A DNA stretch of 64,000 nucleotides from assembly GCF_001592085.1 (NCBI RefSeq), contig NZ_BCWD01000001.1, positions 1 through 64,000 on the forward strand, given 5' to 3'. Shown here piece by piece: positions 1-64,000 of the stretch (the first letter of the stretch is position 1; each line of letters opens with the position of its first letter). The position numbers and the translations under genes are program-made. The notes under the pieces are model-generated. The model made no database searches. It had not been told where the DNA came from and saw only the letters and a program-made list of their open reading frames with translations. The stretch is from Levilactobacillus senmaizukei DSM 21775 = NBRC 103853. GTDB lineage: Bacteria > Bacillota > Bacilli > Lactobacillales > Lactobacillaceae.

Positions 1-364
1 AGCCATGTAAATACGGTAACTAGGTTGCCAACAACAGTTATCACAAGAACCTTTTGCACCACGAGAACTCATCTCCCCCACCGCAGATAAATCGGAGGAG
101 ACAACTCCCGTACCGTTAATGGATTCATAAATGAACCTCTATGTCAGTTCAGTAACAGTTAACTGACGCGTTAGCTATTTTTTTAATCTCACCGTCTCTC
201 CTATTCTCACTATTCACAGGATCGTCACCCCTCCTGGTACCCGAAACCGGAAAAAGGCAATCACCCAGATCGGACTAATCGGAACACCATTCGCATTGTG
301 TAACTTAACTAAAGCCCCTATACTGACAGCGATTATAGTTAATATTCAGAAAGGGAACCATTTT
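1..364. other. non-coding leader region, nothing identified
   Basis: No open frame with a ribosome binding site, no RNA gene and no convincing repeat is seen here. The 3' end carries a GAAAGGGA ribosome binding site that serves the pseudogene starting at 365, so part of this stretch is its former promoter and leader. Confidence 0.4.
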
Positions 365-1676
365 ATGTGATTAAAAGTCTTTGGGATATCGCTGATTTTT
401 GTCACCGCTAGTCTCGGCTTATAGATGGGACAACCGGTACCGACCGTTCACGCGGCCGATACCACGCCAACTACCAGCGTTGCGGGCACGGATTATGGAG
501 TGGCCGGTGCACCATATGCCATCTGGGCGAAGCTACCGGCTGGATCAAATTTTTTTATGATTGGTTCAGATTTTGGTTACGATTACATTGCGTCGGATAA
601 TACGGATCAATGGATTATAACAACCTTGACCGATACTGATCATAACGTTCGATCGACGCCTAAAGTCATTGTAGGCCCCGATTGGATACCACAAGACACG
701 CAGACCGTGTCTTACTCACATTGGGGACTCCCGCCCAAAAAGTTAACGACTATGGTCTTTCCTATCGTTTAGTCAAAAAGGACGGCACCCCTGATGATTA
801 CCTTGTCCGGGGAACAGGTGTCGTTAGTGTTGATGCCCACTCCACTGACAATGAAGACACTAATGGGACGATCACCGGATACGGTGAATCAACCGCTGGT
901 GTTGCCCTAAGCTTTAGATTTGTCGATGCCAAAGGTCAGGACATCGTCGGCAGCAAAACCATTCAAACCAGCTACTATCCGGACGATCCAACGCTGACCA
1001 ACCTGCGCAAGGCTGTAATGCTTGCCGACCTGTCAATCTCCGGTCATACGCTTCGCACCACCAACCCCGTCACTGTCTCCGGTGATACCTATACCTATCA
1101 CTATGTAAGCCCTACTGATATCAACGGTCACAGTGGAACCGCAACTCCGGCACCAAACACCTCGTCATTATCCAGCTCCTCAAATACCGTTATGTCCTCC
1201 CCAAACCGCGTGGTTGCAAAAGGGATTGCCATTTACGTCACCAAGAAAGTCGGACTCGATCGACATGCCAACTTTGACACCAAAAATCGTGAACTCTGGT
1301 ACTCGAAGCAAGACCGAGCCAAGCGCCCGCAATTTGTCGTCACCGGCTACGCTCATACAAAGAAAGGCACATTACGTGACCATGTTCGCGACCTCAACCA
1401 TCACACCAAGTCAAACGGGCGCACCGGTTATTTGACCACACTAGCTTCGTTGCGCCAACCTACTACGCCACTGTCCCCAAGCAGATTGACGTTCTTAATG
1501 CACACGGTGTGAACGCGTATCACACTACCAAATTATCTGGTAAGGCCGTTCAGCACTACCGTCACGGTCAGGTTTTGAAAGTTAAAACCATTAAGCATTA
1601 TCATTTAACCAACCGTTTCCAATTAACCAATGGCTACTACATCACTGCTAACAAGACCTTGGTGATTAAAAAATAA
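365..1676 (+). pseudogene. decayed secreted DUF5776 surface protein
   Basis: This is the broken gene of a secreted surface protein. A GAAAGGGA ribosome binding site precedes ATG 365, but the next codon (368) is TGA. The frame then continues as a hydrophobic signal-peptide core (LKVFGISLIFVTASLGL), meets a second stop, TAG at 422, and resumes with a cleavage-like VPTVHAAD. Near 736-741 the coding frame changes in an A-run (CCCAAAAAG), and near 1436-1446 it changes again. The last frame runs to TAA 1674-1676. The C-terminal part, with GIAIYVTKK, a tyrosine- and lysine-rich middle and the ending GYYITANKTLVIKK, resembles the DUF5776 domain common at the C-terminus of lactobacillus extracellular proteins. 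At least four separate lesions argue for real decay rather than one sequencing error. The function of the intact protein is unknown. Confidence 0.75.
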
Positions 1677-1680
1677 GCAA

Positions 1681-1716
1681 AAAACGCCTGCGAATTTATA
1701 TTTCGCAGGCGTTTTA
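1681..1716 (+). terminator. intrinsic terminator after the DUF5776 pseudogene
   Basis: A 14-bp inverted repeat (AAAACGCCTGCGAA / TTCGCAGGCGTTTT) with a short AT loop begins five bases after the stop codon and ends in a T-rich tract. Confidence 0.85.
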
Positions 1717-1815
1717 TTTATCATTTGGTGACGTCCCGGAGGCCACCGAAAACTAATCGTGCCCTTCTTTGCCCAACAGAAGCCATCCACAAAATGGCCT
1801 TCATGCATGGCGACT

Positions 1816-2301
1816 TTAATGCCGTGTTTTAGCTAACCGCGTCAAGAATCGCCGTAAATCAATCGGTAATTCTCGTTTTCTAAATAACAACGTCCGGTGC
1901 CGATTCAGTCGCAGATAAAAGGCCGAATGCGTCTTCTTGACCCGATACAGCTGTTGATAATAAATAGTCGTCTTTTCGTTAAAATAATGCATAACCACCC
2001 GATCATCAAAGAACGCAAAGGTTGTAGGACCATCCCAAACATTTCGCCATTGCTGTAGGTACTGGTGCGCCCAACGATTACCATAATAGGTTATGTAACC
2101 GATCTCTGCGACAACTAGAACAATCGTTTCACCGCTAATCCAGCCAAGTGGCAAGAGTGCCGTGTAGTACTCTGTACAGGTCAGAATAATCCATAGTGGT
2201 GTCAGCAGGGCTAACAAGCTACGTCCCGTCGTGTGCCAAAACAATTGCCGGACATCGCTCAACGTATACTCCAGCGTGACCGTCATTGGTTCATCTTCCA
2301 T
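1816..2301 (-). CDS. YcxB-like membrane protein
   Basis: A membrane protein of 161 residues. Two hydrophobic segments lie near residues 28-45 and 50-72, followed by a soluble C-terminal half (FAFFDDRVVMHYF...YYQQLYRVKKT...FYLRL) with the alternating pattern of the YcxB-like, PH-type domain. The function of this family is not established. An upstream GTG at 2310 is in frame, but it overlaps the AAGGAGG ribosome binding site (2310-2316), so ATG 2301 with an 8-base spacer is the better start. It is transcribed away from the pot operon and appears monocistronic. No catalytic motif is seen. Confidence 0.65.
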   Translation of the reverse strand: MEDEPMTVTLEYTLSDVRQLFWHTTGRSLLALLTPLWIILTCTEYYTALLPLGWISGETIVLVVAEIGYITYYGNRWAHQYLQQWRNVWDGPTTFAFFDDRVVMHYFNEKTTIYYQQLYRVKKTHSAFYLRLNRHRTLLFRKRELPIDLRRFLTRLAKTRH

Positions 2302-2517
2302 TAACCCCACCTCCTTGGTGATATTAAATCAATTATAATCCAAATCGTTTTAGAAGCCAGGCGGTCCCAATAAAATTCGCCAGGACAAGCGGCGTTGGCC
2401 ACTCACTCTACCCGTGGCCGGTGCCCATAAAATTCAGCCTTTGATGCGCCAGTCCATCACCGCGAGTTGGTTAGAGAAGTTAGGTATCTGTTCATTTCAT
2501 TTTTAGCCTAAACCCGC

Positions 2518-2523
2518 TATAAT
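2518..2523 (+). promoter_or_regulatory. -10 element of the potABCD promoter
   Basis: A perfect TATAAT lies 57 bases before potA. No good -35 hexamer is found 16-18 bases upstream, so expression may be modest or activator-dependent. Confidence 0.45.
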
Positions 2524-2579
2524 TAACAGAGTTGAAACCGTTTTATTTAACGCAAATTTTCTGTAGAGGAGGTGCCCTG

Positions 2580-3692
2580 ATGACTGAACCAATTGTCGAG
2601 CTTGAACAGGTCACCAAAAGTTATGGGACCCATACGGTCCTAAAGGACATTAGTATCACACTTGAACCAGGAAAGTTTTACACTCTCCTGGGACCTTCCG
2701 GCTGTGGTAAAACCACTATTTTACGAACTATCTCCGGTTTTACTACCGTCACCTCGGGCAACGTCCTATTCAAGGGCAAGCGAATCAATGATGTCCCGGC
2801 CAACAAGCGCAATGTTAACACGGTTTTCCAAGACTACGCTCTGTTCCCACACATGACGGTTGCTGAGAACGTGGCTTTTGGCCTAACCCTTAAAAAAATG
2901 CCCAAAGATCAAATCGACGAACGAGTCAATCAAGCTCTGCGGTTAGTCCAACTCGCGGACTTTGGTGACCGGGCCATCGACGAACTCTCCGGTGGCCAAC
3001 AACAACGGATTGCCATTGCTCGAGCCATCGTGATGCAGCCCCAGGTCTTGCTCCTTGATGAGCCTCTCTCTGCCCTCGATGCCAAATTGCGCCGTGAAAT
3101 GCAATATGAACTGCGCGATCTCCAACAACGACTGGGAATCACCTTTCTCTTTGTCACTCATGATCAAGAAGAGGCCCTCGCTATGAGTGACGAAATTTTT
3201 GTCATGAACCAGGGTGAGGTCCTCCAAAGCGGATCGCCCGTTGATATTTATGATGAACCGATTAATCACTTTGTCGCTGACTTCATTGGGGAAAGCAATA
3301 TCTTACCGGGAAAAATGATGGGCGACTATCAAGTCGCCTTTGGCGGGCACCAGTTCGAGTGTGCCGATGCCGGGATTCCCGTCAACGAACCCGTTGAAAT
3401 TGTCATTCGACCGGAAGACCTGAACCTGACCGAACCCGAACACGCCAAACTCAAGGTCACCATCGATACCCAACTCTTTCGCGGTGATTACTATGAAATC
3501 TCTGCGACCGATAGGTTGGGTAACGATTGGCTCATTCACTCCGTCAATCCCGCCGAAGATGGTGAAACGATCGGCATCACCTTCCGCCCTCAAGACCTTC
3601 ACGTCATGCGTTACGATGAAAAAGAAGAGGAATTCGATGCCCGTCTAGAGACCTACGAGGGAACGGAGGATGATGACCTTGACGAAACGTAA
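2580..3692 (+). CDS. potA: spermidine/putrescine ABC transporter ATP-binding protein PotA
   Basis: The cytoplasmic ATPase that powers polyamine import by PotBCD. The 370-residue protein shows Walker A GPSGCGKT (about 37-44), a Q-loop ([10 protein letters not shown]), the ABC signature LSGGQQQR, Walker B VLLLDEP and the switch histidine in [11 protein letters not shown]-terminal TOBE-like regulatory domain follows (about 240-350). The frame is open from 2532, but ATG 2580 is preceded by GAGGAGGTG at the right distance and gives the usual PotA N-terminus ([16 protein letters not shown]). The end overlaps potB, indicating translational coupling. The C-terminus is acidic ([11 protein letters not shown]). 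Confidence 0.95.
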
Positions 3693-4494
3693 GACTTGGT
3701 TTTACTTCATCCCTTACGGCCTGTGGCTAGGACTCTTCGTGATCGCACCTTTGGCCTTGATTTTTTATCAATCGTTCTTCAATCTCGACCATCATTTTAC
3801 CTTTAGTAATTACGCTAATTATTTTCAGTCACTAACCTACTTAAAGATGACGCTGAACTCGGTCTGGTATGCCTTGTTAATTACGGTTTTTACCGGACTA
3901 ATCAGTTACCCAACCGCCTATTTCTTACACGGCTTAAAACATCGCCAGTTCTGGCTACTGTTGGTCATCTTACCCACCTGGATTAATATTCTTTTGAAGG
4001 CTTATGCCTTCATTGGCATCTTTAGCCAAGCAGGGATCGCCAATCAATTTCTAAGCTTCATTGGCATCGGACCACAACAAATTCTCTTCACCAATGCTAG
4101 CTTTGTTTTCGTGGCGACCTACATTCAAATTCCCTTTATGATTCTACCTATTTACAACGCCCTCGATGACCTGAGCCCAGCGTTTATCAATGCTAGTCAG
4201 GATCTCGGCGCTAGTGGTTGGCAAACCTTTCAGCGCGTCATCTTTCCGTTAACCTTACCTGGTGTGAAGGCTGGTGTACAAGCCGTTTTCATCCCCTCAC
4301 TATCCCTCTTCATGTTGACCCGCTTGATCGGTGGTAACAAGGTCATCACCCTGGGGACCGCCATCGAAGAACACTTCCTGACGACGATGAATTGGGGAAT
4401 GGGTTCAACCATTGGGGTCGTCCTAATCGTTGCCATGGTCATCGTCATGCTATTGACCGGTGACCAGAAGCCGAAGGGGGGAACGCCACGATGA
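3670..4494 (+). CDS. potB: spermidine/putrescine ABC transporter permease PotB
   Basis: An inner-membrane permease of 274 residues that forms the polyamine channel with PotC. Six hydrophobic segments are visible. The cytoplasmic coupling loop reads [21 protein letters not shown] (about 178-198), the EAA motif that docks onto PotA. The gene overlaps the end of potA by 23 bases and ends with an ATGA overlap into potC, so all four pot genes are coupled. ATG 3673 is an equally possible start, three bases further from the GGAGG. Confidence 0.93.
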
Positions 4495-5294
4495 GCAAAC
4501 GACTGTCAAATGCCTTCTTAATTCTGGTATTTATCATTCTCTATGCCCCGATTGTTTTCCTAATTGTCTACTCCTTCAGCGCCGGCGACACGATGACGGC
4601 CTTTCACGGTTTCACTTGGCAACACTACCGCGACCTCTTCAACGACTCGCGGATGCTGGCCATCGTGGCCAACACCTTACTAGTAGCCCTACTTTCCGCG
4701 CTAATTGCCACCCTAGTCGGAACTTTAGGCTCCCTGGGAATCAACCGCACCACCAGTCGGGTCACCAAGGAATCGTTGCTGGCTTTAAACAACGTTCTGA
4801 TGGTTTCCCCGGACGTCATCATTGGGGCCAGCTTTCTGATCTTCTTTACGATGCTTAAGATCCCCTTGGGCTTCGTATCCGTTTTACTCAGTCACATTGC
4901 CTTTGAAATCCCGATTGTGGTCCTGATGGTTCTCCCCCGATTACGGGAAATGTCGAGTTCCATGTTGGACGCCGCACAAGACTTGGGAGCCACCACTCGG
5001 CAACTACTGTCGCACGTCATCATCCCGTTCATTTCACCCGGAATCTTCGCCGGTTTCTTTATGGCCCTCACCTATTCACTTGATGACTTCGCCGTCACCT
5101 TCTTCGTGACGGGCAACGGCTTCTCAACGATGTCGGTTGAAATTTACTCGCGAGCCCGCCAAGGGATTAACCTGGAAATCAACGCCCTGTCCGGCGTGAT
5201 GTTTCTCTTCTCACTCTTGTTGGTCGCTGGTTACTACTGGATTGAACAGGCCAGTTCACGGCGGAAGCAACGGAAACGGAGGATGGCCTCATGA
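4491..5294 (+). CDS. potC: spermidine/putrescine ABC transporter permease PotC
   Basis: The second permease subunit, 267 residues. It has a hydrophobic N-terminus (AFLILVFIILYAPIVFLIVYSF), five further membrane segments and the EAA coupling loop DAAQDLGATTRQLLSHVIIP. It starts within the potB stop (ATGA) and overlaps potD in the same way. The C-terminus is very basic (SSRRKQRKRRMAS), consistent with a cytoplasmic end. The best alternative family, another binding-protein-dependent permease, is ruled out by the PotA and PotD neighbours. Confidence 0.93.
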   Translation: MSKRLSNAFLILVFIILYAPIVFLIVYSFSAGDTMTAFHGFTWQHYRDLFNDSRMLAIVANTLLVALLSALIATLVGTLGSLGINRTTSRVTKESLLALNNVLMVSPDVIIGASFLIFFTMLKIPLGFVSVLLSHIAFEIPIVVLMVLPRLREMSSSMLDAAQDLGATTRQLLSHVIIPFISPGIFAGFFMALTYSLDDFAVTFFVTGNGFSTMSVEIYSRARQGINLEINALSGVMFLFSLLLVAGYYWIEQASSRRKQRKRRMAS

Positions 5295-6361
5295 AACGTT
5301 TAATGCTTTTAATCATTGGGCTCCTCGCCATCTGTGGTCTGTTGGGCTACTCCAGCCAACAACTGGAGCGGTCGAGTGGGAGCACGGGCAGCCGAGTCCT
5401 CAATTTGTATAACTGGGGCGATTACATCGACCCGAAACTTCTCACCAAGTTTCAAAAAGAAACGGGCTACCACGTCAATGTTGAAACCTTTGACAGCAAC
5501 GAGGCGATGTATACTAAGATCAATCAGGGTGGAACTCATTATGACCTGGCCATTCCCAGTGAATATATGGTCACTAAGATGAAACGGGCACACCTGTTGA
5601 AGCCACTCGACAAGAGCCGACTAACTGGGCTTAACAACTATGATTCTCGCTTCATGAATGAGTCGTTCGATCCCAACAATCGATACTCGATACCTTACTT
5701 CTGGGGAACATTAGGCATTATTTACAACGATAAAACCATCAAACCCGGAACGGTCGACCATTGGAACGACCTTTGGTCCAGCAAGTATCGCGACCAAATT
5801 ATGTTGATTGATTCTGCTCGCGATATCATGGGGATGGCCTTGATTACGCAACATCAATCGATGAACGCCACCAATCCGACCGTCCTGAGAAATGCCGAAA
5901 ACAAACTTAACGCCCTAGCCCCGAACGTGAAAGCTGTCGTGGCCGATGAAATCAAGATGTACATGAGCCAAGACGAGGCCCCACTGGCGGTTGACTGGTC
6001 AGGAGAGGCTGCCGAAATGCTAGCCAATAACCACCACCTTCACTATGTGGTCCCCAGTGAAGGTAGCAATCTGTGGATTGATAACCTGGTCATTCCCAAA
6101 ACTGCTCAACATGAGAACGCCATCTACGCCTTCCTGAACTTCATGAGTAAGCCGGAAAATACTGCCCAAAACGCGGAATACATTGGTTATGCCACGCCGA
6201 ACCGGAAAGCTAAGGCACTATTACCGAAGTCCGTGCGCGCTGACCGCCAGTTCTATCCGGATAACACGACGCTCGATCATCTACAGATTTACAAAGACCT
6301 GTCACCAGCCAAGGTTCAGCTATATAACGATCGCTACCTCGAATTCAAAATGCATCACTAA
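5291..6361 (+). CDS. potD: spermidine/putrescine-binding protein PotD
   Basis: The extracellular polyamine receptor, 356 residues. A hydrophobic N-terminus (about 3-20) is followed by a polar linker and then the typical start of the mature protein, LNLYNWGDYIDPKLL. Other family signatures are YDLAIPSEYMV, YFWGTLGIIYN and an SEGSNLWIDNLVIPK-type ligand-pocket segment. The only cysteine at the signal region lies in LAIC, a poor lipobox because -1 is Ile, so membrane attachment may be through an uncleaved N-terminal helix. It is the last gene of the coupled potABCD operon and is followed by a terminator. Confidence 0.94.
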   Translation: MKRLMLLIIGLLAICGLLGYSSQQLERSSGSTGSRVLNLYNWGDYIDPKLLTKFQKETGYHVNVETFDSNEAMYTKINQGGTHYDLAIPSEYMVTKMKRAHLLKPLDKSRLTGLNNYDSRFMNESFDPNNRYSIPYFWGTLGIIYNDKTIKPGTVDHWNDLWSSKYRDQIMLIDSARDIMGMALITQHQSMNATNPTVLRNAENKLNALAPNVKAVVADEIKMYMSQDEAPLAVDWSGEAAEMLANNHHLHYVVPSEGSNLWIDNLVIPKTAQHENAIYAFLNFMSKPENTAQNAEYIGYATPNRKAKALLPKSVRADRQFYPDNTTLDHLQIYKDLSPAKVQLYNDRYLEFKMHH

Positions 6362-6366
6362 AACTT

Positions 6367-6412
6367 AACGCCTAATGGCCGGGAATCATGGTTCCAGCCG
6401 TTAGGCGTTTTG
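6367..6412 (+). terminator. intrinsic terminator of potABCD
   Basis: Inverted repeat AACGCCTAATGGC / GCCGTTAGGCGTT with one G-U pair and a TTTTG tail, six bases after the potD stop. Confidence 0.8.
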
Positions 6413-6418
6413 TGATCT

Positions 6419-6462
6419 AAAAAAGCCCCGTGAGCCAACGCCATTTCGTTAACTCACGAGCC
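6419..6462 (-). terminator. intrinsic terminator of the pst operon
   Basis: Read on the minus strand, a GGCTCGTGAGTTAACG / CGTTGGCTCACGGGGC stem is followed by a run of six T, directly after pstB. Confidence 0.75.
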
Positions 6463-6465
6463 TCT

Positions 6466-7269
6466 TTAGCCGAAGCTGCCGGCAATATAATCTTGGGTGA
6501 CTGGAATTTGAGGATTGCTAAACATCGTGCCAGTAGACGTGTATTCCATCACATGTCCTAGATGGAAGAAAGCACATTGGCTGCTAACCCGCGCCGCCTG
6601 TTGCATGTTGTGCGTTACGATGATAATCGTATATTGCTTCTGCAACTCGAGCAGCGTTTCTTCAACCTTCACCGTGGAAATGGGATCTAGTGCGCTACAT
6701 GGCTCATCGAGCAATAGCACATCCGGCGCCATGGCAATCGACCGCGCAATGCACAACCGTTGTTGCTGGCCACCGGACAGTGACAAGGCACTCTTATCAA
6801 GCGTGTCCTTAACCTCATCCCATAGTGCCGCTCCCCGTAAACTCGTCTCAACGCGTTCATCCAGATCGGCCTTAGACTTCATACCATTAGCCTTCAAAGC
6901 GTAAACGATATTTTCCCGAATGGACTTCGAAAACGGATTTGGCCGCTGAAAGACCATCCCAATATGCTTGCGAATTTCATAAATATTTACGTTGGGCTCA
7001 TTGATATTTACCCCGTGATACCAAATCTTACCGGTTACGGTGGCGATCCCATCGTTCATACGGTTCAGAGACCGTAGGTACGTTGACTTCCCCGAACCGG
7101 AAGCCCCAATCAAAGCGGTAATTTGGTTCTTAGGAAAGCCTAAGTTGGCATCATGCATGGCATGATTGGCACCATAGAATACTTGAAGATCTTCCGTCTT
7201 CAAGGCCAACGTCGTCTGCGCATCAAACGACTGAACGGCCGTCTTTTCAAATGAATATTGTTTTAACAT
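6466..7269 (-). CDS. pstB: phosphate ABC transporter ATP-binding protein PstB
   Basis: The ATPase of the high-affinity phosphate importer, 267 residues. It has Walker A GASGSGKST (about 55-63), the PstB-typical LRSLNRMND, a Q-loop (VFQRPNPFSKSI), signature LSGGQQQR, Walker B VLLLDEPCSALDP and the H-loop VTHNMQQA. It is the last gene of pstS-C-A-B, 12 bases after pstA. Many lactobacilli have two pstB genes followed by phoU; here only one pstB is present and neither phoU nor phoPR is adjacent. Confidence 0.95.
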   Translation of the reverse strand: MLKQYSFEKTAVQSFDAQTTLALKTEDLQVFYGANHAMHDANLGFPKNQITALIGASGSGKSTYLRSLNRMNDGIATVTGKIWYHGVNINEPNVNIYEIRKHIGMVFQRPNPFSKSIRENIVYALKANGMKSKADLDERVETSLRGAALWDEVKDTLDKSALSLSGGQQQRLCIARSIAMAPDVLLLDEPCSALDPISTVKVEETLLELQKQYTIIIVTHNMQQAARVSSQCAFFHLGHVMEYTSTGTMFSNPQIPVTQDYIAGSFG

Positions 7270-7281
7270 TGGTCGTTCCCC

Positions 7282-8169
7282 CTACTTACTGGCCGTGACA
7301 CGGCGATACAAGAAATTACCTAATAGGCGGGCTCCCAAGTTAAACAACAGGACCGCCAAGATCAGAATGGCTGAGGCTGCCGCGGATAACTGAGCGGCAT
7401 TTTCGGCCATGCCTTCGGTATTAATCTTCCAGATATGCACGGCAAGGGTTTCTGCCGGCCGCATTGGATTCAATGGGCTGGCCGGATCCATCGGATTCCA
7501 ATCGGAAAAATTCGTGACGGGAGCACTCTGGCCGGCCGTATAGATCAATGCGGCGGCCTCACCGAATACCCGTCCGGCACTCAGAACAACCCCCGTCACA
7601 ATCCCCGGCAAGGCCACGGGCAGAATAATGCCGATCTCCGTTTTCCACTTAGACAGGCCCAGAGAAAGACCCGCTTCCCGCTGACTACGCGATACGGCGC
7701 TCAGAGATTCTTCAATGTTTCGTGTCAACAAGGGCAGATTGAAGAAGGTTAAAGCCACGGCCCCAGAAATAACGGAGAAGCCCATTTTAAACTTCACCAC
7801 GAAGAGCAAGAACCCAAAGAGCCCGACTACCACAGAGGGCAGCGAACTCAAGACTTCAATTGCGGAGCGAATCAGGCTGGTGCGCCAATTATCCTTGGCA
7901 TACTCTGCCAGATAAATTCCGGCGCCCAACGAGATTGGGATCGAAATCAACATCGTTAAGACTAGAAGGTAGAAGGAATTAAACAGTTGAACGCCAATTC
8001 CACCGGCACCACTCATGGGGTCAGAGGCCCCCGTGATAAACTTCCAGCTAACGTGCGGTAGACCAGCACTTAAAATGTAGACCAATAAGAACAATAGAAT
8101 TCCCACAACGGCAGCGACAATTAGGTCAATAATCACCGTGGCTACGCGATCTCGTTGTTTAGCGTTCAT
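7282..8169 (-). CDS. pstA: phosphate ABC transporter permease PstA
   Basis: One of the two membrane subunits of the phosphate channel, 295 residues with six hydrophobic segments. The segments ISLGAGIYLAEYA and LPSVVVGLFGFLLFV are typical of PstA, and the coupling loop SQREAGLSLGLSKWKTEIGIILPVALPG contacts PstB. The start overlaps the end of pstC by 11 bases, so the two are translationally coupled. Confidence 0.94.
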   Translation of the reverse strand: MNAKQRDRVATVIIDLIVAAVVGILLFLLVYILSAGLPHVSWKFITGASDPMSGAGGIGVQLFNSFYLLVLTMLISIPISLGAGIYLAEYAKDNWRTSLIRSAIEVLSSLPSVVVGLFGFLLFVVKFKMGFSVISGAVALTFFNLPLLTRNIEESLSAVSRSQREAGLSLGLSKWKTEIGIILPVALPGIVTGVVLSAGRVFGEAAALIYTAGQSAPVTNFSDWNPMDPASPLNPMRPAETLAVHIWKINTEGMAENAAQLSAAASAILILAVLLFNLGARLLGNFLYRRVTASK

Positions 8170-9112
8170 GTTTTAATTGCCCCCTCTTCGCAATGAACCG
8201 TACCAAGGCGTTGAAGAACAATGACATTAGCAACAGGATTAAGGCTAACGACCACAAGGCATTGTTGGGTAGTGTCCCATCAATGGTGTCTCCAATCCCC
8301 GACGTCAATTGACTCGTTAAAGTTGAAGCGGCGGAAATCAGGTTCTTTGGCATCACGGCCGCATTACCGATCACCATTTGAACGGCCAAGGCTTCCCCAA
8401 AGGCCCGTGCCATACCGAAGATGACCGCCGTCAAGATCCCCGACGTTGCCGATCGTAAGATTACCCGTGAAATGGTTTGCCAACGCGTGGCACCTAATGC
8501 CAGTGAGGCCTCCTTGTAGTAACGAGGAACGGCCCGCAGGCTATCGACCGTCATGGACGTAATCGTGGGTAAGACCATGACGAAGAGAACGAAGGTTGCG
8601 GAAATAATCCCGAACCCGGAGCCCCCGACCAGGTGTCGCATGAATGGAACGACAACGGCTAATCCAATAAACCCATAAACAACCGAGGGAATTCCGACCA
8701 GCAATTCAATCACCGGCTGTAAAAGCTTACGACCTCGATTGGGCGAGATTTCAGTCATGAAGATGGCCGTCCCAATCGCGAAGGGTGTGGCCACGATCGC
8801 CGCCGCAAAGGTCACGGCAAATGACCCCACAATCATAGGGGCGGCCCCAATGTGGCCGGTATCCGGCGCCCAGTTAGTCCCGGTCAAGAATTTCCAAACA
8901 CTCACGTGATTTTGCGTAAAGGTAGCAATTCCTTTAGAGCTGATGAACCAGAGCATCGAAGCCACCACCAAGATAATCGCGCCAATACAGAGGTAACTAA
9001 TACCCCGACCGGCCCAATCTTCCCGGGTGGCCCGAGTAGCATGATGCAGCCGAGCATCCCATTCATTGGTTTGGGAATCCGGCTTGTTAAGTTGTAAATT
9101 AGTTTGTTCCAT
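8159..9112 (-). CDS. pstC: phosphate ABC transporter permease PstC
   Basis: The partner permease of PstA, 317 residues. A hydrophilic N-terminus of about 40 residues precedes six membrane segments. Family signatures are IGTAIFMTEISP, VELLVGIPSVVYGFIGL and the coupling loop YYKEASLALGATRWQTISRVIL. It lies 81 bases after pstS, with an intrinsic terminator in the gap, so pstCAB is probably expressed at a lower level than pstS. Confidence 0.94.
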   Translation of the reverse strand: MEQTNLQLNKPDSQTNEWDARLHHATRATREDWAGRGISYLCIGAIILVVASMLWFISSKGIATFTQNHVSVWKFLTGTNWAPDTGHIGAAPMIVGSFAVTFAAAIVATPFAIGTAIFMTEISPNRGRKLLQPVIELLVGIPSVVYGFIGLAVVVPFMRHLVGGSGFGIISATFVLFVMVLPTITSMTVDSLRAVPRYYKEASLALGATRWQTISRVILRSATSGILTAVIFGMARAFGEALAVQMVIGNAAVMPKNLISAASTLTSQLTSGIGDTIDGTLPNNALWSLALILLLMSLFFNALVRFIAKRGQLKHER

Positions 9113-9129
9113 AAGTTGACTCCCCCTTT

Positions 9130-9163
9130 AAAAAAAGTGAAGGTGCTGCAACCGCACCTTCAC
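9130..9163 (-). terminator. internal terminator between pstS and pstC
   Basis: On the minus strand a perfect 10-bp stem (GTGAAGGTGC / GCACCTTCAC) is followed by seven T. It sits inside the operon, where incomplete termination would give more binding protein than permease. Confidence 0.8.
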
Positions 9164-9193
9164 CCCTGTAACTAACACCGCCTCAAATCGGTA

Positions 9194-10090
9194 CTAGTTT
9201 TGTGTAACGACACCCTTTGCATCCTTGGCGACCTTCATGTCATGGATACTGATGTAACCCATGTCCTTAACCAAGCTATCTTGAACCGTCTTGGAGTTCA
9301 TGTAAGTCAGGAAAGCAGCCGTTGCGGCGTCAGGCTTGCCCTTCGTGTACATGTGTTCGTAAGACCAGATCTTCCACTTGTTGTTTTCAACATTGTTGTC
9401 CGTTGGCGTCACGTTGTTGATGGAAACGGCTTGTAACTTGTTCGTGAAGTATGAGAAGGCCAAGTAACTAATTGCCCCTGGTGTTGAAGAAACAATCTTT
9501 TGAACGGCACCGTTGGAGTCTTGTTCTTGTGACTTAACGGCCGTTGCCCCTTTTAAGACAGCATTTTCAAAAGTTGCTCGCGTCCCACTACCTTGGGCCC
9601 GGTTCACAATCACAATCTTTTGGTCCTTACCACCGACTTCTTTCCAGTTGGTAATCTTCCCAGTAAAGATTTGCTTCAATTGGGCCATCTTCAAGTTCTT
9701 AACACCAGTGTCTTTGTTAACAACTGGTGCCATACCAACAACGGCGACCTTGTGGTCAGTTAACTTGTCGGCCTTAATGCCATCCTTTTCTTCGGCGAAG
9801 ATATCGGAATCACCGATGGAAACGGCACCGGCTTGAACTTGGCTCAAACCAGTCCCGGAACCACCACCTTGAACCGTCAAGGTAACCTTGCTGTTCTTAG
9901 TCGTGAAGTTGGTGCCGGCCTTTGCGGCTAATGGTTGTAAAGCAGTTGAGCCCACCGCCGTGACCTTACCGGACAACGCCTGACTGCTACTACTGCTCTT
10001 GCTACTAGTTGAACTCGTGGCCTTACCACAACCAACCAGTAATAAACTAATTGCCGCAATCCCCATTGCTAACTTTGACCCATTATTCAT
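9194..10090 (-). CDS. pstS: phosphate-binding lipoprotein PstS
   Basis: The extracellular phosphate receptor, 298 residues. The signal peptide ends in a lipobox (LLVGC), followed by a serine-rich linker. The mature part shows the PstS hallmarks VTAVGSTALQPLA, GGGSGTGLSQV, IGDSDIF and NRAQGSGTRATFE, which line the phosphate site. The frame is open to 10135, but ATG 10090 gives the correct signal peptide and has a GGAGTGA upstream. It is the first gene of pstSCAB and is preceded by a Pho-box-like promoter. Confidence 0.95.
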   Translation of the reverse strand: MNNGSKLAMGIAAISLLLVGCGKATSSTSSKSSSSSQALSGKVTAVGSTALQPLAAKAGTNFTTKNSKVTLTVQGGGSGTGLSQVQAGAVSIGDSDIFAEEKDGIKADKLTDHKVAVVGMAPVVNKDTGVKNLKMAQLKQIFTGKITNWKEVGGKDQKIVIVNRAQGSGTRATFENAVLKGATAVKSQEQDSNGAVQKIVSSTPGAISYLAFSYFTNKLQAVSINNVTPTDNNVENNKWKIWSYEHMYTKGKPDAATAAFLTYMNSKTVQDSLVKDMGYISIHDMKVAKDAKGVVTQN

Positions 10091-10194
10091 CTCTGTCACT
10101 CCATGTCTTTTTAAGATATTGTAGAACCACCACATCGTAAGCTAAGCACTTCTTGTGGTGCCTCCCCTTAACTTACAATTTAGATTCTAAGCGA

Positions 10195-10258
10195 TTAATA
10201 TGTAGTCTTCGTCGCAATCATGTAAATTTTCGGTAAATGTTGCCAAAGTCCCCATAAA
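10195..10258 (-). promoter_or_regulatory. Pho-box-like promoter of pstS
   Basis: On the minus strand the TTTAC half-site occurs twice exactly 11 bp apart (plus-strand GTAAA at 10222 and 10233), with weaker copies (CCAAA, ATAAA) continuing the spacing at about 10243 and 10254. Twenty bases downstream is a TATTAA -10 element. Eleven-bp-spaced direct repeats in place of a -35 are the hallmark of PhoP-activated promoters in Bacillus-type bacteria. Assignment is by pattern only. Confidence 0.5.
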
Positions 10259-10368
10259 TTCACTTATGAAAGGGATTTAGCGTGACCAGTAAATAAATGT
10301 TTGTTCCTAATTGAATCATTGCGCTTCAATTGTAAAATGACTAAAATGAAATTAAGAGGTGAGTCGCA

Positions 10369-10719
10369 ATGGCTAAAAAAAATGAACGGGCAGCCCGCGA
10401 AGCCATCATTACCGATATGAATGACTTTCTGATGGACTATGCAGCAACGCGGTTAGGTAAGGATCCTAATCTGGCACAATCGGTGTTTGCCGCTGCCAAA
10501 GACGATCTGACGGGATTAGACACGTTATTCAAGGATAACGGCATCGGCCGCCGGACCAAGTACCTAGATGTCGCTTCGGGCTTTCTCCACGACGAGGTTC
10601 AAACAGATGAAGCCGATCCCAACACGGACTATGACGCCGAAAGTCAAGCCTTAGCCCAAGAAGCTATGGCTTACTTAGGTAGCCATGCTGGCGATTTCGA
10701 CCGCTGGGAAGAAGCCTAA
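10369..10719 (+). CDS. uncharacterised acidic protein, 116 residues
   Basis: I do not recognise this protein. It is soluble, acidic and largely helical, with a basic start (MAKKNERAAR) and an acidic end. There is no signal peptide, membrane segment, cysteine cluster or known catalytic motif. AAGAGGTGAG precedes ATG 10369, a TAAAAT-type -10 lies upstream and a strong terminator follows, so the gene is real and monocistronic. It is divergent from pstS and could be a small stress or housekeeping protein. Confidence 0.7.
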   Translation: MAKKNERAAREAIITDMNDFLMDYAATRLGKDPNLAQSVFAAAKDDLTGLDTLFKDNGIGRRTKYLDVASGFLHDEVQTDEADPNTDYDAESQALAQEAMAYLGSHAGDFDRWEEA

Positions 10720-10742
10720 GGGTTCTAAATTTTGTCAAAATT

Positions 10743-10777
10743 AAAGGCATTAGGATAATTTAGCCTAATGCCTTTTT
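10743..10777 (+). terminator. intrinsic terminator
   Basis: A perfect 12-bp stem (AAAGGCATTAGG / CCTAATGCCTTT) with a T tail lies between two convergent genes and may act in both directions. Confidence 0.85.
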
Positions 10778-10783
10778 GAGTCG

Positions 10784-10987
10784 CTATTGCCATTGCCATA
10801 GGTCGGCCTTCATATTGGTCGCAATAATCTGAGCCAATAGGTCAACAAACTGGTCTGGCATATACTTTGCCGTATCCAATTGCGTTGGCTGACCATTAAT
10901 CTTGGTAATGACCAACCCTTGGCTCTCCAACGTCAGCCCATACTTCGGGGCAATTTCGCAGAGCCGTTTCACTTGTTCTTCACTCAT
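10784..10987 (-). CDS. uncharacterised protein, 67 residues
   Basis: A small soluble protein with the start MSEEQVKRLCEIAPKYGL and a tryptophan-containing C-terminus (ADLWQWQ). No domain is recognised. It is convergent with the preceding gene across a terminator and lies 63 bases after the HPr-like gene on the same strand, so the two may be co-transcribed. Reading-frame quality and position support it as a gene, though nothing indicates its role. Confidence 0.55.
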   Translation of the reverse strand: MSEEQVKRLCEIAPKYGLTLESQGLVITKINGQPTQLDTAKYMPDQFVDLLAQIIATNMKADLWQWQ

Positions 10988-11050
10988 TAGCTAATCTCCA
11001 TTCACGCAACTCCCTTGAGCTTACGCAAAACCGCGATTAGCGTCAAGCGC

Positions 11051-11314
11051 TTAATTACAGTACTTGTCCTTGGCTAATTGTTGATGCAGTGCGGCAGCCA
11101 ATTGGGCCTCATCCGGACCATCGGTAACCACTTGAACGAAGTGACCGGCATGGTCGGCCAATAAGCTGACTTCATCTTTATCCCGCGGATTGATTTCAAT
11201 ATCGTGAATCTTAATGGTTGCCTTGGCTTGATGTCGTTGACAGATCGTCGTAAAGGCATCGGCCTCGTCTACTTTTGGCATATCCTGGTGTAACTGGAAC
11301 CCAATTGTTTTCAT
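11051..11314 (-). CDS. HPr-like protein lacking the phosphorylation sites
   Basis: A protein of 87 residues whose length and pattern resemble the PTS phosphocarrier HPr. An N-terminal helix (EADAFTTICQRHQ) is followed by strands (ATIKIHDIEI), a central helix (DEVSLLADHAG) and the ending VQVVTDGPDEAQLAAALHQQL, close to the HPr C-terminus (DGxDExxAxxAL). The HPr phosphorylation motif HARP and the regulatory serine segment are missing, so it cannot be a normal phosphocarrier. The frame extends to TTG 11317, but ATG 11314 follows AGAGGTGA at good spacing. Resemblance to HPr is by eye and needs profile support. Confidence 0.55.
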   Translation of the reverse strand: MKTIGFQLHQDMPKVDEADAFTTICQRHQAKATIKIHDIEINPRDKDEVSLLADHAGHFVQVVTDGPDEAQLAAALHQQLAKDKYCN

Positions 11315-11462
11315 CAAAAATCACCTCTAGCCTAATTGTAAGCGATTACATTAAGCTTGCCAACCACTTTTTTAAATTCCCGGAGACTCGGTCGTTCAAC
11401 GAACACGCGTTCAATCCACCCGCAAAATATGGTATGATATTGCCAGAAATGGAGGCGTTCCT

Positions 11463-13829
11463 TTGATCAAATTAGGTGTCCGGGAATTAGTTGAATTTAC
11501 CTTACGAACTGGCGATCTGAGCAACGTCTCTGGCAGCCAGAATACCGCCCTCCTCGGGGCCCAAATCCATCGGCGTTTGCAAAAGCAGCGCGGGGCCAAC
11601 TATCAAAAAGAATATTATTTGGACCTGAAACTGTCCCTAAATGATCAGGAATACCTGATCCATGGTCGAGCCGACGGGGTCACCTTAACGGAAAACTCGG
11701 CCAGTATCGAAGAAATCAAAACCTCCGAGACCGTCTTCGACAAGCTAAGTGACAACACCCTCACCCTCTACTGGGCCCAGGTTAAGATCTACGCCTACCT
11801 ACTCATGCAAAAGGAACCTGATCTAGATAAGGTCAAGCTAACCCTCACGTACTTCCAAACCAATACGGAAGAAACGACGCAGACGACACAAACCATCAGT
11901 CGCCAAGCCGCCGGTGACTTCTTTCAGCAAGTCATCGACGAATATGTCACCTGGCTGAAGTTTCGATCGGACCTGCGTGAGCGCCGCGACCCCACCATTC
12001 ATCGACTTACCTTTCCCTTTGACCACTATCGACCGGGACAACGCGAGCTGGCCGTTGCCGTCTACAAGACCATCCTGACCCAGCAACGGCTCTTCGCTGA
12101 GGCGCCAACCGGCACGGGTAAGACGATCTCCACGCTTTTCCCAACCATTAAAGCCATCGGCGAGGGCGTCATTCAGCGAATCTTTTATTTAACCGCTAAG
12201 CAAAGTACCCGCCGCGTCGCCGAAGAGGCGCTCGACCTCATGGCCTCGCAGGGTCTCAAGCTAAAGAGCATCACCCTAACCGCTAAGGATAAGATTCGTT
12301 TCCCAGAAGAAGCCGACCTGCAGCCCGAAGAGAACCCGTTCATGCTCGGATACTACGATCGACTGAAGCCCGCATTGTTGGACCTGATCCAAAATCATGA
12401 CCAGCTGACGCGCCCGGTCATTGAGACCGTTGCCCGTAAACACACCCTGGATCCATTTGAATTTCAACTGGATGCCAGCCTATTTTGTGATGTCATCATT
12501 GGCGACTACAACTACCTCTTCGATCCCCAAGTCCATCTGCAACGATTCTTTGCTACCACGGACCCCGACAACTTTTTCCTCATTGACGAAGCCCACAACC
12601 TGGTCAATCGTTCGCGTGAAATGTACTCCGCAGCCATCAGTAGCCGTCCACTGAACCACCTACTGCGCTTAAGTGACGAAGCCGGTGCAGCAACACCTAA
12701 GCTTCGCCGCCGGCTGGGTGACCTGCGGGCGACCTTCGATGACTTGGCGGCACCCCTCATTGCCGACCATCAAACGGATAGTACCTTCCTCACACCACCT
12801 GAAAATTTCGAACACGATCTAGCGCGCCTGGTCGAGGCCGTTCATGACTGGCTGATCGACCAGCCCCAGACCCCCTTCGTACAAGCCATTTTAGACTATT
12901 ACTTTGCCGCGATTAGTTATCAAAGAATTAGCGAATACTATGACGACACCTACCGGATGCGCCTCGAGCTCGATGAGGGCAACATTACCTTGAAAAAGCT
13001 GTGCCTAGATCCCAGTGTCTTTCTGGCCGACAGCCTGGCATTGGGCCACGGTGCGGTGCTCTTCTCTGCCACCCTCTCCCCGCTCGATTACTACCAAGCC
13101 GTCTTAGGCGGGAAACCAGATAGTCTGGCCTACCGCTTGGATTCACCATTTCCACCTCAGCATCAGGCCATTCTAGTCACCAACTACATTCAGACCACCT
13201 ATCAACGACGCGATGCAAACCTGGCCAACATTCTGCTCGCCATTAAGCAACTCATCGACGGTAAGGTCGGTAACTACCTGATTTTTCTGCCCTCCCATCA
13301 ATATTTGGTGACGGTCAGTCAGGCCTTCCAACTGGCTTACCCCCACGTCAAGACGGTCATTCAGCAGAACCAGATGGCCGAAGCCGACCGGACCGCCTTT
13401 CTGGCCAATTTTACTAGCAATCCCCAGACCAGCTTGGTAGGCTTTGCCCTCCTTGGCGGCATCTTCGCCGAAGGAATCGACCTCAAGGCCGACCGTTTAA
13501 TCGGCGTGGGCATTGTCAGTGTCGGCCTTCCCGGCATAAATCCCGAAACCAACCTCATCCGCGACTACTTTGACGTACAATCTCATCAAGGATTCGCGTT
13601 TGCCTATCAACTTCCAGGCCTCAACAACGTCTTTCAGGCAGCTGGCCGTTTAATCCGTGGATCACACGATGTTGGCATCATTTTACTCATGGACCAGCGA
13701 TTTGCCAGTCCCCGCTACACCAACCTATACCCGAAACACTGGCAACATTTCCAACGCCTCTACAGACCCGAACAACTCGCCCCAATGATTCAAGCATTTT
13801 GGCAAAAGGAGGCTCCCGATGAAGACTAA
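11463..13829 (+). CDS. Cas4/RecB-like nuclease fused to a DinG/XPD-type helicase
   Basis: A fusion of 788 residues. Residues 1-170 form a PD-(D/E)XK nuclease of the RecB/Cas4 type: H36, D71 in HGRAD, E84-I-K86 and the QxxxY pair Q106/Y110. Residues 185-788 form a superfamily 2 helicase: Walker A APTGTGKT (214-221), DEAH (375-378), the motif FCDVIIGDYNYLFDP before it, and a C-terminal helicase domain ending in the motif VI segment QAAGRLIRG. Such proteins unwind and cut DNA. The cysteines expected for the XPD/DinG iron-sulphur cluster appear replaced (see findings). The start is TTG 11463, seven bases after GGAGG. It is the first gene of a coupled three-gene operon: 11-base overlap with the next gene. 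It could serve repair or defence. Confidence 0.85.
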   Translation: MIKLGVRELVEFTLRTGDLSNVSGSQNTALLGAQIHRRLQKQRGANYQKEYYLDLKLSLNDQEYLIHGRADGVTLTENSASIEEIKTSETVFDKLSDNTLTLYWAQVKIYAYLLMQKEPDLDKVKLTLTYFQTNTEETTQTTQTISRQAAGDFFQQVIDEYVTWLKFRSDLRERRDPTIHRLTFPFDHYRPGQRELAVAVYKTILTQQRLFAEAPTGTGKTISTLFPTIKAIGEGVIQRIFYLTAKQSTRRVAEEALDLMASQGLKLKSITLTAKDKIRFPEEADLQPEENPFMLGYYDRLKPALLDLIQNHDQLTRPVIETVARKHTLDPFEFQLDASLFCDVIIGDYNYLFDPQVHLQRFFATTDPDNFFLIDEAHNLVNRSREMYSAAISSRPLNHLLRLSDEAGAATPKLRRRLGDLRATFDDLAAPLIADHQTDSTFLTPPENFEHDLARLVEAVHDWLIDQPQTPFVQAILDYYFAAISYQRISEYYDDTYRMRLELDEGNITLKKLCLDPSVFLADSLALGHGAVLFSATLSPLDYYQAVLGGKPDSLAYRLDSPFPPQHQAILVTNYIQTTYQRRDANLANILLAIKQLIDGKVGNYLIFLPSHQYLVTVSQAFQLAYPHVKTVIQQNQMAEADRTAFLANFTSNPQTSLVGFALLGGIFAEGIDLKADRLIGVGIVSVGLPGINPETNLIRDYFDVQSHQGFAFAYQLPGLNNVFQAAGRLIRGSHDVGIILLMDQRFASPRYTNLYPKHWQHFQRLYRPEQLAPMIQAFWQKEAPDED

Positions 13830-14502
13830 ATTAACTCTCGACTTAGAACGAACCCTCTACGAGTATTGTCGCGAGACGGGCGCTGCTCCGGTTGAAGAGG
13901 TCACCATGCCGGATGATCAAGGAATCGTGGACACCCTCAGTTATCAAGCGTTACCTTCCGGCGACATTGAGTGGCGCTGCTACGAATTGAAGGTCACCAA
14001 GAGTGATTTTCACTCACAAGCCAAGCTTTCCTTCGTGGGCCACTACAATTACTTTGTTTTACCACTAAAATTGTACAAGCAGGTGACGGACGAGATCCCC
14101 GCCGGCATTGGCGTCCTCATTTACCGACCATTCAATCCCACGATGTTGGCCACGGCCACCGAGCCGCCACTGACACCCGGGTATCTCACGGTAGCTAGGT
14201 CGCCGCGGCGCCAACCACTGCAGGTACCGGCGACCGAACTCACCACCCGGTTCATCGCCTCCCAGGCCCGTGAGGTCTACAAGGCCAAGCAAATGGCCAC
14301 TGGACTCAAACAATATCACACCGACCAACTCTATCATGAACTAAAGCGGCGCCACCAACACTACGATATCTACGATCCGGACCGTAACTTTTACGATCAA
14401 TTCATCGAGGATACCGAATCTACCGCGGTCACCGCCCTGCAAAGCGAAGTCGATGCCCTCAACTTGGAAATCTACCAACTCCAGCACCCAGAAAAGAAGT
14501 GA
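13819..14502 (+). CDS. PD-(D/E)XK nuclease-like protein, MmcB-type
   Basis: A protein of 227 residues. The N-terminal half holds a restriction-endonuclease-type core: D38 in GIVDTLSY, then E56-L-K58 in CYELKVTKSDFHSQ, followed by an aromatic strand HYNYFVLP. This arrangement resembles the MmcB family of repair-associated nucleases. The C-terminus (about 190-222) is a predicted coiled coil. The gene starts inside the helicase gene after an AAGGAGG and overlaps the next gene by four bases, so the three products are made together. Nuclease activity is inferred from the motif, not demonstrated. Confidence 0.7.
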   Translation: MKTKLTLDLERTLYEYCRETGAAPVEEVTMPDDQGIVDTLSYQALPSGDIEWRCYELKVTKSDFHSQAKLSFVGHYNYFVLPLKLYKQVTDEIPAGIGVLIYRPFNPTMLATATEPPLTPGYLTVARSPRRQPLQVPATELTTRFIASQAREVYKAKQMATGLKQYHTDQLYHELKRRHQHYDIYDPDRNFYDQFIEDTESTAVTALQSEVDALNLEIYQLQHPEKK

Positions 14503-15422
14503 CCGTCGTGTATTATTTCCCCTACTTTCGAGGTCGTCAATTCGACCTGCTAGCATTAAAAACGGTGGCTCAGCAACGGCTACTTCCACCCAACATCATC
14601 CCCATCATCGAACCTGTCCGCGACATTCCTGCCTTGCCCAAAACCATTGCGGCCTTCATGGATCGTCACCAACCGCTCGCGATCATCGCCAACCCCACGG
14701 TCAGTGACTATGGTCTGACGCAACAGAAATTGCACGACTGGTCCCCTTGGAAAGCCGACCCGGCACTGATTGTCGGTCACATCTTGTCACCAACCCTGGT
14801 GGCGGAGGACCTGATGGCTCAACCGGGACAGCAAACCCTCCTGGTGGCGCGACAATACGATGAACTCGTGGCCGCCAAACAAACCGGCCTACTGACGACG
14901 CCCACTCACTTGTTGGTTCCGCCGGAAGCCCGCATTCGCCAACTATTAGACCGGCCCACCATCCAGCTCTTCGATCACGCGTGGTTCCCGGAACATGACC
15001 GGACCTACGCCGATCTGCCAGACGCCCTGTTCAGTGACGACTGGGTGGCTGGTACCGGCCCCTACAGTGGGTACAGTGACTACGGGATTGGTGGTGGCCA
15101 CTACAGTGAACACGGTTACCCCGCACGGGCGGTGACCATCCACCTCACGTATTTTCACGGATCACAGCTACGAATTCACCGATTCGTCTCGGACGATCAC
15201 GTGGACTTCAAGCATCCAAAAGAAAAATTCTTCCAGGCGATCGCCAAGCTCGCCGCCTGGTTACCTACTCAGGACGCGGCCGTTCAAACGCCGGCCGCCC
15301 AACAACTGGCCAGCTACCAAGCCACGCAACATTTTCCAGGATTAGGCGTGATCAAACGCCTGAGCATTATTCACCATCTCCAAGTCATGGCGAACTACTT
15401 CAAGCAAAACTATCCCATTTAA
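14499..15422 (+). CDS. sce7725-family protein
   Basis: A protein of 307 residues whose start, YYFPYFRGRQFDLLALK followed by IIPIIEPV, matches the sce7725 family (related to phage beta proteins), whose biochemical role is unknown. The pattern of alternating strands and helices suggests a barrel-like fold. A mid-region rich in Gly, Ser and Tyr (GTGPYSGYSDYGIGGGHYSE, about 186-205) is a conserved-looking landmark. It starts at GTG 14499 overlapping the stop of the nuclease gene; a second GTG at 14508 is possible. Association with a helicase and nuclease points to nucleic-acid processing or defence. The usual partner sce7726 is not recognised here. Confidence 0.7.
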   Translation: MTVVYYFPYFRGRQFDLLALKTVAQQRLLPPNIIPIIEPVRDIPALPKTIAAFMDRHQPLAIIANPTVSDYGLTQQKLHDWSPWKADPALIVGHILSPTLVAEDLMAQPGQQTLLVARQYDELVAAKQTGLLTTPTHLLVPPEARIRQLLDRPTIQLFDHAWFPEHDRTYADLPDALFSDDWVAGTGPYSGYSDYGIGGGHYSEHGYPARAVTIHLTYFHGSQLRIHRFVSDDHVDFKHPKEKFFQAIAKLAAWLPTQDAAVQTPAAQQLASYQATQHFPGLGVIKRLSIIHHLQVMANYFKQNYPI

Positions 15423-15440
15423 AATCATCACCGAACGCCA

Positions 15441-15475
15441 AAAGGAGCCATGACAATTTGTCATGGCTCCTTATT
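15441..15475. terminator. bidirectional intrinsic terminator
   Basis: A perfect 12-bp stem (GGAGCCATGACA / TGTCATGGCTCC) lies between the convergent sce7725 and lactonase genes, with a TTTT tail on the minus strand and TTATTT on the plus strand. Confidence 0.8.
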
Positions 15476-15489
15476 TAGATTCGTTTGAC

Positions 15490-16533
15490 TTATTTAACGG
15501 GTAAAACACAGACGCCTTCTGGCACCATAAAGTCTTTTTGGGCCAATGTGAGCTTACCGCTCGAGGCATCCCGGGTATAAAGACTCGCGTTATCGGAATT
15601 CTGGTTCACCACCAGAACCAGCCGTTGACTGGCATCCCAGTTAAAGTCACGTGGGAAGTCCCCTTCCGTGCTAATCCGTTGAACCGTGGTCAACGTCCCG
15701 GCATCGTCGGTCGCAAAGACCGTGATTGAATTATTGCCACGATTGGAAACGTAGATAAACTGACCATCGGCACTCATCCGAATAGCCGCGGCCCCGTTAT
15801 GTTCCGTCCAGTCGTCAGGAATCGTTGAGACAATTCCCTTCAGGGCTAAGGAACCCTTGACAGCGTCGTAAGCCAGGGTGGCGACGTTGCTACTCAATTC
15901 ACCAACCAGATAGGCCACCCCCTTCTTGGCATCAAAGGTAATGTGCCGCGGGCCAAAGCCATCGGGTAAGGCCAATTGACTCACCAGCGTCAGCTTACCG
16001 GCGTCGGTAACATCATAGATGTACACCCGGTCAGTCCCTAAATCACAAACGACTAACCGATGATCCGGGGTCAGGTCAGCAAAGTGCGGATGTGGGCCAT
16101 CGGCCTGCTCTGGTGCCGTGCCAACTGGGCCTTGATCGACCACTTCATCTGCTTGGGTCAACGTCCCGTCAGCAGCAATCGCGTAAACGGTGACCACCGC
16201 CGTATGATAGTTGGCTGTGTAGACCAGTTGTCGGTCTTCATCCACTGCCACGTAAGCTGGTGAGGATCCAGCGCGTAGAACCTGTTGAATCGCCCGCGGC
16301 TTCACATCGGTTACGTCATAGATGATTAACCCACCTTGAGTTTGACCATCCGTTTCTTTTTTATTGATGACATACAACCGCTGGGCTGCCGCCTTTGCAA
16401 GGTAGGTGGGACTACCTGCAGACGCCAACCATTCACAATCAACCAATCGATTGGCCTTGGAATCGACGCTCACCCGATAAATTCCGCGACTAATGCGCTT
16501 GGTGTAGGTCCCAATATAAAAATCTTCCGTCAT
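15490..16533 (-). CDS. pgl: lactonase family protein (6-phosphogluconolactonase type)
   Basis: A seven-bladed beta-propeller of 347 residues, related to the YbhE/Pgl lactonases that hydrolyse 6-phosphogluconolactone in the oxidative pentose phosphate pathway. The start FYIGTYTKRISRGIYRV, the conserved AGSSPAYVAVD, the active-site segment DGPHPHFADLTPD and repeated FIYVSNRGNNSITVF blades are characteristic. An ATG start is preceded by AGAAAGGAGCAG. It is monocistronic and convergent with the nuclease-helicase operon. In heterofermentative lactobacilli this step lies on the main sugar route. Substrate is inferred from the family. Confidence 0.85.
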   Translation of the reverse strand: MTEDFYIGTYTKRISRGIYRVSVDSKANRLVDCEWLASAGSPTYLAKAAAQRLYVINKKETDGQTQGGLIIYDVTDVKPRAIQQVLRAGSSPAYVAVDEDRQLVYTANYHTAVVTVYAIAADGTLTQADEVVDQGPVGTAPEQADGPHPHFADLTPDHRLVVCDLGTDRVYIYDVTDAGKLTLVSQLALPDGFGPRHITFDAKKGVAYLVGELSSNVATLAYDAVKGSLALKGIVSTIPDDWTEHNGAAAIRMSADGQFIYVSNRGNNSITVFATDDAGTLTTVQRISTEGDFPRDFNWDASQRLVLVVNQNSDNASLYTRDASSGKLTLAQKDFMVPEGVCVLPVK

Positions 16534-16669
16534 GAATGCTGCTCCTTTCTCTTGCCGTACTTACTATTAAGTATAGCACAGCCGATCTGATACCACCGAT
16601 AAAGTCACTGGTCAGCCTCGGCAATTACCGATACAATGGAGATAAATGTTCAGAAAGGACGCGAGTCAC

Positions 16670-17122
16670 ATGGCCAGCTTTGAAGGCTACCACCCACTCT
16701 TAACCTCTCGTTATCGTTTCGATTGGTTAACGCGCTTTAATTTAAAAAATGTTGCCGATTTAACCCAACAAGATCTTTCAATCACCGCTGACTGGATCAA
16801 TACCACCATGCGTGACACCATGGATCGCCGTAAACTGGTCTGGGGCATCGAGGATCGCACCACCCACAAGCTCGTGGCCTGGGGCGGTTTCCCCATTCTC
16901 GACCTCACCGATCAGGCCGGGCAAGTCTACGTCTTGGGACGCCCGCTACCGGCAAATGACCAACGGGAGATTCTGGAACGCCTCGTCGCCTTTGGGCGAG
17001 ATGAATTGCAACTCGACACCCTCACGTTACAAACGGCCAAACACCTCGACCCCACCGCGATCGAAGCAGCCGGCTTCACTAGTAAATCCCCACAACATTG
17101 GGAATGGCATCGTTATCGTTAA
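16670..17122 (+). CDS. GNAT-fold N-acetyltransferase-like protein
   Basis: A protein of 150 residues with GNAT-like layout: strand LVWGIEDRTTHKLVAWGGFPILD, a following strand VYVLGRPL, a helix (REILERLVAFGRDEL) and the final strand with AIEAAGFTSKSPQHWEWHRYR, comparable to the C-terminus of RimJ/RimL-like enzymes. The classic acetyl-CoA loop (Q/RxxGxG/A) is not evident, so activity is uncertain. ATG 16646 is in frame upstream, but a TACAAT -10-like hexamer at about 16632 and AGAAAGGA before ATG 16670 favour the shorter form. Substrate unknown. Confidence 0.55.
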   Translation: MASFEGYHPLLTSRYRFDWLTRFNLKNVADLTQQDLSITADWINTTMRDTMDRRKLVWGIEDRTTHKLVAWGGFPILDLTDQAGQVYVLGRPLPANDQREILERLVAFGRDELQLDTLTLQTAKHLDPTAIEAAGFTSKSPQHWEWHRYR

Positions 17123-17140
17123 CCATGACTAACCGATTTA

Positions 17141-17200
17141 AAAACCCGTCAAGTTGACAGCGTGTGTACAAGGACACACGCCGCCAACTTGACGGGTTTA
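17141..17200. terminator. bidirectional intrinsic terminator
   Basis: A long inverted repeat (AAACCCGTCAAGTTG / CAACTTGACGGGTTT) with an inner CGTGTGT / ACACACG stem separates the convergent GNAT and permease genes. Confidence 0.8.
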
Positions 17201-17204
17201 CTTT

Positions 17205-18803
17205 TTATTCTTTTTCGACCACGCGCCGATTCAATGACCGTGCAATGTCCAGCGAGTCACTCTCATAGGCATCGTGCACCCCAAGATAGTAACAGGCAAG
17301 ACTGCCGAGGATGACACCAACAAAATCGAGTGGGTAGCTCAGCCAGCCACTCCCACCAAATTGGTGACTCCCCACCACAGACATCAACGTCAGCCACACC
17401 ATTTCGGCCAGTAACCAGCGTCCGCCACGCAGACTAGCCCGTAACGATTGCCAACCGGATGGACGCCGAATCTCATAGTAAACGTAAAAAATCAGGCCCA
17501 GGGCAATGACGCCAAAGACTTCGACCGTGGTTGGCCATTTAGCCCAGTAGATGGCCAGACTCGCCAACACATAGGCCAAAGGTGACCACCACTGCGCGGC
17601 ATGCAGCCGAAACGGCCGCACAAGCTCTGGCGCTTGCCGCCGCAGTGAGCTCACGGTGACCGGTCCGGTTAGGTAGGCGATCAGGGTCGACGTCGAAATC
17701 ACGTTCGACAGAGTGCCCCAGTTCCGAAATCCCGCGACTAAAACAACCCCGAGGAACAGGTTGACCACCATCGCCCGCCGAGGTGTTTGATACTTCCGGT
17801 TAACTTCGCCCAGCTTGGTTGGCATATGCTTGGTCCCAGTCATAGCAGCTAAGGCCCGACTGGTCGTGGCGACAAACGAAACCCCGGTTCCAAATGGCGA
17901 AACGAAGGCATCTAGGTACAGTAGTGTCGACAACCACCCCAAGTTCAACAGAATGGCAATATCCGCAAATGGCGACTGGAAGTTGACGCCATGCCACCCG
18001 TGCACGAGGCTCCCACCTGGGACTGCCCCAATAAAGGCAACCTGCAGGAGCGTATAGATAACCGTACTAATCCCAAAGGCAATCACGATTCCCCAAAGGA
18101 TATTTCGCTCAGGATGTTCAATTTCATTGCCCATGTTAATGGTCGTTTGAAAGGCATTGTATGAAAAGATAATGCCGGCCGCCGTAGTTGCTGAGAAGAT
18201 CGCGGAACTCCCATAGGGCATGAAGCCTCCTATGTGGGCAAAATTCTGCGGTTCAAATCCCGTGATGACCAGGACGATAATCGTTAAGGTTGGAATCACT
18301 AATTTAAAGACTGAGACGAAACTAGTAAAGCGAGTCAACAGCTTCACCGACCAAAAGTTAAGCAGTGTAAATGCCAGAATAAAGAGGAAGACGATGACCA
18401 ACCCCTCATTGGTCACGTTTCCCGCACGCAGGAAGCCACGGGTCCAGTTGGCCCAGGCCCAGGGCCAGGAGCTCATGTACTGAACGGCGGCGACGGCCTC
18501 AATTGGAATGATGGTCAGGAGTGACAACCAGTTGGCCCAACCGGCAACGAACCCCAGCAAGGGCCCGTGGGAAAAAGCCGCATACTGGCTCATTCCCCCG
18601 CTGGTTGGAAACATGGTGCCCAACTCGATGTAGTTCATCGCGATCAGCCCAATCACAAGGGCCCCTAGGAGCCAGGAGATAATGGCTGCAGGACCTGCGA
18701 TCTGCGCGGCCATTCCGGCACCAAAAAGCCACCCAGAACCAATAATGGCACTGAGTGTCAGCATGACCAATGAAAATAAACTCATCTTCCGTCTCAACGG
18801 CAT
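17205..18803 (-). CDS. APC-family amino acid permease
   Basis: A membrane carrier of 532 residues with about 14 hydrophobic segments. The first helix carries the APC substrate and sodium site (SAIIGSGWLFGAGMAAQIAG), and the helix 6 region has FSATTAAGIIFSYNAFQ. It continues with a conserved NEIEHPERNILWGI loop. It imports or exchanges an unidentified amino acid or amine across the cytoplasmic membrane. It is monocistronic between two terminator-bounded neighbours. The aspartate/glutamate:amine exchangers are alternatives; sequence alone does not fix the substrate. Confidence 0.85.
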   Translation of the reverse strand: MPLRRKMSLFSLVMLTLSAIIGSGWLFGAGMAAQIAGPAAIISWLLGALVIGLIAMNYIELGTMFPTSGGMSQYAAFSHGPLLGFVAGWANWLSLLTIIPIEAVAAVQYMSSWPWAWANWTRGFLRAGNVTNEGLVIVFLFILAFTLLNFWSVKLLTRFTSFVSVFKLVIPTLTIIVLVITGFEPQNFAHIGGFMPYGSSAIFSATTAAGIIFSYNAFQTTINMGNEIEHPERNILWGIVIAFGISTVIYTLLQVAFIGAVPGGSLVHGWHGVNFQSPFADIAILLNLGWLSTLLYLDAFVSPFGTGVSFVATTSRALAAMTGTKHMPTKLGEVNRKYQTPRRAMVVNLFLGVVLVAGFRNWGTLSNVISTSTLIAYLTGPVTVSSLRRQAPELVRPFRLHAAQWWSPLAYVLASLAIYWAKWPTTVEVFGVIALGLIFYVYYEIRRPSGWQSLRASLRGGRWLLAEMVWLTLMSVVGSHQFGGSGWLSYPLDFVGVILGSLACYYLGVHDAYESDSLDIARSLNRRVVEKE

Positions 18804-18886
18804 TCCCTACTTTCTAAGCAATCGTATTGCCTATTGTACACTAGCTGGGGAAGCCTGACCATGGTCGACCGTATCTCGACAATCGG

Positions 18887-19594
18887 TTAGAAGAATTGCC
18901 CAACATAGTAATGAATAAACATGGTAATAATTCCCACAATGACATTACGAATAATGGCCGTTTTAACTAACCCGTGACCCAACTTGGCGCTGAGATACCC
19001 GGTTAATGTGACCGACAATAACACGGCCACAATGGTGGCGGGCCACTGCGTCGCCGCCGGGAAGATGGTCATGGCAACCAGGGGGAAGGTGCCTCCTAGT
19101 GCCGCCGCAAACAGGGATGAAAAGGCCGCATCCCAGGGATTCATGTAGTGTCCCAGCTGAATGTCTTCCTTCACGTTGACGACCGTTCCCAGGGCGTCCT
19201 TATTCATTAAGTCTTCCGCGATCGCTTCGGCGGTTGCCGTGGTCACCCCACGTTCTTCATAAAAATGACGAACGGCGGCCAATTGATCGGCATAATTAGT
19301 CTTCAACAGCGCTGCTTCCTTAGCGACAGCAGCCTTTTCTGTATCCTTCTGTGTGCTGACGGAAGCGTATTCCCCTGAAGCCATGGAGAAGGCACAGGCC
19401 AAGAGGTCGGCTAGCCCAGCAATGAAAATGGTAAATTGATTGGTGGTTGCCGCGGCCACACTGAACAAGACCCCAACAACGGTTAGAATACCGTCATTTG
19501 ACCCGAGCACACCGGCCCGCAAGGTATTCAGGCGTTCATCCATGGTTTGATGTTGCTTAGCTTTTTTTACTTGTATTTTTTCATTCTCTGCCAT
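18887..19594 (-). CDS. VIT1/CCC1-family metal carrier, second copy
   Basis: A membrane protein of 235 residues of the VIT1/CCC1 family, which moves Fe(II) or Mn(II) out of the cytoplasm. It has the family start TLRAGVLGSNDGILTVVGVLF, the metal-binding membrane segment DLLACAFSMASGEYASVSTQKDTE, a soluble glutamate-bearing cytoplasmic domain (about 75-140) and three C-terminal helices. It lies 12 bases after the related 228-residue copy and is the second gene of that operon. The two copies differ widely, which suggests an old duplication and perhaps a heterodimer. Confidence 0.88.
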   Translation of the reverse strand: MAENEKIQVKKAKQHQTMDERLNTLRAGVLGSNDGILTVVGVLFSVAAATTNQFTIFIAGLADLLACAFSMASGEYASVSTQKDTEKAAVAKEAALLKTNYADQLAAVRHFYEERGVTTATAEAIAEDLMNKDALGTVVNVKEDIQLGHYMNPWDAAFSSLFAAALGGTFPLVAMTIFPAATQWPATIVAVLLSVTLTGYLSAKLGHGLVKTAIIRNVIVGIITMFIHYYVGQFF

Positions 19595-19606
19595 AACGAC
19601 CGCCCC

Positions 19607-20293
19607 CTAAGCGAATAAGTGTCCGATGCCATAGGTCACTAACATCGTCAAGATGCCGGCGATCACGTTACGTGCCGTCCCATTGCGCCGGTTGGCATTA
19701 CCCAAGATTGCCGCCACGTAGCCGGTGATTGACAAGGCAATAACGACGGCCGCAAAGGTCCCAACAACCCGCCATTGACGCGGTAAGAGACTGATGGAGA
19801 CCAAAGGCAAGATTGACCCGGTTGGAAATGAGATCATTGACGCAATTGCTGCCGAAAACGGGTTGGTATATTCGCCAACGTTGAACCCAAAACGTTCTCT
19901 GACCGTCGCCTTCAGGGGATCCTTCGTCATCATTTCCTTCGTTGCTTGTTCAGCCAATTCGGGCTTGATCCCCGTGGCGACATACTTACGACGAATGAAG
20001 TTGGCCTCCCCTTCATAATCGTTATCCAGCGCAATCGTCTGCGTTTCAATCGCTTTACGTTGGGCATCCTTCTGGGTGTTCACCGAGACATATTCCCCCA
20101 TCGCCATCGAGACGGTGCCGGCAATCATCCCCGCAATCCCCGAAATAAAGATGGCATAACTACTAGTGGCGGCGCCAGCCACACCAACCACGATCCCAGC
20201 AACGGATAGGATACCATCGTTGGCCCCCATCACACTTGCCCGCAACACGTTGATTCGCTGTGCCAGTGTTGCCTGCTTCTTATTCTTCTTCAT
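19607..20293 (-). CDS. VIT1/CCC1-family metal carrier, first copy
   Basis: A membrane protein of 228 residues of the same family as the next gene: VLRASVMGANDGILSVAGIVVG, then GMIAGTVSMAMGEYVSVNTQKDAQ (metal site), a cytoplasmic region with EEMM-type helices, and a glycine-rich C-terminal helix. Its promoter region carries a PerR-type palindrome and faces a divergent PerR-like gene, so expression probably responds to metal or peroxide. Substrate, iron or manganese, cannot be told from sequence. Lactobacilli keep high manganese, making either plausible. Confidence 0.88.
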   Translation of the reverse strand: MKKNKKQATLAQRINVLRASVMGANDGILSVAGIVVGVAGAATSSYAIFISGIAGMIAGTVSMAMGEYVSVNTQKDAQRKAIETQTIALDNDYEGEANFIRRKYVATGIKPELAEQATKEMMTKDPLKATVRERFGFNVGEYTNPFSAAIASMISFPTGSILPLVSISLLPRQWRVVGTFAAVVIALSITGYVAAILGNANRRNGTARNVIAGILTMLVTYGIGHLFA

Positions 20294-20389
20294 ACTCTTT
20301 CGCCCCCGAAATCATGGTGCCTATCGCACCAAGTCCATGTTAACACACATGGAGATAAAAGTTTGGCTTATCTAACTTTAACCATCACT

Positions 20390-20404
20390 TTAGAATCATT
20401 CTTA
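20390..20404. promoter_or_regulatory. PerR/Fur-type operator upstream of the VIT operon
   Basis: TTAGAAT-C-ATTCTTA is a 7-1-7 inverted repeat that differs from the PerR box TTATAAT-N-ATTATAA at two positions. It lies about 100 bases before the first VIT gene, between it and the divergent PerR-like gene. Confidence 0.55.
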
Positions 20405-20505
20405 ATTGCTTAACGAGGCCATTGTACTCAATTTCTAGTTAAATGTAAACCATCCACCATTAATTCTTTGTTAACGCTAATTTTTACCAATGATCAATCA
20501 TAAAA

Positions 20506-20520
20506 CTGGAAGTATTCTAA
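20506..20520. promoter_or_regulatory. possible second PerR-type half-site at the perR promoter
   Basis: CTGGAAG-T-ATTCTAA has one good half-site (ATTCTAA, 6 of 7 against consensus) and one poor half. It lies about 55 bases before the PerR-like gene and could mediate autoregulation. Weak. Confidence 0.3.
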
Positions 20521-20574
20521 AAAAGTGGTTTAATAGATACAAACTAGAGCGATTACAAATAAGGAGGGATAACC

Positions 20575-21063
20575 TTGGCTAGTCAGAAACAATTGTTAAA
20601 TCAAGCCTTGCAAACGTTAAAGTCACATCACGTGCGGGTCACCCCCCAACGAAGGGTCATCTTAACCTACCTGGTCACCCACCATAACCACCCGGCAGTC
20701 GAGACGATCTTTACGTCATTGGCAGACGAGCTCCCCAATCTCAGCATGGCCACGGTTTATAACACCCTAAATCTTCTGGTGGACCTTGGTATCGTCATCG
20801 AGTTACCCAATGATAACGGTGGTTTGCGCTATGATTTCTATGGTCGGCCCCACTACCATGTGATCTGCGAAAACTGCGGCAAAATTACCGACGTCTTCGC
20901 GCCTAACTTTGCGGAAATTGAACGGTCCCTAAATGACCAAGCCAGTGAGCAGACGGGCTACCTGATTACCAGTAACCACGTCGAAGTCTATGGGCTCTGC
21001 CCCGAATGCCAACAAAAGCTGCATATCGACCCGGCTCGACAAACCTGGTCACAACCGGAATAG
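20575..21063 (+). CDS. perR: Fur-family regulator, PerR-like
   Basis: A metal-dependent repressor of 162 residues. A winged helix (VTPQRRVILTYL...MATVYNTLNLLVDLG, about 22-75) is followed by RYDFYGRPHYHVICENCG; the Asp in RYDF and the histidines match PerR metal ligands, and the CxxC pairs CENC and CPEC bind structural zinc. PerR senses peroxide through Fe-catalysed histidine oxidation. It starts with TTG after AAGGAGGGA. It faces the VIT carrier operon across a 281-base region with PerR-type boxes, so it probably controls both. Fur or Zur are alternatives, but the RYDF aspartate favours PerR. Confidence 0.85.
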   Translation: MASQKQLLNQALQTLKSHHVRVTPQRRVILTYLVTHHNHPAVETIFTSLADELPNLSMATVYNTLNLLVDLGIVIELPNDNGGLRYDFYGRPHYHVICENCGKITDVFAPNFAEIERSLNDQASEQTGYLITSNHVEVYGLCPECQQKLHIDPARQTWSQPE

Positions 21064-21071
21064 CTCGACTC

Positions 21072-21101
21072 AAGCGTGTGGCCCCGGCCAGACGCTTTTT
21101 G
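21072..21101 (+). terminator. intrinsic terminator of perR
   Basis: AAGCGTGTGGCC / GGCCAGACGCTT stem with one mismatch, a CCG loop and a five-T tail. Confidence 0.75.
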
Positions 21102-21353
21102 ATTGGAAATTGGGAAGAAAATGACCTGCACCCAGCATATTACAAGGAGATTACAGGTGTCGTGAAGTTTTAATCTATTTGAAAACACGCCGAACAAAGC
21201 CCATTAGGCTCGTTATAATCGGCGTAATATTACACGAAAATGCCGTCAGGCCGGTTGTCGTGGGCCACAATAATGTTTATAGTTGATAACGAATAATATC
21301 GAATAGGCAACGGTCTAACGGACGGTTGTCAAATGACAAGAAAGATTTGAGGG

Positions 21354-22370
21354 ATGATCAGGGTGAAGATGCAAAAAATTGTTTTAACCGTACTGGCCAC
21401 ACTGGGGGCTGCTGGTTTTATCGGGATGTCCACGACCACGGCATCAGCAAGTAGTTCCAAGGTCAACAACTATATTAATAGCAAGAAGATTAAGCCTGCT
21501 AAGGTAACCAAGTCCGTTTGGAGTGGTTTCCCTAAGAATAAATACCGTCATGGTAAGGCTAAACCAGAAGGGGTGGTCGTTCACGAAACCGCGAACCCTT
21601 CCTCAACCATTTACAACGAAATTGCCTACATGAAGCGCAACTACAACAACGCCTTCGTGCACAGTTTCGTCGATGGTTCCCGGATCATCAACATCGCTAA
21701 CACGGACTACCTGGCTTGGGGGGTTGGTTACCCTGGAAACGCTCGTTATGTTCAATTCGAACAGGTCGAGGTTCACAGCAAGTCGGCCTTTGCCCACGAA
21801 ATTGCTAACGCTTCCTGGTACACGGCTTACCTGTTAAACAAGTACAACCTGAAGCCTAACGACGCCGCCTATGATTACAAAGGGACGGTTTGGTCTCATA
21901 AGGCCGTTGCGCATAAGCTCGGTGGGTCGACTCATACCGATCCCGTTGGCTACTACTCTTCTGCTGGTAAGAAATACTTCGGTCAGTCTTACAACATGGC
22001 CGCCTTCTACCAGATGGTTAAGAAGTACTACAACGAGATGAACACGAAGCACACCAAGTTAATGACCGCAACTTACACGTCCGTTAACCAACAAGCTAAG
22101 TTGAGCAGCAAGTACACGAAGTACTATCTGTACAACCATCTTAAGGGTGCCAACAAGAACGCTAAGCGTCAAAGTTGGTCCAAGATTGCGCCTAAGGTTG
22201 GCAAGACCTACAGCATCGACATGGTCGGTAAGAAGAGCAACGGGACAACTTGGTACCGGATCAAGCCGGCTACTGACACCACCAGCAAGACTCGTTACTG
22301 GGTATACGCTGGTAACTTAACCGATATTGAGGATGCTCAAGACACGACATCTGCCAGTTCCAGCAACTAA
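21354..22370 (+). CDS. secreted N-acetylmuramoyl-L-alanine amidase with SH3-like C-terminus
   Basis: A secreted cell-wall hydrolase of 338 residues. The signal peptide (about 6-33) ends in TASAS. Residues about 70-215 form an Amidase_2 domain: VVVHETANPSS with the first zinc histidine, FVHSFVDG, and WSHKAVAHKLGGSTHTDPVGYY with the second histidine and the final His/Asp. A C-terminal domain (about 240-325: YTSVNQQAKLSS...TWYRIKPATDTTSKTRYWVYAGNL) resembles GW/SH3-type wall-binding repeats. It cleaves the amide between muramic acid and the stem peptide. ATG 21354 has only a nearby GAGGG; ATG 21369 is an alternative. A TATAAT at 21214 may be its promoter. Confidence 0.85.
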   Translation: MIRVKMQKIVLTVLATLGAAGFIGMSTTTASASSSKVNNYINSKKIKPAKVTKSVWSGFPKNKYRHGKAKPEGVVVHETANPSSTIYNEIAYMKRNYNNAFVHSFVDGSRIINIANTDYLAWGVGYPGNARYVQFEQVEVHSKSAFAHEIANASWYTAYLLNKYNLKPNDAAYDYKGTVWSHKAVAHKLGGSTHTDPVGYYSSAGKKYFGQSYNMAAFYQMVKKYYNEMNTKHTKLMTATYTSVNQQAKLSSKYTKYYLYNHLKGANKNAKRQSWSKIAPKVGKTYSIDMVGKKSNGTTWYRIKPATDTTSKTRYWVYAGNLTDIEDAQDTTSASSSN

Positions 22371-22403
22371 ATCGTCACCACCCCAAATCATTAGTTAAAA
22401 ATA

Positions 22404-22436
22404 AGGTCGCCTGAGAATTACTCAGGCGGCCTTTTT
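22404..22436 (+). terminator. intrinsic terminator of the amidase gene
   Basis: AGGTCGCCTGAG / CTCAGGCGGCCT stem with a five-T tail. Confidence 0.85.
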
Positions 22437-22450
22437 GGGCTAGTTAATGT

Positions 22451-22870
22451 TTAAACGGTCCAGTCATCTGGATCAAGATGAACGGGATTCTTGACGTACC
22501 CGCGGGGATCCTTGGTGTAACCAATCTTAGCATAGAAGTCTTTGGCTAATTCCGATGCGAAGAGAACCGAATGGATACTATGCCCGACCTCTTGGTCCAC
22601 GAGTTCAAGCAGGTGCCGACCGATGCCTTGATAACGGTAATGTTCATCAACCGCCAAGTCGGCCACGTAAACGGCGTCCGCATAGTCGGTTAGACCACGG
22701 GTATAACCCACAACTTGGTCCCCGTCCCAGGCCGTAAAGAGGTAATTAGCATTGTCCAACATGCGCTGTAATTTTGCATCGTCGTTGGTCTGCCGGTGAA
22801 TCTTAGCCCTGAGAATTAAATCCTTAAAGGTTGCCACGTCCAGCATCTTATCCACTTTGTATTCAATCAT
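22451..22870 (-). CDS. GNAT-family N-acetyltransferase
   Basis: An enzyme of 139 residues with a complete GNAT core: strand FTAWDGDQVVGYTRGLTDYADAVYVADLAV, the acetyl-CoA pyrophosphate loop YRYQGIGRHLLEL (R/QxxGxG), and the C-terminal SELAKDFYAKIGYTKD. It transfers an acetyl group from acetyl-CoA to an unknown amine. It is monocistronic, convergent with the amidase gene. The substrate cannot be assigned. Confidence 0.85.
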   Translation of the reverse strand: MIEYKVDKMLDVATFKDLILRAKIHRQTNDDAKLQRMLDNANYLFTAWDGDQVVGYTRGLTDYADAVYVADLAVDEHYRYQGIGRHLLELVDQEVGHSIHSVLFASELAKDFYAKIGYTKDPRGYVKNPVHLDPDDWTV

Positions 22871-22949
22871 GATGTCGCCTTCCTATCCGTTAGATTACCT
22901 TAAGTATAGGCAATCCGTGACCTGCGAAAAGTGACAGTTCTGATCAAAT

Positions 22950-24335
22950 TTAAACGGACAATGTGTTGAGAATCGCAACCAGCTTTGATAAGCCCTGATT
23001 GAATTCCGCCTTAGAGAAATGAGCAAACCCAATGATGTAATACCCCGGCTTAACCTGAGTGAACCAGCACCGATCCATTGCCCGCAGGTACAGATGGTGC
23101 CGGGCTAACGCTCTTTCAAATGGGGCAATATTCGTGACGTTACACAGGTGGAAGACGATATGAATCCCCGCCTCGCCAAACCGGGCCGCTAATAATCCCC
23201 GATTGACAAACGGCGTCAGTCGGTCCTTCAACAGGTCATATTTCTGGCGATTCATTTGTAACGACCGGCGAATATGTCGGCTGTAAGCCCCCGATCGAAT
23301 AAAGTCGGTCGTGGCTGCCTGGGCAATATACGAGACCGAACTACTCTCGTACTCGAACAACCGGTGATAAGTTGGCAGTAATTTCGGCGGCAGGACGATA
23401 AAGCTTAACCGCAAATCAGATGAAATCGTTTTGGAAAAACCACTCAGATAGATCACCTGATCGGGCGCCAATGCCTTCAAGGCTGGCACGGGTTTGCTTA
23501 AGACCGAGAACTCACTATCATAATCGTCCTCGACTACCAACCCCTGCTTGGCCGCCATGATTTGCAACAGTCGCCGGCGCTGGTCGACGGCTAACGGTGC
23601 CCCTAGAGGAAACTGATGTGATGGGGTCACGTAGACCAAATCCAACGGGGCTTCTGCCACACGGTCAACCACGATCCCGGCCGTTGCGGTCACCGGAATG
23701 GGCACCAGGTGAACGCCTTGGCGTTTCAAGGTCTCGTATGCGTTACGATAACCCGGGTCCTCAATCCCCAACGTGACTGGATGCTGCAACCAGCCCCGAA
23801 CGATCTGGTTGACCACTGTCAGGGACTCGGTACTCCCAGTGGTCACAATCACCTGATCTGGATCGCAATGAATTCCCCGTTGGCGGGCCAGTAACTTGAC
23901 GATTTCTTCCCGGAGCTCAATTGAACCTTGCCGTCGAATGGCCGTCTTGGCAATCCGGTCAAACTGCGACTGAATGGCTGTATTCAACGACCGCTTCCAG
24001 GCACTCTTGGCATGGGTTTCCAACATTGAAGAGGCGTATTGGAGAGAGAAGTCAAAATCTGGTTGGGCCAAGTCACGGTCGTGTTCACTGACGTCTTGTA
24101 ACGCCACCGCGGTCTTAACGAAGAAGCCTTGTTGTGGCCGATTCTCGACTAAATCCTCCGCAACCAATAATTCATAAGCATTCTCAACCGTCCCCTTGGA
24201 GACCTTGAGCTCGTCTGCCAAGGACCGAATCGAAGGCAGCTGCCCGACCAATTCACCACGGTGAACCGCGGCCTTCATTTGGCTGGTCAGTTGCTCATAG
24301 AGTGGTGCGGACGCCGTTGTCTTTAAATAGTACAT
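22950..24335 (-). CDS. MocR-type regulator (GntR HTH fused to aminotransferase)
   Basis: A protein of 461 residues with an N-terminal GntR winged helix (about 8-75: PLYEQLTSQMKAAVHRGELVGQLPSIRSLADELKVSKGTVENAYELL) and a fold-type I aminotransferase domain (about 100-455). The aminotransferase part keeps the PLP site: Asp in VVEDDYDSEF (about 270) and lysine K302 in LSGFSKTIS. MocR proteins bind PLP or an amine and regulate transcription. It follows the yibF-like gene by 13 bases in one operon, so it may regulate or be regulated with these membrane proteins. Its effector is unknown; PdxR-type control of vitamin B6 genes is the best-studied precedent. Confidence 0.88.
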   Translation of the reverse strand: MYYLKTTASAPLYEQLTSQMKAAVHRGELVGQLPSIRSLADELKVSKGTVENAYELLVAEDLVENRPQQGFFVKTAVALQDVSEHDRDLAQPDFDFSLQYASSMLETHAKSAWKRSLNTAIQSQFDRIAKTAIRRQGSIELREEIVKLLARQRGIHCDPDQVIVTTGSTESLTVVNQIVRGWLQHPVTLGIEDPGYRNAYETLKRQGVHLVPIPVTATAGIVVDRVAEAPLDLVYVTPSHQFPLGAPLAVDQRRRLLQIMAAKQGLVVEDDYDSEFSVLSKPVPALKALAPDQVIYLSGFSKTISSDLRLSFIVLPPKLLPTYHRLFEYESSSVSYIAQAATTDFIRSGAYSRHIRRSLQMNRQKYDLLKDRLTPFVNRGLLAARFGEAGIHIVFHLCNVTNIAPFERALARHHLYLRAMDRCWFTQVKPGYYIIGFAHFSKAEFNQGLSKLVAILNTLSV

Positions 24336-24348
24336 TACCCTTCAACTC

Positions 24349-25131
24349 CTATTGATCATCCGTTGACCGGACCGGATGCCGTCGCTGACGGCTCACTGCG
24401 CGGGTCATCACCCACGTTGTAATTGGCACGGTCAGGATCACACTGATCATCGCAAACAGAATCATCAAAATTTCTGAGACAAAAATTTTATCGTTAAAGA
24501 TTTCACCAAAAGAATAGTGAACGCCGGTAAACCAGATGAACAACGCCAAGAAGCCCCCAAAGAAACCGAAGAATAGGGTATTAAATGTCGTCCCGATAAT
24601 CTGCTTACCCACCAGGATACCTTCCTGGTAGAGGTCACTGATGGCCACTTGCGGGTGCTGCTGGAGGATTTCACTCAGTCCAGCGGCAATGGCCATGGCA
24701 GCCTCCGCAATGGCTCCTAGGGTACTTAAAATGGCAGTGGCGGTGGTAACCTGAACAAAGTTAATCCCTACCAGCACCGATAGACCTTCCAAGTCCTCGC
24801 TATCTTCGGGGCCAAACCCCTGAACCAGGCCCCATTGTTCAACTGGAACAATCAAGCAGACCAGCGCCACCAGCACAACCGCCGAAGCAATGAAGGCCAC
24901 GGTACTGGATAGGTCATCCCCACTGCTCATAAAGATGGTTAGTGCTAATACCAGTAGCCCCACGACCAGCGTCACGATCAACGGTGAAAAGTGAAAGGCC
25001 ACCAGGACAATCGCCAGGAATAGCAAGCCAAAGTTCAGTAACAGTGCTAGGAACGACTGGGCCCCCGCCTTGCCGCCAACTAAAATCATTAAAATTAATA
25101 AAATGAGACCTAAAACGGTAATCGCACTCAT
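24349..25131 (-). CDS. YibE/F-family membrane protein, short partner
   Basis: A membrane protein of 260 residues with about seven hydrophobic segments, of the YibE/F family. A conserved middle region reads VGINFVQVTTATAILSTLGAIAEAAMAIAAGLSEILQQHP, followed by GTTFNTLFFGFFGGFL. The start overlaps the upstream YibE/F gene by four bases (ATGA), so the two are coupled and probably form a complex. The family's function is unknown; it is often found in Gram-positive bacteria as a pair. Confidence 0.82.
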   Translation of the reverse strand: MSAITVLGLILLILMILVGGKAGAQSFLALLLNFGLLFLAIVLVAFHFSPLIVTLVVGLLVLALTIFMSSGDDLSSTVAFIASAVVLVALVCLIVPVEQWGLVQGFGPEDSEDLEGLSVLVGINFVQVTTATAILSTLGAIAEAAMAIAAGLSEILQQHPQVAISDLYQEGILVGKQIIGTTFNTLFFGFFGGFLALFIWFTGVHYSFGEIFNDKIFVSEILMILFAMISVILTVPITTWVMTRAVSRQRRHPVRSTDDQ

Positions 25132-26243
25132 TTAATCACCCGCTTTTCCATGAATCGACTGGCCAAGTAGCTGGCTAACGGGACGGCTAACACGATACCA
25201 ATCCCGCTAATCAGGCTCTGGACGACCCCGAGGGACATGTTCATCGTGAAGGTATACCCCCAGCTATTGCCGTTCTTTAGAAACAACATCGCCATCGGGA
25301 AAGTATCCGCCACGAAGATAAAGAACAAGACGTTAATCAGCGGTCCCATGATGGTGCTCCCAATCTGCCGGCCGGACTTGAAGACTTGCCCCGCCGTTAA
25401 TTCCGGGCGCTCCCGTTTCAAGGCGAAAAGCGAGGAAATAATATCGGTTGACTCATCCATGACCGCTCCCAGTGATCCCAGCAACGTTTCCGCCAAGAAT
25501 AAGGGCCGGGGGAGTTGGGTCACATATTGCATTGATTCATAGGTAACGCCCCGTTCATGGGTAAAGTGAAAGACCAGTAAGCCAATAACCAGCGCCACCA
25601 TGGTGCCCCCAATCGTCGTGGCCAAGGTGATCAACATTTGCCGGTTCGTCCCAATGACTAGCCAGAGGGTCAGGGCCGCAAAGACGACCGCCAAGCTGCC
25701 GAAGATCCAGAGGACCTGGGCTCCTTGGGTCGAACCATTAATAAGGATGGCGATGTAAAATAACACCCCGTTGGCGGCCACACTAAGAAAGGCCATCAAC
25801 CCACTGAATTGAAGAATTAAGAGTAAGAGTGCAACGACCAACCAGATCATGAAGACTAGTGTCGTGTCACGCTTCAAGTCCTTCGCGGTAGCTGTCAACT
25901 TCGACCGGCTGTGGTTATGAATCACCACGAACAACTGACTTCCTCGGCGGTAACGCTGATCCATGGCTCGCGACCGTGAATACGTGTTGCTAATCGTTAA
26001 TCGCCGGCCCCGGTGTTGACCATTTAAAATGACCCCCGTCAACTTCTGGGTAATCTGCGTATCGTGATTGTGAAAATCATCGGTCATCGTGGCGCGTCGA
26101 CCGGTTTGAACCTGCGTCACTCGCATGATGGGGTCGTGATACAACGCCGCGTCGTGCTGCGTTCCCCATACCAACAAGAATCCCAGCACGAGGGCTAATA
26201 CCCAGGTCCAGATGCGGCCGGGTCGTGTTTTCAAGAATTGCAC
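25128..26243 (-). CDS. YibE/F-family membrane protein, long partner
   Basis: A protein of 371 residues. After one N-terminal membrane anchor (about 11-27) comes an extracellular domain (about 30-120) with a small-beta-barrel look (VTQVQTGRR...KLTGVILNGQHRGRRLTISNTYS), then seven further membrane segments. The region LGSLGAVMDESTDIISSLFAL mirrors the conserved region of the partner protein. It is the first gene of the yibE-yibF-mocR operon. Role unknown; a transporter or envelope function is plausible from topology. Confidence 0.82.
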   Translation of the reverse strand: MQFLKTRPGRIWTWVLALVLGFLLVWGTQHDAALYHDPIMRVTQVQTGRRATMTDDFHNHDTQITQKLTGVILNGQHRGRRLTISNTYSRSRAMDQRYRRGSQLFVVIHNHSRSKLTATAKDLKRDTTLVFMIWLVVALLLLILQFSGLMAFLSVAANGVLFYIAILINGSTQGAQVLWIFGSLAVVFAALTLWLVIGTNRQMLITLATTIGGTMVALVIGLLVFHFTHERGVTYESMQYVTQLPRPLFLAETLLGSLGAVMDESTDIISSLFALKRERPELTAGQVFKSGRQIGSTIMGPLINVLFFIFVADTFPMAMLFLKNGNSWGYTFTMNMSLGVVQSLISGIGIVLAVPLASYLASRFMEKRVIK

Positions 26244-26395
26244 ATGCTTCGTCCCTTTCTAATTACTCATATGCCCAATATACCACTCTCAAACGGGGGA
26301 TTTTTCCTCACCAAAAATTTTTAACCAAATCACAGTAAAGCCTTGCTCACCACGGACTGTCATTCCGTCATTTACCACGAAAACGGTGGACCCCC

Positions 26396-26424
26396 TTGCA
26401 ATTCCCGTAGAAAACCAGTAGAAT
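26396..26424 (+). promoter_or_regulatory. promoter of the 38-residue basic protein gene
   Basis: TTGCAA (26396-26401) and TAGAAT (26419-26424) are separated by exactly 17 bases, giving a near-consensus sigma-A promoter about 40 bases before the start codon. Confidence 0.65.
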
Positions 26425-26463
26425 AACAGTCGATTGTTATTTTAATTAAGTGAGGGTTTACTA

Positions 26464-26580
26464 ATGAAAAAAGCACATCCAAATGGCGTTCAAGGCCGCC
26501 GGAAGGTTAACCGTAAAAAGGACCGGAAGCGCCGCGACGAAATTTCAGACTTACAACGTTGGTTAAAGAACAAGAAGTAG
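26464..26580 (+). CDS. small highly basic protein, 38 residues
   Basis: A small gene with its own near-consensus promoter, a GTGAGGG ribosome binding site, ATG 26464 and a strong terminator 15 bases after TAG. The product is very basic (HPNGVQGRRKVNRKKDRKRR followed by DEISDLQRWLKNKK): an unstructured Arg/Lys-rich half and a short amphipathic helix. This composition suits RNA or ribosome binding. I do not recognise a family. Strong expression signals for such a short product support it as a real gene. Confidence 0.65.
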   Translation: MKKAHPNGVQGRRKVNRKKDRKRRDEISDLQRWLKNKK

Positions 26581-26595
26581 TCTGACGCCTATACC

Positions 26596-26634
26596 AAAAA
26601 GAAGCATTGACCTACGGGTCAGTGCTTCTTTTTT
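26596..26634 (+). terminator. intrinsic terminator of the 38-residue gene
   Basis: GAAGCATTGACC / GGTCAGTGCTTC stem flanked by A5 and T6, thus able to act in both directions. Confidence 0.85.
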
Positions 26635-26643
26635 CGTTAATTT

Positions 26644-27069
26644 TTAATCGACTACTAAGACGTTCGTATCGGAATGTTGAACCACGTAGGTTGTCGTCGC
26701 CCCCATGATGGCCCGTCCGATCCCGTGGGAACCGGACCGCCCGATCACCGTTAAACTGGTATCGAAGTCCTCGGGCAGAACTTGGGCAATCGTTGGCTTC
26801 GGCAGCCCAACTTTAAAACTCGTGCTGGCCTTGACACCCGCTTCACGAGCTTCATCAGCCGCATCCTTCAGATAACCGGCCGCTTCTTCCCTGAAATGGT
26901 CCATGATTTCGCCACCAAATTTAGCCCCATAGTGGTTATAGCTCTGGTCCGTGGCCACGGCCACAATGAAAAGTTCCGATCCTAAAACCTTGGCTAAGGC
27001 AATGGCTTCCTTGACCGCCGCGTGGGCATTCTTACTGCCGTCGGTGGGTACTAAAATCCGTTCATACAT
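26644..27069 (-). CDS. universal stress protein UspA family
   Basis: A cytoplasmic protein of 141 residues with the UspA fold: MYERILVPTDGSKNAHAAVKEA at the start, and the ATP-binding loop GRSGSHGIGRAIMGATTTYVV near the end (GxxGx9G-S/T pattern). It is thought to bind ATP and support survival under stress. It is convergent with the small basic gene across a two-way terminator. A second, more diverged UspA gene lies at 53403. Confidence 0.9.
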   Translation of the reverse strand: MYERILVPTDGSKNAHAAVKEAIALAKVLGSELFIVAVATDQSYNHYGAKFGGEIMDHFREEAAGYLKDAADEAREAGVKASTSFKVGLPKPTIAQVLPEDFDTSLTVIGRSGSHGIGRAIMGATTTYVVQHSDTNVLVVD

Positions 27070-27258
27070 GCGATCCCTTCCCTTCAGTTCAGCTCAGCTC
27101 ATCCACTTACTTATTCTTATCATACCAATTTTTGCTTGACTAGCAAGGATTCTCGCCAGTTAACTGGCAAAAGAAATGGATGAGTCTCATTACCCGATTA
27201 GCAAGTAGTTTGTGGTAAGATGAACCAAGTAAATTACTGACCAAGGGATGGATCTAAT

Positions 27259-28143
27259 ATGAAAAAGCTACTACTTGTTTTCGGCGGCCTGCTGACGCTT
27301 ACCCTTGCCGGCTGCTCGAACAATCAATTAACCACTAATCACCAAAGCTACCAGCCGACCGCGTTGACCGCTGTCATCAAGGGACAGGCTGCGGCCAAAC
27401 ACGTCACCTACCGGATCGATAATGGCGCCAGCCAACGGGCTAACCTGAACGGCGGTACCTACTTCTTCCAAGTTCCCGCGGCAACTAAAGATCAAACTGT
27501 CAAGATTACCGCCGGGGCCGCCCACAAAACCGTTACGGTCAAGCAGGTGGCGGCATTAGGCAACTACCAGAAGATTGCCACTAGTTACAACCAAATGGCC
27601 ACGGCCAGCTACCTGCCCGCCAAGACGCAGAAACAATTGCAGAGTGCCCAGGCTAACCAGGCCGCAACCAAGAAAAAATTAGCGGCCCTCGCGCAAACCG
27701 ATCCAGCGGCAGCCGCCGTAGCCGTTCAACAACAAAAAGTGGCCGGTCAGAAGTTACAACAGCGCCTGGCTACGGCTAAAAAGCAGGCCAAAGACGATCT
27801 GCTCCCAACAACCACAACCACTGGCTTGCATAACCTCGCAACCACCAAGTACACCACGATTCGGGGAAACGTTCAGGATGGCCATTTAATGGGATTAGCC
27901 CTCTTGGTCCCGACCAAGGAAATGAAGACTAAGACCGGCCAGAAGAAATTCATCACGACCTTCGCTTTACTTGGCAACGCCTTGGGGACGAAGCCCAAGA
28001 GCGTCATGCAGCAATTCGAAAAAGTTATGAAGGATGCCAAAAAGAACAGTTCCTCCACGACCACGAAGACCATTCACTCCAATGGGGTTCGCTTCAACGT
28101 GGGCTTCTCCACCGACCACCTCTATATTTACATGACAAAATAA
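27259..28143 (+). CDS. lipoprotein of unknown function
   Basis: A predicted lipoprotein of 294 residues. The signal peptide (KKLLLVFGGLLTLTLAGC) carries a good lipobox, LAGC, with the modified Cys at 19. The mature protein has a small beta domain (about 35-100), an alanine/glutamine-rich coiled coil (about 115-175, KTQKQLQSAQANQAATKKKLAAL and onwards) and a C-terminal domain. No family is recognised. It faces the wall from the membrane surface. A terminator follows directly; the gene is monocistronic. Confidence 0.75.
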   Translation: MKKLLLVFGGLLTLTLAGCSNNQLTTNHQSYQPTALTAVIKGQAAAKHVTYRIDNGASQRANLNGGTYFFQVPAATKDQTVKITAGAAHKTVTVKQVAALGNYQKIATSYNQMATASYLPAKTQKQLQSAQANQAATKKKLAALAQTDPAAAAVAVQQQKVAGQKLQQRLATAKKQAKDDLLPTTTTTGLHNLATTKYTTIRGNVQDGHLMGLALLVPTKEMKTKTGQKKFITTFALLGNALGTKPKSVMQQFEKVMKDAKKNSSSTTTKTIHSNGVRFNVGFSTDHLYIYMTK

Positions 28144-28155
28144 CGCTGTACCCCT

Positions 28156-28181
28156 GCCGACACATCGTTGTCGGCTTTTTA
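28156..28181 (+). terminator. intrinsic terminator of the lipoprotein gene
   Basis: GCCGACA / TGTCGGC stem with a five-T tail. Confidence 0.75.
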
Positions 28182-28380
28182 TATGCGCTATATTCCGATC
28201 CACCGACCATTTAGAAAACAAGCTGACTTATCCTAACCCAATGTGCGCGAGCACAATCATTTTTATCCCCACTGGTCAGGCCGCATAATGACGGTATGCT
28301 GAGGTCATGAAGACCCGCCGCCATTAACCCGGCCAACTTCGTGACACTCAACAGAATATGCATTTCCAGGGGGAGTTAAT

Positions 28381-28884
28381 ATGCAGAATGAAGATCGCGT
28401 GTTTGAAGCGTTCTTGCGGCAATACCGCGAAATTTTTCGCGTCCTGATCAACGCCGCAGAACAGATTACCAGTCAGTACTCAGTCAGTTTTGAACAATAT
28501 TTACTTCTAAAACAAATTCATGAACAACGCAACATCACGTTGAGTGAATTGGCCGATTCCACTCGTACCACTCGTTCGGCGGCTGCTCGTAAGCTCCGAG
28601 CACTACTGCTCGACGGATTTGTGGAACAAGAAGCCAAGTTGGATGACCGCCGGGTTAAGTATCTCCGGTTGACCACCAAGGGGACCAACGTGGAACGCGA
28701 CATCCGCCAAGCCTTTCTTCAAAGTGCCGAAGCCTGGGAAGAAATTCCTAGCAGCCTGACTTCCGAAGACATCAACGCTTTCTTCACCCAATACCAAGCC
28801 AACATTGCGACCTGGGACCGGACGCGGCCGAAGTTTCACCGGCCAGTCATCAGCGCTAAAAAACGGGCTCTGGGTGATGACTAA
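28381..28884 (+). CDS. MarR-family transcriptional regulator
   Basis: A regulator of 167 residues with a MarR winged helix: FEQYLLLKQIHEQRNITLSELADSTRTTRSAAARKLRALLLDGFVEQEAKLDDRRVKYLRLTTKG in pieces between about residues 38 and 102, with the wing motif DDRRVKYLRLT. The ribosome binding site is GGGGGAG before ATG 28381. It is monocistronic (own terminator) and 125 bases upstream of pepO on the same strand, though no operator evidence ties it to pepO. Ligand and targets unknown. Confidence 0.88.
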   Translation: MQNEDRVFEAFLRQYREIFRVLINAAEQITSQYSVSFEQYLLLKQIHEQRNITLSELADSTRTTRSAAARKLRALLLDGFVEQEAKLDDRRVKYLRLTTKGTNVERDIRQAFLQSAEAWEEIPSSLTSEDINAFFTQYQANIATWDRTRPKFHRPVISAKKRALGDD

Positions 28885-28894
28885 AGCCAGCTAA

Positions 28895-28925
28895 AAAGAG
28901 TTGAGATCTTCTCAGCTCTTTTTTC
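28895..28925 (+). terminator. intrinsic terminator of marR
   Basis: AAGAGTTGAG / CTCAGCTCTT stem with a G-U pair and a six-T tail. Confidence 0.8.
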
Positions 28926-29009
28926 GTGTCGTCACCGTCAAAAAAATTCCTTTTTCTTCACAAATGGGTTAGTCTTTTAGTAATCACACAAATTTTAGGA
29001 GGATTTCGT

Positions 29010-30968
29010 ATGCGACTTAATCATTTTACGTCTGATACAGCAGCTGGAGGGGCCACCAAGGACTTTCCAGTCAACGACCAGCAACTGACTCAAGACTTAT
29101 ATGACGCCGTTAATGGCGCCTGGGCCGACCAAGCCACCATTCCCGGCGACCACGCGTCAACCGGTGGGTTTATGGATTTGGTTGATAACATCGAAAAGAC
29201 TCTAATGAGCGACTTCCGTGATCTCTTGACTGGAAAATTAATGCCGGCCAACGATGAAATGGCTGCCTTCAAGCGGCTCTATGCCCAAGCCAACGACTTC
29301 CAGCAACGTGAGGCCACCGGAACGGCACCCCTGAAGCCCTATCTCGACCGGATCACGGCCTTAACCGATCTCGACGATTTGAACCGTCATTTGGTCGACT
29401 TCATCAAGGTTGGCTTACCAACGCCGATTGACTTTGGCGTGGAACCCGATATGAAGGACACGAGCAACTACGCCCTATATCTGGATGCCCCGAACCTCTT
29501 CTTACCAGACAAGACCTACTACGAGAAAGGCAATCAGGCGGCGGCCCAACTAATGCCAATCTTCACCAGTACCGCCGAAAAACTATTAGGAATGTTGGGC
29601 TACTCAACCGACGACGCCCACCAGATCGTGGCAGATGCCAAGGCCTTCGACGCCCAAATTGCCCCCCACGTTAAGTCATCCGAAGAGGCGGCGGATTATG
29701 TAAAGGTCTATAACCCACGTGACACCAGCGCCGTGGCTAAGCAAGTCAGCCATTTGGACTTAACTGGGACCATCCAGGCCCTATTAGGTGACGTGCCTGA
29801 ACAGGCTATCCTACCGCAACCGATCTTCTTCGATGCGACCAATGACCTGATCACCCCCGCCAACTTTGAGCTGATCAAACACTGGATGATGGTCAAGACC
29901 GTCTTCGATGGTACCGGTGCCCTCACGGAAGAATTCCGTCAAGTCGGTGGGACCTATCGGCGCGCACTGTCCGGCCAAAAACAGGCTCGCTCCAAAGAAA
30001 AAGCCGCCTTCTATCTCGCTACCGGAACCTTCTCCCAAGTGGTTGGGGACTACTACGGTCGTAAATATTTTGGTGAAGCCGCCAAGGCCGACGTCCGCAA
30101 GATGGTCTTGAAGATGACCCACGTTTACCAACAACGGTTAAAGGCCAACGACTGGCTCAGCACCGCCACCAGTGAAAAGGCCATCACCAAGCTCCAGAAG
30201 CTAACCATTAAGGTCGGCTACCCTGACGAAATTGACCCACTCTACCGCAAATACCGGGTTGATCCAGACAAGTCGCTGTTCGATAACCTACAAGCCATCA
30301 GTGAAGTTGCCATCCAAAACTACTACGGTCACTGGGGCAAACCCGTCGATCGTGAACGTTGGGACATGAGTGCCAACACGGTTAATGCCTACTACTCCCC
30401 ATCCAACAACGAAATTGTCTTCCCGGCGGCTATCTTACAGGCGCCATTCTACAGTTTGGACCAATCCAGCAGTGCCAACTACGGCGGAATCGGGGCCGTG
30501 ATCGCCCACGAAATTTCCCACGCATTTGACAATAATGGTTCACAGTTCGACGAATTTGGGAACCTGAACAACTGGTGGACGGATGCCGACTTGGAACACT
30601 TCCAAGGCTTGGCTAAAGCCATGATCAACGAATTCAATGGGATCGAATTTGCCGGCCAAAAGGTCAACGGAAAGCTCACTGTTTCCGAAAACATTGCCGA
30701 CGCCGGTGGTCTGAGCTGTGCGCTCGAGGCTGCCAAGTCAGCCGATGACGTCGACCTCCGAGCCTTCTTCATCAACTGGGCCAATGTCTGGCGGATGAAG
30801 GCTACGACGGAATACATGCAGCTCCTATTGTCGATCGACGTTCACGCACCAGCCAAGCTGCGGGCTAACGTGCAGGTCAAGAACCTTGATGACTTCTACA
30901 CCACGTTTAACGTGCAACCCGACGATGCCATGTACCTGGCTCCTGCCGACCGAGTTAAGATCTGGTAG
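29010..30968 (+). CDS. pepO: M13-family oligoendopeptidase PepO
   Basis: A zinc endopeptidase of 652 residues related to neprilysin, cytoplasmic in lactic acid bacteria, where it cuts oligopeptides from casein breakdown. The zinc site is HEISH (500-504), with the third ligand Glu560 and Asp564 in ENIADAGG. NAYYSPSNNEIVFPAAILQ is the M13 substrate-binding NAY(Y) segment. The frame is open from 28926, but ATG 29010 follows TAGGAGG at seven bases and matches the normal PepO start. No signal peptide is seen. Strong bidirectional terminator downstream. Confidence 0.93.
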   Translation: MRLNHFTSDTAAGGATKDFPVNDQQLTQDLYDAVNGAWADQATIPGDHASTGGFMDLVDNIEKTLMSDFRDLLTGKLMPANDEMAAFKRLYAQANDFQQREATGTAPLKPYLDRITALTDLDDLNRHLVDFIKVGLPTPIDFGVEPDMKDTSNYALYLDAPNLFLPDKTYYEKGNQAAAQLMPIFTSTAEKLLGMLGYSTDDAHQIVADAKAFDAQIAPHVKSSEEAADYVKVYNPRDTSAVAKQVSHLDLTGTIQALLGDVPEQAILPQPIFFDATNDLITPANFELIKHWMMVKTVFDGTGALTEEFRQVGGTYRRALSGQKQARSKEKAAFYLATGTFSQVVGDYYGRKYFGEAAKADVRKMVLKMTHVYQQRLKANDWLSTATSEKAITKLQKLTIKVGYPDEIDPLYRKYRVDPDKSLFDNLQAISEVAIQNYYGHWGKPVDRERWDMSANTVNAYYSPSNNEIVFPAAILQAPFYSLDQSSSANYGGIGAVIAHEISHAFDNNGSQFDEFGNLNNWWTDADLEHFQGLAKAMINEFNGIEFAGQKVNGKLTVSENIADAGGLSCALEAAKSADDVDLRAFFINWANVWRMKATTEYMQLLLSIDVHAPAKLRANVQVKNLDDFYTTFNVQPDDAMYLAPADRVKIW

Positions 30969-31083
30969 ACTCATTCCATGGTCCGCCTTCGTCCTCCAGG
31001 TAAGGTCGCCGACGGCTCTGATTGATGGTCATTCACAAACTTACGAGTCTGCGCTAGCCAACTAGTTATCCTCAATTGCACGA

Positions 31084-31130
31084 AAAAAGGAGTCGCTATC
31101 GTCTTTTCCTAGACGATAGCGACTCCTTTA
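31084..31130. terminator. strong bidirectional terminator
   Basis: A perfect 19-bp stem (AAAGGAGTCGCTATCGTCT and its complement) with a six-base loop separates convergent pepO and the DUF2798 gene. Confidence 0.88.
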
Positions 31131-31191
31131 ATTTTGTTTAGCTGGCCACTTACACTGCCAGTTTAGTTCATGTTAGGAATTTCTGGCTAAG

Positions 31192-31704
31192 CTATTCAGC
31201 CGCGGCCTCAACGTTTTCTTCGGCTTCCTCTTCAGAAATAATCTGAACCGTCTTAGGCGTCCCCAGCACCATTCGCTTGACCAGGGGCATCACAAACATC
31301 CCCCGGACAAAGAACGCCATCGTGAAGTCCCCAAAGAAGGCGAGGATGAAGGTCACCGGTGTCATCGCGAATAACTCTCCATTAACGACCAGGGCCAACG
31401 TGCTCATGGTGAAACACATCACAGAAATCATGGTCCAACTACGAATCGTGCCACTCCGCGTGATGATTTCTGCCTCGTCTGTTAGTTTACGAGTACCCAA
31501 CTTAATCATCAGCTTGGCCACATTCGAGGCCACCAACACGTTCCACATGATGGCAAACGCCAACGTTGGCAGAATGCTCGTGGCATAGGCCCGCCAAAAC
31601 GCCAAATTGATTCCCGTACTCTTCGCCATGCCTAACCAGCTCATAACACTCGCCATAATCGTCGTCATTGTAATCGAAAATAATAATCTTTGCTTTGAAT
31701 TCAC
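31192..31704 (-). CDS. DUF2798-family membrane protein
   Basis: A membrane protein of 170 residues. It holds two related halves, each with a pair of helices (about 6-25 and 40-60; 90-110 and 120-140), the layout of DUF2798 proteins. The C-terminus is acidic (SEEEAEENVEAAAE). The function is unknown. It is divergent from a MarR gene; its consensus promoter is overlapped by a MarR-type palindrome, so it is likely the target of that repressor, which hints at a role in resistance to a small toxic compound. Confidence 0.75.
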   Translation of the reverse strand: MNSKQRLLFSITMTTIMASVMSWLGMAKSTGINLAFWRAYATSILPTLAFAIMWNVLVASNVAKLMIKLGTRKLTDEAEIITRSGTIRSWTMISVMCFTMSTLALVVNGELFAMTPVTFILAFFGDFTMAFFVRGMFVMPLVKRMVLGTPKTVQIISEEEAEENVEAAAE

Positions 31705-31721
31705 TTTAAGATCTCCTATTC

Positions 31722-31787
31722 AGTTGATAAGGCAACTATTTGTTTAGTATACGCTGATTAGTTTAATTGTCAACTATATGCTATACT
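31722..31787. promoter_or_regulatory. divergent promoters and MarR-type operators
   Basis: For the minus-strand DUF2798 gene, TTGACA (complement of 31769-31774) and TATACT (complement of 31746-31751) are spaced exactly 17 bases. Palindrome TAGTT-N8-AACTA (31759-31776) covers its -35, and AGTTG-N6-CAACT (31722-31737) lies downstream. A second TATACT (31782-31787) serves the plus-strand MarR gene. The layout fits autoregulated repression of both genes. Confidence 0.6.
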
Positions 31788-31810
31788 AAGGCGCAAAGGA
31801 CGGTGTTCCT

Positions 31811-32278
31811 ATGGAAATCACACAACTCAGCAAAATCATTGGCATCCTACACCGGCGATTTCAAACCATGATTAGTCATGAACTAGACTTCCCGGCATTG
31901 AGCACCACGAATGCCAACTTTCTCCTCTTCATCAGTGAGCATGACCACATTACCGCTAAACAACTCTCAAATGAGCTGGTCATTAATAAGGGCCTGGTCA
32001 GTCGTGAAATGACCCGACTGGAAGCGGCTGGCTACATTACCCGCCAAGCCGACACAGCTGATCATCGAATCACCTGGATTACCCTCACCCAGACGGGCCA
32101 GGAGACCGCGGTAGCCGTTCGGACTATCATGACGAGTATCTGGCAAGAAGTCCTCACAACCACTCCTGAAGCCGACGTCCTGGCCACCTATGGCCATCTG
32201 GCCGAATGGGGCCACCAGGCCGACCGGCTGGCCGTCCAGAAACGGCAAGCTTCCGAAAAAGATTCATCAATTCATTAA
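31811..32278 (+). CDS. MarR-family transcriptional regulator
   Basis: A repressor of 155 residues. The winged helix (NANFLLFISEHDHITAKQLSNELVINKGLVSREMTRLEAAGYITRQ, read in parts, about 36-80) ends in the wing ADHRITWITLTQTG. It is divergent from the DUF2798 gene with palindromes between them, the standard arrangement of a MarR repressor and its target. A bidirectional terminator follows. The inducer is unknown. Confidence 0.88.
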   Translation: MEITQLSKIIGILHRRFQTMISHELDFPALSTTNANFLLFISEHDHITAKQLSNELVINKGLVSREMTRLEAAGYITRQADTADHRITWITLTQTGQETAVAVRTIMTSIWQEVLTTTPEADVLATYGHLAEWGHQADRLAVQKRQASEKDSSIH

Positions 32279-32292
32279 AAACAGCCACAATA

Positions 32293-32328
32293 AAAAGGAT
32301 CGAGACTAATTTTTGTCTCGATCCTTTG
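32293..32328. terminator. bidirectional terminator between marR and galR
   Basis: AAAGGATCGAGAC / GTCTCGATCCTTT stem with A and T runs on both sides. Confidence 0.85.
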
Positions 32329-32343
32329 ATTTGTTCATCGAAG

Positions 32344-33351
<1,008 letters not shown>

Positions 33352-33367
33352 TCACTTCCCTTTCCAA

Positions 33368-34831
33368 CTAAATTTGGGCAATAAACTTATCCAAGGCGGC
33401 TTGACCGGCGGTGTCACGCTTGAAGACCCCGGCATCGGCCAGGACTCGGGCAAAGACGTTCCCAATCGCTTGGTGTAAGACCTCAGTGACGTTCTCTGCC
33501 GTCAACTGGTGGTCTCGCTTAATCTGATCGGCCCAGGCCTGGTGCATGTCCGCCATCTCATTGGGTTCGTCCAACAAGTACTTCGTGACCTCGGCCATTT
33601 CGGCCTTCAGTCGAGCGGGTAAAATGGCTCGACCCATGACTTCAATCAGGCCAATGTTTTCCTTTTTGATGTGTTGCACATCCTGGTGCGGATGGAAAAT
33701 CCCATCAGGATAAGTCGTGGACGTTTGATTGTCTCGCAGGACAATATCCAAAACGTAGTCGTCACCCTTCCGGTAGGCAATCGGCGTCACCGTGTGATGG
33801 CGCGTGTCATCCGTGTAGGCTCGAACATCGACCGACTCATCGGAGTAGTCAATCCAACTGTTTAAAATCTTTGTGGCAGCGGTGATGAGGGGTTCCGGTT
33901 GACTCCCGGTCAAGCGAATATCCGTCATTGGCCAATCCACAACACCGGCAGCGACACCGGCAACGCCCAGGTCGATCGCGCGGTCAACCGGCGCCTTCAT
34001 CATTGGAAAGTCGTGCTTCCCACCTTGGTAATGGTCGTGTGTGAGCATCGAGCCCCCAACGATTGGCAGGTCGGCGTTACTCCCAACAAAGTAGGTTGGG
34101 AATTGCCGAACAATTTCCAACAAGTTGGTGAAGGTATGCTGGTTGATCAGCATTGGTCGGTGTTCCTGGGCCAAGAAGATCGCGTGCTCTGAGAAGTAGG
34201 CGTATGGGGAGTATTGGAAGCCCCAGGTTTCGCCGCCCAGCATCATTCGGATAATCCGGTGATTGCTGCGGGCGGGATAGCCCAAGCGACCCAAGTAGCC
34301 TTCGTTCGTCATGCACAGTTGGTCCAAAGGATAACTGGTCGACTTCTGTTTCAACGCGGCAGCAATGGCCTTTGGGTCCTTTTCTGGCTTCGACAGGTTG
34401 ATGGTGATCTCTAACTCACCGGCCGGTGTCTTGGCAGGAAAGACCACGTTTTTAGCAATGTTACGGGTCTTAATGTAATTGTTCTTTTGACTTAATTGAT
34501 AAAACCAGTCGGTTGCCGCACTGGGACTCTTTTGATACCGATCCCAGAAGCCACGATTTAAGGCGGATGGTAGTGGCGTCATCAGATCCATCAGTTGCGA
34601 CTCCAAGATTTCTTTAGGACTCGCAGAATCCTCAATTTTACCGTGATTGATCGCCGTTTGAATCATGGCATTAACCAGATCGATCGGTTCATTGCTAGTG
34701 GCAGCCTCGGCTTGGCCATCACCAATGAGGGCAAAGATCCGGTTGGTCACATACTGCCGATCCAACTCCGTATAAGGTGCTGGCGATGCCACGACGGCAT
34801 CGATAAAGGTTTGAATCGTGTCTTCAGTCAT
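33368..34831 (-). CDS. galT: UDP-glucose-hexose-1-phosphate uridylyltransferase GalT (class II)
   Basis: The Leloir enzyme that exchanges galactose-1-P with UDP-glucose to give glucose-1-P and UDP-galactose. At 487 residues it is of the longer Gram-positive GalT class. The active-site segment is GGSMLTHDHYQGG (about 265-277), and other family segments are MTNEGYLGRLGYPARSNHRI and DIVLRDNQTSTTYPDGIFHPH. It starts within the galE stop codon (TAATG overlap), so it is translated with galE. It is followed by galR. Confidence 0.95.
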   Translation of the reverse strand: MTEDTIQTFIDAVVASPAPYTELDRQYVTNRIFALIGDGQAEAATSNEPIDLVNAMIQTAINHGKIEDSASPKEILESQLMDLMTPLPSALNRGFWDRYQKSPSAATDWFYQLSQKNNYIKTRNIAKNVVFPAKTPAGELEITINLSKPEKDPKAIAAALKQKSTSYPLDQLCMTNEGYLGRLGYPARSNHRIIRMMLGGETWGFQYSPYAYFSEHAIFLAQEHRPMLINQHTFTNLLEIVRQFPTYFVGSNADLPIVGGSMLTHDHYQGGKHDFPMMKAPVDRAIDLGVAGVAAGVVDWPMTDIRLTGSQPEPLITAATKILNSWIDYSDESVDVRAYTDDTRHHTVTPIAYRKGDDYVLDIVLRDNQTSTTYPDGIFHPHQDVQHIKKENIGLIEVMGRAILPARLKAEMAEVTKYLLDEPNEMADMHQAWADQIKRDHQLTAENVTEVLHQAIGNVFARVLADAGVFKRDTAGQAALDKFIAQI

Positions 34832-35838
34832 TACTTCGTCTCCTCAGTCCGGTCAGCATAGCCTTGTGGATGCGTTTGCTTCCAGTTCCACGCCGTGCGA
34901 ATGATGTCTTCCACGTTATCAAATTGCGGTTGCCAGTTCAGGACCTTACGAGCCTTGTCACTGGCGGCAATCAGGGTACTTGGGTCACCGGCACGACGAG
35001 GTGCCATCTTGGCTGGAATTTCCTTACCTGTGACCTTGCGAGCGGCTTCCAACATTTCCTTATTAGAGAAGCCAGTTGAAGAACCGAGGTTAAAGGCATC
35101 GCTGTCGTGACCGGCCTTCAAGTATTCTAAGGCCAAGATGTGGGCATCGACCAGGTCAACGACGTGGACGTAATCTCGCACATTGGTCCCATCCTTGGTT
35201 GGGTAATCACTGCCGAAGATGGATAACTCCTTGCGTTCGCCAGCAGCAACCTGCAAGATGATTGGAATCAAGTGGGTTTCTGGATGGTGGTCTTCACCAA
35301 TACTCCCGTCTTCCTTAGCCCCGGCAACGTTGAAGTACCGCAACGCGATAAATTTGATACCGTAAGCTTCGTCAGACCAGTGCATGATCTTTTCCATCAT
35401 CAGCTTGCTTTCACCATAAGGGTTCGTTGGAATTTGGGGATCGGTTTCCTTAATTGGAATTTGCTTAGGTTCGCCGTACGTTGCGGCCGTTGAAGAGAAG
35501 ACAATCCGCTTAACGTTGTGCTTGTTCATGACTTCCAGTAAGGAAACCATGCCAGCCGTGTTGTTGTCGAAGTACTTCAATGGCTTTTCCATCGATTCGG
35601 GGACAATTGAGAAGGCAGCGAAGTGCATCACGCCTTCGATGTCTTCCTTATCAAACACGTCGTTCAAGAATTTTTGATCGTGAACGTCACCTTCGTAGAA
35701 CCGGGCCTTGCTATTAACGGCTGCCCGATGGCCAGTGACTAAGTTGTCGACAACGGCAACGTCATAACCTTTTTCGATTAAACGATCAACGGCGTGAGAA
35801 CCGATGTAACCGGCACCACCTAATACTAAAACTGTCAT
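34831..35838 (-). CDS. galE: UDP-glucose 4-epimerase GalE
   Basis: The NAD-dependent enzyme that interconverts UDP-galactose and UDP-glucose, 335 residues. It has the Rossmann motif GGAGYIGSH (7-15), the catalytic Ser/Thr in [11 protein letters not shown] and the YxxxK pair in NPYGESK. It overlaps galT by one base. A terminator separates it from galK upstream, so galE-T-R may have its own promoter in the 169-base gap; I do not see a clear GalR palindrome there. Confidence 0.96.
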
Positions 35839-35917
35839 TGTTCAATTCCTCCTCTTATGTCTTTACGTCTTTATTTTACGCTAATTAACTAAAATCTTGT
35901 AGGCCCGTCTCTCAACC

Positions 35918-35992
35918 AAAAATGGCCGGCGATCAGGTCACACGCAGCGGAGTTACTCACACAACGTTGACCCAATTCCGCCAGCCATTCTT
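35918..35992 (-). terminator. terminator between galK and galE
   Basis: On the minus strand AATGGCTGGCGG pairs with CGCCGGCCATT across a long loop, followed by a five-T run. It would limit read-through from galK to galE. Confidence 0.6.
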
Positions 35993-36007
35993 GACTTGAA
36001 AGTTAAA

Positions 36008-37177
36008 TTACTTGGTTAATTCTGAAGGGCCATCGGCAATCTCGGCGACGTAGAATTCGGCTGGATAACCAATCGTATCTTCGTAAACCTTGCCAACCTT
36101 AGCCTCAAAGTCCTTAACGTTGTGCTTGTTGACGATGGCAATCGCACAGCCACCGAAGCCAGCACCGGTCATCCGGGCACCCAAGACACCCGGTTGTTCC
36201 CAAGCCGTTTCAACCAACGTATCCAATTCCTTACCCGTTACGGCAAAGTCATAATGTAAGGAAATGTGTGAGGCGTTGACCAAGTGACCGAAGCTCTGCA
36301 TGTCACCCTTTTGTAACGCATCGAAGGCCTTCAACGTCCGTTGATTTTCGAAGACCGCGTGACGGGCCCGCTTGATTAAGGTCTCATCGTTAATCAGATA
36401 AGCATTTTGGTCAAACTCATCTTCGTTCAAGTCGCCCAGCGTCTTGATGTCCAGCTTCGTTTGTAAGCGACGCAGGGCTTCTTCACATTGAGCCCGCCGT
36501 TCGTTGTACTTGGAATCGGTCAGCTCCCGCCGCTTCTTCGTGTTCATGATCACCACAACGTTATCGCCCAAGTCTAGGGGGGCGTATTCGTAGTCCATGG
36601 TGTTGGTGTCCAACAGGATGGCTTGGTCTTTCTTCCCCATGCCAATGGCAAATTGGTCCATGATCCCGGTGTTCAAACCGAAGTAATCATTTTCAACTTG
36701 TTGGCCGACCTTGACCATTTCAACTTCATCCAACTTCATATCGTAACCGACATGCAAAATCTCGCCCATCAACATTTCCATCGAGGCAGATGAGGACAAG
36801 CCGGAAGCATCTGGTAAGTTCCCGTGAACATAGAGGTCGAAGCCATGGTCGATGGTTAAGTCTTGCTTAGCCAGTTCGAACAGCATCCCCTTCAGGTAGT
36901 TGGCCCAGTTGTCAGCTTTGTCGAAGGTCAAGTTGTCCAGAGAGAAGGTTAAGACCCCGGCATCTGGCACATTAGCTGAGTAAACGCGGAATTCGCGGTC
37001 GTCCCGAGCTGAGTAGGCAGCGTAGGTGCCCATGCTGATAGCGGCCGGAAAGACGTGGCCGCCGTTGAAGTCGGTGTATTCACCAATCAGGTTAATCCGA
37101 CCGGGGGCAAAGAAGACCCGTTCTGGTGCGACGTTAAACTGTTCTTGATATTCAGATGCAAGGGTAGCATAATCCAT
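36008..37177 (-). CDS. galK: galactokinase GalK
   Basis: The cytoplasmic kinase that makes galactose-1-P, 389 residues, a GHMP kinase. It shows the galactose signature GRINLIGEYTDFNGG (about 26-40), the ATP loop LPDASGLSSSASME (about 120-133) and the C-terminal GARMTGAGFGGCAIAIV. ATG 37177 follows GAAGGAG. Its promoter is a near-consensus TTGACA-N17-TATGAT with a GalR palindrome just downstream and a cre upstream. A terminator follows, so galK can be transcribed alone. Confidence 0.96.
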   Translation of the reverse strand: MDYATLASEYQEQFNVAPERVFFAPGRINLIGEYTDFNGGHVFPAAISMGTYAAYSARDDREFRVYSANVPDAGVLTFSLDNLTFDKADNWANYLKGMLFELAKQDLTIDHGFDLYVHGNLPDASGLSSSASMEMLMGEILHVGYDMKLDEVEMVKVGQQVENDYFGLNTGIMDQFAIGMGKKDQAILLDTNTMDYEYAPLDLGDNVVVIMNTKKRRELTDSKYNERRAQCEEALRRLQTKLDIKTLGDLNEDEFDQNAYLINDETLIKRARHAVFENQRTLKAFDALQKGDMQSFGHLVNASHISLHYDFAVTGKELDTLVETAWEQPGVLGARMTGAGFGGCAIAIVNKHNVKDFEAKVGKVYEDTIGYPAEFYVAEIADGPSELTK

Positions 37178-37197
37178 GGCTATTAACTCCTTCGTAG

Positions 37198-37271
37198 TTT
37201 TAGTAAAACTTTTACCATTATCATAGGCGCTTCAGCGATGCTTGTCAACAACTTTTTAAAGCGCTTTCTTT
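37198..37271 (-). promoter_or_regulatory. galK promoter with GalR operator and cre
   Basis: On the minus strand: cre-like AAAGCGCTTTC core (plus 37257-37267, one mismatch to the CcpA consensus), -35 TTGACA (37248-37243), 17 bases, -10 TATGAT (37225-37220), then the 11-bp palindrome TTTTACTAAAA (37208-37198) with an adjoining GTAAAAGTTTTAC. Repressor bound at +1 to +20 would block transcription. Confidence 0.7.
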
Positions 37272-37280
37272 CCTTTTAAA

Positions 37281-37314
37281 TAAAGGCCGCAGGCTCATAT
37301 CACCTGCGGCCTTG
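37281..37314 (-). terminator. intrinsic terminator of the sugar carrier gene
   Basis: Minus-strand stem CAAGGCCGCAGG / CCTGCGGCCTT followed by TATTT, 12 bases after the carrier stop codon. Confidence 0.75.
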
Positions 37315-37326
37315 TGAAAAACCAGT

Positions 37327-38739
37327 TTATTTAGCTTCAGCCTTTTCAGTTTCCAATTTCTTTTCCAATTCGCGCACGATTTCAGCGTGCTTCTTTTCAG
37401 ACAAGGTAATCTTGAATTGGTAAATCAAGGCCGCCACAATCAATAAGATCATCGGCATATAGAAGATGAAGGAATGGAAGATAAACATCCCGTGAGCCGT
37501 AATGTCACTAGGCTTGGCATCCCCGGTCATCCCAGAGTGGACGGCGGCGATAACCACGATCCCCGTTGAGAAGGCCCCGGCCAACTTATCAATCAGTGGC
37601 CGGACGGACAAGGTAACGGATTCATTACGAGTGCCGTTCTTGTATTGACCATATTCAACACTATCGGTGATGGTCATCAAGGCCGCCAAGAAGATCATTG
37701 GGTATGGGAAGAAGAAGATAGCATCGGCAATGTACATCATGATGGTGTTGGTCCCCGCAAACATGAACAAGACGTAACCAATTAACATCATGCAAATCCC
37801 ACCAATGTAGACACCCTTCCGCGTAATCTTAGCCACGATGGTTGGGAACAGTGGTACGGAAAGAATCCCTAAGATGGCGGTAATTACCCCGACCAGACTG
37901 TAGGCACCGGCGTTACCAATGACGTAACGGAAGTAGTAAATCAGGAGTGAGTTGGTAACCACGTAGCTTAAGGCAAATAACAGGTACGAGAACGCCAACC
38001 ACATCAGTTGATCGTTTTCCCCGATAACCTTGAACACATCGCGGAACCGCGTTTGTTCGGTGTTTTCCCGAATCAAACTCGTCTGCTCCTTGGTCCCAAA
38101 GTAAGTCGCCAGAGCCCCTAAAAATGAAACGGCCCCGATGACGATGGCAAAGCCTAACCAGCCGGCCCGAGTTTGCGTATCTCCGTGAGACCCAGAGAAC
38201 ATTTGTGAGAAGTAAACGACTAATGGGGTAACAACGATGATCACCCCTTGAGAACCTAACGTAGAACCGAAACGACCAATCGTCCCGAACTTATTCCGCG
38301 TCTTAGAATCAACACTCAAGGCAGGTAACATGGACCAAAAGGCAATGTCTTTGAATGAATAGAAGATATCCATGATGACGAAGACAATCCCAAATACCAG
38401 GAAGTAAATGGATGTGTTGCTGTCCGCCAAACCGAAGAGACTGGAGAACATCAGGATAATCCCAACGGAACTAACGATCGCCCCAGCCAAAATCCAGGGT
38501 TTGAACTTCCCAACCTTGGTATTGGTGTTATCAACCATCCCACCAATCATTGGGTCAAACGCAATTTCAATTAAACGAATAACCACCACCATCGTGGTAA
38601 CGATACCGGCTTCAGCAGCCGCACCCTTGCCAACGAATAAGGCACTGGTAACAAAAATAGCAAAATAAGTATTCAGGGTCGCGTAGAACGCATCATGACC
38701 GAACGCCCCTAAAGCATATGAGAGATACTGCTTAATCAT
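37327..38739 (-). CDS. GPH-family galactoside/galactose symporter
   Basis: A sugar:cation carrier of 470 residues with 12 membrane segments, of the glycoside-pentoside-hexuronide family (LacS/MelB relatives). Typical segments are FDPMIGGMVDNTNTKVGKFKPW, the MelB-like cation site and loop, and KDIAFWSMLPALS. Unlike LacS it lacks the C-terminal IIA phosphorylation domain, ending in a charged helix. ATG 38739 follows GGAGGAAAAA; an in-frame ATG at 38760 has no good site. It is co-transcribed with the 81-residue gene under GalR and CcpA sites. Galactose or a galactoside is the likely substrate from context. Confidence 0.85.
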   Translation of the reverse strand: MIKQYLSYALGAFGHDAFYATLNTYFAIFVTSALFVGKGAAAEAGIVTTMVVVIRLIEIAFDPMIGGMVDNTNTKVGKFKPWILAGAIVSSVGIILMFSSLFGLADSNTSIYFLVFGIVFVIMDIFYSFKDIAFWSMLPALSVDSKTRNKFGTIGRFGSTLGSQGVIIVVTPLVVYFSQMFSGSHGDTQTRAGWLGFAIVIGAVSFLGALATYFGTKEQTSLIRENTEQTRFRDVFKVIGENDQLMWLAFSYLLFALSYVVTNSLLIYYFRYVIGNAGAYSLVGVITAILGILSVPLFPTIVAKITRKGVYIGGICMMLIGYVLFMFAGTNTIMMYIADAIFFFPYPMIFLAALMTITDSVEYGQYKNGTRNESVTLSVRPLIDKLAGAFSTGIVVIAAVHSGMTGDAKPSDITAHGMFIFHSFIFYMPMILLIVAALIYQFKITLSEKKHAEIVRELEKKLETEKAEAK

Positions 38740-38790
38740 TTTTTCCTCCACACCTTTCAACGGAAACTCCGTCTTATGCCGTTATATGTA

Positions 38791-39036
38791 TTAGTGATAA
38801 CGGTGTTCAATGATTTTCGATAAGACGGCTTCTCGTTGTTGGGACTTCGCCATATCAAATTGTGACTCTTCCAGTTCGTTAAAATCTTGGGCTAACAGGG
38901 TTGCCTCAAGGTAAAGGGTCAACTGACGCTTGATGTAGAGCTTATTCGCCTCATCTGGCCGTTGCTCGTTCCCTCCAAGGACTGCCGCTGCGAACGCCTC
39001 TGGATCTAACGTAATCTTTTCGTTTTTCTTTGCCAT
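38791..39036 (-). CDS. uncharacterised 81-residue protein of the gal cluster
   Basis: A small soluble, mostly helical protein (KKNEKITLDPEAFAAAVLGG at the start, then a helix with LYIKRQLTLYLEATLLAQ and an acidic stretch). No family is recognised. GAGGTG precedes ATG 39036. It is the first gene after a promoter carrying a GalR palindrome and a perfect cre, and lies 51 bases ahead of the sugar carrier, so it is made only when galactose is used. A regulator or accessory factor of the carrier is possible. Confidence 0.7.
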   Translation of the reverse strand: MAKKNEKITLDPEAFAAAVLGGNEQRPDEANKLYIKRQLTLYLEATLLAQDFNELEESQFDMAKSQQREAVLSKIIEHRYH

Positions 39037-39065
39037 TGCAAAACACCTCGTCTTCCCAATTGTTA

Positions 39066-39119
39066 TTTATAGGATCGGTAAAACTTGTTGCGCTTTTACT
39101 AAAATGTAAGCGCTTTACA
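39066..39119 (-). promoter_or_regulatory. promoter with GalR operator and perfect cre
   Basis: Contains the palindrome TTTTACTAAAA (39094-39104) directly abutting TGTAAGCGCTTTACA (39105-39119), which matches the CcpA cre consensus fully. A GTAAAA half-site (39078-39083) faces it. A TATAAA -10-like hexamer (complement of 39066-39071) lies downstream on the minus strand. It controls the 81-residue gene and the sugar carrier. Confidence 0.7.
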
Positions 39120-39240
39120 TATGTCATTCTAGGACTCTTCAGCAAAATTGCAACCGCAATTTTTGTGCGTTTTAACACAAAATGTTCTGTTATAAGTACT
39201 AGTTGTCACGTTGCAACCGGTTGTCCTGTGGCCATAACTT

Positions 39241-39251
39241 TTTTAGTAAAC
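39241..39251. promoter_or_regulatory. possible upstream GalR operator
   Basis: TTTTAGTAAAC matches the gal palindrome in 10 of 11 bases and lies 147 bases from the main operator at 39094, roughly 14 helical turns, which would allow repressor looping. Confidence 0.4.
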
Positions 39252-39270
39252 AATATTTATAAATGAAAAC

Positions 39271-39308
39271 AAAAAATCACCGGTAAGCGTTTTTCACTTA
39301 CCGGTGAA
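39271..39308 (-). terminator. intrinsic terminator of pgm
   Basis: Perfect stem TCACCGGTAAG / CTTACCGGTGA followed by six T on the minus strand, 15 bases after the pgm stop. Confidence 0.85.
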
Positions 39309-39322
39309 ATGTTTTCACTCAG

Positions 39323-41056
39323 CTATTCAACTGAATTGACATACGCCTTTAAGGCCTTTTCATACATCGCTAATTGGGCTTGCGCAGCGGCATCCGTCTT
39401 TGCACTGGTCCCGATATAGAACTTAACCTTAGGCTCGGTCCCTGAAGGTCGAATGCAGATCCAGGTCTCATCGGCGAGCCAGTACTTCAAGACGTTGGCT
39501 TGTGGTAAGTCAATCTTGCTGGTGGTGCCATCCGCAGCGGTCTTCACACTCGTCGCAAAGTCTTCCACGGCGGTGATAGCCGTTCCAGCAAAGTCTCTCG
39601 GAGCATTGTCACGGAACTCACTCATCAAGTGTGCCATCTGATCGGCCCCGTCAACACCAGGGAATTCTTCAAACGTGGTCTTTTCGGCTGAGTAACCATA
39701 GGTCGCATAGAGTTCTTCGATCCCATCGTACAGGGTCATCCCCCGTTCCTTGTAGTCCGCCGCAACTTCGGCCAGGAGTACTGTCGATTGGATGGCATCC
39801 TTGTCACGAACAAATGGTTTGATCAGGTATCCGTAGCTCTCTTCGAAGCCAAAGAGGAACGTGTGGTCGTGATTGGTCTCGTATTGGTGGATTTGTTCGG
39901 CAATAAACTTAAACCCAGTCAAGACGTTCTTCATCTCTACCCCATAAGCTGCCGCAATCTTGGTGGCTAATTCGGTGGAAACGATGGACTTCACCACGCG
40001 CCCGTCGGCCGGTAACTGGCCAGCGGCCTTGCGGGCCTTCAAGATGTAGGCCAACAAAATGGACGCAATTTGGTTTCCTGTCAACAGTTGATAGTCCCCA
40101 TTCGGTTGACGAACGGCGGCTCCTAAACGGTCGGCATCGGGATCGGTGGCAACCAAGAGGTCGGCGCCCTCTTTCTTCCCTAACGCGATCGCCATGTCGA
40201 AGGCTTGGGCGAACTCAGGGTTCGGGAATGGCACCGTTGGGAATTCAGGATCGGCGATGGCTTGTTCGGGAACCATGGTAAAGTTCTCGAAGCCGGCGCC
40301 CCGTAAGGCCCGCTCACCAATTACCTTACCAGTCCCATGCAGTGGCGTGTAGATCAACTTCATGGTCTTCCCCACCTTAGCCACCAAGTCATGGTTAATC
40401 GTGACAGATTCAACTTGTTCCAAATAAGGTTGATCAACGTCTTCGCCAATGATGGTCAACCGGTGGTCGGCCCGTAGCTTTTGTTCGTCAGCCACCGCAA
40501 TGCCAAAGACATCCTTGGCGGAACGGACAAACGTCGTGATCATGTCGGACACCTTAGGTGGCATTTGCCCACCATCAGGGCCATAAATCTTGTACCCGTT
40601 GTATTGCTTGGGGTTGTGACTGGCGGTAATCATGATGCCCATTGCCGTGTGTAAATGACGGACCGCAAACGACAACTCTGGCGTTGGCCGTAAGTCATCA
40701 AACACGAAACTAGGAATCCCGTGAGCACCTAAGACATGGGCTGCCTCGTGCGCAAACTCATTAGAGTGGTACCGGGAGTCGAAGCTAATGGCGACCCCAC
40801 GTTGCTTCGTCGCGTCATCCAGGGTGTCCAGGTAGCGGGCAACCCCTTCCGTAGCTTGCCGAACCGTGTAAACGTTCATTTGGCCAATTCCGGGGCCCAT
40901 GATCCCCCGCATACCGGCGGTCCCAAAACTCATAGGGGCCGTGAAGGCGGCCTTCAGGGCATCATCGTCGCCGGCAATCGCGGCTAATTCACCTTTAATG
41001 TAAGGAATCATCGTTGGTTGTGCTTGCCAAACTTGATAATTATCTTGCCAACTCAT
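39323..41056 (-). CDS. pgcA: phosphoglucomutase / phospho-sugar mutase
   Basis: The enzyme that converts glucose-1-P from the Leloir route into glucose-6-P, 577 residues, typical of the Gram-positive PgcA type. Catalytic Ser lies in TASHNPKQYNGYK (about 143-155), the metal loop is DPDADRLG (about 307-314), the sugar loop GFEESYGY and the phosphate loop RPSGTEPK. It follows galM by 14 bases, so the two form one operon under the galM promoter. Phosphomannomutase activity is a possible extra. Confidence 0.93.
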   Translation of the reverse strand: MSWQDNYQVWQAQPTMIPYIKGELAAIAGDDDALKAAFTAPMSFGTAGMRGIMGPGIGQMNVYTVRQATEGVARYLDTLDDATKQRGVAISFDSRYHSNEFAHEAAHVLGAHGIPSFVFDDLRPTPELSFAVRHLHTAMGIMITASHNPKQYNGYKIYGPDGGQMPPKVSDMITTFVRSAKDVFGIAVADEQKLRADHRLTIIGEDVDQPYLEQVESVTINHDLVAKVGKTMKLIYTPLHGTGKVIGERALRGAGFENFTMVPEQAIADPEFPTVPFPNPEFAQAFDMAIALGKKEGADLLVATDPDADRLGAAVRQPNGDYQLLTGNQIASILLAYILKARKAAGQLPADGRVVKSIVSTELATKIAAAYGVEMKNVLTGFKFIAEQIHQYETNHDHTFLFGFEESYGYLIKPFVRDKDAIQSTVLLAEVAADYKERGMTLYDGIEELYATYGYSAEKTTFEEFPGVDGADQMAHLMSEFRDNAPRDFAGTAITAVEDFATSVKTAADGTTSKIDLPQANVLKYWLADETWICIRPSGTEPKVKFYIGTSAKTDAAAQAQLAMYEKALKAYVNSVE

Positions 41057-41070
41057 TAAAATCTCTCCTC

Positions 41071-42093
41071 TTATTTCCGTTCGTATTGATAGCTAATCCA
41101 GTGTGTGACCGGTTGATTGGCTGGTAGAATCACGTCGCCAAAGTCCTCGTGGTGAATGGCATCCGGTAAGGTTTGGGCCTCCATGGCCAGGGCATTGTAA
41201 TCATGTTTCTCGGCCCGTTTAGGATCGGTGGCGTTGGCCGTGAAGACCACTAAGGCGTTCCGATCGGAGAAGACGGAAACCGTCCGGTGACCAGCCTTGT
41301 CACCAACCTCGGCGATGGGTTCATCTTTACTTGGACGCACGACGAAGGCATCATCGTATTCGACTTGCCCCGTCTTATGCAGTTGGTCCAGCCCATCCTT
41401 GATGGTTCGTGGGTGACTGAAATCATACCCGGTTCCGGCGGTGGCAACCATTTCCCCCGTAGGGATCTTGGCTTGGTCTAAGACCAGGCGCTTGTCGCCA
41501 CTCAACTTCAACCACTGGTCGTCCAGGCTGTATTGATCATCTGTGACGTTGAAGTAGCTGTGAACCGTTGGATTAAACAACGTCGTCGCATCACTCTTGG
41601 CATCGAATTGAATGTCGAGGTGATTTTCTTCGGATAGCGTAAAGGTCACCTTGGCGTCCATAGTCCCAGGATACTTGTCGTCGGCTTCCGTCGCGGTATG
41701 CGTCAAGATGACGCTGGCCGTGTCCGCCGTCTTAGTAGTCGTTGCCTCCCAGTTCACAAAGGTAAAACCATGTGGTCCCCCGTGACTAGCATTGGGATCT
41801 TCGTTGGCATCCAAGTGGACCGTCTTACCATCTAAGTCAAATTGCGCACCGGCAATCCGTCCAGCTACCCGGCCTAAAGTTTGGCACAGGTAGAAGGGAT
41901 TATGATCGTAGTCAGTTAAATTGGGTTGATGCACAACTAATTGATGACGTTTACCATCTTCCACGACACTAAACTCTTGCAAGGTTGCGCCCCAGGTGAG
42001 AATCGCCACCCGCGTGCCTTGTTGATTGGTTAACACGTACTTTTTAACCGCCTGCTGGTGTAATGTCCCGGCAGCGCTTTCAGTAATTTCCAT
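41071..42093 (-). CDS. galM: aldose 1-epimerase GalM
   Basis: The mutarotase that turns beta-D-galactose into the alpha anomer used by GalK, 340 residues. Its beta-sandwich signatures are NEDPNASHGGPHGF (first His), NPTVHSYFNV (second His) and the C-terminal catalytic Glu in LAMEAQTLPDAIH. ATG 42093 follows a GGAGGTGCG site. It is the first gene of galM-pgcA. A GalR palindrome overlaps the upstream edge of its promoter. Confidence 0.94.
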   Translation of the reverse strand: MEITESAAGTLHQQAVKKYVLTNQQGTRVAILTWGATLQEFSVVEDGKRHQLVVHQPNLTDYDHNPFYLCQTLGRVAGRIAGAQFDLDGKTVHLDANEDPNASHGGPHGFTFVNWEATTTKTADTASVILTHTATEADDKYPGTMDAKVTFTLSEENHLDIQFDAKSDATTLFNPTVHSYFNVTDDQYSLDDQWLKLSGDKRLVLDQAKIPTGEMVATAGTGYDFSHPRTIKDGLDQLHKTGQVEYDDAFVVRPSKDEPIAEVGDKAGHRTVSVFSDRNALVVFTANATDPKRAEKHDYNALAMEAQTLPDAIHHEDFGDVILPANQPVTHWISYQYERK

Positions 42094-42128
42094 AAATCGC
42101 GCACCTCCAAAATTAAGAATCCGGTTTC

Positions 42129-42170
42129 ATTGTATAATACTCGAAGGAAATGTACCAATTTTTAGTAAAA
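42129..42170 (-). promoter_or_regulatory. galM promoter with GalR operator
   Basis: TTTTAGTAAAA (42160-42170) is the same 11-bp palindrome seen at galK and the carrier operon. On the minus strand it is followed at once by TTGGTA (-35), 16 bases and TATACA (-10). Confidence 0.6.
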
Positions 42171-42298
42171 TTTTTGTAGAAAAGTTAGCTTCGGCCCCAG
42201 CCACCGCGACCACCCCGCTTTTTATCAGTCCATATTTATCAGGAATGGCAAATATACGATAATGGAATAATGAGTATTCGCAACCCCCGTGATTTCTC

Positions 42299-42328
42299 TG
42301 GACTTATCAATTGATTATTCGCTATACT
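42299..42328 (+). promoter_or_regulatory. promoter of the acyl-CoA dehydrogenase operon
   Basis: TGGACT (42299-42304), 18 bases, TATACT (42323-42328), ending 59 bases before the start codon. Moderate match to sigma-A. Confidence 0.45.
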
Positions 42329-42387
42329 ACTTGCGAATCGTTCAGCATTACACAAATTACTGACGCTTGATATAAGGAGGAACTATA

Positions 42388-43509
42388 ATGCCATCTACTA
42401 CTGCAGCCGCCGAGAAGCTCTTGCTTCAAATGGTCGACGACTATACTGAACGCGAAATCAGTCCAGAAGATATGCCCATGGACGCCGCGGGCGACTTTCC
42501 CGCTGGCTTTATTCAAAAACTAACGGATACCGGATTCTTAGGCATGATGTTGCCCCAAGAATTTGGGGGTGCCGGCTTCGGTCCTGAAGTGACCGCTGCG
42601 GCCTTGAACCACATTGCCCGCGGCAACGCCAGCACGGCCGTCACGCTGGAAGGTCACTTTAAGACCATCGACCAAATTCTGAAGTTTGGGACACCAGCCT
42701 TGCAACAACAACTGTTGCCCTCTGCTAACGACCGGATCTTTGCCTTCTCGATGACTGAAGCCAGCGGTGGTTCCAACCCGATGGGGATCGGTTCGACGGC
42801 AACTCGTGAAGGTGATCACTGGGTCTTAAACGGGGATAAAATCATGATCACGAACGGTGGCCTGGCCCAAGTTTACTGTGTACTGGTCAAGACTGCCCCA
42901 CATGAGCTCTCCGTCTTCGTCGTTGACCAAGACATGCCCGGCTTTTCATTCGGGAAACGGGAAGACTTCATTGGCCTTCGCGGGACGCCCGTCGGTGAAA
43001 TCGTGATGGATCACATCATTGTCGATAACGACCACCTATTGGGTAAGGTCGGCGACGGCGGCCGAATCGGCGACTCCGCCCACGATGACGCCCGAATCCT
43101 AATGGGCGCCGTGCTGACCGGTATCATGGAACATGAACTGAAGATTGCCACTGACTACGCCAAAGAACGTAAGGCCGGCGATCAACCCCTGACCGCCCTG
43201 CAGGTCACCCATCGTAAGGTTGCCGACATCGCGATGCGCAAAGAAACAACGAAATTATTATTTGAAAAAGCGGCCCAATTAAAGGCTGCGGGCCAACCAT
43301 ACAGTGAAGAAGCCGCCATGGCAAAGGCCCACGGCTCACGAGCCGCTGTAGCCGCCGGTGACGACACCTTACAAATCCTCGCCGGCTATGGTTACAGTCG
43401 GGAATATCCCGTTGAACACTTGATCCGTGACGCCCGGGCCATGGAAATCGCCGAAGGAACCGTTGAGAAGATGCGGTCCGCGATTGCCACCGCCGAATTT
43501 AATAAATAG
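42388..43509 (+). CDS. acyl-CoA dehydrogenase
   Basis: A flavoenzyme of 373 residues that oxidises (or, run backwards, makes) an acyl-CoA at C2-C3, passing electrons to ETF. It shows the FAD-binding FAFSMTEASGGSNPMGIGSTA (about 112-132), the middle beta domain, and the C-terminal LAGYGYSREYPVEHLIRDARAMEIAEGT with the catalytic Glu in EGT. AAGGAGGAA precedes ATG 42388. It is the first of three tightly spaced genes with EtfB and EtfA. Chain length and direction are unknown; no thiolase or enoyl-CoA hydratase is near. Confidence 0.9.
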   Translation: MPSTTAAAEKLLLQMVDDYTEREISPEDMPMDAAGDFPAGFIQKLTDTGFLGMMLPQEFGGAGFGPEVTAAALNHIARGNASTAVTLEGHFKTIDQILKFGTPALQQQLLPSANDRIFAFSMTEASGGSNPMGIGSTATREGDHWVLNGDKIMITNGGLAQVYCVLVKTAPHELSVFVVDQDMPGFSFGKREDFIGLRGTPVGEIVMDHIIVDNDHLLGKVGDGGRIGDSAHDDARILMGAVLTGIMEHELKIATDYAKERKAGDQPLTALQVTHRKVADIAMRKETTKLLFEKAAQLKAAGQPYSEEAAMAKAHGSRAAVAAGDDTLQILAGYGYSREYPVEHLIRDARAMEIAEGTVEKMRSAIATAEFNK

Positions 43510-43519
43510 GAGGTTCCCC

Positions 43520-44311
43520 ATGAAAATTGTGGTTTGTATCAAACAAGTTCCCGAAACCAACGATGTCACCATTGACCCCGTGACCCATAACCTGGATCGC
43601 CGCGGTCTAGCTGGCGTTATGAATCCCTTTGACAAGAACGCGATTGAACTCGCCCTGGACCTTAAGGATAGTCGCGATGACGTACAGGTTGCCCTACTGA
43701 CGATGGGACCCGATGACTATGCCGAATCCCTACGTGAAGGCATGGCCATGGGTGCCGACGAAGGCTACCTTCTGTCCGATCGCGCCTTCGCCGGTGCCGA
43801 CACGCTGGCCACCGGTTATGTAATTGCCCAAGCCCTCAAGAAGATTGGCGATGCCGATCTGATCCTCTTCGGCCGCCAAGCCGTCGACGCCGACACCGGC
43901 CAAGTGGGCCCCATTGTGGCCGAATTTCTACAACAACCACAAATCACCTACGCGGCCAGTCTGCGCCTGAGCGGTGATAATGAAGTTACCGCCGAACGGT
44001 TGTTGGAAGACACCAAGCAAACCTTGGTCGCGCAACTACCAGCGGTCGTTAGCGTCCGGAGCGAGTTAAACACGCCCCGTTACCCAACACCACGAAACAT
44101 CCAACTGAGCTTCGACAAACCTCTGACCACCTGGCACCACGACGACTTAGACCTTGACGACACACGTTTAGGTCAGGCTGGATCGCCCACCATTGTTACG
44201 AAAGTTTACGCCCCGGAACCCGTCAAGCGGGAACTCACCAAGCTCGACGGCACGCCTGCCGAGGCTGCTAGCCAACTGATCACGGCGCTCAAGGGCCGGC
44301 AATTAATTTAA
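43520..44311 (+). CDS. etfB: electron transfer flavoprotein beta subunit EtfB
   Basis: The 263-residue partner of EtfA in the electron acceptor of the acyl-CoA dehydrogenase. It starts MKIVVCIKQVPETNDVTID and contains GMAMGADEGYLLSD and FGRQAVDADTGQVGPIVAEFL, the adenine-nucleotide site (bound AMP, or FAD in bifurcating types). The C-terminal arm is also present. The frame is open from 43427, but ATG 43520 is preceded by TAGGAGG and lies 10 bases after the dehydrogenase. Whether the complex bifurcates electrons cannot be decided by eye. Confidence 0.93.
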   Translation: MKIVVCIKQVPETNDVTIDPVTHNLDRRGLAGVMNPFDKNAIELALDLKDSRDDVQVALLTMGPDDYAESLREGMAMGADEGYLLSDRAFAGADTLATGYVIAQALKKIGDADLILFGRQAVDADTGQVGPIVAEFLQQPQITYAASLRLSGDNEVTAERLLEDTKQTLVAQLPAVVSVRSELNTPRYPTPRNIQLSFDKPLTTWHHDDLDLDDTRLGQAGSPTIVTKVYAPEPVKRELTKLDGTPAEAASQLITALKGRQLI

Positions 44312-44324
44312 GGAGGAAGCACGT

Positions 44325-45290
44325 ATGTCAAAACCAGAATTATGGGTCGTCGCTGAACGACGACTTGACCACATTGAACCCACGACGCAACAACTGATTA
44401 CCAAAGCCAAGCATCTTGCCGGCGACCAAATGCATACCGTTGCGGTCCTCTTTGAAGCCACGACGGATCACCTAGAAGACGAGCTCAAGGCTTACGGTCC
44501 CGATGAAATCCGGATCGTCAAGGATGACCGATTCCCGACAGCCACCGATGCCGAAATTGCCGACGCCCTGCAACAACTCGTGACGAGCAACGAACCAAAC
44601 TCAATTCTGTTCGGGGCCACCATCACGGGCCGCTCGATTGCACCGCGGCTACAGGCCAAGCTGCAAACCGGCTTGACGGCCGACTGCCTGGACTTACGTT
44701 TCGATGACGATACCTTGGTAGCCACCAAGCCCTCTTATGGGGACAACATCATGTGTGAAATCATCTGCCCAGATCACCGACCACAAATGGCGACAGTTCG
44801 GCCCAACACCTTCGTGGCTGAACCCACCGATGGTGCCGCAACCGTCACGACCGCAACCATCACCTTCCACCCCGTTAAACGCCTACAAGTAAAGACCGCA
44901 ACGCCGGTCGTTAATACGGCGACAACGGTTGGCGATGCCAGCCGCGTAGTTGCCTTAGGCCGGGGGGCTGCTAGTGCCACGACCATTAATACCGCAACCA
45001 AGTTAGCTGAAAAACTAGGCGGTCGTATTGGTGTTTCCCGGCCATTAACCGACCAGGAACGCTTCACCCACGATGACCAAATCGGCCAGAGTGGAAACAC
45101 CATTCACCCCGAGCTGATCCTGAACTTCGGGATCAGTGGTGCCGTTCAATTCTTGGTTGGTATGCAAGATTCCCAGACCATCGTGGCCGTCAACTCGGAT
45201 CCCGATGCCCCTATTTTCGATGTTGCCGACTACGGCTATGTCGGCGATGCCTCCGCCTTCATGACAGCCTTATTGAGTCAGTTTAACTAG
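44325..45290 (+). CDS. etfA: electron transfer flavoprotein alpha subunit EtfA
   Basis: The 321-residue alpha subunit, which binds FAD through its C-terminal domain: VALGRGAASATT, GGRIGVSRPLTDQ, QIGQSGNTIHPELILNFGISGAVQFLVGM and DPDAPIFDVADYGYVGDA. The N-terminal domain pairs with EtfB. AAGGAGGAA precedes ATG 44325, 13 bases after etfB. The gene ends the operon; its 3' region carries one copy of a structured repeat before the shared terminator at 45549. Confidence 0.94.
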   Translation: MSKPELWVVAERRLDHIEPTTQQLITKAKHLAGDQMHTVAVLFEATTDHLEDELKAYGPDEIRIVKDDRFPTATDAEIADALQQLVTSNEPNSILFGATITGRSIAPRLQAKLQTGLTADCLDLRFDDDTLVATKPSYGDNIMCEIICPDHRPQMATVRPNTFVAEPTDGAATVTTATITFHPVKRLQVKTATPVVNTATTVGDASRVVALGRGAASATTINTATKLAEKLGGRIGVSRPLTDQERFTHDDQIGQSGNTIHPELILNFGISGAVQFLVGMQDSQTIVAVNSDPDAPIFDVADYGYVGDASAFMTALLSQFN

Positions 45291-45324
45291 GACCTTAAGA
45301 TCTTAGTTTTCTGATTCAATTAAG

Positions 45325-45470
45325 ATGGTGGACAACGTCCGCCGAAGATGTGGCCTTGACGGGCTGGAACGCCGTGGGCACAGCTTTGAGCCAAGGAACG
45401 TCTCAAAGACTGGCCTTTCTCTAGGCCTGGTAAGCCCACCGGCCCAAGAGAAACGACACGGTTGAGCCCC
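45325..45470 (+). repeat. structured repeat copy A, in the 3' region of etfA
   Basis: A diverged member of the same family as copies B and C, in the opposite orientation. It keeps the order: hairpin GGAC-AAC-GTCC, GGCTGGAACG box (45362-45371), then hairpin CTTTGAG (45384-45390) with loop CCAAGGAACGT and CTCAAAG (45402-45408). In B and C the last stem is TTGGAAG/CTTCCAA around loop CCAAAAAGCGGT or CCAAAGGGCGGT. The stem differs but still pairs, and the loop start is conserved. A further stem with TCTCT and AGAGA ends closes the element. Confidence 0.6.
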
Positions 45471-45521
45471 GGCCACACCCTCGGCTCACCATTAGTCGCT
45501 GTCATGACTAAAGAGCAAACG

Positions 45522-45545
45522 AATAAAACAATAAAACAATAAAAC
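45522..45545 (+). repeat. three tandem 8-bp repeats
   Basis: AATAAAAC occurs three times in succession (45522, 45530, 45538) just before the terminator hairpin. Probably replication slippage. Confidence 0.7.
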
Positions 45546-45548
45546 GTA

Positions 45549-45592
45549 AAAATACACCTAGCGGATTACATCCGTTAGGTGTATTTATTTTG
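45549..45592. terminator. bidirectional terminator between etfA and pckA
   Basis: A 16-bp stem, AAATACACCTAGCGGA paired with TCCGTTAGGTGTATTT (one G-U pair), with T-rich tracts both ways. The etfA transcript would include copy A, and the pckA transcript copies C and B, before ending here. Confidence 0.85.
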
Positions 45593-45750
45593 TCTTAATT
45601 GATTAAATTGCGGAGCTAAGGGCAGTCACTGCTGTCCACCCTTAAGACACCACTCACGATCGTATAATTCCAGATCACCACTCGCCTCAAGTCACTTAAC
45701 CATTCCGATCAGAATGACAATTCTAAGCGACCAGAGGTGAGCGAGGCTCA

Positions 45751-45882
45751 GTGGTGTAATTGTCTTAGCGAGTGGGTTCCTCGCTTAGGCAACGCCGGCT
45801 TGGAAGACCGCTTTTTGGCTTCCAAACGAGCGCACCACGTTCCAGCCTCTAACCCACCGCCGGGAGCGGCCAATGAACACTA
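45751..45882 (-). repeat. structured repeat copy B
   Basis: A 132-bp unit repeated at exactly 171 bp distance as copy C. Across the 106-bp core (45777-45882) the two differ at seven positions. On the minus strand it folds as hairpin GCCG-CTCC-CGGC (45870-45859), the GGCTGGAACG box, hairpin TTGGAAG/CTTCCAA (45825-45800) and hairpin AGCGAG-GAACCCA-CTCGCT. Two of the seven differences from C are a compensating pair in the first hairpin. Confidence 0.8.
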
Positions 45883-45921
45883 GCCTTCCTGACAAAATCA
45901 GAATGCCAAGTCAAAGCAGCC

Positions 45922-46053
45922 GTGGTGAAAATGCCTTGGTGAGTAGATTCCTCGCTTAGGCAACGCCGGCTTGGAAGACCGCCCTTTGGCTTCCAAACGA
46001 GCGCACCACGTTCCAGCCTCTAGCCCATCGTCGGGAGCGACCAATGACCACTA
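45922..46053 (-). repeat. structured repeat copy C, directly after pckA
   Basis: The second direct copy, beginning 12 bases after the pckA stop on the same strand. Its first hairpin is GTCG-CTCC-CGAC (46041-46030), where copy B has GCCG/CGGC: a C-G pair replaced by T-A with pairing kept. The TTGGAAG/CTTCCAA hairpin and GGCTGGAACG box are identical to B. The third hairpin is weaker than in B. Confidence 0.8.
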
Positions 46054-46065
46054 AACAGCGACAGT

Positions 46066-47784
46066 CTAAAGGTCGAGTAGGACCTGTAGCAGCTCGCGGG
46101 CCGATTCGTTCAACTTGTCTTGTGACTTGTCGTTGCCAAGATGGGTGTAGATTTCGCCGACATAGACATCATCCTTAAACAGCCGGTCGAAGACCTTATC
46201 GATAATTGGCCGCGTCGCCGCTTCCTCTTGAACGGGGCCGAATGGGTTGGCAAAGAAGGTCGTGCTCATCCCCACTTCGTCGGTAGTACCAAGGGCCCGT
46301 CGCTTCCCAGCAACAAAGGTATCCTTGGCGGTTGCTTCATCGGTAAACCGGTGAATACCCACCGCATCGTCATAGTTGTTCGCGTAAACCCACATGTCAA
46401 TTTCATGGTGCGCAACGACCCGAGGCCAACTGTTGGCTGGAATAATGACCCGGGCATTCTTTTGTTCGGGATTCATATAGATCCCACGGTCCATATTGTT
46501 AAAGGCCACTTCACTACTCAGATCATCAAGCCGGACAAACGCCCCGGTTTCGGTCCCTTGGGCATAGAGCTTACCGTCTTCCAGGGTAAAACTCCCCATG
46601 TCGTCGAAGATCGTTTCAATGTTCACAATTTCCTCATCCGCGACGGTTTGTAGCGCCTCAATCGACTCGGACTTTCCGGCACCAGAATCACCGAAGAAGA
46701 CCACCGTTTTAGTCTTACCATTAGTGAAGGTAATCTTGACCATGGAGCCATGGATGGGCAATTTGTGCTTCGAAATCATGTGCAAGTTGTGCAGTGTCAA
46801 ACACATCTTCTTCATGTAGCCAAAGTAAGTCGTGTCATCGTTGTACGGCACCTGACCCACATAAAGGTCGTTTTCAGCATCGTAGAAGTAATGACCGTTA
46901 GCCGGTTGGTCATCGCCTTGAGAACCGGGTGTCCCGAACATCAGAACCAGATCTGGCTTGTGATTTTCGATCCGGGCATGGTCGGCCAGCTTGAACAGGT
47001 TGGCTAGGGCCATCCCCGAAGCCAAATAGTCCCGGTGGAAATAAATGTAAGCCAAGCTCTCACCGATCATAGCTGGGTAACAGAACCAATCGTCTTTCGT
47101 CCCAGTAAAATGTTCGATGGGGTTGGTTGCGGTTGGGGTGAAGTGCCCCTTACGCTTATTACTCTTGGTATGCAGCATCATTGGTGGCCGCAACATCAGG
47201 CGACTCATGAAGCGGATATCTCGTAAGTCCTCGTAACCCGCAGGCACTGGCCAGTTAATCTTTTGTAGCAGGACACACGCACTGGACCCCGCATTCACTT
47301 GCCGGTAAACATGGTTGGCATGTCCTTGTAATTTTTCTTCAATCTGTCGGTATAGCCGAATAACCAGGTTATTAAATCGTTGATCAATCGTCATAAATTC
47401 GGCACTGACGACATCGTTATGCTTAACCGTCATCGTGGCAACCCGCAGGTAGGCCCGGTAGTAACTATACAGAGCTTCAATGCTGGCCAGAATTTCCGCC
47501 GGCTGGTATTGCGCATAAGCGTCTGGACTATCGGTTAAAATGGCCTTAACCGTGGCTAAGTAGACTTCCGGTGATGCCAGGTTGAAGGTATCCTTAGCCT
47601 CGGCATCGTCAGGCGTCTTGTCACGTTGGTCCTTTAAGAATAAGCGAACAAATGCCGCTAATTCCTCGCTGTTAACCAAGTCAAAGATATTGGTAATGAA
47701 GTGTGCGTTGAAGTTCAGCACCGCCACATTGCGGTCTGGGTTGGCATAGAAGGATGCCAAATCAATCGCCTTAGTTTTTTCCAT
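46066..47784 (-). CDS. pckA: phosphoenolpyruvate carboxykinase (ATP), lactobacillus type
   Basis: A protein of 572 residues that by family interconverts oxaloacetate and PEP with ATP. The P-loop is FFGDSGAGKSESIEAL (about 363-378), followed by the second metal/phosphate motif IFDDMGSF. It is longer and strongly diverged from the classical ATP enzymes of about 530 residues, and belongs to the form annotated as PckA in lactobacilli. GAAAGGGG precedes ATG 47784, with a TAAAAT-type -10 in the 71-base gap. The 3' region carries two structured repeats. Catalysis is assumed from family labels, not from an obvious full active site. Confidence 0.78.
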   Translation of the reverse strand: MEKTKAIDLASFYANPDRNVAVLNFNAHFITNIFDLVNSEELAAFVRLFLKDQRDKTPDDAEAKDTFNLASPEVYLATVKAILTDSPDAYAQYQPAEILASIEALYSYYRAYLRVATMTVKHNDVVSAEFMTIDQRFNNLVIRLYRQIEEKLQGHANHVYRQVNAGSSACVLLQKINWPVPAGYEDLRDIRFMSRLMLRPPMMLHTKSNKRKGHFTPTATNPIEHFTGTKDDWFCYPAMIGESLAYIYFHRDYLASGMALANLFKLADHARIENHKPDLVLMFGTPGSQGDDQPANGHYFYDAENDLYVGQVPYNDDTTYFGYMKKMCLTLHNLHMISKHKLPIHGSMVKITFTNGKTKTVVFFGDSGAGKSESIEALQTVADEEIVNIETIFDDMGSFTLEDGKLYAQGTETGAFVRLDDLSSEVAFNNMDRGIYMNPEQKNARVIIPANSWPRVVAHHEIDMWVYANNYDDAVGIHRFTDEATAKDTFVAGKRRALGTTDEVGMSTTFFANPFGPVQEEAATRPIIDKVFDRLFKDDVYVGEIYTHLGNDKSQDKLNESARELLQVLLDL

Positions 47785-47855
47785 GGGAAAGCCCCTTTCA
47801 CAACTGTCTTATTCGCCATTTTAGCTTAGTTTTAACTTTGAGGGAAGCGACTTCT

Positions 47856-49277
47856 TTAATCGTTCCTGGTTTTCTGGGCCGTTTGCCGACCATCCCGCAG
47901 GAGAACGGCGAAGACCCAACCAACGACGGCCACGACCAGGAAGGCCGCAAAGACGGCCCGGTATCCGACCAAGGCAGCACTGGCCGAGCCCGCCTTTGCA
48001 CGACTGGCCGTCACTCCAGCCAAGACCAGGGTAGCCACCGCAACCCCCGTCGAGCCAAGGATTTGTCGCACCGTCGTAATCACCGCCGTCCCATGCGAGA
48101 TCAGGTGATCCGGTAGCGAATTGGCCCCCAAGGTCACCGCTGGCATCATCACAAAGGCATTACCACCCTCGATTAAAGCTGCCGTCAAGATCATGGCGAC
48201 CAAGGATTGCCGCCCCCCGACTAGGGTCAACCACAACCAGCCGAAGACAATCATGGTCATCCCCGCTAGCATGGTGGCCTTGAAGCCGATCCGGTCCGCT
48301 AATTTACCCGTTAACGGATTCAGGAGACTGAGTACCACGGCCCCCGGCACCAGCGCCATCCCCGAAGCAAATGGTGATAATCCCAACACCTCTTGATAAT
48401 ACAATGGGAAGATGATGGTCACGACAATCAGGGCAATGTAAGACGCCCCCGTCAACAGGACCGCCAGATCGAAGTTGACCGTCTTTAAAACCCGTAAGTC
48501 CAAGAGTGGCGTGTCGACGTGAAATTGCCGCCAAACGAAGTAGGCCACGGCCAAGACACTCACGACCAGCAGACCCATCATCCAACCCCAGTTGACGTTG
48601 GCTTTACCCGTCTGATTGACCACGTAGAGAATGCCAATGAAGCCCAGGCTACTGATGACGGAACCCGAATCCAGCTTGGAGGCATGGGCCGGCATCACAT
48701 CCTTAATCGTCTTAAGTGCGATCAGGAAGACCACCGTAATAATCACCATGAAGACTACGAATAGGCCTTGCCACGTGGTATATTTCAACACGATTCCCGA
48801 GATAATTGGGCCAACGGCCAGTGCGGATCCCATAACCAGGCCGGCAAAGCCCATGACACTCCCCCGTTGGTCTTCCGGTGTAATCCGAAGCATCACCGTT
48901 TGATACGAGGGAAACATAATCCCAACGGCCATGGCCTCCATGACCCGTCCCAGCATCATCAAGCCAAAACTCGGGGCCAGATAGATGATGAAGGTCCCCA
49001 CATCAAACAGGGCCAAGACCGTTACGAAGAGCACTGGGAAACGGATATTGTTCAACAGCCATGGGCTAACCGGCATCATGACCACCATCACCAACATGAA
49101 GCCGGTCGTGAGCCATTGCACCGTTGACGCCGGAATATTGAAATACCTCATTAAGGTCGGATAAGCCGTGGATAATGACGATTGACTGATCGACATGGTA
49201 AAGGTTCCCGCTAATAACGTCCATATGAAAGCCAAATGGCTATATGGCCGCCCCTTCAAATCAATTGCTTGTTGCAT
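47856..49277 (-). CDS. MFS drug exporter, DHA2 (EmrB/QacA) family
   Basis: A proton-driven exporter of 473 residues with 14 predicted membrane helices, of the DHA2 type. Segments LSTAYPTLMRYFNIPASTVQWLTTGFML (helices 1-2) and LGRVMEAMAVGIMFPSYQT with ALAVGPIISG (motif C) are characteristic. ATG 49277 follows GAGGGGAG; the frame opens at 49295. It may expel hydrophobic or cationic drugs or bile; substrate unknown. pckA lies 71 bases downstream without a visible terminator, so some read-through into pckA is possible. Confidence 0.88.
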   Translation of the reverse strand: MQQAIDLKGRPYSHLAFIWTLLAGTFTMSISQSSLSTAYPTLMRYFNIPASTVQWLTTGFMLVMVVMMPVSPWLLNNIRFPVLFVTVLALFDVGTFIIYLAPSFGLMMLGRVMEAMAVGIMFPSYQTVMLRITPEDQRGSVMGFAGLVMGSALAVGPIISGIVLKYTTWQGLFVVFMVIITVVFLIALKTIKDVMPAHASKLDSGSVISSLGFIGILYVVNQTGKANVNWGWMMGLLVVSVLAVAYFVWRQFHVDTPLLDLRVLKTVNFDLAVLLTGASYIALIVVTIIFPLYYQEVLGLSPFASGMALVPGAVVLSLLNPLTGKLADRIGFKATMLAGMTMIVFGWLWLTLVGGRQSLVAMILTAALIEGGNAFVMMPAVTLGANSLPDHLISHGTAVITTVRQILGSTGVAVATLVLAGVTASRAKAGSASAALVGYRAVFAAFLVVAVVGWVFAVLLRDGRQTAQKTRND

Positions 49278-49481
49278 TCGATCCGCTCCCCTCACGTCTA
49301 CTTTAGAAACATTATCAACTAGTAACTATCGTAGTCCTTTTGACGTCCCCTGTAAACTGATCGTGCCAGGGGTGACCTGTTCAATCAAGTTACTTATCTG
49401 TTAATCTTTGTTACAATAGAATTAATTGATGACTGATGTTCATCGGTCACAGCGGACTACGCAAGGAATTGAGGGCAGACT

Positions 49482-49658
49482 ATGGATTTAGTTGCATATT
49501 TAACTGACGAGATTGATTTTTTAACTGAACAAATGGAACAGGCTCAAGACGACCAGGACAATGCCATGCATTTCCTTTGTGACGCCCGGATTACCGAGGC
49601 CAAGCATATCTTAAAACAAATCGACACTGGAAACATCAATCGCCTTAAGGCTGAGTAG
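49482..49658 (+). CDS. small acidic helical protein, 58 residues
   Basis: A short gene with a GAGGG ribosome binding site, ATG 49482, TAG and a strong terminator six bases later. The product (MDLVAYLTDEIDFLTEQMEQ, then a second helix TEAKHILKQID) looks like two amphipathic helices, perhaps a coiled coil. No family is recognised. It is divergent from the DHA2 exporter and upstream of map, but its terminator separates it from map. Confidence 0.65.
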   Translation: MDLVAYLTDEIDFLTEQMEQAQDDQDNAMHFLCDARITEAKHILKQIDTGNINRLKAE

Positions 49659-49662
49659 TCAA

Positions 49663-49697
49663 GCGACCGAACGAGACCCTTCGTTCGGTCGTTCTTC
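49663..49697 (+). terminator. intrinsic terminator of the 58-residue gene
   Basis: Perfect stem GACCGAACGA / TCGTTCGGTC with a GTTCTT tail. Confidence 0.8.
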
Positions 49698-49786
49698 AAT
49701 TTCATCCCTTTTAGGGAATCCGGTTCGCTGAAAGTTCTCATTAGGTGTAGATTAGAAGAGAAGAAAATTTTTTAGGAGGTAACACG

Positions 49787-50581
49787 TTGATAACCATTAA
49801 GTCAGCTCGTGAAATTGAAAAGATGGCGGCCTCCGGGGCCGTCTTGGCTGGAGTCCACAAGGGCCTCCGCGATATCATCAAGCCAGGTATTTCCAGTTGG
49901 GAAATCGAACGTTTTGCCAACCGTTACATCGCCGAACACGGTGCCACGCCTTCCGAAAAGGGGTTTGAAGGCTACAAGTACGCCACCTGTGTCAGTGTTA
50001 ACGATGAAGTGGCCCATGCCATCCCTCGTAAGGAACTTATTTTAAAGAATGGCGACATCGTCAAGGTCGACATGACGGTCAACTTAGACGGCTTCGAAAG
50101 TGACTCCTGCTGGTCTTACGCGGTCGGTGAAGTCTCCGACGACGTTAAGCACCTCATGGACGTGACCAAGAAGGCCTTGTACTTAGGGATCGACCAAGCC
50201 ACGGTGGGCAACCGGATCGGTGACATTGGTCACGCCATTCAAGACTTTGTCGAAAATAAGAATCACATGGGCGATGTCCGTGAGCTGATCGGCCACGGCA
50301 TTCAACCCACCATGCATGAACAACCAAATGTCCCCCACTACGGTGAAGCCGGCCATGGTTTGCGCTTGCGTGAAGGGATGACCATTACCATCGAACCCAT
50401 GGTTAACCTGGGAACCTGGGAAATTTCGTCAAAGATGACGCCAGACGACTCATGGGAATACTATGTCTCGGCCGATGGGTCCCTGTCTGCTCAATACGAA
50501 CACACCTTGGTCATCACCAAGGATGGTCCCAAGATCCTAACGTCGCAAGACCCCGATTTTGATGCCAAGTACTTACTCTAA
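49787..50581 (+). CDS. map: methionine aminopeptidase type I
   Basis: The cytoplasmic metalloenzyme that removes the initiator methionine, 264 residues. Ligands are visible in order: His in VNDEVAHAIP, Asp in IVKVDMTVNLDG, Asp in ESDSCWSY, His in IGHGIQPTMHEQP, Glu in TIEPMV and Glu in QYEHTLVI. The family usually has DxG at the first Asp; here it reads DMT, but all six ligand or catalytic positions are kept. The start is TTG 49787, six bases after AGGAGGT. menG follows after 19 bases, probably in the same operon. Confidence 0.9.
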   Translation: MITIKSAREIEKMAASGAVLAGVHKGLRDIIKPGISSWEIERFANRYIAEHGATPSEKGFEGYKYATCVSVNDEVAHAIPRKELILKNGDIVKVDMTVNLDGFESDSCWSYAVGEVSDDVKHLMDVTKKALYLGIDQATVGNRIGDIGHAIQDFVENKNHMGDVRELIGHGIQPTMHEQPNVPHYGEAGHGLRLREGMTITIEPMVNLGTWEISSKMTPDDSWEYYVSADGSLSAQYEHTLVITKDGPKILTSQDPDFDAKYLL

Positions 50582-50600
50582 TTTGGTGAGGTGACCGGTC

Positions 50601-51323
50601 ATGAGCCTGACAAACCATACGCCTGAACACCAGGTTCAGCAACTCTTTAATCAAATTGCCCCGCAGTACGATCGAATGAACAGCTTGATCAGTTTAGGCA
50701 CACATCACCACTGGCGCCACCAGGTCATGACCAGCATGACGATCCATCCCGGTGATTTTGCGCTAGACGTCTGTTGCGGCACCGGCGACTGGACGCTCGC
50801 CCTGGCGCAAGCGGTGGGCCCGGCCGGTCAGGTGGTTGGCTTGGATTTTAGTGATCAAATGCTAGCGTTAGCCGATCGCAAGGTGCGCACGGCCGGGTTT
50901 GCGAATCGGATTACCCTCAAACAGGGTGATGCGATGCAGCTCCCTTATCCGGATAATGCCTTCAACGTGGTAACGATTGGCTTTGGCCTGCGAAATGTTC
51001 CCGATGCCAACCAGGTTTTGAGCGAACTAACCCGCGTCGTCAAGCCGGGGGGCCAAGTGGTTTGTTTAGAAACGTCGCAACCCACAAATCCCGTGATTCA
51101 CGCTGGTTGGCAACTCTACTTCGGTCAGCTGGTCCCGTTGATGGGCCGCGTCGTTGTCCACCAGTACCGGGCCTATAACTATCTGCAACGTTCGACCCAC
51201 CAGTTCGTGGACGTCCAAACGTTGGCGGCGATGTTTCACACGGCCGGACTGGTCCACGTCCACTATCAAAGCTTCAACTTCGGTGCGGCCGCCGTGCATT
51301 TCGGCACCAAACCCTACCAATAA
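50601..51323 (+). CDS. menG: demethylmenaquinone methyltransferase MenG/UbiE
   Basis: The SAM-dependent enzyme of the last menaquinone step, 240 residues. It has the UbiE start FNQIAPQYDRMNSLISLGTHHHWR, SAM motif I DVCCGTGDWTLALA (about 55-68), VVGLDFSDQML, and GFGLRNVPD (about 123-131). Its presence suggests this strain can make or modify a quinone, for example for respiration with added heme. It follows map closely and ends at a strong terminator. Confidence 0.92.
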   Translation: MSLTNHTPEHQVQQLFNQIAPQYDRMNSLISLGTHHHWRHQVMTSMTIHPGDFALDVCCGTGDWTLALAQAVGPAGQVVGLDFSDQMLALADRKVRTAGFANRITLKQGDAMQLPYPDNAFNVVTIGFGLRNVPDANQVLSELTRVVKPGGQVVCLETSQPTNPVIHAGWQLYFGQLVPLMGRVVVHQYRAYNYLQRSTHQFVDVQTLAAMFHTAGLVHVHYQSFNFGAAAVHFGTKPYQ

Positions 51324-51334
51324 ACCCTAATAAC

Positions 51335-51385
51335 AAGGACCAGTCATGGTCTTCCCATAAGGGAGCAACCATGACTGGCCCTTTT
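51335..51385. terminator. intrinsic terminator after menG
   Basis: Stem GGACCAGTCATGGT / ACCATGACTGGCC with a CTTTT tail, between convergent menG and the XRE/TPR gene. Confidence 0.8.
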
Positions 51386-51393
51386 CGATCTCA

Positions 51394-52245
51394 TTAATTG
51401 TGATCGATCGCCGTAATTTTTTTTAGAAGTTTTTGATTACCATTGAGGCGGGCAAAGGCCGCCGCGTCCCGCAAGTCTTGATGAATATCCGCAGGCTCGC
51501 CACCCTGGCGACGCGTATTCAACGCCCGCTGATAGAGAATCCGGGCCACGTAATAAGTTACGTGATACTCAGCGCAAAGGGCCACCCCACGATTCAAAAG
51601 GTCGTTACTCGTGCCTAATTCTCCCGTCTCGCCGTAAAACCGCGCGGTGTAGTACAAGACCGTTAAGATTCGCCAAACGCCCTGACGTGGCCGTAATTTA
51701 AGTTCTACCAGGTCCTCGGTAACTCGTTGGAAATAGAATCCTGCTCGATCGTTGTCTCCCGCCTGTTGATAAGCAATCCCCGTTCCTGCATACGCCAACA
51801 AAGCGTATAGGGTATGGTGCCCCTCGTCAAAGTGGTCAAGAATCTGAGAAAAATCAAACAGGGCGTCCGTGATAGTACCGCCATCCAGTGCTGTTACATA
51901 ACCTCTAATGAAGTAATACCGCATCTGAAAGGTCTGAGTTCCCCGTTCCACGTGGTTGACTTGACCGAGTTGCTCCCGGACCAGGTCGAATTCGCCTTGA
52001 AGTAGGCCCCACTCGGCTTGTTCTAAGGCCGCGGTCCCGGTAGGATCGTCGCCTTGGTCCAGTGGAAAGAGGTCATTGAGCGTCAACTCCAAGCGCTCAC
52101 ATAATTGTAATAGTATTTTGATAGCCGGCACCTGACCACGTCGTTCAAATTTGCTCAGCGTAGCCTGGGTACAAATGCCCTTGGCTAGCTGTTGTTGTGA
52201 GAGGTGTAATCGCCGACGGGTCTCGATAAAAATATCAATATTCAC
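51394..52245 (-). CDS. XRE-family regulator with TPR-like C-terminus
   Basis: A regulator of 283 residues. Residues 5-60 form an XRE helix-turn-helix (RRRLHLSQQQLAKGICTQATLSKFERRGQ), and the remainder is a series of helical pairs of TPR type. This layout matches the Rgg/PlcR-like group, which often bind short peptides. No small peptide gene is seen beside it. It lies 13 bases after the glycosylase gene on the same strand, so the two share a transcript. Targets unknown. Confidence 0.82.
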   Translation of the reverse strand: MNIDIFIETRRRLHLSQQQLAKGICTQATLSKFERRGQVPAIKILLQLCERLELTLNDLFPLDQGDDPTGTAALEQAEWGLLQGEFDLVREQLGQVNHVERGTQTFQMRYYFIRGYVTALDGGTITDALFDFSQILDHFDEGHHTLYALLAYAGTGIAYQQAGDNDRAGFYFQRVTEDLVELKLRPRQGVWRILTVLYYTARFYGETGELGTSNDLLNRGVALCAEYHVTYYVARILYQRALNTRRQGGEPADIHQDLRDAAAFARLNGNQKLLKKITAIDHN

Positions 52246-52258
52246 GCGTACTCAGTCC

Positions 52259-52903
52259 TTACTTTTGCGTTTTGTCCGGCTGCCAGCCATGCTGTTCTCG
52301 ATCCCAATCCCGCTTACGGCTGGCCGAGACAAACGGATTTCCCGCCACAATATACCGTAGCGGACGATCCTGCCAACTGCCATCACTCACACCGACCCGT
52401 GAAGTCGCCAACACTTGCTTCGGCTGACGGGTTGCATCGGCCGTAATCGTTAAATTGTTGGCCCCCAACAAAGTGCGGTTCAAATCCTTGGATTGCAGTC
52501 CAATGGCAGCCGTCAACTTGCCGGGACCATTGGTAACATCTGGAATCGGCTTATCCCGGTTTTGTTGCATCAGATTCAATCCCTGATGTGGTTCGATGCC
52601 CCGAATTAAGATCCCCTGAGGCGTCCCTTCAGCCTGGGTGGCAATATCTAACATGTAATAGCCCCGCAATATGTAAATATAAATGGTACCGGGAGCATCA
52701 TACAGCGCGGCGTTAGCCGCCGTGTACCGACCGTTAAAGGCATGGGCTGCAGTATCTTGCTCACCCAAATAGGCCTCAGCCTCCACGATCCAACCGCTAA
52801 TCCTGCCGGCTGGCGTTTCATAAATTAATTCATGTCCCAGTAGATCCGCCGCAATTTCGGCGGTTGGTCGACCGGTATAAAACTCACCTAACGACTTATT
52901 CAT
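52259..52903 (-). CDS. mpg: DNA-3-methyladenine glycosylase (AAG/MPG type)
   Basis: A base-excision repair enzyme of 214 residues that removes alkylated purines. Family landmarks are ADLLGHELIYE, the catalytic Glu in WIVEAEAYLGEQDTAAHAF, the TIYIYILRGYYMLDI strand, GILIRGIEP and NGPGKLTAAIGL. It is divergent from the DUF488 gene and followed by the XRE/TPR gene. ATG 52903 has AAAGGGGAG upstream. Confidence 0.92.
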   Translation of the reverse strand: MNKSLGEFYTGRPTAEIAADLLGHELIYETPAGRISGWIVEAEAYLGEQDTAAHAFNGRYTAANAALYDAPGTIYIYILRGYYMLDIATQAEGTPQGILIRGIEPHQGLNLMQQNRDKPIPDVTNGPGKLTAAIGLQSKDLNRTLLGANNLTITADATRQPKQVLATSRVGVSDGSWQDRPLRYIVAGNPFVSASRKRDWDREQHGWQPDKTQK

Positions 52904-52961
52904 CCATTAACGCTCCCCTTTCGACTATGTTAAACTAGACTCATTGGAGATGAGTATCCTT

Positions 52962-53354
52962 ATGGCAATTAAGTGTGAACGTATTTATACTAAACCGGCA
53001 GATCTCAATGGCTACCGGGTCCTAGTCGATCGGCTCTGGCCACGAGGCATTTCAAAAGTAAATGCCCACCTCGACGACTGGAACAAGGAAGTTGGTCCCA
53101 CCACGGAATTACGAAAGTGGTTCAACCATGAACCGGAAAAATTTCCAAAGTTTAATGAACGGTATCGTGCCGAGCTGAAGATCAACCCCGCCCTCACCGA
53201 ATTCATTCAACAAGTAGAAAAGATTCTCCCCGACCAAGACGTCATTTTACTGTATGGTGCCAAGGACGAAGAACATAACCAAGCAGTCATCTTAAAGGAA
53301 GTTCTGATTCACGAACTCCGCACCTTGGTTCCCGATGACCGGCTATTAGATTAA
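52962..53354 (+). CDS. DUF488 family protein
   Basis: A protein of 130 residues of the DUF488 family. Signatures are RIYTKPADLNGYRVLVDRLWPRGISK, WNKEVGPTTELRKWFNHEPEKF and LLYGAKDEEHNQAVILKE. Function not established. An in-frame TTG at 52944 exists, but GGAGATGA (52946-52953) places ATG 52962 at the right distance. It is monocistronic with a strong terminator. Confidence 0.88.
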   Translation: MAIKCERIYTKPADLNGYRVLVDRLWPRGISKVNAHLDDWNKEVGPTTELRKWFNHEPEKFPKFNERYRAELKINPALTEFIQQVEKILPDQDVILLYGAKDEEHNQAVILKEVLIHELRTLVPDDRLLD

Positions 53355-53360
53355 CGACAA

Positions 53361-53398
53361 AAACGAGGTTAGGACACTGGTCCTGGCCTCGTTTTTTT
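53361..53398 (+). terminator. intrinsic terminator of the DUF488 gene
   Basis: AACGAGG...GGAC / GTCC...CCTCGTT stem with a seven-T tail. Confidence 0.85.
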
Positions 53399-53402
53399 AT
53401 GC

Positions 53403-53861
53403 CTAGCGAATGACAATCACGGATGTCGTCGATTTCTTGGCCAACCGTAACCCAATGGCACCCGGACGACCGTGACTGGCAAAGTCCACGTCGGCCCCAC
53501 AAACAATCAGGTCGGGTTCGAAATCGGGGACAATCTTGTCTAAAACCACGTCGTCAACGTCACCGCCCTCGGCCACAATCGACCGCACCTGCTCAACGCC
53601 GAAGTCTTTGGCTTGTTCGGCATACGTGGCAACAATGCGTTTCAAGTGATCCCGCCGCTCGTTTAACTTAGCGGGCATCAGTGATTCGTAAATGCTAATA
53701 TCATTGTTTTCCATGACGGAAGCAATTCCCAGATGGGCTTGATAATCCCGTGCCATCGTCATCGCGAACCGAAATGCCCGACTAGTCGATGGTCGATCAT
53801 CCTCATCAATCGTGATTAGAATCCGCCGGAAGAACAACGGATTATTATTCTCGTCTGTCAT
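53403..53861 (-). CDS. universal stress protein UspA family, diverged
   Basis: A protein of 152 residues. The first strand is RRILITIDEDDRPSTSRAFRFAM; the C-terminal loop is LIVCGADVDFASHGRPGAIGLRLAKKSTTSVIVIR, where the ATP-binding glycine pattern is altered. It may therefore not bind ATP like the UspA at 26644. The frame is open to 53921, but ATG 53861 follows GGAGGGG. It lies downstream of the BCCT carrier gene, with a terminator between. Confidence 0.82.
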   Translation of the reverse strand: MTDENNNPLFFRRILITIDEDDRPSTSRAFRFAMTMARDYQAHLGIASVMENNDISIYESLMPAKLNERRDHLKRIVATYAEQAKDFGVEQVRSIVAEGGDVDDVVLDKIVPDFEPDLIVCGADVDFASHGRPGAIGLRLAKKSTTSVIVIR

Positions 53862-53906
53862 CGAACCCCTCCAATAAATAGTCGGCCTAATTGTATCATA
53901 GTTAAT

Positions 53907-53936
53907 TAAAAAACGCCCCACTTTACTGGGACGTTT
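53907..53936 (-). terminator. intrinsic terminator of the BCCT gene
   Basis: Minus-strand stem AACGTCCC / GGGGCGTT with a T-rich tail of six, 25 bases after the carrier stop. Confidence 0.8.
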
Positions 53937-53960
53937 TCACAATCTTTTCAGTTTAAAGGT

Positions 53961-55577
53961 TTAGCTAGCGTGATTAGGCGAAAGAATCATCGGTCCCTGA
54001 ACCGCCCGCGGTAATTCCACCGTACTCCGGCGCATAACCACGGGATGCGGAACTGTGACGGGAGCCACAGCCCGTTCCTTCTCGGTTAGCATGTGCCAAA
54101 TTGAATGCAACAACAGGCCACAGACAAACATCAATGGGAACCCGGCAATCGTCGAGACCGTTTGGACCGTCTTGAAGCCCCCCACCATCACAATCCCGAA
54201 GGAGAAGATAATGAAGACCACCACCCAGATCATCCGGTTCCAACGGCTAGGTTCTTGACCATCATCCAAGTGAAGACTGGTAAAGGATGACACGATGAAC
54301 GCTGACGATGAAATCGTGGTTGCTAGGAAGATAAAACAAGAGACACAATACAGTGCCAAGATGATCATCTTGAATGGCAAGGTGGCAATCACCGTGGCAA
54401 CCACGGCAGCTTGACCTTGCGTATTCAGAATGTGGACCAAATTCACAGCACCGGTCCGTTGGAGCCACAAGGAATAACCCCCGAAGATAGCATAGAAACT
54501 CATGCAGCCCAAGGCCCCATACGTTAACATCCCGACTAAGACCTGACGAATCGTCCGTCCCTTAGAGATCCGGGCAATGAACAAGCCCATGACAGGCATG
54601 TAGGATAACCACCAGCCCCAGTAGAAAATTGTTTCCTGCTGAGCCGTGCTATCCCCACCATTTGGTAGGGTGTTGGTCGACATTGCGATAAACTTTTGGG
54701 CCATTAACCCAATACTATTGGTTTCAGAATTTAAGATATACACGGTTGGTCCAATCACTAAAATAATGGCCAACAAACCCAAGGCCGTCCAAATATGGGC
54801 GGAACTCAAGCGGTTAATCCCCCCGTTCAGGCCGTGAAAGACCGTCACAGCAAAGAGGATAAACAATACAATAAAGAGTTCAATCTTTAGCATTAAATTG
54901 TCTTGGACACCGGTAAGTCGACTGAGCACCTTGGAAATGATGGGGATTTCCATCCCGACGGATGAACCAATCCCCCCCATAATACCAAAGACCACTAAGA
55001 AGTCCACGACGTGTCGAGCAATGACCTTGCCCCGACTATCACCCTGAAGGCTGGTGATTGCCGCACTAACTCGTTGGACCTTAGCATGCTTGACGTATAA
55101 CACGTAAGCAATCGCAATCGTGGCTGGTGCAAACATCATCCACGCCATCGGGCCCCAGTTGAACTGCCCCAGCATGTGCGCAGCGCCGTAAGCATTGCTT
55201 GAGAATGGCTTGAAGCCAAACGCTGGGTGTTGCACGTACCGTAAGGGATCAACGATCGACAGCATCAGGATGCTGGCATCGATCGCCGTCGCAAATACCA
55301 TGCTCCCCCACTGAAAGTTGCTGTAGTGGGGCTTGTCGTCGGGATCACCCAACTTAATCTTACCGAATTTTCCAAAAGCCAAATACATAAAAAATAAGAA
55401 GTTGACGACGTACACCATCAAGTAAGCCCATGACATGCGAGTATCAATCCAGTTTAAAAGTGAACTTAGGCCAGCCTGTAATTGGCCGCCACCTAGGATA
55501 AACAGCAATGACGCGAGAATAAATAAAACGATGGTTGGTACGAATACTAACTTATCAATATTTTTACGCGCTAAAAT
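53961..55577 (-). CDS. BCCT-family betaine/choline/carnitine carrier
   Basis: A sodium- or proton-coupled carrier for quaternary ammonium osmolytes, 538 residues with 12 membrane segments. The BCCT signature region lies in IFYWGWWLSYMPVMGLFIARISKGRTIRQ, and the unwound helix 3 region is GGIGSSVGMEIP. The first in-frame conventional codon (TTG 55508) would cut off most of helix 1 (KLVFVPTIVLFILASLLFIL). The frame is open upstream to 55589 without ATG, GTG or TTG; an ATT at 55577 lies seven bases after a perfect GGAGG and gives a normal N-terminus. I therefore place the start at AUU. Substrate, betaine or carnitine, is not fixed. Confidence 0.82.
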   Translation of the reverse strand: MLARKNIDKLVFVPTIVLFILASLLFILGGGQLQAGLSSLLNWIDTRMSWAYLMVYVVNFLFFMYLAFGKFGKIKLGDPDDKPHYSNFQWGSMVFATAIDASILMLSIVDPLRYVQHPAFGFKPFSSNAYGAAHMLGQFNWGPMAWMMFAPATIAIAYVLYVKHAKVQRVSAAITSLQGDSRGKVIARHVVDFLVVFGIMGGIGSSVGMEIPIISKVLSRLTGVQDNLMLKIELFIVLFILFAVTVFHGLNGGINRLSSAHIWTALGLLAIILVIGPTVYILNSETNSIGLMAQKFIAMSTNTLPNGGDSTAQQETIFYWGWWLSYMPVMGLFIARISKGRTIRQVLVGMLTYGALGCMSFYAIFGGYSLWLQRTGAVNLVHILNTQGQAAVVATVIATLPFKMIILALYCVSCFIFLATTISSSAFIVSSFTSLHLDDGQEPSRWNRMIWVVVFIIFSFGIVMVGGFKTVQTVSTIAGFPLMFVCGLLLHSIWHMLTEKERAVAPVTVPHPVVMRRSTVELPRAVQGPMILSPNHAS

Positions 55578-55644
55578 AAATAATCCTCCTCATTTGTTTC
55601 CTGGGAGCCCAGCTCCCAGCGGATGTTGTTCAGGTGAGATTGTA

Positions 55645-55695
55645 CAAAAAAAGCGCTGTTCCTGGGGTCGTCATCCGAGCCACCTGTACAGCGCT
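55645..55695 (-). terminator. terminator/attenuator in the BCCT leader
   Basis: On the minus strand GCGCTGT...ACAGCGC with inner GG/CC pairs is followed by seven T, between the promoter and the start codon. CAGGTG and CGGATG in its 5' arm and loop are complementary to CACCTG (55636-55631) and CATCCG just downstream, offering alternative pairings. An 8-bp hairpin CTGGGAGC/GCTCCCAG follows shortly before the ribosome binding site. Confidence 0.6.
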
Positions 55696-55751
55696 ACCGC
55701 GTTAAATACAAAATGCCTGCGTCAATCTCGTTAAATCAATATCCAACGTCT

Positions 55752-55826
55752 ATTATACGCAGAGCGATCGATAAGTAAAATCTAGGTCATTAATAAGTTT
55801 TTAAAGTGAAAATGTAGCCGGTTACA
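55752..55826 (-). promoter_or_regulatory. BCCT promoter and possible cre
   Basis: A TATAAT -10 (complement of 55752-55757) lacks a clear -35. Upstream, TGTAGCCGGTTACA (55813-55826) matches the cre consensus with one mismatch. Transcription from here gives a leader of about 170 bases. Confidence 0.4.
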
Positions 55827-55889
55827 TCGACGATGATAACTACAATCTAAGAATTTGATGAGAATTTAGGGGCCCCAGAAAATCCCGGT

Positions 55890-56495
55890 CTATTTCAGCA
55901 AATCTGGCCACTGTTCCACGGCCGCAGCATCCCCCGTGGCGCCATTATCAATGGTCTTAATGACCCGCGCTGGATTTCCGGCAATCACGACATCATCGCC
56001 GAAGGACTTGGTGACAACCGAACCAGCACCAACCACCACGTTATTACCCAACGTGACTCCTGGTAAAATCGTCACCCGACCACCTAACCAAGCATTATCG
56101 CCAATAGTAATGGGTGCCCCCATTTCAACGTCAGCTACTCGCGCCTTGGCATTTAAGGGATGGACTGGCGTATACAGACCAATGTTGGGCCCAAAGTAAC
56201 AGTGTGACCCAATGGTAATGGGACAAGTGTCAAGAAACGTCATATCATAGTTGCCATAAAAATGGTCGCCGATGTGGATGTTCCAGCCATAATCAAACTT
56301 GAAACCAGCTTCAACGAAGAAGTCGGCCCCGCTATCCTTAATCATAGCTTGGTAACCCGCGTTACGTTGCTGATTATCTGCCAGTTGATTCGTGGCCTGT
56401 AATGCTTCCCGAACCTTTACTCGCCGGTTGATCAACTCTGTATCAAATTGATTATAGGGCTGACCGGCCGTCATCGCTTCACGTGCAGTTGTCAT
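55890..56495 (-). CDS. maltose/galactoside O-acetyltransferase family
   Basis: A left-handed beta-helix acetyltransferase of 201 residues (LacA/Maa/NodL group). Hexapeptide repeats run through about 70-185 (FDYGWNIHIGDHFYGNYDMTFLD, APITIGDNAWLGGRVTILPG, NNVVVGAGSVVTKS) and the catalytic His lies in LYTPVHPLNAK. The N-terminal helical part (about 1-55) is the typical Mac domain. It acetylates a sugar with acetyl-CoA; the sugar is unknown. It is monocistronic, upstream of the BCCT gene on the same strand. Confidence 0.9.
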   Translation of the reverse strand: MTTAREAMTAGQPYNQFDTELINRRVKVREALQATNQLADNQQRNAGYQAMIKDSGADFFVEAGFKFDYGWNIHIGDHFYGNYDMTFLDTCPITIGSHCYFGPNIGLYTPVHPLNAKARVADVEMGAPITIGDNAWLGGRVTILPGVTLGNNVVVGAGSVVTKSFGDDVVIAGNPARVIKTIDNGATGDAAAVEQWPDLLK

Positions 56496-56585
56496 ATCTA
56501 AAAATCACTCCTCTATCGTCATGATACCACTCTCACCGGCAACAAAAAAAGAGTCCTCGGCAACCACCGCGAACTCACTTAGGAT

Positions 56586-57047
56586 TTATTCAGCTGTTTC
56601 TGTCATCGTATGGGGATGTTCCCGTAAAATCCAAGTAATCCCATATTGGTCGACGACCTGCCCCATTTTGCCCCCTAAGGCCATGTTGATGTAGGGACTG
56701 ATAACCTTAACATCAGCGTCAACCAGGCGCTGGTACAGCTCGCCTAAGGCTTTGACGGCCGCATTATCATCTTCGTCAACCGTTAACATTAACGAAATCA
56801 ACGTTGACGACGTTGGCTGGCCCATTAAGGCATCGGCACATTGAACATCCACGCCCATGATTTGAAACCCGCCACGCATGGTGATGGCCTCTAGATCCAC
56901 ACTAGCTTCCAAGCCCAATTGTTCCGCTTCAGCCGCCGTTGGGCTGACACGATAGGCATTAGTGGCGCCAAAAACCTCCTGATAATAGGTAATTGCGTCC
57001 TTTGTATTCTCGAATTCCAGGTACGGAATTATTTTTGCTTGCATCAT
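56586..57047 (-). CDS. VOC-family (PhnB/glyoxalase-like) protein
   Basis: A protein of about 153 residues of the vicinal-oxygen-chelate fold, PhnB-like group: IIPYLEFENTKDAITYYQEVFGATNAYR at the start, IMGVDVQCADALMG in the middle, and MALGGKMGQVVDQYGITWILREHPH at the end. A catalytic role is not evident; such proteins can bind toxins or metals. ATG 57062 is in frame, but only ATG 57047 (or 57044) has a GGGG-type site nearby. Confidence 0.78.
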   Translation of the reverse strand: MMQAKIIPYLEFENTKDAITYYQEVFGATNAYRVSPTAAEAEQLGLEASVDLEAITMRGGFQIMGVDVQCADALMGQPTSSTLISLMLTVDEDDNAAVKALGELYQRLVDADVKVISPYINMALGGKMGQVVDQYGITWILREHPHTMTETAE

Positions 57048-57118
57048 CGGAACCCCATTCATCTACTTAATTAAAGGTCATTCAACCGTCGCATTTCGGC
57101 CGAACCATCCCCGATCAA

Positions 57119-57832
57119 TCACATTTGATCCATCGTTTGGTTTAACAGGTGATCCACAAACACGTTCCCCTGATTGGTCGCGTGTCCTTTGGTCCACTCG
57201 TACGAGAGACCCGTGAACCGTCCTAGTAACTGGTCCACGTCTTGCCATAATTCTGCATTAGCCAATGGCCCGGCACTCCGGCGCCACTGCCGCTGCTTCC
57301 AACCCGCTAACCAGCCAAGCCGTACGGCATCCAAGACATACTTGGAGTCTAAAACGAATTTAATCCCACTGGTTGTCAGCCCAAGTTCTGCCAACTTCCG
57401 TAGGGCATTGCGAAAAGCCATGATTTCCATTCGATTATTACTGGCCCCAAATTCACCGGCAGAGTCGGCAACGACTTCACCGTTGGCCAGTTCGATCCGA
57501 TACGCCCAGGCGGCCTTATCTTCGGCCCTCACGTGGCCACCAGCGACGTTCCCGGTATTTCGGGACCCACCATCGGTATAGACCGTGATCGTTGCTGGAA
57601 CGGCCGCACGGGTAGTCTGTGGCTGTGTGGGCTGACTCGGTCGGGCCACCCGCTGCGTTGGCGTTGCCCGCATAAAAGCCTGGGCTTCTGCCAACGTCAT
57701 AAAGCTCTTGTACCGCGCACCGGCGTATCCACTAACTTGTTTCTGGGTCTCAGGCCAATTTCGGTAAATTCCCCTCTGTCGACCTTGTCGAACGGCATAG
57801 TATTTCTGTCCCACTTGAACCCCCACTTTCAA
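57119..57832 (-). CDS. rnhA: ribonuclease HI with N-terminal viroplasmin domain
   Basis: A nuclease of 237 residues that cuts RNA in RNA-DNA hybrids. Residues 5-50 form a viroplasmin (hybrid-binding) domain: KYYAVRQGRQRGIYRNW and YAGARYKSFMTLAEA. A Pro/Gln/Thr linker leads to the RNase H domain (about 80-237) with catalytic residues Asp in VYTDGGSRN, Glu in RMEIMAF, Asp in VLDSKYV and Asp in VFVDHLL. The N-terminal domain raises processivity in relatives. No start problem. Confidence 0.9.
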   Translation of the reverse strand: MKVGVQVGQKYYAVRQGRQRGIYRNWPETQKQVSGYAGARYKSFMTLAEAQAFMRATPTQRVARPSQPTQPQTTRAAVPATITVYTDGGSRNTGNVAGGHVRAEDKAAWAYRIELANGEVVADSAGEFGASNNRMEIMAFRNALRKLAELGLTTSGIKFVLDSKYVLDAVRLGWLAGWKQRQWRRSAGPLANAELWQDVDQLLGRFTGLSYEWTKGHATNQGNVFVDHLLNQTMDQM

Positions 57833-58088
57833 ACTAATCTAAACTAGTTTACCATACTTTGCCAACTTTTCTGCCAAATCGAATAGGGCCAAGTTAGTGA
57901 ATGCGTTACCATTGTTGTGATGACCGATTAATTTGTTGAGCCAACTTTCCGTGAGAAAACTTAAAAAAGATTAATTTCAAAGTGTAAATTATTCTCATAA
58001 CTTTTATATTATGCTATCCTAGTAAGGGTGAATTATGATCGGAGAACTCAGAACCACTTAATTCACGAAATCTTAGAGGGGGTTTTTC

Positions 58089-58574
58089 ATGAAAAATCCG
58101 ATACGCGCCACCATTATCACCGTCGATCAAGCTCGGGCCATGCTGAAAGATCAGCGTGAACAACGCGACGAACGCTTTCCACAATTAGCCGTCTCCGGTC
58201 AATATATTTTACCCGATTACCGGCTAACTCGTAAGCGTGAAGCATTTAAGATTCGGCGGCACACTTTCTTAAAAAAACATTTCCGCTCATATGTGGCCTT
58301 TGATTCCGACAATGGTCAGACGCTGTGGATTCACAACTTCGCCAGCCTATCAGAAGCCTGCTTCTGGTTAAACACCGGTTTGAAGCCCGGCGATACCGAT
58401 TCAACCACTTCTTACGTCGATTGGCGTCAAGAACACACCACCGAAATCGACACGTTGAAGGAACAACTGCGCATCTTACATCATGAAAAGAAAAAGCCCG
58501 TAACACCTGCCCCTAAGCCAGCTAGCGTGACTGACGTCAAACGGGTAAACAAGGTGAAACATATTAAGAAATAA
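58089..58574 (+). CDS. uncharacterised basic protein, 161 residues
   Basis: A protein with a mixed alpha/beta core (about 40-110: YVAFDSDNGQTLWIHNFASLSEACFWLNTG), a short coiled coil (EIDTLKEQLRILHHEKKK) and a lysine-rich tail (KRVNKVKHIKK). No family is recognised. The tail suggests contact with nucleic acid or ribosomes. AGAGGGGG precedes ATG 58089, and a TATATT/TATTAT promoter-like region lies upstream. A strong terminator follows. Confidence 0.68.
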   Translation: MKNPIRATIITVDQARAMLKDQREQRDERFPQLAVSGQYILPDYRLTRKREAFKIRRHTFLKKHFRSYVAFDSDNGQTLWIHNFASLSEACFWLNTGLKPGDTDSTTSYVDWRQEHTTEIDTLKEQLRILHHEKKKPVTPAPKPASVTDVKRVNKVKHIKK

Positions 58575-58583
58575 GCTAACTAA

Positions 58584-58620
58584 AATGGCGGCGTGGAGAA
58601 TTAATCTCCACGCCGCCTTT
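58584..58620. terminator. intrinsic terminator, likely bidirectional
   Basis: Perfect 13-bp stem GGCGGCGTGGAGA / TCTCCACGCCGCC between convergent genes, with a TTT tail. Confidence 0.85.
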
Positions 58621-58637
58621 CGCCTACGCTAATTTAG

Positions 58638-59876
58638 TTACTTTAAGTTTAAATGGACCTGCTTAGGATCGGTCTTAACCGTCACATTACCGTGGTGAAT
58701 AGAGTAAAGAATTTCTGAGCGCTCGTTCAACGCGTTATAGAAGTTATTGTTATTCATGATCACCAGGTTAGCTGGCTTACCTTCACTCAAACCATAGTGG
58801 TCTAGCACGTGCATGGCCTTGGCCCCGTGAGTCGTCACGAATTCGTAGGAGTTCATGATTTCATCGTAGCCCATGACCTGCGCGGCATGCAAGCCCATAT
58901 GCAACGAGTCCAACATGTCGCCATTCCCCATTGGGTACCAAGGGTCCTTAATGTCGTCTTCCCCAAAAGCCACGTTAACTCCGGCAGCATTCAGTTCCTT
59001 CACACGAGTCAACCCACGACGCTTAGGATACGTATCGAACCGGCCACCCAAGTGGGTATTGATCAGTGGATTTGAAATCATATTGATATGTGACATCTGC
59101 AGCAAACGCATCAACTTGTACGCATAGGCATTGTTGTAAGACCCCATCGCCGTGGTGTGGCTGGCCGTCACTTGGTCCCCCAAACCCGTTTCCAAGGCTA
59201 AGGTGGCCAAGGTTTCCAATCCGCGGGAGGCGGGATCGTCAATCTCGTCACAGTGAGCATCAACTAGCTTACCGTATTTTTGGGCTAATTCAACAGCGAA
59301 ATGCAGCGACTCAACACTGTATTCACGGGTGAATTCAAAGTGAGGAATTGCCCCGATCACGTCGACGCCCAACTTGGCCGCCTGTTCCATTAATTCCTTT
59401 CCATGAGGGAATGACAGAATCCCCTCTTGTGGGAACGCCACCAGTTGTAACTCGATAAAGTCTTTGACTTCATCACGAACCTCAATCAAGGCCTTCAAAG
59501 CCGTTAAATCAGGGTCGGTTACGTCCACGTGAGACCGTACAAATTGAATACCGTTAGCGGCTTGGAGTTCCAAGGCCTGACGTGCGCGGGTCTTGACGTC
59601 TTCGATGCTTAACGTCTTCTTACGTTCGGACCAGATCCGAATACCGTCGAACAGTGTCCCAGATTGATTCCATTCTGGGTCACCGGCAGTCATCGTACTG
59701 TCCAGGTGAACGTGAGGATCAACGAATGGCGGCAAAATTAATTTACCGGTGGCGTCGATAACCGTTTCCCCCGATTCAGGGCTTAAGTGGTCGGCAATCG
59801 CCGCAAACTTACCGTCCGTAATCCGAATGTCTTGTGGTTGTTTGGCATTTTCAATCAGTCCGTGTTGAATTAACAT
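58638..59876 (-). CDS. codA: cytosine deaminase / amidohydrolase CodA-like
   Basis: A metal-dependent deaminase of 412 residues, TIM-barrel amidohydrolase superfamily, that by family converts cytosine to uracil in pyrimidine salvage. Metal and active-site segments are PPFVDPHVHLDST (HxH), LVDAHCDEIDDP, TASHTTAMGSYN and VAFGEDDIKDPWYPMGNGDML with the final Asp. GAGGAAG precedes ATG 59876. No codB permease is adjacent; the neighbour is a small membrane protein. Related isocytosine or creatinine deaminases are alternatives. Confidence 0.88.
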   Translation of the reverse strand: MLIQHGLIENAKQPQDIRITDGKFAAIADHLSPESGETVIDATGKLILPPFVDPHVHLDSTMTAGDPEWNQSGTLFDGIRIWSERKKTLSIEDVKTRARQALELQAANGIQFVRSHVDVTDPDLTALKALIEVRDEVKDFIELQLVAFPQEGILSFPHGKELMEQAAKLGVDVIGAIPHFEFTREYSVESLHFAVELAQKYGKLVDAHCDEIDDPASRGLETLATLALETGLGDQVTASHTTAMGSYNNAYAYKLMRLLQMSHINMISNPLINTHLGGRFDTYPKRRGLTRVKELNAAGVNVAFGEDDIKDPWYPMGNGDMLDSLHMGLHAAQVMGYDEIMNSYEFVTTHGAKAMHVLDHYGLSEGKPANLVIMNNNNFYNALNERSEILYSIHHGNVTVKTDPKQVHLNLK

Positions 59877-59907
59877 AAGTGCTAATCTTCCTCCTATTTA
59901 CCTATAC

Positions 59908-60204
59908 TCAGTAAAATCCCGGGATCGTCAGGCCAAAACCTAACAGGGTGAGATCAATCAGTAACCCCGTCGCCACAAAGAAAGCAACCACGGTTGCCGG
60001 GACCAACCACCCCTGCGAACAGCGCCTAGCTGTTCGACTAATCCCTATCAAGCTTATCATAGTTACCACCACTCCGAGTGTTAAAATGATCGGTTCGCTG
60101 GGAATTATTTGATACAAAGTATCTGTCACACCCAGCCAAGCCAACCAGGCGGCCACCATGCCGCCGGCTAGCCATCCTACCAAATGTTGTGTAATTTTGC
60201 TCAT
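59908..60204 (-). CDS. small membrane protein of unknown function, 98 residues
   Basis: Three hydrophobic segments (about 10-28, 37-58 and 70-93) with little between them. No family is recognised. ATG 60204 follows GGGGGG at about eight bases; an in-frame ATG at 60219 lies inside that site. It is 31 bases upstream of codA on the same strand, so the two are probably co-transcribed. Confidence 0.65.
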   Translation of the reverse strand: MSKITQHLVGWLAGGMVAAWLAWLGVTDTLYQIIPSEPIILTLGVVVTMISLIGISRTARRCSQGWLVPATVVAFFVATGLLIDLTLLGFGLTIPGFY

Positions 60205-60321
60205 ATAAAGGCCCCCCACCCCGCTATGAATAACTTTATAGGCCAGAATGTTCGCACCGGTTTCTCCGCTATGCTATGCTTGTCGTGCTTTTTAATTTCT
60301 TCGATGGAGGCTAAACAACTC

Positions 60322-61161
60322 ATGATTAATTCAACTCCCCAGGCACTCACCATTGCCGGCTCAGACAGCGATGGTAGCGCAGGTATGCAGGCCGACTTGC
60401 ACACCTTCTTTACTCGCAACGTCTACGGGGCTTCGGTGATTACCGCTTGTGTTGCCGGAAATTCTTACGGTATTCACGCCAGCGTCCCCATGCCCACTGA
60501 CTTCATCGACCAAGAATTTCAAGATTTAACGGACGACTACCACATCAAGGCTTCTAAAACCGGCATGCTGGCAGACTCCGAATTGATTAAAAATGTGGTC
60601 AAGAATTATCAAAAAGGTGATTTTGGTCCATTGGTTGTGGACCCCGTCATTATGACGAAGCACGGTAGCCAATTGCTGGAGGAAAGCGCCTTTGACACCC
60701 TTCGGATGGCACTCTTACCGCTGGCAACGGTTATTACGCCTAACTTTTATGAGTCACAGAAGATTGCCGAAATGACCATCCGGACCGATGATGATACCAT
60801 TACCGCTGCCCACAAGATACAAGCCATGGGCGCCAAGAACGTGATCGCCAAGGGGGCCCATAGCGATTCCAACCAGACGGTCGTCAGGGACTACGTGTTA
60901 CTCGAATCGGGCGAAGGCTTCTGGCTCAGTGAACCGTACCATGACACCGACCGAGTTAACGGCACCGGCGACTCGCTGTCGGCCTGCATCACGGCGGAAT
61001 TGGCCAAGGGCACCCCGATAAAGATGGCGATTCAAATTGCCAAGCAGTTCGTTAACACCGCTATCGGTGACCCCATCCAGGTTGGTCACAAATTCGGTCC
61101 TATCAACCATTGGGCCGCCCAGGCTGCCAAGATTGACCTGACCCCTGCAACTGAAGACTAA
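60322..61161 (+). CDS. pyridoxine/hydroxymethylpyrimidine kinase (PdxK/ThiD type)
   Basis: A ribokinase-fold kinase of 279 residues: ALTIAGSDSDGSAGMQADLHTFF at the start, KTGMLADSELIKNV, VVDPVIMTKHGSQLL, and the anion hole and catalytic Asp in RVNGTGDSLSACITAEL (about 213-229). It phosphorylates pyridoxal/pyridoxine or HMP for vitamin B6 or B1. The frame is open from 60184, but ATG 60322 with GGAGG upstream gives the family start. The two activities cannot be separated by eye. A terminator follows. Confidence 0.88.
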   Translation: MINSTPQALTIAGSDSDGSAGMQADLHTFFTRNVYGASVITACVAGNSYGIHASVPMPTDFIDQEFQDLTDDYHIKASKTGMLADSELIKNVVKNYQKGDFGPLVVDPVIMTKHGSQLLEESAFDTLRMALLPLATVITPNFYESQKIAEMTIRTDDDTITAAHKIQAMGAKNVIAKGAHSDSNQTVVRDYVLLESGEGFWLSEPYHDTDRVNGTGDSLSACITAELAKGTPIKMAIQIAKQFVNTAIGDPIQVGHKFGPINHWAAQAAKIDLTPATED

Positions 61162-61169
61162 GATTATCC

Positions 61170-61197
61170 GGACCGTGACCATCGTCACGGTCCTTTT
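61170..61197 (+). terminator. intrinsic terminator of the kinase gene
   Basis: Perfect 10-bp stem GGACCGTGAC / GTCACGGTCC with a TTTT tail. Confidence 0.85.
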
Positions 61198-61225
61198 CAA
61201 CCTTATGAACCCACCTTTAGTTCAT

Positions 61226-61405
61226 CTACCAGCGATCCGGGCTCCAGGTTCGGCCATCAACCTCGCCGCCTAACTGTTCGGTCCGGCGGTCTTGCTCGGC
61301 AACCACTCGTTCCAACGCTAACCAGAACGCCCGGTTAGTGAAATCCGGTTGCTGTTGTGCCAGCCGATCAAGCTGTTCGGTTAACCATTTCGTTTCTTCA
61401 GTCAT
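61226..61405 (-). CDS. small protein overlapping the oxidoreductase gene, 59 residues
   Basis: A short gene starting at ATG 61405 inside the end of the oxidoreductase gene (8-base overlap, ATGACTGA) with GGAGCAGGAAG upstream, ending at TAG 61226. The product (MTEETKWLTEQLDRLAQQQP, FTNRAFWLALERVVAEQ, ending TWSPDRW) is helical and charged. The overlap and intact frame support a coupled partner of the flavoenzyme. No family is recognised. Confidence 0.6.
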   Translation of the reverse strand: MTEETKWLTEQLDRLAQQQPDFTNRAFWLALERVVAEQDRRTEQLGGEVDGRTWSPDRW

Positions 61406-62090
61406 CTTCCTGCTCCTTAATCATTGCCAAGGTGCCTTGCAAATCTGAAATGGCTGTGCGTCGCTGGTCAAACTGGTCGGCCAGCATTCGCCCGGTCACC
61501 CGTTGGTCGGCTGGTAACTGAGCAATTTGTTTAGCCAATTGTTCCGCAAACCAAACCTGTCGATTGGCTAAGCTATCCGGATAAGTCTGCGTCAGATATC
61601 GTTGGTAGTCGGTGACTAGCCTGAGCTTTTCCGGCTCCTCCAGATAACCAAACTGGGGGATAGCTAGCGTCGGCAGCCACACCATCCTGGCTCGCTGAGC
61701 CAGGGCGGCAAATGGCGTCAATAAAGCATCCAGTGAGAAGCCTTCGGTTCCACCCCGTTGGAACGCGGTGGCTGGCATGCCAGTCGATACCACGAGCCCT
61801 AACTCCTTACCAGCCAACGGATAACGTCGATCGCCATACACAAAGTTACGGGTCAGCACGGTGTCTTCCCATTGCTTTAACCCTGCCGGGGCAGTGTACC
61901 AATACAATGGAAATTGTAAAATAATCCGGTCCGCCGCACGTAGTTGGTGCTGTTCCTTTTCAATATCAATCGTTGATTGACTTTCGATATGTTCCCATAC
62001 AACATCCGTTTTGGGCAGACTCGCCTTTAAAAACTGTTGGGTACTCGAGTCTGCTAGCTCTGGATGGGATACTAAAACCAAGGTGGTCAT
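61398..62090 (-). CDS. NAD(P)H-dependent flavin oxidoreductase, flavodoxin fold
   Basis: A quinone-reductase-like enzyme of 230 residues (KefF/MdaB/NQO1 group): TTLVLVSHPELADSSTQQFL with the FMN phosphate loop, then LQFPLYWYTAPAGLKQWEDTVLTRNFVYG, the FMN- and NADPH-site hallmark, and VVSTGMPATAFQRGG. It likely reduces quinones or azo/nitro compounds with two electrons. A 59-residue gene overlaps its end. The C-terminal 50 residues are helical and extra to the shortest family members. Confidence 0.88.
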   Translation of the reverse strand: MTTLVLVSHPELADSSTQQFLKASLPKTDVVWEHIESQSTIDIEKEQHQLRAADRIILQFPLYWYTAPAGLKQWEDTVLTRNFVYGDRRYPLAGKELGLVVSTGMPATAFQRGGTEGFSLDALLTPFAALAQRARMVWLPTLAIPQFGYLEEPEKLRLVTDYQRYLTQTYPDSLANRQVWFAEQLAKQIAQLPADQRVTGRMLADQFDQRRTAISDLQGTLAMIKEQEDD

Positions 62091-62201
62091 GCCTTCAGCT
62101 CCTCGTTATTTTTACGCCGTCTTCGCGTACGTACTCTCCTTCATACTTTAGCACAAACACCCTAACGACTTCATATCAAGCACTCGTTGGTTAGAAAACA
62201 G

Positions 62202-62234
62202 AAAAAGGGGTCGTAGCCATCAGCCACGACCCCC
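62202..62234 (-). terminator. intrinsic terminator of the 49-residue gene
   Basis: Minus-strand stem GGGGTCGT / ACGACCCC with inner GGC/GCC pairs and a five-T tail, preceded by a GGTAGTGA / TCACTACC hairpin. Confidence 0.8.
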
Positions 62235-62267
62235 GGTAGTGAGTCAATTCACTACCGTTGACGATTG

Positions 62268-62417
62268 TTAAATTAAGCGACCATTTGAGTCGTCATCATA
62301 TTTACGTCGAGTGGCCAAGTGTTTGCTTCGCTTGCGGAAAGCCTCTCGATTGCTGACATACAATTGTCCTGCTGCGGCAACTGCGATGAGCAATAAAATA
62401 ATCAAAACAGCATACAT
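62268..62417 (-). CDS. small single-pass membrane protein, 49 residues
   Basis: One N-terminal membrane segment (MYAVLIILLLIAVAAAGQLY) is followed by a basic cytoplasmic tail (REAFRKRSKHLATRRKYDDD). GGGGGG lies seven bases before ATG 62417, and a terminator follows. The layout is that of small membrane regulators or stress proteins. No family is recognised. Confidence 0.65.
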   Translation of the reverse strand: MYAVLIILLLIAVAAAGQLYVSNREAFRKRSKHLATRRKYDDDSNGRLI

Positions 62418-62533
62418 AACAATTCCCCCCGTCAACATTAGGTTACAAGACTATTATCCTAATGTTACAGGAATATTTCAAGGGCTCCGACTCAATAATT
62501 AGAATTTCTTGATTTTCTCATTGAATTGTTAAG

Positions 62534-62854
62534 TTACTTACTTGTCGATCGGGATTCCTTTCTCGTTGAGGCCTTCTTCGCGGATTCCTTTCTTGACTGC
62601 TCGCGAGACTCAGACTCACGCCGTTTCTTAGTCTTGCGGACCTGGTTAGACACCTGGTTGGTTGGACTAACATCCTTCTTCCCCGAGAGGTTTGCCGTTG
62701 GGTAGGCTACCAGTAAGACCAGCACCGACAATCCCAAATACTTGAGATTTTGCTTACGGACACCTTGGGCCTGTGTAATTTGGAAAAAGTAGTAAATGAC
62801 ACAGATCGCCGCAAAGAATACCACGACCTCTGCAATCGTATGAATAATGGCCAT
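62534..62854 (-). CDS. small membrane protein with Ser/Arg/Lys-rich tail, 106 residues
   Basis: Two membrane segments (about 3-26 and 37-54) are followed by a polar, strongly charged tail rich in Lys, Arg, Ser and Glu (from about 60 to the end, including KKRRESESREQSRKES). Such repetitive tails are often disordered. GGGGGGAC precedes ATG 62854; the frame opens at 62887. No family is recognised. Confidence 0.65.
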   Translation of the reverse strand: MAIIHTIAEVVVFFAAICVIYYFFQITQAQGVRKQNLKYLGLSVLVLLVAYPTANLSGKKDVSPTNQVSNQVRKTKKRRESESREQSRKESAKKASTRKESRSTSK

Positions 62855-62942
62855 TTTTACGTCCCCCCATTGGTTGTTTAATTCCACTCTACTTGAACAG
62901 CATTACCCCGTCAACTAGCCACCCATTCACCCTAACAATCAA

Positions 62943-62971
62943 TTGACACACCTTGCTTGCTTCTCTATAAT
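62943..62971 (+). promoter_or_regulatory. tRNA-Arg promoter
   Basis: TTGACA and TATAAT, both perfect consensus hexamers, are separated by exactly 17 bases, ending 21 bases before the tRNA. Confidence 0.85.
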
Positions 62972-62992
62972 TAAGGGGCTATGAGCCATTAG

Positions 62993-63065
62993 GTCGCAAT
63001 AGCTCAGCTGGATAGAGCAACGGTCTTCTAAACCGTAGGTCGAGGGTTCGAATCTCTCTTGCGAC
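62993..63065 (+). tRNA. tRNA-Arg (anticodon UCU)
   Basis: A 73-base tRNA. The acceptor stem GTCGCAA pairs with TTGCGAC; the D arm is AGCTCAGCTGGATAGAGC; the anticodon stem ACGGT/ACCGT holds loop CTTCTAA, giving anticodon TCT (reads AGA); the T arm contains GGTTCGAATC. CCA is not encoded. It has a full-consensus promoter and its own terminator, so it is a single-gene unit. Confidence 0.95.
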
Positions 63066-63088
63066 ATCAATTTTAATCGTTCCAAACA

Positions 63089-63133
63089 AAATACCCATAA
63101 CGTTGGTTTGATGCCAACGTTATGGGTATTTTT
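63089..63133. terminator. bidirectional terminator between tRNA-Arg and murI
   Basis: A perfect 17-bp stem (AATACCCATAACGTTGG and its complement) with T runs both ways. Confidence 0.85.
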
Positions 63134-63161
63134 AACTTGCACTATAATGGAATCTCAATTT

Positions 63162-63953
63162 CTACAGATCGATGTGGCTGACCGTAATTGGGTAGGATAA
63201 GAACGTGCTAGCATGTTCTTCGAACGCCTTTTCGTCCCCAGTACTCAAGAACTTTTGGGTTCCCTTGTCTTGGTCGTTGTACATGTCATTGTCACCGAGA
63301 TACTTGTCAACGGCTTTAGCTGCCCCAACACCTGGGTCAACTAACGTCACGTCTGGGCCTACAGCCTTTTGAATGCTATCCCGGATAATTGGGAAGTGGG
63401 TGCATCCCATGATCATGGTGTCAACACCAGTACCATCGAATGAACTCAAAGCATCCGCAACCTTAGCTGGTGTGTCGGCATCCTTAGCATGGCCGCCTTC
63501 AACCAAGGTCACAAAGTCTGGTAACCCTTTAGAAATAACTTCTGCATCCGGTAATAACTCTTTAATCTTGCGTTCATAACGGCCGGACTTAACCGTCCCG
63601 TTAGTTGCGATAACAGCGATCTTATGGTTCTTGGTTGTTTCAACACCGAGTTCAGCACCCGCGTCGATAACCCCAATCACTGGAATGGTTAATTCTTTTT
63701 GCAGGTAATCCAATGAGGCAGCGGTTGCCGTGTTGCAACCGATAACCATCATCTTAATACCCAAGGTTTCTTCGTATTTTGCAATCCGTGTCGTTAATTG
63801 GCAAACCAGTTCTGAAGACTTTTCACCATATGGCAAATTCTTTTGATCACCAATATAAATGTAATCTTCATTAGGTAACTTCTTAAAAACTTGATCGAAA
63901 ACCGTTAATCCACCAATACCAGAATCCATAAAGCCGATAGGCCGCTTGTCCAA
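63162..63953 (-). CDS. murI: glutamate racemase MurI
   Basis: The cytoplasmic enzyme that supplies D-glutamate for peptidoglycan, 263 residues. It has the start PIGFMDSGIGGLTVF with catalytic Asp, IGDQKNLPYGEKS, the first catalytic Cys in VIGCNTATAASLD (about 73) and the second in MIMGCTHFPII (about 184). The start is TTG 63953, nine bases after GAAGG. The promoter would lie in the last 47 bases or beyond the window. Confidence 0.95.
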   Translation of the reverse strand: MDKRPIGFMDSGIGGLTVFDQVFKKLPNEDYIYIGDQKNLPYGEKSSELVCQLTTRIAKYEETLGIKMMVIGCNTATAASLDYLQKELTIPVIGVIDAGAELGVETTKNHKIAVIATNGTVKSGRYERKIKELLPDAEVISKGLPDFVTLVEGGHAKDADTPAKVADALSSFDGTGVDTMIMGCTHFPIIRDSIQKAVGPDVTLVDPGVGAAKAVDKYLGDNDMYNDQDKGTQKFLSTGDEKAFEEHASTFLSYPITVSHIDL

Positions 63954-64000
63954 AAGAAAAACCTTCTTTCGTTTTCATCACATTTCACAAAAATTATTAA

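What the first reader, a model, noticed from the sequence alone, without database searches (positions are those of the whole stretch)
45325..46053. Three copies of a structured element with compensatory base changes in the etfA and pckA 3' regions
Copies B and C (132 bp, 171-bp spacing) differ at only seven core positions, and two of these are paired: GCCG/CGGC versus GTCG/CGAC in a hairpin with the same CTCC loop. The diverged, inverted copy A keeps the GGCTGGAACG box and a second hairpin whose stem sequence is fully changed (CTTTGAG/CTCAAAG versus TTGGAAG/CTTCCAA) while its loop start CCAA is kept. Selection therefore seems to act on RNA shape. B and C follow pckA on its own strand, and A follows etfA on its strand, so all lie in 3' untranslated regions before a shared terminator. 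This could be an undescribed RNA family or a structured mobile repeat.
Basis: seen in the sequence. Interest (0 to 1): 0.7.

Follow-up and report, generated by a model that had tools for sequence, protein, structure and literature searches.

The report
Folded mobile repeats in lactobacilli
The three repeats are worn copies of a large family of small non-coding jumping DNA elements in lactobacilli whose arms keep one elaborate folded shape while their sequence changes almost completely, probably as folded DNA rather than as an RNA gene.

Summary
Copies A, B and C are real and share one fold. A covariance model built without any sequence from this genome finds exactly these three places in the 64-kb window (E 1.6e-29, 2e-25, 1.5e-14). 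The fold is an outer stem carrying two hairpins, with double-sided changes at 40 of 50 pairs. There is no Rfam match. The family is dispersed: 40 matches in this genome, 123 of 397 sampled genomes and 15 of 40 genera of its family, and only this genome among 398 of the class. Neighbouring copies face each other: 37 convergent pairs, 0 divergent. In Lactiplantibacillus songbeiensis such pairs form 154-406-bp elements with terminal inverted repeats and 7-9-bp target duplications (30 of 42 against 0.6 expected). One empty site carries a single 9-bp copy. G.U pairs are no commoner than A.C mismatches, and sense and antisense placements are about equal. A 3'-UTR RNA is therefore less likely than a MITE-like element folding as DNA. 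No transposase was found, and target duplications were not shown in the window's own genus.

The parts
45337..45490 (+). copy A of the arm domain (outer stem P1, P2, hairpins P3 and P4)
   Evidence: R2 match 45337-45489, 105.8 bits, E 1.6e-29; fold
45361..45371 (+). GGGCTGGAACG box of copy A (5' side of P1/P2 and internal loop); 3' partner GTTGAGCCC at 45461-45469
45383..45414 (+). hairpin P3 of copy A (GCTTTGAG-CCAA...GTCTCAAAG)
45415..45455 (+). hairpin P4 of copy A
45723..45872 (-). copy B of the arm domain
   Evidence: R2 match, 92.0 bits, E 2e-25
45794..45831 (-). hairpin P3 of copy B (TTTGGAAG-CCAAAAAGCGGT-CTTCCAA)
45760..45792 (-). hairpin P4 of copy B (CCTAAGCGAG...CTCGCTAAG)
45893..46043 (-). 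copy C of the arm domain, tandem to B (171-bp spacing), lacking the 3' half of the outer stem
   Evidence: R2 match 45893-46040, 55.4 bits, E 1.5e-14
45550..45586 (.). 17-bp inverted repeat with flanking T/A runs: terminator-like, between A and B; not part of the family
   Evidence: (I1)
   Evidence: next to pckA in 11 relatives

Best explanation
A, B and C are old, worn arms of MITE-like mobile elements: small, non-coding DNA elements found in part of the Lactobacillaceae. Each arm is a ~150-165-nt domain: a long outer stem (P1/P2) interrupted by a conserved CTGGAACG/CTGAG internal loop and carrying two hairpins, P3 and P4 (P4 with a conserved A.A mismatch between two CTAAG strands). A complete element has two such arms in inverted, inward-facing orientation around a short spacer, bounded by terminal inverted repeats. 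It is inserted by a transposase acting in trans (inferred), leaving 7-9-bp target duplications; the duplications are shown for L. songbeiensis and inferred for the window's genus. The arms keep their shape because the element needs the folded DNA (hairpin or cruciform), most likely as a recognition or regulatory module for its own mobility; this last step is inference. The copies near pckA and etfA landed between convergent genes, where insertions probably do least harm (inference).
For: Fold: 31 of 32 pairs (136 copies, alignment fitted to the model) and 40 of 50 pairs (30 copies, MAFFT alignment not fitted to the structure) have changes on both sides; 0 of 500 shuffles reach the observed value on any of the five measures, and no slid control does. 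Independent detection in the window with R2. Dispersal: 40 matches in this genome, 133 in G023 (capped search). Inverted pairs: 37 convergent, 0 divergent, 4 tandem; 5' end towards the nearest gene in 105 of 118 named and 23 of 29 own copies. One repeat unit: 20 G023 pairs, chosen for their ~80-bp spacing, align over ~400 bp; flanks are unrelated except in one pair of duplicated loci. Mobility: 206 copies of the terminal repeat in the L. songbeiensis genome, 1 for the reversed control pattern; target duplications 30 of 42 against 0.56 expected; empty site with both 350-bp flanks at 90-91% and exactly one 9-bp copy. DNA rather than RNA: G.U 1.7%, A.C 2.6% of 5749 cells, ratio 0.64-0.80 at four weightings; 14 tRNAs of the fetched loci have 17 G.U of 296 cells; both strands of B fold alike as DNA. 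Convergent intergenic regions over-represented in named loci (25 of 81 against 60 of 380, p 0.0025).
Against: No transposase or autonomous relative was found: of 40 fetched stretches of G330, ORFs were listed for four (read by eye) and for the eight with a lone terminal repeat, of which 20 of 24 ORFs were scanned with Pfam without a transposase. Proteins around the copies form no specific recurrent family. No target duplications above control in the 19 G023 pairs tested, and none was tested for the window copies. The elements are richer in G+C than their flanks in 9 of 9 (one barely), unlike typical MITEs. No match in 72,556 plasmids (two queries) or 50,697 phages (one query), odd for an active mobile element. 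The convergent enrichment is not seen in the own genome (p 0.76). Short forms (154-327 bp) with target duplications lack parts of or a whole arm where folded, so complete arms may not be needed for mobility.
Confidence: 0.72

Rival explanations
1. The arm domain is a functional RNA (3'-UTR stabiliser, regulator or sRNA) that happens to be spread by a mobile element.
For: Strong covariation; A, B and C are sense in the 3' regions of etfA and pckA; [quoted passage not shown]
Against: G.U not favoured over A.C; sense and antisense placements about equal; presence at the etfA-pckA site varies between relatives. Transcription was not testable here.
Confidence: 0.13
2. The covariation is mostly mutational: imperfect DNA palindromes are corrected arm-to-arm by template switching during replication, so paired changes arise together without selection on shape. 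(This can be true together with the best explanation's mobility.)
For: Intermediates (G.U, A.C, other mismatches) are rare (6.2% together) while full exchanges G-C to C-G and A-T to T-A are common; P1 is hypervariable yet mostly paired.
Against: The internal loop CTGGAACG/CTGAG, the A.A mismatch of P4 and the bulges are conserved across genera rather than corrected, which points to selection.
Confidence: 0.3
3. The elements are moved as single strands by an HUH/Y1 transposase (IS200/IS605 or REP-RAYT type) that reads the hairpins.
For: Conserved hairpins at both ends; intergenic inverted pairs resemble REP pairs (BIMEs, recalled).
Against: Target duplications of 7-9 bp, which IS200/IS605-type insertion does not make (recalled); unit length 154-406 bp, not 20-40 bp.
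Confidence: 0.04
4. The repeats are host chromosome-organising sites, kept in the origin-proximal part of the chromosome.
For: In G023 the 133 listed copies leave a 788-kb gap around the GC-skew switch; the largest gap in 20,000 random placements of 82 clusters was 426 kb; own stretches carrying copies that could be mapped lie at 0.14-0.71 and 2.57 Mb of G023.
Against: Copies in G290 are spread along the chromosome; presence is patchy between genera; target duplications point to mobility.
Confidence: 0.06

Closest known systems
BOX and RUP repeats of Streptococcus pneumoniae (PMC3049150, passages seen)
   Same: Small, dispersed, intergenic, terminal inverted repeats and target duplications, tightly folded, over-represented between convergent genes, more than 100 copies each.
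   Different: BOX is modular (A, B, C); according to that paper the repeats occur less often in S. [quoted passage not shown] Here one fold spans 15 of 40 sampled genera and a unit has two inward-facing copies of a three-way-junction domain. Sequence and fold were not compared by a tool.
bcr1-bcr3 repeats of the Bacillus cereus group (PMC3446304 and PMC6542083, passages seen)
   Same: MITE-like dispersed intergenic repeats, mostly chromosomal, bcr1 with 11 to 130 copies, restricted to one bacterial group.
   Different: Mobility of the bcr repeats is tied to TTTAT motifs; here 7-9-bp variable target duplications and two-armed units. No sequence comparison was made.
QMITE2-type bacterial MITEs (PMC10969869, passages seen)
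   Same: Direct repeats of 7-9 bp, terminal inverted repeats, strong predicted fold of the whole element.
   Different: No conserved internal three-way-junction domain described in the passages seen; that review calls MITEs AT-rich, whereas these are GC-richer than their flanks.
REP/BIME elements with RAYT transposases
   Same: Intergenic palindromes in inverted pairs (pairing recalled).
   Different: REPs are 20-40 bp, in families tagged GTAG or CGTC (title and abstract of PMC3733652 in the listing); here the arm is ~150-165 nt and insertions carry target duplications.

Membership tests
MITE (miniature inverted-repeat transposable element) | small and non-coding | tested here: met
   154-406 bp in L. 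songbeiensis; longest ORF 54-69 aa in 9 of 9 checked; ~760 bp in G290 with no ORF over about 94 aa inside it in the three copies listed
MITE (miniature inverted-repeat transposable element) | terminal inverted repeats | tested here: met
   ACGCTTGGTGCTAGTT at both ends, 206 sites in one genome, control 1
MITE (miniature inverted-repeat transposable element) | target-site duplication and empty site | tested here: met
   30 of 42 against 0.56 expected; empty site L131. Not met in 19 G023 pairs, where copies may be older or the ends misjudged
MITE (miniature inverted-repeat transposable element) | mobilised by an identified transposase with matching ends | tested here: inconclusive
   none found in the stretches looked at
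MITE (miniature inverted-repeat transposable element) | AT-rich | tested here: not met
   47-51% GC against 39-47% in flanks, 9 elements; usual but not a defining trait
Rfam RNA families | score above a family's gathering threshold | tested here: not met
   only a tRNA in the window; nothing near a gathering score on the elements
cis-acting structured RNA (3'-UTR element) | wobble pairs tolerated on the transcribed strand | tested here: not met
   G.U/A.C ratio 0.64-0.80
cis-acting structured RNA (3'-UTR element) | fixed orientation relative to transcription | tested here: not met
   67 against 51, p 0.17
cis-acting structured RNA (3'-UTR element) | transcribed | not testable with these tools
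   no transcriptome
REP/BIME | 20-40-bp palindrome with tetranucleotide tag | tested here: not met
   size of the unit
REP/BIME | RAYT transposase in the genome | not tested
   no search made

The most novel reading that the evidence does not exclude
An ancient class of transposon end: a complex folded-DNA domain (three-way junction with conserved internal loop and A.A mismatch), kept by Watson-Crick-only covariation through many genera while its sequence turns over, and read as folded DNA by a transposase or host protein not yet identified.
Probability: 0.3. Interest if true: 0.82.

Novelty: new variant of a known kind. Interest (0 to 1): 0.6.

Why it matters
An element with up to more than a hundred copies per genome, present in about a third of the sampled genomes of a much-sequenced family of food and gut bacteria, was not found in Rfam or in my literature searches. 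It offers a natural test of whether DNA structure, not RNA, can drive textbook covariation: a warning for RNA discovery pipelines, which would call this a structured RNA family. If the fold is needed for mobility it would be a new kind of transposon end.

Tried and rejected
Rfam at gathering and permissive thresholds: nothing convincing on the elements. A gene partner: clustering 951 predicted proteins of the fetched loci gave only broad families, the largest looking by eye like ABC transporter ATPases. An autonomous element in L. songbeiensis: terminal repeats kilobases apart enclose genes that look ordinary by eye; 20 further stretches gave short elements or a lone end, and 20 of the 24 ORFs listed in the eight lone-end stretches have no transposase domain in Pfam. 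Plasmids and phages: no match; viral contigs: no exact match to the core pattern. Target duplications in G023: not above control. Literature: eight searches showed no description of this family in their listings; passages were read in PMC8632094, PMC2267715, PMC12306157, PMC2864571, PMC10969869, PMC3446304, PMC6542083 and PMC3049150 only, so 'not in print' is limited to those searches of open-licence papers. Rejected: a riboswitch or leader (sense and antisense placements about equal, varying presence), REP/RAYT (size, duplications), a fixed 3'-UTR function behind pckA (two of 11 relatives with the same gene pair lack copies).

Rows dropped before counts: one search used 146 of the 156 matches (ten short, edge-cut or weak ones left out; by their positions three of them would add convergent pairs and none a divergent one); searches used 34 and 31 of the own-genome matches; one search kept 192 of 207 aligned copies (length and flank limits), 187 distinct; one search used 36 of 37 pairs; one search used 19 of the 20 G023 pairs (L196 left out, flank duplicate of L195); one search used 42 of 47 after removing duplicates. 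Of the four stretches the last, a partial arm of L236, folded no better than its shuffles. The counts are limited by the number of candidates scored per genome, and searches used stricter filters.

Full report
WHAT WAS CLAIMED AND WHAT IS THERE. B and C are 132-nt direct repeats at 171-bp spacing, 89% identical, with 14 differences. A is inverted and diverged.

INDEPENDENT TEST. The first search with window DNA found seven further matches in the genome. Model R1, built from ten copies including A, B and C, therefore matches them by construction. Model R2 was built from 30 copies of other genomes only, in several genera (159 positions, 50 pairs). In the window it finds exactly A (E 1.6e-29), B (2e-25) and C (1.5e-14) and nothing else up to E 10. 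C lacks the 3' part of the outer stem.

THE FOLD. Outer stem P1 (about 16-19 pairs, hypervariable), internal loop CTGGAACG/CTGAG, P2, then hairpin P3 (with a conserved AGCC...GUC region) and hairpin P4 (two CTAAG strands facing each other with a conserved A.A mismatch). On the 136-copy alignment 31 of 32 pairs have changes on both sides, 767 double-changed cells against 192 +/- 15 in shuffles, covariation 0.470 against 0.131; slid controls reach at most 0.066. That alignment was fitted to the model. On a MAFFT alignment not fitted to the structure (A6) 40 of 50 pairs have double changes, 312 cells against 90 +/- 8, covariation 0.531 against 0.150, slid at most 0.131. Single positions run through all four Watson-Crick pairs (GC 60, TA 58, CG 51, AT 8 at one P3 pair).

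DISTRIBUTION. Own genome: 36 matches at E<=1 with R1, 40 at E<=0.01 with R2. Relatives: 22 of 23 other genomes of the same genus, 0 of 16 genomes of other families (R1). Family: 70 of 301 genomes, 13 of 40 genera with R1; 123 of 397 genomes, 15 of 40 genera with R2. Class: 1 of 398, the own genome (few candidates scored per genome, stricter filters). The window's own genus is probably Levilactobacillus (inference: a match of the same-genus genome G282 has the same score and positions as one in L083, L. tangyuanensis). No exact pattern match in viral contigs, no match in plasmids (two queries) or phages (one query).

ARCHITECTURE. Neighbouring copies less than 700 bp apart in named loci are convergent in 37 cases, divergent in none, tandem in 4. 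A copy's 5' end faces the nearest gene in 105 of 118 named and 23 of 29 own cases, whatever that gene's strand. In G023 20 pairs, chosen for their ~80-bp spacing, align as one ~400-bp unit: arm 1, a variable ~50-nt spacer, arm 2 of a different subtype. The left end CGCCTTACC is present in 20 of 20; the mirrored right end GGTAAGGC in 11 of 20. Flanks are unrelated except that L195 and L196 are duplicated loci. In the window A faces B/C in the same way, with a terminator-like inverted repeat between them; whether A and B/C were ever one unit cannot be told.

MOBILITY. In L. songbeiensis (G330) the terminal repeat ACGCTTGGTGCTAGTT occurs 206 times with up to 2 mismatches, the reversed control once. 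Elements of 154-406 bp carry target duplications: 30 of 42 score 4 or more against 0.56 expected from mismatched flanks, 13 of 42 score 7 or more (12 perfect, 7 to 9 bp; one 10 bp with a mismatch) against 0.0. The 396-bp element of L105 (duplication ACTTATTTC) has an empty site in L131 of L. dongliensis: both 350-bp flanks align at 90-91% and overlap by exactly 9 bp. That is one empty site; the other flank pairs compared found the site occupied (also in the near-identical genome G334). Whole elements fold at -154 to -204 kcal/mol in the five forms of 385 bp or more that were folded. In G290 the domain sits in a ~760-bp two-armed repeat; 20 copies were aligned around the arm and 10 compared over their length, with matching ends; no clear target duplications were seen there by eye. 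In G023 none rise above control, and none was tested for the window.

DNA OR RNA. A sense-strand RNA should tolerate G.U and purge A.C. Observed: G.U 1.7%, A.C 2.6% of 5749 cells at 31 pairs; ratio 0.64-0.80 at four weightings. In helices 2-4 of A6 the counts are 7 and 17 of 979, in P1 20 and 23 of 479. Fourteen tRNAs of the fetched loci: 17 G.U of 296 (their A.C count of 0 may be by construction). Among named loci 67 copies are sense 3' of a gene and 51 are not (p 0.17). pckA was found next to etfA in 11 relatives, with 211 bp to about 1 kb between them: G004 has a strong and a moderate copy there, eight have weaker or partial ones (E<=0.01), L223 and L226 none. Both strands of B fold alike as DNA. 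I therefore favour structure acting as DNA. Arm-to-arm correction of palindromes may contribute to the paired changes; it does not explain the conserved internal loop and mismatch.

HOW IT PROBABLY WORKS. Shown: a mobile, non-coding, two-armed element with terminal repeats and 7-9-bp duplications in one species, with an empty site in a sister species; one conserved fold through the family. Inferred: a transposase in trans, a DNA-level role of the fold in mobility or its control, and that the window copies are old insertions tolerated between convergent genes. Convergent regions are over-represented in named loci (25 of 81 against 60 of 380, p 0.0025) but not in the own genome (p 0.76). Searches for a mover in the fetched L. 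songbeiensis stretches failed.

NOVELTY. The kind (MITE-like folded repeats such as BOX, RUP, bcr1) is known (passages in PMC3049150, PMC3446304, PMC6542083). New as far as my eight literature searches and Rfam go: this family, its range through many genera, its two-armed three-way-junction design, and the Watson-Crick-only covariation.

Noticed in passing
G023:C1 (2.67 Mb, starts at a dnaA-like gene), 929,170-1,716,857: None of 133 listed copies (150 candidates scored) lies in this 788-kb stretch around the GC-skew switch (1.26-1.41 Mb); largest gap in 20,000 random placements was 426 kb.
   Followed up: partly
G000:C2 (144 kb): 22 of the 31 strong R1 copies of the own genome (E<=1.5e-11) lie on this one contig, which maps to 0.46-0.57 Mb of G023.
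   Followed up: partly
G290:C1, for example L309:3896-4652: A ~760-bp two-armed repeat without a long ORF, at least 20 copies, with ends near ATCATGATTAAAACGTGCC.
   Followed up: partly
L333, L335, L240, L247, L237 (G330): Shortened elements (154-327 bp), four of these five with perfect target duplications of 7 or 9 bp; in L247 and L237 the first arm has lost P3 and P4 but keeps its outer stem.
   Followed up: partly
L063:14350-14730 (G000:C2 about 104.35-104.73 kb): Apparently two tandem copies of a distantly related folded repeat (weak R1/R2 matches), possibly another branch of the family.
   Followed up: no
G022 and G266 (same genus as the window): No match (G022 with R1; G266 with R1 and R2) although relatives have dozens of copies: useful for a comparison of gene content to find the mover.
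   Followed up: no
window 62993-63066: tRNA gene, the only Rfam match of the window.
   Followed up: no
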